IMG/VR virus record: IMGVR_UViG_3300018868_000059
Location: 1-20,125 of that record
Reading direction: 5' to 3' (one strand)
Origin: a virus
Length of the DNA: 20,125 nt
The stretch's first letter is position 1. Every line of letters starts with the position of its first letter. The position numbers were made by a program, and so were the translations under genes. The notes beneath the pieces were generated by a model. It saw only the letters and a list, made by a program, of their open reading frames with translations. It searched no databases and was not told where the DNA came from. Shown here in pieces: positions 1 through 20,125 of the stretch.

Positions 1-1
1 C

Positions 2-307
2 GTGCAGGAGCACGCGCCGGGGACAGTGCTGGCACTGATGCAGCGGAGCGTGTCGGGCGACGTGCCCAGCTTCAACGCGATCAAGCAGGCGCGCACGGAC
101 TTCCTTCAGTCGCAACCCCAGCGTGCCCGCCGCCGCGAGCCTCAGGCCACGATGCCGGTGCCGGTGCGCAAGCCGCCCCGCCCGCCCCTGACCTTCGAGG
201 AAAAGCTGGCCCGCGTCGCCGCTGGCGCCCGCCTCGTCACCGTTCACCCGCTGCGCAAGCCGGCCCCAGCCTTCACGCTGGGCGGCGTCGGCAGCTCCAC
301 CCTTTGA
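2..307 (+). CDS. Unknown small phage protein (5' end probably cut)
   Basis: The frame is open from the first base of the window and ends at TGA 305-307. The GTG at position 2 could be a start, but there is no room to see a ribosome binding site, so the gene may begin upstream. The visible 101 residues are rich in Pro, Arg and Ala, with a basic proline-rich middle (PVPVRKPPRPP) and a C-terminal tail ending in GGVGSSTL. I recognise no domain. It sits 15 bp before the next gene in the same direction, so it is probably the tail end of an early phage operon. A role in DNA metabolism is only a guess from the neighbours. Confidence 0.5.
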   Translation: MQEHAPGTVLALMQRSVSGDVPSFNAIKQARTDFLQSQPQRARRREPQATMPVPVRKPPRPPLTFEEKLARVAAGARLVTVHPLRKPAPAFTLGGVGSSTL

Positions 308-322
308 CCTGAGGAGAAGCCA

Positions 323-721
323 ATGATCATCGACCCTGAGAATCCGCCTCGCGCAGCCGACGGCAACCGCATGCCGCCCGCCGCCAATAGCTTCGGCGAC
401 TTCGTCCGCTTCCTGGAGGATGGACAGCTGGACGCCGAGTTGTCCGAAGTGCTGCGCAAGATGTCCAGCGACATGGCCCACACCGCAATCGAGAGCGGCG
501 GCAAGGCCAAGGGCAAGCTGACGATTTCCCTCGACTTCGCGCTCGACGGCCGGGTCTTCACCATCAAGGCGAAGCACAAGGTCGACGTTCCGGAGGCCAA
601 GCGCCCGCAGAGCGTCATGTGGTCGACCGAGGACGGCCGCTTCACCCCCAGCAACCCGCAACAGGGTCAGCTTTTCGGCGTGCGCGAAGTGCGCGGGCCC
701 GGCTTCCGCGACGCCGTCTGA
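323..721 (+). CDS. Hypothetical early phage protein, 132 aa
   Basis: ATG 323 follows a good Shine-Dalgarno sequence (GAGGAG, 311-316, 6 nt spacing). The protein is soluble, with no signal peptide or membrane segment. Its N-terminal part has an amphipathic stretch (FVRFLEDGQLDAELSEVL), and the second half looks like beta strands (KLTISLDFALDG, VFTIKAKHKV). This protein type is often seen beside DUF2303 genes in alphaproteobacterial prophages, as here. I know no function for it. It is probably co-transcribed with the genes on both sides, with gaps of 15 and 26 bp. Confidence 0.7.
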   Translation: MIIDPENPPRAADGNRMPPAANSFGDFVRFLEDGQLDAELSEVLRKMSSDMAHTAIESGGKAKGKLTISLDFALDGRVFTIKAKHKVDVPEAKRPQSVMWSTEDGRFTPSNPQQGQLFGVREVRGPGFRDAV

Positions 722-747
722 TCGCGATCACCTGAAAGGACATGACC

Positions 748-1671
748 ATGGAAAGCATCAACGGAGACGGCGTGATCGCCCAGGCGCGCGATCTCGTCGA
801 GGATTACGTGAAGGCCGAGATCATCAGCGTGGCGGAGCCGAGCACCGGCATCACGCTGGCGGCGGTTCGGCACGGCAACGACATCCGTGTCTTGCCGCCC
901 TCGACCTTCGACCCCTATCGCCCGCAGCCGCTGTTCCGCACCGGCTCGGCGGTCATGCTGTCGCTGGACAGCCTGATCGAGCATGCGAACCGGTTCAAGG
1001 ATGACGACAGCGTCGTCTTCGCCGACGACAGCCGCACGAACCCCAGCATCATCGTCGTGCTCGACTACCACCGCGCTGGCGCCGCCGCCGGTCCACGCTT
1101 CGGCAAGCATCGGTCGACCTTCACCTTCCCGCTCAGCGACGAGTGGAAGGCCTGGAACGACAAGAATGCCGAGGCGATGGGCATGGTCGATTTCGCCGCC
1201 TTCCTCGAAGAGCGCATCATCGATGTGCTTTACGTCGAGGGCGAGGACGACGTGTCCGAGGATCTGGGACGTCTGATCGACACCCTCGGCGGCCGTGACA
1301 CGATCGCCACGCCGAACAAGCTGATGGAACTGGCGCGCGGTCTCCAGATCAACGAGGCGGCCGTCGTGCAGGAGGCGGTCAACCTCGCGTCGGGCGAGGG
1401 CATCGTCCGCTTTCAGTCCACCCATACCGACGAACACGGCGCGCCGATCAAGGTGCCCGGACTGTTCCTGATCGGCATCCCGGTCTTCCGCAACGGCCCG
1501 CTGTACCGCGTCGCGGCGCGTCTCCGGTACCGCAAGTCCGGCGGCAAGATCGTCTTCTGGTACGAGCTGTGGCGCACCGACCGCACCTTCGACCACGCCT
1601 TCAAGGAATCGGTCGAGCGCGTGAAGGCCGACACCGGTCTGCCCGTCCTCATCGGCAAGCCGGAGGCCTGA
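748..1671 (+). CDS. DUF2303 family protein (YfdQ-like)
   Basis: This 307-residue protein matches the DUF2303/YfdQ pattern I know from prophage early regions: an N-terminal part with a VLPPSTFDPYR-like motif, a central SLIEHANRFKDDDSVVFAD segment, a VVLDYHRAG strand, and a FPLSDEWKAWN motif followed by FAAFLEERI. The C-terminal third resembles a beta-rich domain. Two ATGs are close together (742 and 748). AAGGA at 736-740 is only 1 nt from the first but 7 nt from the second, so I chose 748. The biochemical role is unknown. DUF2303 genes usually lie in phage recombination or replication clusters, which fits the O-like gene downstream. Confidence 0.85.
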   Translation: MESINGDGVIAQARDLVEDYVKAEIISVAEPSTGITLAAVRHGNDIRVLPPSTFDPYRPQPLFRTGSAVMLSLDSLIEHANRFKDDDSVVFADDSRTNPSIIVVLDYHRAGAAAGPRFGKHRSTFTFPLSDEWKAWNDKNAEAMGMVDFAAFLEERIIDVLYVEGEDDVSEDLGRLIDTLGGRDTIATPNKLMELARGLQINEAAVVQEAVNLASGEGIVRFQSTHTDEHGAPIKVPGLFLIGIPVFRNGPLYRVAARLRYRKSGGKIVFWYELWRTDRTFDHAFKESVERVKADTGLPVLIGKPEA

Positions 1672-1675
1672 TCCC

Positions 1676-1876
1676 ATGTGGTCGCTGCTCTCTCGTCTTC
1701 GCCCAGCCCCCGTTGACCGCCTCGCCCCGCTGCGCGCCGACCTCGACGCGGCGCTTACGGAACGTCGGATGCAGCGGCCCACCTCCCCCCGCTTGGAGAC
1801 GCGTCGGTTCGAACTGGCGCGTCCCAAGGTCGAAGAACTGCGGCGCTCGCTCGCCGATCAGCAGGTGACCCTTTAA
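1676..1876 (+). CDS. Small basic hypothetical protein, 66 aa
   Basis: ATG 1676 lies 4 nt after the DUF2303 stop and is preceded by GGAGG (1662-1666, 9 nt spacing), inside the end of the DUF2303 gene. The protein is short, Arg-rich and probably helical (PLRADLDAALTERRM near the N-terminus, KVEELRRSLADQQ near the C-terminus). No domain is recognised. Its stop TAA shares a base with the next ATG (TAATG at 1874-1878), which argues for translational coupling and supports it as a real gene. Confidence 0.6.
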   Translation: MWSLLSRLRPAPVDRLAPLRADLDAALTERRMQRPTSPRLETRRFELARPKVEELRRSLADQQVTL

Positions 1877-2103
1877 TGCCGCCTATCCCCATCACGCCCG
1901 CCCGGATGCATAATGTCTATCGCATCGGCGGCGGTTCCTCGACGGCGGTCGGCAAGGTGGCGCGCTATACCCGCGCCACCGCTGATCACTGCGCTGAGGG
2001 TTTGGCTCGCGCTGGTGGCATGCATCGCGTCGGCATCTGGCATGTCCGCGATCACTCCGCCGTAATCGCCGCTCTGTGCTCGCCATTGGGCCGCGTCGGA
2101 TGA
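1876..2103 (+). CDS. Small hypothetical protein, 75 aa
   Basis: It starts at the ATG of the TAATG overlap with the upstream gene and ends in an ATGA overlap (2100-2103) with the replication gene. The close coupling on both sides is the main evidence that it is real. The sequence is Gly/Ala-rich with several His residues (DHCAEGLARAGGMHRVGIWH). There is no signal peptide, membrane helix or recognisable domain. The function is unknown. It could simply couple translation into the initiator gene. Confidence 0.5.
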   Translation: MPPIPITPARMHNVYRIGGGSSTAVGKVARYTRATADHCAEGLARAGGMHRVGIWHVRDHSAVIAALCSPLGRVG

Positions 2104-2909
2104 GCGTCCGCCTGATGACCGAGGTCTGGGCCGTCAGCCTGCCGGATAGCGAGAAGCTGGTGCTGCTCGCTCTGGCCGACTGCGCCAACGACGAGGGCCT
2201 GTGCTGGCCGTCGATGGCGACGCTCGCGCGCAAGTGCAGCAAGAGCGATCGCACGGTGCAGGCGTCCATCAAGCGCCTCGTCGCCTCCGGCCACATGAGC
2301 CGGTCGGAAGTGCCCGGTAAGGGCTGCCGATACATCATTCACCCCACCACCGAAACGGCTTCACCCCCGAAGCCACTTCGCCCCGAAGTACCTTCACCCC
2401 CGAAGGGAACGACGCAGACCCCCGAAGCGGCTTCGGACAAACCATCAAGAACCATAAATCCTCAGGAGGCTTCGCCTCCTTCGGTCAAGCGCAAGCGCGA
2501 GCCGAAACCCAAGCCTCATCGCTTGCCCGACGATTGGAAGCCGACGCGCTTCGCCGAGGGCACGGTCGCTCGGGAGATCGTCGACCGGCGCGGTCAGGAA
2601 TGGGCCCGAGCAACGCTCGAGCTTTTCCGGAACTGGGCCGCCAACGCCGACCACAAGCCCGGCAAGGGCCTCAAGCTGAACTGGCAACTCGCCTTCGCCA
2701 ACTGGATCATCGAACAGGACAATCGCGATGGAAATCGTTCAACATCCGTATCCCGCCAGCCAGCCAGCGTTCGCGGCGGGCGCCCTGACCCGGCTCTCGA
2801 CATGCTCCGAGCAGCCCGAGCAGCCCAGAGCACGCCGGATGGTGCCTCCAGTGGTGGGCGAGATCATCGCCAAACTGGGCTTGCGCTATCGACCGAGTGG
2901 ACAGGCTGA
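2100..2909 (+). CDS. O-like replication initiator with N-terminal winged helix-turn-helix
   Basis: Residues 18-70 form a winged helix-turn-helix of the type found in phage replication O-like proteins (LPDSEKLVLLALADCAND, WPSMATLARKCSKSDRTVQ, then the wing). A low-complexity Pro/Lys/Glu linker follows (about residues 86-127), then a C-terminal domain (LPDDWKPTRFAEGTVAREI, FRNWAANADHKPGKG, LNWQLAFANWI) typical of these initiators. ATG 2100 is preferred over the in-frame GTG 2076 because it makes an ATGA overlap with the upstream stop and gives the usual MSVR start. The DNA coding the linker carries iteron-like repeats, as in lambda O. The protein would bind the phage origin and recruit the helicase machinery. 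The last 60 codons are overlapped in another frame by the next gene. Confidence 0.8.
   Translation: MSVRLMTEVWAVSLPDSEKLVLLALADCANDEGLCWPSMATLARKCSKSDRTVQASIKRLVASGHMSRSEVPGKGCRYIIHPTTETASPPKPLRPEVPSPPKGTTQTPEAASDKPSRTINPQEASPPSVKRKREPKPKPHRLPDDWKPTRFAEGTVAREIVDRRGQEWARATLELFRNWAANADHKPGKGLKLNWQLAFANWIIEQDNRDGNRSTSVSRQPASVRGGRPDPALDMLRAARAAQSTPDGASSGGRDHRQTGLALSTEWTG
2359..2405 (+). repeat. Three iteron-like repeats, each an imperfect palindrome
   Basis: Three copies of a CTTC-A/G-CCCC-GAAG unit lie at 2359-2372, 2376-2388 and 2392-2405; the first and third are identical (CTTCACCCCCGAAG) and the second is one base shorter. Each begins with CTTC and ends with GAAG, so each has dyad symmetry. 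A partial fourth copy (ACCCCCGAAG, 2418-2427) runs into a 15-bp palindrome (2422-2436, CCGAAGC-G-GCTTCGG). They lie in the linker-coding part of the O-like gene, where lambda keeps its O-binding iterons. Confidence 0.7.
2359..2480 (+). other. Candidate phage replication origin inside the initiator gene
   Basis: The block combines iteron-like repeats (2359-2427), a palindrome (2422-2436), an AT-richer stretch in otherwise GC-rich DNA (about 2437-2460, with AAACCATCAAGAACCATAAA), and a perfect 7-bp stem with a 3-nt loop (AGGAGGC/GCCTCCT, 2464-2480). This matches the order iterons, then AT-rich region, then inverted repeat, of the lambda origin within gene O. The layout is visible; the origin function is inference by analogy. 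Confidence 0.55.
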
Positions 2910-3207
2910 CCTTGAGGCCCACGCCGAAGCTCTGGTCTTGCTCGGCGAGGATTGTGCCGACATTCCTGCCGATCTTCTCGACGAAGCGGCACGGCAGTGG
3001 GCCCAGTCCAGCAGGTTCATGCCCAAGGCGTCCGAGCTTCGCGAACTGGCGCGCAACGTCCGAAACCGCGCCCGCGCGGCGACTGACTTCGGCGGTCAGC
3101 AGCTGCAAGCCCATTGCGACCGGCTCAACCAGCTCAACTGGTGCCGTGGACAATGGCATGTCGTCGGCGACGGTGAAGATCGCCGCATTGACCGGGCGGG
3201 CCGCTGA
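2728..3207 (+). CDS. Probable helicase-loader-like phage replication protein
   Basis: This 159-residue protein has a helical core (VVGEIIAKLGLRYRP, ADLEAHAEALVLLGED, PADLLDEAARQWAQSSRFMP) ending in a KASELRELARNV motif. The pattern 'short helical domain, then S-R-F-x-P-K-x-x-E-L-R' is shared by phage helicase loader/inhibitor proteins of the G39P/lambda-P kind. That similarity, plus its place right after an O-like initiator, is the basis for the call. ATG 2728 has an upstream AGGA (2715-2718, 9 nt) and makes a 182-bp overlap with the initiator. ATG 2839 (MVPPVVGE) is an alternative start with a weaker binding site and a 71-bp overlap. Coding from 2910 on is secure; the exact start and the function are not. 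Confidence 0.55.
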   Translation: MEIVQHPYPASQPAFAAGALTRLSTCSEQPEQPRARRMVPPVVGEIIAKLGLRYRPSGQADLEAHAEALVLLGEDCADIPADLLDEAARQWAQSSRFMPKASELRELARNVRNRARAATDFGGQQLQAHCDRLNQLNWCRGQWHVVGDGEDRRIDRAGR

Positions 3208-3208
3208 A

Positions 3209-3250
3209 ATGCGTGCATATCACCAGGCGGCGGAGGCCAAGGCAGCATGA
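3209..3250 (+). CDS. Possible 13-codon linker ORF
   Basis: A tiny frame, MRAYHQAAEAKAA, starts 1 nt after the upstream stop and ends in an ATGA overlap with the next gene at 3247. It fills the gap exactly and could couple translation between the two genes. Being so short, it may also be chance. Confidence 0.2.
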   Translation: MRAYHQAAEAKAA

Positions 3251-3519
3251 TCCCCGCGAGAATCTCCGGATGCACGCGAGCGCTTGGGGCTCCGGCGGGC
3301 TGGACACCCGAGACCAGTGGCCCCTGCTGCGGCCTTCCAATCCGCGACGAGATGAATGGGGATATGCCGTGCATGACGAGCGCTTGGGAGCCAACCCCGG
3401 CAGAACTGGCGGCGCTGAACAACGGCGGCAAGGTCTACCTTCGCGTGCTCGGCACCGGCCATCCGCCCGTAGCGGTCTATGCGCTTGGCCCCTCGTCCGC
3501 CAGCGACGAAACAGTATGA
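3247..3519 (+). CDS. Small Cys-containing early phage protein, 90 aa
   Basis: ATG 3247 is preceded by GGAGG (3232-3236, 10 nt). The protein has two parts. The first is an N-terminal segment (ARISGCTRALGAPAGW, SGPCCGLPIRD) with three cysteines. The second is a C-terminal segment (MTSAWEPTPAELAALNNGG, VYLRVLGTGHPPVAVYALG) that I recall from many small proteins in alphaproteobacterial prophages. That C-terminal part gives strong support for the frame. The function is unknown. A shorter product from ATG 3376 is possible, but the N-terminal Cys part also looks conserved. It overlaps the next gene by 41 bp. Confidence 0.65.
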   Translation: MIPARISGCTRALGAPAGWTPETSGPCCGLPIRDEMNGDMPCMTSAWEPTPAELAALNNGGKVYLRVLGTGHPPVAVYALGPSSASDETV

Positions 3520-3709
3520 ACGGGCGCGGCACTTGCCCAAGAACAGCGGCACCCCGCCACCGTTTGAAACGGTCGACATATGCTTCCGTAACGGTGTCGT
3601 CGTGCGGGGCGTCTCGCCGAAGCGGTACAGGTGGACGCTGGCCGATCGGTCATTCCCGGCAAATTACGACTTCGACATCATCGACTGGCAGCTGACCGCA
3701 AAGGGGTGA
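3479..3709 (+). CDS. Small hypothetical phage protein, 76 aa
   Basis: The C-terminal half looks like a genuine small domain (FRNGVVVRGVSPKRYRW, then NYDFDIIDWQL) with alternating strand-like residues and several aromatics. The first 30 residues are basic and less structured. No ribosome binding site is obvious before ATG 3479, so the start is uncertain. It overlaps the preceding gene by 41 bp. No function is known to me; it belongs to the early cassette by position. Confidence 0.5.
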   Translation: MRLAPRPPATKQYERARHLPKNSGTPPPFETVDICFRNGVVVRGVSPKRYRWTLADRSFPANYDFDIIDWQLTAKG

Positions 3710-3761
3710 GCGGCAGGCGGTGTTTATGGTATGTTCTCAACAGATTGGCAGGGCGGATTTT

Positions 3762-4391
3762 ATGGGGCGGCAGATGAATAGCGCAGCGTTTCGGACGTCG
3801 GTGGCGGCGGCAGTGCTGGCGGGCAAGCCCGTGCCGGTGCGGAAGCTGCCCAAGCCGGTCAGCAAGCCCGCACGGCAGCCGGTGCAGGAGCATGTCGACG
3901 CCACGCCCGAGCGTATCGCGCGGGCCAGTGACGACGATGGCGTTCGGCATGACCGCGTCGTTGACGCCATGATCGACAAGGCGGGCGAACGGGCCAAGCT
4001 GACGCGTCAGTTCGCGGACAGCTGGATCGACCGCATGCTGGTGCGCAAGCAGCTGACCTATCCGCAATGGTTCGCGTGCGACTGGTATGCCACCCTTCAT
4101 GCAGCCGCCCACAGCGCGGCGCGTGTGGTCGCTGACTATGGCGAGGGATGCGGCGGGGCTGGCCGGGAGAACTATGGCCAGCCGCTTTCGGCCCGGCAGT
4201 GGGATGCCCGCCGCCGCCTGCGCGATGCCCGCGCCGCGATCCCGACCAACATGCTCGCGCTGTTCGACCGGGTCGTGATCGAGGATGCCATGCCATCGTT
4301 CACCAACGGCAGGCAGCGTGCGCGCTTCGCCGAGCACATCGCCGCCGCCGCTCAGAAACTGGCGGCAGCCATCAACGCGCCAGGCGCTTGA
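3762..4391 (+). CDS. Unknown helical protein at the early/late boundary, 209 aa
   Basis: The N-terminal part is basic and proline-rich (KPVPVRKLPKPVSKPARQP). From about residue 50 the protein is mostly helical, with a motif-like central part (LTYPQWFACDWYATLHAAAH, SARQWDARRRLRDARAAIP) and a C-terminal helix (ARFAEHIAAAAQKLAAAI). The arrangement reminds me of DUF6456-like alphaproteobacterial proteins, but I cannot show homology. The start is uncertain: GTG 3720, ATG 3726, ATG 3762 and ATG 3774 are all in frame and none has a strong binding site. As the last plus-strand gene before the terminase, it is in the place where many phages keep a late regulator. That role is inference only. Confidence 0.6.
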   Translation: MGRQMNSAAFRTSVAAAVLAGKPVPVRKLPKPVSKPARQPVQEHVDATPERIARASDDDGVRHDRVVDAMIDKAGERAKLTRQFADSWIDRMLVRKQLTYPQWFACDWYATLHAAAHSAARVVADYGEGCGGAGRENYGQPLSARQWDARRRLRDARAAIPTNMLALFDRVVIEDAMPSFTNGRQRARFAEHIAAAAQKLAAAINAPGA

Positions 4392-4430
4392 CGACACAGC
4401 CCATTTCGTCCATACCAATCCATAGATGTG

Positions 4431-4460
4431 AGAGCCGCGCCCGAGAGGGTTAGCGGCTCT
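4431..4460. terminator. Hairpin between convergent genes, possibly two-way terminator
   Basis: A perfect 8-bp stem, AGAGCCGC (4431-4438) with GCGGCTCT (4453-4460), has a 14-nt loop and is followed on the plus strand by TTTCC. It lies between the stop of the plus-strand gene (4391) and the stop of the minus-strand gene (4468), where a shared terminator is expected. The T tract is weak in both directions. The right arm is part of a near-repeat: TTAGCGGCTCTTTC (4450-4463) and TTAGCGGTCTTTC (4468-4480). Confidence 0.5.
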
Positions 4461-4467
4461 TTCCGTG

Positions 4468-4716
4468 TTAGCGGTCTTTCATGCCTTTGATCCATCCGCC
4501 GATGTCATCGTTGATCAGCTCCCTGAGCCAGACACACGCTACGAATTCTTCGCCATCTTGGATGAAGCCAATACGTTCTGCCTGATAGTCAACAACGGCT
4601 TGATAGGTTGTGCGGACCAACTGGCCAGGCTGCGGCAGCACCTCGAAGTCATAGTCCTGTCCTTGGTAGTCACCTTCGCCGTTCCCGATCGGCGGGATGA
4701 ACAATCTTACCCTCAT
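4468..4716 (-). CDS. Minus-strand accessory gene, 82 aa, unknown
   Basis: This is the only convincing minus-strand gene in the window. Its ATG (4716-4714) has a good binding site upstream, AGGGAGA about 7 nt away when read on the minus strand. The product is small, acidic and soluble, with beta-strand-like parts (MRVRLFIPPIG, DYDFEVLPQPGQLVR, RIGFIQDGEEFVACVWL) and a C-terminal IGGWIKGMKDR. The same frame is open upstream to GTG 4851, but that extension is low in complexity and looks like leader sequence. A TATACA hexamer read on the minus strand near 4814-4819 might be a -10 box; no good -35 is seen. A lone gene on the opposite strand between early and late regions suggests a moron expressed in the lysogen. 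Confidence 0.6.
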   Translation of the reverse strand: MRVRLFIPPIGNGEGDYQGQDYDFEVLPQPGQLVRTTYQAVVDYQAERIGFIQDGEEFVACVWLRELINDDIGGWIKGMKDR

Positions 4717-4929
4717 GTGTCGGTCTCCCTGTGCGGCTGCCGCACCATCACAGACTGGGCGCAGCTCGGCAACAGCAGATGGCCTCGCCTTTGGGTCCTT
4801 CCCGGCCCCATCTGTATACGGGGGGCAAAGGCGCAAAACAGCGCTAGGCACGAAATCCTCTATGGTGCCGCCGCCTTGACATAGTTTTTGGCAGTTTCCT
4901 GCGGGTTTCGTGATCGTGGAGGCGGCATT
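4717..4929. other. Non-coding region with inverted repeats; candidate cos/promoter region
   Basis: No gene is evident between the minus-strand start and the small terminase start. Inverted repeats are visible: CAGATGG (4776-4782) with CCATCTG (4808-4814), CGCCTTTG (4786-4793) with CAAAGGCG (4826-4833), and GCGC-6-GCGC (4831-4844). The first two pairs interlock, so they cannot both form as hairpins. In lambda-type phages with Nu1/GpA terminases, cos lies just upstream of the small terminase gene. The late promoter should also lie here or further upstream. A TTGACA at 4876-4881 has no matching -10 box. Confidence 0.35.
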
Positions 4930-5430
4930 TTGTCGATTGACGCTGTCACCCTCACCCGGGCCGATGTTGCGTGGCTGGTCGGCATGTCCGACAGCTGGGT
5001 TCGCGATCGGATGCAGGCTGGGGACCTTCCCCGCCCTGGCGCCACCGCCGAAGAGTATGTCGAGGCGTTCGTCGCGTACCGCGTGCGGAAATTCGAGCAG
5101 GCCGACGAAGACGGCACGCTCAACAAAGAGCAGGAGCAGGCCCGCCTCGCGAAGGAGCAGGCCGACGCCAAGGCCATGGACAATGCCGAGCGCCGCCGTG
5201 AATTGGCCTCGCTGCCGGACATGGTTGCAGCCGGCGCCGGCGTGATCGTCATGATCGTCGCTCAGCTCCAGCAGGTCGGCGCACGCGTCGCCAAGGGCGA
5301 CACTAAGCTCCGGGCGCGTATCGACATCGAGATAAACAACGTCCTCACCGACCTGAGCATGACGCGGATTGAAGAGGCGCGCGGCGGGGGCTTTGACGAT
5401 GGCGAGCCCGAAGAAGACGGAGGCGGCTGA
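4930..5430 (+). CDS. Terminase small subunit, Nu1-like
   Basis: The protein recognises the phage packaging site and brings in the large subunit. Residues 5-40 look like the MerR-like helix-turn-helix of Nu1-type small terminases (LTRADVAWLVGMSDSWVRDRM). A charged helical segment follows (EQEQARLAKEQADAKAMDNAERR), typical of this family and likely a coiled-coil multimer region, then a C-terminal part that would contact the large subunit. The start is TTG 4930, chosen because GGAGG (4918-4922) lies 7 nt upstream and no ATG or GTG suits the frame. TTG 4890-region starts would be longer and lack a site. The gene overlaps the large terminase start by 32 bp, as expected for an Nu1/A pair. Confidence 0.75.
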   Translation: MSIDAVTLTRADVAWLVGMSDSWVRDRMQAGDLPRPGATAEEYVEAFVAYRVRKFEQADEDGTLNKEQEQARLAKEQADAKAMDNAERRRELASLPDMVAAGAGVIVMIVAQLQQVGARVAKGDTKLRARIDIEINNVLTDLSMTRIEEARGGGFDDGEPEEDGGG

Positions 5431-7405
5431 GCCGTACCGCGCCCCCGGCCAGCACGGCGTCGCCCTTGCGGCCGGGTGGCTCGCGGCATGTCAGCCGCGC
5501 GAGCGCCCGCCCCTTTCGAAGTTCATGGTCGACCATGCCCGCTCCGACGACGGTGCGCGCATCCGGCCATTCCCGTTCCAGGCGGATATCGCCGACGCGT
5601 TCACCGATCCGGAGACCGCCCAGCTATCCGTCCGGAAGAGCAGCCGCATCGGCTATTCGACCATCCTGCAATGCTTCGTCGCCTGGCGGATCAAGTTCGA
5701 TCCGGCTCGCACGCTGATCTATCAGCCGACCATCGACGACGCCGAGAAGTTCAGCCGCGACGATCTCGACCCGGTGCTGCAATGGCCAATCGTCCGGTCA
5801 GTCGCGACGTTCAAGCCCAGGCATGCTGATAACCAGATCAGGGCGAAGCGATACAAGGGCGGCTGGATCCAGATCAAGGGCGCCAACAGCCCTAAGGAAT
5901 TCCGCCGCGTCACCGCCGACGACGTCTTCCTCGAGGAGTGCGACGGTTACCCTTGGGCGTCGAAGGAAGAGGGCGACCCCGCCCGCCTGGCCTTCAAGCG
6001 CAACCTGACCTCACCGCGCCGTTTCAGCGCGGCGGGCTCCACACCGAAGGTGAAGGGCTTCAGCCGGATTGACCAGCTGTTCGAACAGGGCAGCCAGGAG
6101 TTCCGATACGTCCCCTGCCCCAAGTGCGGGCACATGCAGATGCTGGTGTTCGGCGACGGCACTGGCCCCGGCATTCACTGGGCACCGAAGGAGAATCCGA
6201 CCCGCGCGTGGTATCAGTGCGAAGAAGGGTGCGAGATTGACGAGGCCGACAAGCCTTGGATGGACGAGAATGGCGAGTGGCGTGCCCATAATCCGGCACA
6301 GTTCCCCCGGCATCGTTCCTTCCATGTCTGGGCTGCGTACAGCCAGCACCCTGGCGCCGCCTGGCTGGAGATCGCACGGGAGTTCATTGAGGTTCGCAAG
6401 GACCCCAATCTGCTCCGCACTTTCGTCAATCAGGTGCTCGGCGAGGCATGGGCGGAGCGCGGTGAGGCCCCGGAGTGGCAGCGCCTGTACGATCGCCGGG
6501 AGAAGGCGATGCGGCTCGGCACCCCTTCCGCCAAAGCGGGATTGTTGATCGGCGCGGCCGACGTCCAGCGCGGCGGCGGGGGGCGTATCGATCTCGACAT
6601 CTGGGCGTTCGGCCCAGACCGGAGGCGCGAGTTCGTGGAGCGGATCGAGGTGTTCGGTCCGATATCCGAAAAGGCCACCTGGAAGAAGCTCGACGAGCAG
6701 ATCGCCCGCACCTGGACGACCGAAGACGGGCGCCAGATGAGGCTGGCCCGCGTCGCGGTCGACTCGGGCGACGGTGAGAACACCATGGAGGTATACGCCT
6801 GGGCGCGCCGCCATCCCGGCTTCGCCATGGCGGTGAAGGGTAGGCACGCGATCGCGGCCAACCAGCCGATCGGTTCGCCGACCTGGCAGGACGTCACCGT
6901 CAACGGCCGCAAGTTGAAGAAGGGCGTGCGGCTCTGGAACGTCGGCACCTCCATGCTGAAGCTCGAGCTGTTCGGCGACCTGGAGAAAGACAAGCCCGTC
7001 GATGGCGAGGCCTATCCGGACGGCTATGTATTTCTCCCCGACGGAACCACCGACGAGTGGATCAAGCAGCTGGTAGCCGAAGAGCTTCGGATGATCCGGC
7101 TGCGCAACGGTGGGTTCCGACGCGAGTGGCATAAGGTCCGGGACCGCAACGAAGCGCTTGATAATGCCGTCTACGCCCGCGCTGTCGCATTCTCCCTTGG
7201 CGTCGATCGTTGGCGGGAAGCCGACTGGCAGAAGGCGCGCGGCGAATTCACGCCGCCCCCTCCGCCGGTGCCCGCGCCGAAACAGCAAGTCCGTGACGAC
7301 CGGCCCCCGCCGGTGCCGTTGCAAGCGGCGGAAACGCCCGCCGCCAAGCGCCGCGCTGCCGCCACGACCAGAAAACCCAACCCGTTCACGAGCAGAAGGA
7401 GGTAG
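5399..7405 (+). CDS. Phage terminase large subunit, GpA family
   Basis: This 668-residue protein has the GpA family layout. An N-terminal ATPase carries a PFQ adenine-motif-like segment (about 59-61), an atypical Walker A KSSRIGYS (80-87, close to lambda gpA KSARVGYS) and a Walker B-like VFLEECD (176-182). A zinc-binding-like insertion has CPKC (241-244) and CEEGC (275-279). A conserved FVNQVLGEAW motif is at 343-352. The C-terminal nuclease has acidic residues in ADVQ (Asp389) and VAVDSGDG (Asp456) and a conserved DRNEALDNAVYA segment. It pumps DNA into the prohead and cuts at cos. The low-complexity Pro/Ala/Lys tail probably docks to the portal. ATG 5399 is used; it overlaps the small subunit gene. 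Confidence 0.95.
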   Translation: MASPKKTEAAEPYRAPGQHGVALAAGWLAACQPRERPPLSKFMVDHARSDDGARIRPFPFQADIADAFTDPETAQLSVRKSSRIGYSTILQCFVAWRIKFDPARTLIYQPTIDDAEKFSRDDLDPVLQWPIVRSVATFKPRHADNQIRAKRYKGGWIQIKGANSPKEFRRVTADDVFLEECDGYPWASKEEGDPARLAFKRNLTSPRRFSAAGSTPKVKGFSRIDQLFEQGSQEFRYVPCPKCGHMQMLVFGDGTGPGIHWAPKENPTRAWYQCEEGCEIDEADKPWMDENGEWRAHNPAQFPRHRSFHVWAAYSQHPGAAWLEIAREFIEVRKDPNLLRTFVNQVLGEAWAERGEAPEWQRLYDRREKAMRLGTPSAKAGLLIGAADVQRGGGGRIDLDIWAFGPDRRREFVERIEVFGPISEKATWKKLDEQIARTWTTEDGRQMRLARVAVDSGDGENTMEVYAWARRHPGFAMAVKGRHAIAANQPIGSPTWQDVTVNGRKLKKGVRLWNVGTSMLKLELFGDLEKDKPVDGEAYPDGYVFLPDGTTDEWIKQLVAEELRMIRLRNGGFRREWHKVRDRNEALDNAVYARAVAFSLGVDRWREADWQKARGEFTPPPPPVPAPKQQVRDDRPPPVPLQAAETPAAKRRAAATTRKPNPFTSRRR

Positions 7406-7407
7406 GC

Positions 7408-7632
7408 ATGGCATATCAGCAAACCGACCTCGACAAGCTTCATGAGACGCTGGTCGCGGTTGCCACGGGCGCGCAGAAGGTGCGGTTCGCCGACGGCCGG
7501 GAAACCACTTTCCAGACGGTCGACGCGGTCGTCGCGGCGATCAAGGTGGTCGACGCGCAGATCAAGATGCAGCAGAGCAAGCTGCCCGGCGTCGTGCGGC
7601 GCCGCATCCCTTACTATCGCAGCGGCCTCTGA
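7408..7632 (+). CDS. gpW-like head-tail joining protein
   Basis: The 74-residue length and sequence fit the lambda gpW family: helix (DLDKLHETLVAVATG), beta hairpin (KVRFADGRETTFQTVD), helix (AVVAAIKVVDAQIKM), then a basic tail (RRRIPYYRSGL). This protein sits below the portal and stabilises packaged DNA before the tail attaches. ATG 7408 has GGAGG (7398-7402) 5 nt upstream, overlapping the end of the terminase gene. The position between the large terminase and portal genes is the same as in lambda (A-W-B). Confidence 0.9.
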   Translation: MAYQQTDLDKLHETLVAVATGAQKVRFADGRETTFQTVDAVVAAIKVVDAQIKMQQSKLPGVVRRRIPYYRSGL

Positions 7633-7635
7633 TCG

Positions 7636-9156
7636 ATGGCCGAACGCTCCATTCTCGACCGGCTGCTCGGACGGCCGGGCGCAGCACCGCGCCAGTCTGT
7701 ACCGGTGCGGCAGCGGATCGCCCGCGGCGGCCCGCGCGCTGAGTATGATGGCGCGACGTTCGGGCGGCGTGCCGCAGGCTGGCGGCGGACACAACGCGAC
7801 GCCAATGCCGAACTGAGTCCGGCCGTCATGGCAGCGCTGCGCGGCATCGCGCGGGACCTGGTGCGCAATAATCCGTTCGCTGCGCGCGGCGTCGCGACGA
7901 TCGCCAATAATATGGTCGGCACCGGCATCACGTTTCAGGTCTACCGCAACGGCAAGATCGACGACGCGCTGAACAAGAAGGCGCGCGCGCACTTCGACAC
8001 CAGCGCGTGCGACAGCGGTGGTCGGCATGATCTATACGGCCTCCAGTTGCAGGCCGCGCGGACCATCGTCGAGAGCGGCGCAGTCGTCATGCGCCGACGC
8101 TGGCGCCGCCTATCGGATCGGCTGCCGCTTCCGGTGCAGCTGCAGGTGCTCGAGCCGGACTATATCGATCCGTCCAAGCATGGCCCGCTTGCCAGCTCGC
8201 CCGGAACCACCGGCGGTTTCATCGTCAACGGGGTTCAGTTCAGCCCGATCGGCGCGCGCGAAGGATACTGGCTCTACAGCGGCCACCCCGGCGCGAACCG
8301 TACCGCTTCGCTCGGCTCCACCCTCATCCCGGCGGCGGATGTCGCACACGTCTTTCGCGCTGATCGCCCGGAAATGGAGCACGGCGCCACCTGGTTGGCA
8401 CCTATCGTCCTACGCATGAAGGACTTTGGCGACTTCGAGGACGCCACGTTGACTAGGCAGAAACTGGCCAATGCCTTCGTCGGCGTAGTCACTGGGGAAG
8501 ACGATGGCGGCATAATCCCCGGGATTCAGACCGAGGACGGCGATGTCGTCGATGGCCGCGAGCCGCTGGACTATATCGAGCCCGGCACGTTCCAATATGC
8601 CCGCCCTGGGGAAGAGGTCACCTTCTCCAACCCGCCCGCCACCGAGGGCTATGCGGACTACACGAAGGTGTCGCTGCGCGCGATCGCTGCGGGGCTCGGC
8701 GTCCCGTATGAGGCGCTGACCGGCGACCTGTCGAGCGTCAACTTTTCGTCCGGGCGCATGGGCTGGCTAGAGTATCAGCGTTCGCTCGCCACTTGGCAGT
8801 GGGCGATGTTCATCCCGCAGTTCTGCGGATCTGTCGGGCAATGGATGATCGATGCCCTCGCGATGACCGGCGAGGACATCACCGGCGTCACGGTGCGGTG
8901 GACGCCACCTGGCCGCGAGATGATCAACCCGTCCGACGAAGTGAAGTCGAGCCGCGATGCTATCCGCGCAGGTGGCAAGACGATCTCCCAGTGGGCGCGC
9001 GAGCGCGGCGAGGATCCCGATACCTTCCTGGCCGAGTTGGCGAGCGATTTTGCCCGCCTCGATGCGCTCGGCCTGATCCTCGACAGCGATCCGCGCCGTG
9101 TCACCGCCGTCGGCAACCCGGCTGAACAGCCCAGCCAGCCACCCAAGGAATCCTGA
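7636..9156 (+). CDS. Phage portal protein, lambda family
   Basis: This 506-residue protein matches the lambda gpB portal family. It has the N-terminal YDGATFGRRAAGWRR motif, DANAE, a RDLVRNNPFAARGV helix followed by NNMVGTGI, then LEPDYIDP and the core with HVFRADRPE, a DATLTRQKLANAF segment and a C-terminal GLGVPYEALTGDLSSVNFSSGR stretch typical of the clip/stem region. Twelve copies form the vertex through which DNA is packaged. ATG 7636 begins 3 nt after the gpW-like stop, with only a weak binding site, so translation is probably coupled. The family is usually near 500-530 residues, so this gene looks complete. Confidence 0.95.
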   Translation: MAERSILDRLLGRPGAAPRQSVPVRQRIARGGPRAEYDGATFGRRAAGWRRTQRDANAELSPAVMAALRGIARDLVRNNPFAARGVATIANNMVGTGITFQVYRNGKIDDALNKKARAHFDTSACDSGGRHDLYGLQLQAARTIVESGAVVMRRRWRRLSDRLPLPVQLQVLEPDYIDPSKHGPLASSPGTTGGFIVNGVQFSPIGAREGYWLYSGHPGANRTASLGSTLIPAADVAHVFRADRPEMEHGATWLAPIVLRMKDFGDFEDATLTRQKLANAFVGVVTGEDDGGIIPGIQTEDGDVVDGREPLDYIEPGTFQYARPGEEVTFSNPPATEGYADYTKVSLRAIAAGLGVPYEALTGDLSSVNFSSGRMGWLEYQRSLATWQWAMFIPQFCGSVGQWMIDALAMTGEDITGVTVRWTPPGREMINPSDEVKSSRDAIRAGGKTISQWARERGEDPDTFLAELASDFARLDALGLILDSDPRRVTAVGNPAEQPSQPPKES

Positions 9157-9157
9157 T

Positions 9158-11317
9158 ATGGACGATATCCTGCTCTACGGGATCGTGGGCGATGAATGGG
9201 ATGGCCTCGATGCCAAGACCATATTCGGCCTGATCAACGGCTCCGACGAAGATATCGTCGTGCGGATCAACTCTCCTGGCGGCTACGTCATGGAAGGCCT
9301 GGCAATCTATAACGCCTTGGCGGGTGCCAAGACGGCCGGTCGCAAGGTGACCATCCATATCGATGGGCTTGCCGCATCCATGGCGTCGGTGATTGCCATG
9401 GTCGGCGACGAGATCATCATGGCGGACAACGCCCTGCTGATGATTCACAATCCCTGGGACGTCGCGGTCGGCGACGCGCGCGAACTGCGCGCCGCTGCCG
9501 ATAAGCTCGACGTCATCCGCGATCAGCTGGTCCGCATCTATTCCGGCAAGACCGGCCTCACCGCCGACGAGCTGATCCCCATGCTCGATGCCGAGACGTG
9601 GCTCACCTCCGAGCAGGCGATCGAGCAGAAATTCGTCACGTCCGTCACCGAGGCGTCAAACGCATCGGCCTGCGACGTCACCGCATTCGGGTTCCGAAAG
9701 GCCCCGGAGACCCCGCGCATCTCCGCCATGGCGATGATCGGCAAACCGAAGGCGCAGCGCGCCGCCCCGCAACGTCCATTGGAGACGAGCATGAACCTCT
9801 ATACGACTCGCGCGGCGCTAGTTGCCGCGATCGCCAAGTTCCAGGCCGAGGGTGGCACCCAGGCCGACATCGATAAGATCGCAGCCTCGGCAATCGCGCT
9901 GGATGCGACCGACGCGCTGCCCAAGACTGGTGCGCTGGCCGCCCCGGCCGAACCGTCGGCGCAGGGTCTCACCTCCGCCGACGTGACGAGCGCCGTCGCT
10001 GCCGAGCGCTCGCGCGTTGGCACGATCCGCGCGCTGGGCACCAAGCATGGCATGGCCGCCGACTTCATCGACGGTCTGGTCGACGCGGGCACGCCGCTCG
10101 CCGAGGCGCGCGAGAAGATCCTCGACAAGCTCGCCGAGCAGGGCGACGCCGCGAATGTCGGCCATAACAGTCCGGCGCGCGTGACGGTCGATCAGCGCGA
10201 CAAGTTTCGCGAGGGCGCGACCAACTGGCTGCTCGTCAAGGCGGGCGTCGCCCACCTCGTCGAAAAGGCGGCGGCGCTGAAGGGCGAGACGGTCAAGATC
10301 GATCCGGGCGAGTTCCGCGGCGTGCGCAACGTCGACCTGGCGCGCGAATCGCTCGCCAATCTCGGCGTGAACGTCACCACCCGCGACCCCGACCTGATCG
10401 TCCGCCAGGCGATGACCTCGCAGGGCGCGGTGATCACCCAGACCACCAGCGATTTCCCGGTGCTGTTCGAGAACGCCATCCACCGGGTGTTGCAGGCGGC
10501 CTATGCCACCACGCCGGACACCTGGACCCGGTTCTGCGGCACCGGCACCGTCGTCGATTTCCGCGATCACAGCCGGTATCTGCGCGGTTCGTTCGGCGCC
10601 CTCGACAATGTGAACGAGGCGGGCGAGTTCAAGAACAAGCCCATCCCCGACCTGGCGAAGGAGAAGATCCGCGCCACGACCAAGGGCAACATCATCAACC
10701 TGTCGCGGCAGGCGATCGTCAACGACGACATGGAGGTCTTCTCCGGCCTCGCCGTCGACCTCGGCCGCGCCGCCAAGCTGACGATCGAGATCGACGTCTA
10801 TGCGCTCCTCAACAGCAACCCGCTGATGAACGACGGCAAGCCGCTTTTCGACGCCGCGCACGGCAACCTGGCCGCGTCCGGAACCCCGCCGACCGTCGTC
10901 GCCTTCGACGCGATCCGCGTCGCCATGGCGTCGCAGAAGGACATCAGCGGCAACGAGTTCCTCGACATCCGCCCGGCGATCGGCCTGTTCCCGATCGGGC
11001 TCGGCGGCTCGGCGCGCATCGTCAACGGCAGCCAATATGACCCGGACTCGGTCAACAAGCTGCAGCGCCCGAACATCGTCAACGGCATGCTCGAGAACAT
11101 CGTTGATACGCCCCGCCTGACCGGCTCGGCCTATTACCTGTTCGCCGACCCCAACATCGCGCCCGCGATCGAGGTGGTGTTCCTCAACGGCGTCACCGAG
11201 CCGTTCACCGACAGCCAGGATGGCTGGCGCGTGGATGGTGTCGAGTGGAAGGTCCGCCACGACTATGGCGTCGGCGCGGTCAACTATCGCTCGGCCTACA
11301 AGCAGCCCGGCGCGTAA
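9158..11317 (+). CDS. Prohead protease / scaffold / major capsid fusion
   Basis: Residues 1-200 are a ClpP-like head maturation protease: INSPGG (37-42), the nucleophile in GLAASMAS (Ser74), and the base in MIHNPW (His97). Residues about 210-340 are Ala/Asp-rich and helical and contain VAAERSRVGTIRALG, which looks like scaffold. Residues 340-719 resemble the Mu gpT-type major head subunit (TTSDFPVLFENAIHRVL, FKNKPIPD, IINLSRQAIVNDDM, GYxxRSxYKQPGA-like end). RefSeq knows such prohead protease/major capsid fusions, so the layout is established though less common. ATG 9158 has AAGGA 8 nt upstream and lies 1 nt after the portal stop. Self-cleavage should free mature capsid protein. Confidence 0.9.
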   Translation: MDDILLYGIVGDEWDGLDAKTIFGLINGSDEDIVVRINSPGGYVMEGLAIYNALAGAKTAGRKVTIHIDGLAASMASVIAMVGDEIIMADNALLMIHNPWDVAVGDARELRAAADKLDVIRDQLVRIYSGKTGLTADELIPMLDAETWLTSEQAIEQKFVTSVTEASNASACDVTAFGFRKAPETPRISAMAMIGKPKAQRAAPQRPLETSMNLYTTRAALVAAIAKFQAEGGTQADIDKIAASAIALDATDALPKTGALAAPAEPSAQGLTSADVTSAVAAERSRVGTIRALGTKHGMAADFIDGLVDAGTPLAEAREKILDKLAEQGDAANVGHNSPARVTVDQRDKFREGATNWLLVKAGVAHLVEKAAALKGETVKIDPGEFRGVRNVDLARESLANLGVNVTTRDPDLIVRQAMTSQGAVITQTTSDFPVLFENAIHRVLQAAYATTPDTWTRFCGTGTVVDFRDHSRYLRGSFGALDNVNEAGEFKNKPIPDLAKEKIRATTKGNIINLSRQAIVNDDMEVFSGLAVDLGRAAKLTIEIDVYALLNSNPLMNDGKPLFDAAHGNLAASGTPPTVVAFDAIRVAMASQKDISGNEFLDIRPAIGLFPIGLGGSARIVNGSQYDPDSVNKLQRPNIVNGMLENIVDTPRLTGSAYYLFADPNIAPAIEVVFLNGVTEPFTDSQDGWRVDGVEWKVRHDYGVGAVNYRSAYKQPGA
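9791..11317 (+). CDS. Possible internal translation product: scaffold plus capsid without protease
   Basis: An in-frame ATG at 9791 (codon 212 of the fusion) begins MNLYTTRAALVAAIAKF, precisely at the end of the protease domain. GGAG at 9781-9784 sits 6 nt upstream. A start here would make a 508-residue scaffold-capsid protein in excess over the protease form, as lambda does with the nested gene Nu3 in C. The start and binding site are visible; use of the start is inference. It would solve the problem of having one protease per capsid subunit. Confidence 0.4.
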   Translation: MNLYTTRAALVAAIAKFQAEGGTQADIDKIAASAIALDATDALPKTGALAAPAEPSAQGLTSADVTSAVAAERSRVGTIRALGTKHGMAADFIDGLVDAGTPLAEAREKILDKLAEQGDAANVGHNSPARVTVDQRDKFREGATNWLLVKAGVAHLVEKAAALKGETVKIDPGEFRGVRNVDLARESLANLGVNVTTRDPDLIVRQAMTSQGAVITQTTSDFPVLFENAIHRVLQAAYATTPDTWTRFCGTGTVVDFRDHSRYLRGSFGALDNVNEAGEFKNKPIPDLAKEKIRATTKGNIINLSRQAIVNDDMEVFSGLAVDLGRAAKLTIEIDVYALLNSNPLMNDGKPLFDAAHGNLAASGTPPTVVAFDAIRVAMASQKDISGNEFLDIRPAIGLFPIGLGGSARIVNGSQYDPDSVNKLQRPNIVNGMLENIVDTPRLTGSAYYLFADPNIAPAIEVVFLNGVTEPFTDSQDGWRVDGVEWKVRHDYGVGAVNYRSAYKQPGA

Positions 11318-11332
11318 CGCCAACCCGCACCT

Positions 11333-11359
11333 GAGGGAGTGGGCGGCGCGCCGTCCCTC
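11333..11359 (+). other. GC-rich hairpin after the capsid gene
   Basis: GAGGGA (11333-11338) pairs with TCCCTC (11354-11359), with the palindrome CGGCGCGCCG (11344-11353) inside and an unpaired GTGGG. There is no T tract, so it is not a typical terminator. It may stabilise the capsid mRNA or lower transcription of the genes after it. Confidence 0.35.
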
Positions 11360-11377
11360 CCGATTGGGAGATCACCC

Positions 11378-11677
11378 ATGAAATTCGTAAAACTGCTCAC
11401 GGCGGCTCATGTCGCCGGGGTGCTGCGGCACCCGCATGAGGGCGTGCTGCACGTCAGCGATGACGATGCCGCTCGCCTGATCGGCGATCAGGCTGCCGAG
11501 GATGTCTCGGCCGATTTCGCCGATCGCGACACCGCCGATCTGCCGCCCGAGCCGGTCTCCAACGCCGAGCCCGACGCCCCGGCTGCCGATCCCGCCCCCC
11601 ACCAGTCCGACGTCGAGCCCCAGGCCCCGACCGAGACGAAGCCGAAGGCCAGCAAGGCCTCGGCGGACAAGGAGTAA
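11378..11677 (+). CDS. Small acidic head-region protein, 99 aa
   Basis: ATG 11378 has GGGAG (11366-11370) 7 nt upstream. Residues 1-50 look folded (MKFVKLLTAAHVAGVLRHP, VLHVSDDDAARLIGDQAAED). The rest is a disordered Pro/Ala/Asp/Glu tail ending in Lys-rich KPKASKASADKE. Proteins of this shape, a short domain and a long acidic tail, are common between capsid and DUF2190 genes, but I know no firm function. A minor head or assembly role is likely from position alone. The next gene starts 6 nt downstream. Confidence 0.6.
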   Translation: MKFVKLLTAAHVAGVLRHPHEGVLHVSDDDAARLIGDQAAEDVSADFADRDTADLPPEPVSNAEPDAPAADPAPHQSDVEPQAPTETKPKASKASADKE

Positions 11678-11683
11678 CCCAGC

Positions 11684-12019
11684 ATGGCACGCAACTATGT
11701 GCAGCCCGGCGATACGCTCACGCTGATCGCCCCGCGCAACCTCGCCAGCGGCGATGGCTTCCTAGTCGGTGGAATTTTCGCCGTCGCGCTGACCGCTGCC
11801 GCTGCTGGCTCGCCGGTCGAAGGCCGCCGCATCGGCGTCTTCGACAGCGCGAAGGCAACGGGCGCCTGGACCCAAGGTCAGAAGCTGTATTGGGACAATA
11901 CGGCGTTCAACCTCACCACGACGGCGACCAACAACACGCTGGTCGGTGCGGCGGCGCAGGCGCAGGCATCGGCCGATACGGTCGGCCGCGCCCTCCTGAC
12001 CGGCCAGATCGCCGCGTAA
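11684..12019 (+). CDS. DUF2190 family capsid cement/decoration protein
   Basis: This 111-residue protein matches DUF2190: the N-terminal YVQPGDTLTLIAP, GGIFAVALTAAAAGSPVEG, a GVFDSAKATGAWTQGQKLYWD strand series and a C-terminal repeat of small residues ending VGRALLTGQIAA. Members bind the outside of the capsid and stabilise it. AAGGAG (11669-11674) lies 9 nt before ATG 11684 and overlaps the previous stop. The gene follows the capsid genes, as expected. Confidence 0.9.
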   Translation: MARNYVQPGDTLTLIAPRNLASGDGFLVGGIFAVALTAAAAGSPVEGRRIGVFDSAKATGAWTQGQKLYWDNTAFNLTTTATNNTLVGAAAQAQASADTVGRALLTGQIAA

Positions 12020-12022
12020 CCC

Positions 12023-12109
12023 ATGGACCCGTTCGTCGCAGCGCTGGATGCGCAATTCCACGCACCCGGTTCTGCGGCGGCGGTCTATGATGACGGGGAC
12101 CGGCCGTGA
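12023..12109 (+). CDS. 28-codon ORF resembling the start of a head-tail joining protein
   Basis: ATG 12023 lies 3 nt after the DUF2190 stop, and the stop forms a GTGA overlap with the next gene. The product, MDPFVAALDAQFHAPGSA followed by AAVYDDGDRP, resembles the first residues of Sphingomonas-type head-tail joining proteins and also the start of the next protein (AAMAAIDAAFADPEPLVY). It may be a remnant of an older joining gene left after recombination, or a short coupling ORF. No function is claimed. Confidence 0.4.
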   Translation: MDPFVAALDAQFHAPGSAAAVYDDGDRP

Positions 12110-12423
12110 CCCATTGGGACGCGGCCATGGCAGCGATCGATGCGGCCTTCGCCGATCCTGAGCCGCTGGTCTATCTGGTTGCTGGTGCTTCCGTACCGCT
12201 CGCGCCGTTTCAGGCTATACGCACGGACGGCGAGGCGACATTCGGCGGCGGGGTATCGTCCCCCCGCACGTCATACGAAATCAACCCGATTTATGTCGCG
12301 CAGCCGAAGCGCGGCGACAGTTTCGAGCATCGCGGCCGGCGCTGGAAGGTGGAGGAGGCCAACTGGCTCCCCGCCGTCAATCGGTGGGACGTCCGCGTAT
12401 CGGATGTGGGCCCGGCCACCTGA
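12106..12423 (+). CDS. Head-tail joining protein (gpFII-like)
   Basis: The 105-residue protein has the beta-rich profile of head-tail joining proteins: an N-terminal helix (WDAAMAAIDAAFAD), strands with VPLAPFQAIRTDGEATFGG, a loop, then IYVAQPKRGDSFEHRGRRWKV and a C-terminal NRWDVRVSDV strand. It would sit between the portal complex and the tail. The start is GTG 12106 in a GTGA overlap with the 28-codon ORF. No other start fits. The family call rests on pattern, length and place between head and tail genes. Confidence 0.7.
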   Translation: MTHWDAAMAAIDAAFADPEPLVYLVAGASVPLAPFQAIRTDGEATFGGGVSSPRTSYEINPIYVAQPKRGDSFEHRGRRWKVEEANWLPAVNRWDVRVSDVGPAT

Positions 12424-12425
12424 CT

Positions 12426-12848
12426 ATGTTCGGGTTCACCGCCGAGGGTTTCCGCGATCTCGACCGTCAACTCGAGCGGCTCGAGCGCACCATGGACGAA
12501 GACCGGCTCCGCACCGCGCTCCGCCAAGGTGCCCAGCCGATCGTTGATGAGGCCAAGCGCCTGGTACGCGTCGACACTGGTCGGCTGCGCGACAGCATCA
12601 TGGCCGTCGATGACCGCGATGGTCGCCTATACGGCAAGCTGAACGGTGGTGACGGCGTGTCCGTCTATGTCGGGCCGGTCGGCTCCGATGAGGACGGCGA
12701 TGTCTATTATGCCAGGTTCCAAGAATTCGGCACCGTCATCATGCGGGCCAATCCCTTCATGCGCCCGGCCATCGCCGCTAAGCGGCCAGAGGCTGAGGCG
12801 CTTGTGCAGTCGATCCTGACGCAAGCCGCCATGGAGGTGCTGCGATGA
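12426..12848 (+). CDS. HK97 gp10-like tail completion protein
   Basis: The 140-residue protein shows the gp10 family core: an N-terminal helix (DLDRQLERLERTMDEDRL), a helix with GAQPIVDEAKRLV, the hallmark VDTGRLRDSI motif, a strand with VYVGPVGS, YYARFQEFGT, and ANPFMRPAIAAKRPEA near the end. Such proteins close the head-proximal end of siphovirus tails. ATG 12426 starts 2 nt after the previous stop. The gene ends in an ATGA overlap (12845-12848) with the next one. Confidence 0.9.
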   Translation: MFGFTAEGFRDLDRQLERLERTMDEDRLRTALRQGAQPIVDEAKRLVRVDTGRLRDSIMAVDDRDGRLYGKLNGGDGVSVYVGPVGSDEDGDVYYARFQEFGTVIMRANPFMRPAIAAKRPEAEALVQSILTQAAMEVLR

Positions 12849-13252
12849 CGCTCGAGGACGCCATCGAGACGCGGCTGCTGGCCTCAAACGATCTGACCAC
12901 GCGCATCGCTGATCGCGTCGGCTGGACCCGCCGCCTGGCCGGCATCCCGGCAATCACGCTGCAGGTCATATCCGATCCGCGTCCCCAGCATTTCAAAGGC
13001 TTCCAGCCAACCCGGCCATCGCTGGTGCAGCTCGACGTTTGGAGCGCCGACCCGCGAGAGGCTGCTGCGATCCGAGACCTGTGCATCGCCGTCCTCGCGC
13101 CGGCTGAAACCGTCGAAGACGTCCGGTTCCAACGCGCGATGATCACCAGCATTCGCTCGGGCGCCGAGCCTGATCGCAGCGGCGATAGCCAATCCTACGC
13201 GGGCGAAGTGCACCGCGAGAGCATCGACTTTTCCTTCCTTCACAACGCCTGA
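12845..13252 (+). CDS. DUF3168 family tail terminator protein
   Basis: The 135-residue protein fits DUF3168: an N-terminal helix (LEDAIETRLLASNDLTTRI), RVGWTRRLAGIPAITLQVIS, a QLDVWSADPREAAAIRDL motif and a C-terminal strand (HRESIDFSFLHNA). In known phages this protein ends tail tube polymerisation and makes the joining interface (lambda gpU role). It is coupled to the gp10-like gene by an ATGA overlap. The tail tube gene follows after 11 bp. Confidence 0.85.
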   Translation: MTLEDAIETRLLASNDLTTRIADRVGWTRRLAGIPAITLQVISDPRPQHFKGFQPTRPSLVQLDVWSADPREAAAIRDLCIAVLAPAETVEDVRFQRAMITSIRSGAEPDRSGDSQSYAGEVHRESIDFSFLHNA

Positions 13253-13263
13253 AAGGGACAATC

Positions 13264-13743
13264 ATGGACGCCAACGGCAATAGCGAGGCCCAGTCCGGCT
13301 GGGGCTCGGGCTTTTTCATGGGGCTGACCGCCTCGACGATGATCGAGATCTCCGAAGTCACCAAGATCCCGTTCGCCGAGGAGAAGGCTGGCACCTTCGA
13401 AAAGACGCATTTTAAGTCGCCCAATCGCCGCAAGGAATATGGTGCCGCGCTGATCGAGCCGGGCGAGGACACGCTGGAGATCAATTACATCCCCGGCTCG
13501 CCGACCGACCTGCTGCTGACGGCGGCTCATAACAGCGGTGCACCATATATCTATGAGACGTACCTGCCCGCGCCTGGCAACAAGTGGTGGAAGGTCAGCG
13601 GCTATCTGATCGTCCAGTCGCGTGGCCGCTCGGTGCCGATCGACAACGGCATGAAGCAGATGGTCAGCGTGCGGTTCACCGGGGCCTCGTCTGAAGCGGG
13701 CGCGACCGCACAGCGGACCGTCTCGGCCGGGTCGGGCTCGTAA
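13264..13743 (+). CDS. Phage tail tube protein
   Basis: This 159-residue protein has the features of a major tail tube subunit: an acidic/polar N-terminus, a strand-rich core (MIEISEVTKIPFAEEKAGTF, RKEYGAALIEPGEDTLEI, NYIPGSPTD) and W/Y-containing strands (NKWWKVSGYLIVQ), ending in a Ser/Gly-rich tail. It stacks to form the tail shaft around the tape measure. AGGGA (13254-13258) is 5 nt from ATG 13264. Its position right before the tail assembly chaperone gene is the same as lambda V to G. Confidence 0.9.
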   Translation: MDANGNSEAQSGWGSGFFMGLTASTMIEISEVTKIPFAEEKAGTFEKTHFKSPNRRKEYGAALIEPGEDTLEINYIPGSPTDLLLTAAHNSGAPYIYETYLPAPGNKWWKVSGYLIVQSRGRSVPIDNGMKQMVSVRFTGASSEAGATAQRTVSAGSGS

Positions 13744-14201
13744 TGCGCGGCGGGATCGTCTTCGACGCCGGGGGGCAGCGCTATACGCTGTTCCTCGGCA
13801 ACGCCGCGCAGTGCGCCGTCGAGGAGCAGTATGATCGGGGCTTTTTCGCCGTCGTCGCTGATGCGATGCCCGGTATCGATCCGCAGGTCGCGATGGCGGT
13901 CGCGCGGGCGATGCAGACGGGCGCCGAACTGTCTCCGGCTTTGGCTGCCAAAGCCCAGGAAGGTCTGCGCAGCATCCGCCTGAGCGTGCTGCGCGATCTC
14001 GCATGGCATGGCCTGCGCGAGCATCATCCCGGCATCACGCTGCCTCAGGTCAGCACGATCGCCGATGAACTGGGCCGTGACGCGTTCAGCGAGATCATCG
14101 GCCGGGCGCTGCGCGCGGCGCAGGGTGAAGCCGAGGAGGCGGGGCCCGCTCCCAGCCCGGGAAAGCCCAAGCCGCCGAGGTCCCGCAAGACCCGCGGCTG
14201 A
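13743..14201 (+). CDS. Tail assembly chaperone, GTA_gp10-like (G-type product)
   Basis: The 152-residue protein resembles the GTA_gp10 tail assembly chaperone family: a strand (GQRYTLFLGNAAQCAVEEQ), and helices with VAMAVARAMQTGAELSPALA and GLRSIRLSVLRDLAWHGL. The C-terminal end is a disordered Pro/Lys/Arg tail (KPKPPRSRKTRG). The chaperone holds the tape measure protein while tail tube subunits assemble. Translation starts at ATG 13743 in a TAATG overlap with the tail tube gene. It is the more abundant of two products, since a -1 frameshift near codon 141 makes a longer form. Confidence 0.85.
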   Translation: MRGGIVFDAGGQRYTLFLGNAAQCAVEEQYDRGFFAVVADAMPGIDPQVAMAVARAMQTGAELSPALAAKAQEGLRSIRLSVLRDLAWHGLREHHPGITLPQVSTIADELGRDAFSEIIGRALRAAQGEAEEAGPAPSPGKPKPPRSRKTRG

Positions 14202-14542
14202 GGACTGAATGGGGAAAGCTGGAGCGCCAATGGGCGCGCTTCGGCCTACCTCCTGAAATTTTCTGGAAAATTACGCCCGCTATCATGCGGTCGACGATCC
14301 TGGGTCGCATCGATGCCCGACGGGACGATTACGAACTGGCCAAATATGCGGGTTGGAAGGCTATCTGGTTCCATCGTCAGGAGCGGCTCGAGCCCTTCGG
14401 CAACTATGCCGCGAAAGAGCAGCCAGAGGCCGATGGCGAGCGCCAACGCCCGGAAGAGATGCTGGCATCGCTCGTCGGCCGGGCAGGCAGTGGAGCGCCC
14501 ATCCATGTCGAGCTGGTGGACAGTCCCCGCCCGCGGGGCTGA
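13743..14542 (+). CDS. Tail assembly chaperone GT-type fusion made by -1 frameshift
   Basis: Ribosomes slipping back one base at 14159-14165 leave the G-type frame after Lys141 (AAG 14163-14165) and go on from GCC 14165 to TGA 14540-14542. This adds 125 residues, for a total of 266. The added domain begins AQAAEVPQDPRL and contains EWGKLERQWARFGLPPEIFW, then RSTILGRIDARRDD, YAGWKAIWFHRQE and an acidic tail. This second frame has no good start of its own before ATG 14285, which is mid-domain, and it has no separate binding site. The lambda T domain of gpGT binds tail tube subunits, and the same job is inferred here. Confidence 0.8.
14159..14165 (+). promoter_or_regulatory. Programmed -1 frameshift slippery heptamer
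   Basis: The heptamer GGGAAAG lies with GGA (14160-14162) and AAG (14163-14165) as zero-frame codons of the chaperone gene. It is therefore a G_GGA_AAG site in the right register, the same as in lambda G/GT. The new frame is open back to 14129 and forward to 14542. Confidence 0.85.
14171..14198 (+). promoter_or_regulatory. Hairpin downstream of the slippery site
   Basis: GCCGC (14171-14175) pairs with GCGGC (14194-14198) and GGTC (14179-14182) pairs with GACC (14189-14192) around a 6-nt loop. The stem begins 5 nt after the heptamer, the spacing usual for a frameshift-stimulating structure. It also covers most of the zero-frame codons before the stop. Confidence 0.6.
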
Positions 14543-14604
14543 CCGATCGCGAGACTCATCACGATCTCTTGGATATGCTCAGGCAGCATAACGGGAGGTT
14601 CGGG

Positions 14605-14910
14605 ATGAGGTTGTTTTTAGGCTTAATAGCTTTGGCGTTATCCTGCGGCGGATGCTCGCCAACGTCCAGCGGGGTGGACATCGACTTCAACAATACAACG
14701 CCTATGACCGCAGAAGCAGAAAATAAGTTCAATGCCGATAGGCTGGCATTTGTTAAGCGTTTCAATGAAAACGCTCGTATTACTAATGCAAGAATTTCGG
14801 AGTATTATAAGCGAGGTGTTAAAGTTTGCGCCAATTTAAAGCGCGCTGGATATCCGGACGGGAACGGATGCCCCCGGCCGAAGCCGAAGTATGTCGAATA
14901 TCTCAAGTGA
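14605..14910 (+). CDS. Small lipoprotein, moron candidate, 101 aa
   Basis: ATG 14605 has GGGAGG (14593-14598) 6 nt upstream. The N-terminus is a signal peptide, MRLFLGLIALALSCGGC, with Cys14 (A-L-S-C) or Cys17 (C-G-G-C) as the lipid-modified residue. The mature part is short, mostly helical and basic (AENKFNADRLAFVKRFNEN, ISEYYKRGVKV), with Cys75 and Cys89 that may pair. The gene is visibly AT-richer than its neighbours and uses codons such as TTA, AAT and ATT that they rarely use. That suggests separate origin. It interrupts the usual run from chaperone to tape measure. A superinfection-exclusion or cell-surface role, as for other phage lipoproteins (Cor, Llp), is inference. The function is not known. 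Confidence 0.75.
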   Translation: MRLFLGLIALALSCGGCSPTSSGVDIDFNNTTPMTAEAENKFNADRLAFVKRFNENARITNARISEYYKRGVKVCANLKRAGYPDGNGCPRPKPKYVEYLK

Positions 14911-15050
14911 AGCAATCAGAAGTCATTTAAGACGCTGGATATCAGCCGCCGTATGGCCTTAGGGCGCGTTATGAATGGGGGGGCATTGTCTCGCAATCCA
15001 CCTATCCACAGCTCCGCCTCTGATGTTGTCGCTGGACCGCGATCTCTGAT

Positions 15051-15115
15051 GCTCTACAACCTGAGGTAGAGCCAAGTGCCGGGGTTGCCGATGTAATTCA
15101 GTAGCCCCGGCACTT
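15051..15115 (+). repeat. Two adjacent perfect hairpins
   Basis: The first has a 7-bp stem, GCTCTAC (15051-15057) and GTAGAGC (15066-15072), with an 8-nt loop. The second has an 11-bp stem, AAGTGCCGGGG (15074-15084) and CCCCGGCACTT (15105-15115), with a 20-nt loop. Only 1 nt separates them. They may be part of a terminator, an RNA-processing signal or a small structured RNA. Confidence 0.6.
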
Positions 15116-15122
15116 CCATATC

Positions 15123-15152
15123 GGCAGGTCTGGCCGCGCCCCCTGCCCTTTT
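15123..15152 (+). terminator. Terminator-like hairpin before the tape measure gene
   Basis: GGCAGG (15123-15128) pairs with CCTGCC (15142-15147) around a 13-nt loop and is followed by CTTTT (15148-15152). It could end a lipoprotein transcript made from its own promoter. Late transcripts would have to read through, for example by antitermination. Confidence 0.45.
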
Positions 15153-15218
15153 GATCGAAAACCCATCCCATCTCCGCCGCAGGCTCCGCCCCGCGGCCTA
15201 TTTGCATGAGGTTCGTCC

Positions 15219-18200
15219 ATGGAAGCGATGCTCGCCAATCTGACCTTTGGGATGAACGTGCGCGACGCCGCCTTCCGGTCTGCCCTCGCGACCGACCGTG
15301 CCGAGCTCCAGCGTACGGAGCGCCAGTTCCGCCAGTCTGGTGATGGCATGTCGGCGGCGATGCAGGACGCCGCGCGCGAGATCAATCGCGCTGCGCTGGC
15401 GATGATCGACAGCCTGTCACGGGCAGCCGACAAGGTGCGCAATGCCGGGCTGATCATGACGGCGGCGCTGACCGTGCCGCTCGCTGCAGCGGGCAAGGGT
15501 GCCAAGGACACCGCGTCTGATTTTCAGGTCGCGATGAATAAGGTGCAGGCAGCGATGCTCGACGCCTCGCCCGAGCAGTTGAACAAGCTGCGCGATGCGG
15601 CGCTCGCGCTGGGCCCAGCATATGGGAAGAGCGCAATTGAGGCGGCGGGCGCGATCGAGAACCTGGCGAAGAACGGCATGGACGCGGCTTCGATTCTGGG
15701 CGGCGGCCTGGCGGGCGCGCTGGCGCTTGGCGTTGTAGGGCAGACCAACCTTGGTGACGCGGCCGACGCGACGACCGACATTCTTCAGCAGTTCCATATC
15801 TCAGCCGGGCAGCTGCCGACAATCGTCGACAAGGTCAGCGGGGCGCTCGACGCATCGAAGCTGTCGTTCGACGGCTACAAGGACGCCATCGGCCAGGTCG
15901 GCGGCATCGCCGGGGGCCTCGGCTATCAGTTCGAGGACATGAATACAGCACTGGCGGCCGTTGTCCCGCTGATGACGGGCGGAGCCGATGCAGGCACCTC
16001 GTTCAAGACCTTCCTTCTCGCGCTGGTGCCGCAGTCAAAGGACGCGGCCGACGTGATGGACAAGCTGGGCCTGTCGTTCTTCAATGCGAACGGCAGTGCG
16101 AAGTCGCTCAGCGAGGTCGCGACGCAGCTGAATGAGAAGCTGACCCCGCTGACGGATAAGTCGCGCCAAACCGCGCTGACCAAGATGTTTGGTACCGACG
16201 GTATGCGGGTGGCTATCGCGCTGATGCAGGCTGGTGCCAAGGGTATCGCCGACGTTCAGGCGCAGATCGACAAGGCGTCGGCCAACCAGAAGATGGCGGT
16301 TCTGCTCGACGGCGAAGCGGCAGCGACCCAGCGCGTTGCCAGTGCCTGGGAGAAGCTGAAGATCGTCGTCGGCGAGGCCGGGATCATCCAGGCATTCACG
16401 ATGGTCAAGGAGGCGACCGCCTCTGTCCTGTCGGTGCTCGCCGGTGGGCCGCCCTGGTTCTACAAGATCATGGTCGCGGTCGGGCTGTTCGCGGCCTCGC
16501 TAGGTCCGCTCACGCTGGCTTTGCTGCAGGTCGCCAAGATCGGCCTGCCGCTGCTGTTGCTCCGGCTGGGCCCGGTCGCACTCGGCATTGCTGCGATCAT
16601 CAACCCCATGGGCGTGCTGATCCGGCTGCTCGGCCAGTTGGCGCTTCAGGCCGGTGCATCGGCGATCCTTGCGCGGTTGGGCACGGCGATGATCGGCTTT
16701 GCTGGGCCGATTGGCTTGGTCGTCACCGCACTGACCGTGCTGGTCCCGCTGCTATTCCGCAAGCGCGAGGCGTCATTGGCCGCACAGGCGGCGGTGGACG
16801 CAGCCCGCGAGGCGGATCGTCGCTCGACCCAGACCGCGCTTGAACTGGCGAGCGCGACGGACAAGGCCCGCGCCGCCATTCTCGAAAAGGCTAAGGCTGA
16901 CCGGGTTGCGGCATTGGATGCCGTAGCAAAGGCCAAGGCGGACATGGCGGCTGCCCGCGCCGCCTACACCCGAGCCAAGGCGGACGCGGATCGCGCGGCG
17001 CAGTTGGGCCCGACCGATAGCGAGGGCGGTATAGGCGTTGCTCAGACCGCCGCGACCACGCGCTTCATGCAGGCGTCCGCCAATTTCCAGGCGAGCATGG
17101 ATGCACTTAGCGGGCAGTTTCGCGCGCTGGACACGCTCAACAAGGCGATCGGCTCCGCCAGTGCCGGCTCGACCGGCCGAGTCGACATGTCGTTCGACGA
17201 CGAGAAGAAAAAAAAGGCCAAGAAGGGCCGCGACGCCGCTCAGGACGAATCGAACTATCTCGACGAGCTCGGCCGCGCGCGCGTCGCGCTGCTGCGCGCC
17301 CAGGCCGACATGACCGAGGACGCACGTGCCCGGCACCGGGCCGATGTCGCGGCGCTGGAGGAGGACCGCGCCGCCTATGGCCGCCAGGTTGAACTCGACA
17401 AGGGTCTGACCGACGCCAAGCGGCAGACGCTACTCGCCAAGCGTGACGAGGCGATGGAGATCGAGCGCGCCGTCATCGACCAGACGCTGTTCCGTGCCGA
17501 AACGCAGGAAGCCTATGATTTGGCCAAGGCTGGCAACGATGCGCAGCAGGAACATCTGCGCGCCCAGCTCGACCTAGTCGACAGCATAGAGGCGCGCCGC
17601 GGCATCGAGTTGAAGTTGCTCGACCTCCAGCGTCAGCAGGAGGAAGCCGACCTCGAACTGATCCTTGCGACCAAGTCGACCGCGTCCGCGGAGTGGGCCA
17701 ACGCGCAGAAGCGGAAAGGTGAACTCGACGCGGTCTATGCCGATCGGCGCGGCTCGATCATGCGGCAGAACGAAAGTCCGGCGGAAGCCTATGGCCGGAC
17801 GGTGAACGCCTCCGCTGCGGCGATTAACGAGCGTGTGCAGGAAGGCGCGATCAACGGCCTGCGCGACCTGAATGCCGGCCTGACCGACGCGATCATGGGC
17901 ACTGCGAAGCTTGGCGACGCCTTCGAGAATATGGGGAAGCGCATCATCGCATCTCTGCTCGATATCGCGATTCAGCAGGCGGTGATCCGGCCGCTGGCCA
18001 ACAGCCTGTTCGGGGCGGCGGATGCGGCGGGCAATCGTTCGGGCGGTTCGCTGGCAAGCGTCGGCAGCTTTTTTGCCCGCACTTTCGGCGGTGGCCGCGC
18101 GACGGGCGGGCCGGTGAGTTCGTCCGGCTGGTATGTCGTTGGCGAGCAAGGCCCCGAACTGTTCGCACCCGGCGTCAACGGCGCAATCGTGCCGAACGGC

Positions 18201-18368
18201 GGCTTGGCAGCGGGTAGCGGTCGGTCCCCATCCGTGGTGCAGCTGGTGGTCGGGGAGGGACAGATGTTCGAGCCTCGCGTCCAGTCGATCTCGGGTGGCG
18301 TGTCGGTACAGACCGTCCGCTCGGCCGGGCGGTCGAATGCGATCCGCGCGCGACAGAGCCTCGACTGA
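15219..18368 (+). CDS. Phage tail tape measure protein, TP901-like core
   Basis: The 1049-residue protein sets tail length. Residues 1-80 form a helical start (MNVRDAAFRSALATDRAEL). About 90-400 is the TP901-type core (DFQVAMNKVQAAML, IENLAKNGMDAASILGG, GQTNLGDAADATTDILQQF, ALTKMFGTDGMRVAIALM). About 412-515 is strongly hydrophobic (VGLFAASLGPLTLALL, PIGLVVTALTVLVPLL), as in tape measures that insert in the host membrane. About 520-830 is Ala/Lys/Glu-rich and likely coiled coil. The C-terminus has the conserved GEQGPELFAPGVNGAIVPN motif. ATG 15219 has GAGG 7 nt upstream. An eight-A run (17208-17215) codes for Lys residues and is described under findings. Confidence 0.95.
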   Translation: MEAMLANLTFGMNVRDAAFRSALATDRAELQRTERQFRQSGDGMSAAMQDAAREINRAALAMIDSLSRAADKVRNAGLIMTAALTVPLAAAGKGAKDTASDFQVAMNKVQAAMLDASPEQLNKLRDAALALGPAYGKSAIEAAGAIENLAKNGMDAASILGGGLAGALALGVVGQTNLGDAADATTDILQQFHISAGQLPTIVDKVSGALDASKLSFDGYKDAIGQVGGIAGGLGYQFEDMNTALAAVVPLMTGGADAGTSFKTFLLALVPQSKDAADVMDKLGLSFFNANGSAKSLSEVATQLNEKLTPLTDKSRQTALTKMFGTDGMRVAIALMQAGAKGIADVQAQIDKASANQKMAVLLDGEAAATQRVASAWEKLKIVVGEAGIIQAFTMVKEATASVLSVLAGGPPWFYKIMVAVGLFAASLGPLTLALLQVAKIGLPLLLLRLGPVALGIAAIINPMGVLIRLLGQLALQAGASAILARLGTAMIGFAGPIGLVVTALTVLVPLLFRKREASLAAQAAVDAAREADRRSTQTALELASATDKARAAILEKAKADRVAALDAVAKAKADMAAARAAYTRAKADADRAAQLGPTDSEGGIGVAQTAATTRFMQASANFQASMDALSGQFRALDTLNKAIGSASAGSTGRVDMSFDDEKKKKAKKGRDAAQDESNYLDELGRARVALLRAQADMTEDARARHRADVAALEEDRAAYGRQVELDKGLTDAKRQTLLAKRDEAMEIERAVIDQTLFRAETQEAYDLAKAGNDAQQEHLRAQLDLVDSIEARRGIELKLLDLQRQQEEADLELILATKSTASAEWANAQKRKGELDAVYADRRGSIMRQNESPAEAYGRTVNASAAAINERVQEGAINGLRDLNAGLTDAIMGTAKLGDAFENMGKRIIASLLDIAIQQAVIRPLANSLFGAADAAGNRSGGSLASVGSFFARTFGGGRATGGPVSSSGWYVVGEQGPELFAPGVNGAIVPNGGLAAGSGRSPSVVQLVVGEGQMFEPRVQSISGGVSVQTVRSAGRSNAIRARQSLD

Positions 18369-18964
18369 TGGCCGTGATCGAACTGCCCGACTGGGCCGTG
18401 CCGAATGGCGCGACCCCGGCTCTGATCGACTTCGGGGGCGTGTTGCGCCCTTCGACCGGTGGGGGGCTTCTGCGCGTTGACCGGCAGGGGTCGCGGTACA
18501 AGGCGGGGCTGACCTTTCCGCCGTTTGACGATCCTGCGCATGGGCGGATCATCGTGTCGCGCCTGATCCGGGCCAAGCGCATGGGTCTGCGGGTGGAATT
18601 CCCGCTCGTTGACGATCAACCGTGCGAGGATGCCATGATCGATGGCGTCGGGCAGGCCGGGACGTCGCTGAAAATCCGGGGCCTGTTCCCCCGCCGCGTT
18701 GTGCGTGAGGGGTTCTGGCTGAACGTCGTGCGCGCCGATGGCCAGCACTTCCTGCACAATGTTGCGGGTCAGGTAGTGGCGGACGCGACCGGTAAGGCCA
18801 CCCTGCCCCTTTCCGAAATGCTGCGCTGGCCTTTTGCCGATGGCGACCAGGTCAAGCTGGTCCGGCCGATGATCGAGGGGATCGTCGATGGCGACGAGCA
18901 GGCCTGGGCGATCAGCGTCGAGAAGTTCGTCAGCATCGAATTCACCGTTGAGGAGGCGGCATAA
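18368..18964 (+). CDS. Tail protein at the distal-tail (Dit) position, 198 aa
   Basis: The gene overlaps the tape measure stop by TGATG (18366-18370) and the next start by TAATG. The protein is strand-rich (IELPDWAVPNG, IDFGGVLRP, GSRYKAGLTFPPF, LFPRRVVREGFWLNVV) with a C-terminal VSIEFTVEE strand. Its place between tape measure and DUF2163 hub is that of the distal tail protein in gene transfer agents and related phages. I do not see the DUF2460 motifs of GTA distal tail proteins, so the family is left open. A minor tail structural role is likely. Confidence 0.65.
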   Translation: MAVIELPDWAVPNGATPALIDFGGVLRPSTGGGLLRVDRQGSRYKAGLTFPPFDDPAHGRIIVSRLIRAKRMGLRVEFPLVDDQPCEDAMIDGVGQAGTSLKIRGLFPRRVVREGFWLNVVRADGQHFLHNVAGQVVADATGKATLPLSEMLRWPFADGDQVKLVRPMIEGIVDGDEQAWAISVEKFVSIEFTVEEAA

Positions 18965-19533
18965 TGGATCGTGTCCTGCTCGTCGGGCTGCTCAAAGCCG
19001 AGCTGCCCGGCCGTACCGTGCTGCTGTGTGACGGCGGCTTCCTGACCTGGGATGGCGAGACCTATCTGTCGACCGACGCTGTGTTCGGGACGGCGGGGGG
19101 TTTCGAGGTGCCGGAGGAGGGCGTGGGCGACGTGATCCCTTCCGGCACGCTGACCATGCTGCCGCCCGGATCCGCTGCGGCCATCGCGCTGACCAATCCG
19201 GCCTATCAGGGATCGCGCATGCGGTTTTGGATCGCAGAGGTCGATGAAGCGACAGGCTTGGTGATCGGGGAGCCCGACCTGCAAGCCGAATGGCAGTTGG
19301 ATCGCACGACGATGCGCAGCAAGCGCGGAGTGCGCACAGTCGACATCAATTGCGTCTCCCAGGCGCAGCGGCTGCTCGGCAAGGTCGAAGGCAATGTCCT
19401 GTCGAGCGCGTTCCATTCGTCGATCTTCCCTGGAGAACGCGGGTTCGACAATGCCACCGGCCTGCCGACCGAGTTCGCCTGGGGCACGGCGTCGAGCCCG
19501 CGCGGCACCGTCGCGAGTAACACGCGTGCTTGA
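18964..19533 (+). CDS. DUF2163-like tail hub protein
   Basis: This 189-residue protein resembles the DUF2163/hub family of GTA-like tails: VLLCDGGFLTWDGETYLSTD near the N-terminus, a central VIPSGTLTMLPPG and ALTNPAYQGSRMRFWIAEVD, an RTVDINCVSQAQRLLGKVEG strand set, and the C-terminal PGERGFDNATGLPTEFAWG motif, which is common in this family. It probably forms part of the tail-tip baseplate. It is shorter than some family members, which have extra C-terminal domains. It is coupled on both sides (TAATG at the start, an 8-bp overlap at the end). Confidence 0.75.
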   Translation: MDRVLLVGLLKAELPGRTVLLCDGGFLTWDGETYLSTDAVFGTAGGFEVPEEGVGDVIPSGTLTMLPPGSAAAIALTNPAYQGSRMRFWIAEVDEATGLVIGEPDLQAEWQLDRTTMRSKRGVRTVDINCVSQAQRLLGKVEGNVLSSAFHSSIFPGERGFDNATGLPTEFAWGTASSPRGTVASNTRA

Positions 19534-19948
19534 CCTGGCGCAGCGGGTCGAGGCGACAGAGAAGGTCGTCGCGCGGTTTCGCGGGCGGCCGTTCGACTGG
19601 CGCGGCCGGCGGACCTGCATCCATTTGGCGCGGGCGCAGGCGCGGGCGCTGGGCCATCGTCCGCCCGCGATCCCCGATTTCCGCTCCGCGCTTGGCGCAA
19701 AGACGGCGCTGAAGGCGACGGGCCATGCGACGCTGGAAGCGCTGCTCGACAGCCTGTTCCCGCGTATCGCCCCCGCCGCGATGTGGGTCGGGGACCTCGC
19801 GCTGATGGAGGGTGGCGATGGCTTTGACGCGATCGTCATCTGCGCGGGGAGCAAAATGATCGGCTATCATGACGATCACCTGGCGGACGGCATCGTCAAT
19901 CTGATGGGTGTTGGCGAGCGGCCGTTCATCGGGGCGTGGCGACTGTGA
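19526..19948 (+). CDS. DUF6950 family tail-tip protein (NlpC/P60-like, likely inactive)
   Basis: The 140-residue protein occupies the place of the lambda K or GTA g14 peptidase. It has a RPFDWRGRRTCIHLARAQARA segment in which Cys31 lies where NlpC/P60 enzymes have their nucleophile, and a VGDLALM motif near residue 90 equal to the usual GDL. The His that normally follows is not there: the strand reads FDAIVICAG instead of an HVGI-like sequence. It may be a structural relic of a cell-wall peptidase. GTG 19526 is used because longer starts read through unlikely sequence. No clear binding site is seen, so coupling to the upstream gene is likely. The stop is in a GTGA overlap. Confidence 0.7.
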   Translation: MLDLAQRVEATEKVVARFRGRPFDWRGRRTCIHLARAQARALGHRPPAIPDFRSALGAKTALKATGHATLEALLDSLFPRIAPAAMWVGDLALMEGGDGFDAIVICAGSKMIGYHDDHLADGIVNLMGVGERPFIGAWRL

Positions 19949-20125
19949 GCGGGACGTTGGGCAAGGTCGCGATGGTCGCGGGGCTGGTCGCGCTGGCCGC
20001 GACCGGTGCGGGCGCCATTGCGGGGGCGGGATGGGGCATTGCCGGTGTCGGCAGCTTCTCGTCGATCGCGACGGCCGCCAGCATCGCCGGGGCGGTGGCG
20101 AGCGTGGGCGCCAATGCGCTGGCGA
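19945..20125 (+). CDS. N-terminus of a large tail-tip protein (cut by window end)
   Basis: GTG 19945 overlaps the upstream stop (GTGA) and the frame stays open to the window end, giving 60 residues. These are small and hydrophobic (KVAMVAGLVALAATGAGAIAG, then GIAGVGSF and IAGAVASVGANALA). Such Gly/Ala-rich hydrophobic N-termini are typical of the central tail hub/host-recognition proteins that follow DUF6950 genes. The full protein is probably several hundred residues or more. It could look like a signal peptide or membrane segment, but by context it is probably buried in the tail tip. The call is from position and the N-terminus only. Confidence 0.55.
   Translation, partial: MSGTLGKVAMVAGLVALAATGAGAIAGAGWGIAGVGSFSSIATAASIAGAVASVGANALA

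Follow-up and report, generated by a model that had tools for sequence, protein, structure and literature searches.

A predicted lambda G/GT-type tail assembly chaperone in a virus of sphingomonad-type bacteria, and likely -1 frameshifting at the gp10/g10.1 joint of gene transfer agents

The window analyzed here is the whole of a 20,125-base stretch from IMG/VR virus record IMGVR_UViG_3300018868_000059, and a pair of overlapping frames sits in it between the genes for the tail tube and the tape measure (gene order tail tube - G - T - tape measure; Table 1). This is the standard place of the G and T tail assembly chaperones. On the strength of comparison with related loci, we predict with a probability of about 94% that the two frames, ORF1 and ORF2, specify a tail assembly chaperone of the lambda G/GT type that is produced by programmed -1 frameshifting. 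Judged in the same manner, the feature is almost certainly functional and of a well-known kind, with sphingomonad-type bacteria as the host group. Most ribosomes would read ORF1 to its stop at 14199-14201, producing the G-like protein of 152 aa, while a presumably small fraction would slip by -1 on the G_GGA_AAG heptamer and enter ORF2, thereby producing a GT-like fusion. By analogy with lambda, G may form a coat on the tape measure protein, and the T portion of the fusion may bring in the tail tube subunits.

Table 1. Features of the tail chaperone region, in positions of the window
Feature	Position	Strand	Remarks
Major tail tube protein	13264..13743	+	directly 5' of ORF1; PF16461 lambda-type TTP, E 8.6e-10; phrog_158 major tail protein
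ORF1, G-like tail assembly chaperone, 152 aa	13743..14201	+	ATG 13743 to TGA 14199-14201
ORF2, T-like domain, -1 frame	14129..14542	+	without own start codon; coding part used 14165-14539
Slippery heptamer GGGAAAG, -1 shift	14159..14165	+	register G_GGA_AAG; CCG GGA AAG in ORF1 frame
Hairpin	14170..14199	+	stem 14170-14175/14194-14199; inner stem 14179-14182/14189-14192
Tape measure protein	15219..18368	+	downstream; PF10145, E 4.8e-38; many PHROG tape-measure families

An earlier note, made from the letters of the window, had proposed that GGGAAAG at 14159-14165 lies in the register G_GGA_AAG, that an open -1 frame extends over 14129-14542 and that the product of the shift has 266 residues. 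All three points hold: the register is that of ORF1 counted from the ATG at 13743, the -1 frame is delimited by a TGA at 14126-14128 upstream and a stop at 14540-14542 at its end, and translation across a -1 shift at the heptamer, which falls inside the overlap of the two frames, gives an ORF1-ORF2 fusion of 266 aa whose junction peptide spans ...SPGKAQAAEVPQDPR. A second GGGAAAG is found 53 nt past the first (14212-14218) in the register of the -1 frame. We take it to be a chance occurrence because it is not conserved in relatives, the closely related locus L003 having GGGCAAG in its place.

Scans of the viral contigs in IMG/VR recovered 23 loci whose ORF1 relatives share 51-100% identity; 14 of these loci were absent from the model used. 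In all 23 an in-register GGGAAA[N] lies near the end of ORF1 (GGGAAAG in 20, GGGAAAC in two and GGGAAAA in one) and the ORF2 domain is in the -1 frame (E <= 4.2e-33). A locus in a Sphingomonas MAG, with GGGAAA in register and ORF2 in the -1 frame just as in the viral loci, brings the total to 24. The frame layout of the viral relatives is also seen in Sphingomonas endophytica DSM 101535 (locus L031), which apparently harbors the same prophage as L019. When 19 divergent members are compared, GGGAAA is 100% invariant and the seventh base is G in 84%, with most flanking positions showing identities of 0.3-0.9; in diverse sphingomonad-type phages no DNA near the joint is better conserved than the shift site. 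The distance from the site to the stop in the 0 frame varies from 21 to 129 nt among relatives, which indicates that the 0-frame peptide past the site is free to change and the heptamer is fixed. GGA is used for about 9% of the remaining Gly codons of ORF1. Codon usage predicts about 0.02 in-register GGGAAA[ACG] per ORF1, yet the heptamer is present at the same joint in 24/24 loci, which excludes a chance origin. Homologs that had lost the heptamer while retaining both frames were sought among these relatives as evidence against frameshifting, and 0/24 loci were of this kind; the conservation of heptamer and register that the earlier note had proposed to examine was observed throughout. In two relatives (L007 and L028) the site reads G_GGA_AAC (Gly-Asn) instead of G_GGA_AAG, resembling that of the Caulobacter phage Colossus.

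These data bear on several other ways in which the two frames might have come about. ORF2 could be an independent or translationally coupled gene with a start of its own, as in sphingomonad gene transfer agents (GTAs), the heptamer being incidental; indeed, certain PF11836 loci have a start that overlaps the gp10 stop (e.g. L033, L034, L116 and L129). However, the -1 frame of the window has no ATG, GTG or TTG before 14285, and this first candidate lies 120 nt downstream of the site, inside the domain and past its W..FW core, with no visible Shine-Dalgarno sequence. An early start is likewise missing in most relatives, where the first start codon occurs 90-240 nt into ORF2, and in L021 the whole of ORF2 past the site is devoid of ATG, GTG and TTG. 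The claim that the ORF2 domain lacks a start signal of its own is borne out in the window, and a search across the relatives for a conserved independent start found none; a separate start is a very unlikely explanation. RNA polymerase slippage, in place of ribosomal slippage, would likewise change the frame at a fixed site, but the site has runs of just three G and three A, and its register is fixed as X_XXY_YYZ, a feature relevant only to tRNAs, leaving transcriptional slippage extremely improbable. Finally, when one metagenomic virus record shows two frames that overlap, an artefact is a common cause, and one might suspect that an indel from sequencing or assembly, or decay into a pseudogene, had split a single chaperone gene. 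Against this, 24 loci share the frame relation, with ORF1 identities that go down to about 50%, and they come from separate assemblies including the Sphingomonas MAG; the probability of such an origin is negligible.

The two-part hairpin that had been described downstream of the heptamer is present in the window, beginning 4-5 nt past the heptamer with a predicted energy of -16.8 kcal/mol for 14166-14200, but it is only mildly more stable than shuffled sequences (z about -1.65). The view that it is a conserved driver of the shift draws on its occurrence in the window and in the two nearest relatives, L003 and L004, where the 50 nt past the heptamer fold at -20.3 kcal/mol (z -1.4 to -2.1). In L006, however, whose ORF1 is 91% identical, the corresponding 50 nt reach only -9.3 kcal/mol and the hairpin is lost, and most members lack the stem altogether. 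Across 22 members no conserved stimulatory RNA structure was found after the site: the mean z is -0.09, values below -1 are seen in 6/22, and other stretches of these genes are at least as stable as the region (mean rank 0.60). A conserved driving role is accordingly unlikely, and the part of the earlier claim that made the hairpin a component of the signal finds no support beyond the closest relatives. Since it is not conserved, the hairpin, though real in the window, is probably not essential to the predicted shift signal. A stimulatory structure does not define the G/GT type, as some tailed phages are known to frameshift without stimulators (PMC5009743).

Profile searches place both domains in the vicinity of the chaperones of GTAs. 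ORF1 matches the tail protein family phrog_2115 (E 5e-10) and, below the curated cut-off of 27.8, PF11836 (Phage_TAC_11, GTA gp10; 16.6 bits, E 0.0086), which also weakly matches 4/9 members of the ORF1 family (best E 1.6e-4). ORF2 matches PF09550 (Phage_TAC_6, GTA g10.1) with 15.3 bits, below the curated cut-off of 23.4, and TIGR02216 (rcc01693), again weakly and below cut-off; PF09550 gives weak matches to 7/9 members of the ORF2 family (best E 4.5e-5). In profile-profile comparisons, for which the alignments of GTA gp10 and g10.1 were drawn from genomes, the ORF1 profile tentatively aligns with that of gp10, along almost its entire length but interrupted by a gap of some 30 residues (E 6.7e-5, Prob 64%), and the ORF2 profile matches that of g10.1 in the W...P..FW..T core only, over 34 columns (E 5e-7, Prob 92%). 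The AlphaFold model of ORF1 (pLDDT 73.7) has a disordered tail at residues 130-152, which holds the shift site. This model recovered weak viral fold matches from BFVD, several carrying a tail assembly chaperone annotation, and no meaningful match in a fold search of the PDB; comparison of ORF2 with viral structure models gave nothing usable. ORF1, ORF2 and the relative L022 had no match among 50,697 annotated phage genomes, and none was confirmed in a first scan of genome contigs. We conclude from these sequence comparisons that ORF2 is best regarded as remote kin of GTA g10.1 (PF09550) and ORF1 as probable remote kin of gp10 (PF11836), and neither as a formal member of these families.

G_GGA_AAG is among the best bacterial -1 sites. 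It is the heptamer of lambda G/GT (PMC7618472), one of the closest known systems (Levin 1993; Xu 2004, 2013, 2014, reviewed in PMC5009743), with which the locus shares the gene order, the predicted -1 shift, the identical heptamer and a T domain without its own start. In sequence, however, the window ORFs show no detectable similarity to lambda G or T in family scans, and are nearest to GTA gp10 and g10.1 instead. The lactococcal phage TP901-1 uses GGGAAAG for gpG/gpT, and its slippery site has been mutated to block gpT (PMC4493119); it resembles the window in having GGGAAAG near the end of gpG, but no sequence relation between the two was seen. The same heptamer is used by the haloarchaeal virus HCTV-5 (PMC5009743) and by a capsid gene (PMC9965538). 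Conversely, the chaperones of the Caulobacter phages Colossus and phiCbK, which like the window have a -1 site ahead of the tape measure gene and are phages of alphaproteobacteria, employ different heptamers, GGGAAAC and AAAAAAC (PMC3556154). Because it occurs in lambda, TP901-1 and a haloarchaeal virus alike, the shared heptamer is no proof of descent. The suggestion in the earlier note that the lambda site would link lambda-type and GTA_gp10-type chaperones is hence invalid as stated, G_GGA_AAG recurring in unrelated phages, although slippery sites, with this heptamer or a different one, do exist in the GTA_gp10 type. The RcGTA-type pair of g10 (PF11836) and g10.1 (PF09550, TIGR02216) is remotely homologous to ORF2 and probably to ORF1 and has the same order, g10.1 lying mostly in the -1 frame, but the two are described as separate genes; GTAs further differ from the window in that many from sphingomonads have overlapping starts and others have C_CCU_UUN at the joint.

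An examination of PF11836 loci from alphaproteobacterial genomes, 76 of which have a clear gp10 with an adjoining PF09550-like domain, showed this domain to be in the -1 frame in 61. An in-register heptamer is present at the gp10/g10.1 joint in 33 of those 61, with GGGAAA in six and CCCTTT in 27. Over 77 loci, 0.2-0.4 GGGAAA[ACG] and 0.2-0.3 CCCTTT[CT] were expected, and six and 24, respectively, were observed. In twelve of the CCCTTT loci the stretch from the site to the FW motif is free of start codons. Where the g10.1 motif PF.W overlaps gp10, it is written CCC TTT in 27/27 loci. As these loci do not represent independent lineages, such counts exaggerate how many separate events took place, but the synonymous choice is uniform and unlike the usage of the genes themselves, gp10 having TTT for 11/48 Phe codons and CCC for 22/56 Pro codons. 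One of these loci, L145, belongs to a genuine RcGTA-type cluster with the megatron, baseplate hub, distal tail protein, NlpC peptidase and an RcGTA-like tape measure; its joint (position 4796, reverse strand) has C_CCU_UUC, and its g10.1 is without a start codon. An ISAs1-family transposase gene lies nearby. L143 (region L146), which has GGGAAAG, lies in a region that resembles a prophage and has a portal and capsid of the HK97 type. Many sphingomonad GTAs, on the other hand, lack the heptamer and overlap the gp10 stop with a start codon (ATGA/GTGA). In L048, the one locus in which the motif falls past the gp10 stop, the PFPW of g10.1 is encoded before the first ATG, GTG or TTG, with CCC TTC and no slippery site.

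These observations make it likely that many alphaproteobacterial GTAs and GTA-like prophages make a gp10-g10.1 fusion by -1 frameshifting at C_CCU_UUN (mostly C_CCU_UUY) or G_GGA_AAN, and that sphingomonad GTAs swapped this for an overlapping-start cistron. In RcGTA, g10 and g10.5 have been named 'tail chaperone 1' and 'tail chaperone 2' and are treated as separate genes (PMC11409702), the RcGTA structure paper makes no mention of these chaperones (PMC7296036), and we found no report of frameshifting at the gp10/g10.1 joint of GTAs in the open-access literature. The lambda-type frameshift is well known; what would be new is the prediction for GTAs which, if true, would make their tail chaperones 1 and 2 the G and T of lambda. 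GTAs are domesticated phages, and in one group of them the second chaperone is apparently reached only by frameshifting. Comparison of GTAs that keep the slippery site with those that have an overlapping start would reveal the ways in which domestication removes a recoding signal or puts another in its place. In the window itself the predicted 266-aa protein can now be rightly annotated, gene callers having cut it into a short protein and an orphan frame.

Two further features of the window were noted. Between ORF2 and the tape measure gene there is an insertion of about 0.65 kb (14543-15218) with a low G+C content (about 46% around 14600-14900 versus 60-70% elsewhere), which contains a lipoprotein-like ORF (14605-14910) with a GGGAGG site; at most a few tens of bases separate ORF2 from the start of the tape measure in L003, L004 and L006, which are close relatives. 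This insertion looks like a phage moron. Upstream, at 9098-11317, a single ORF of 739 aa has a ClpP-like protease region followed by a major capsid-like region, judging from its translation a putative protease-capsid fusion.
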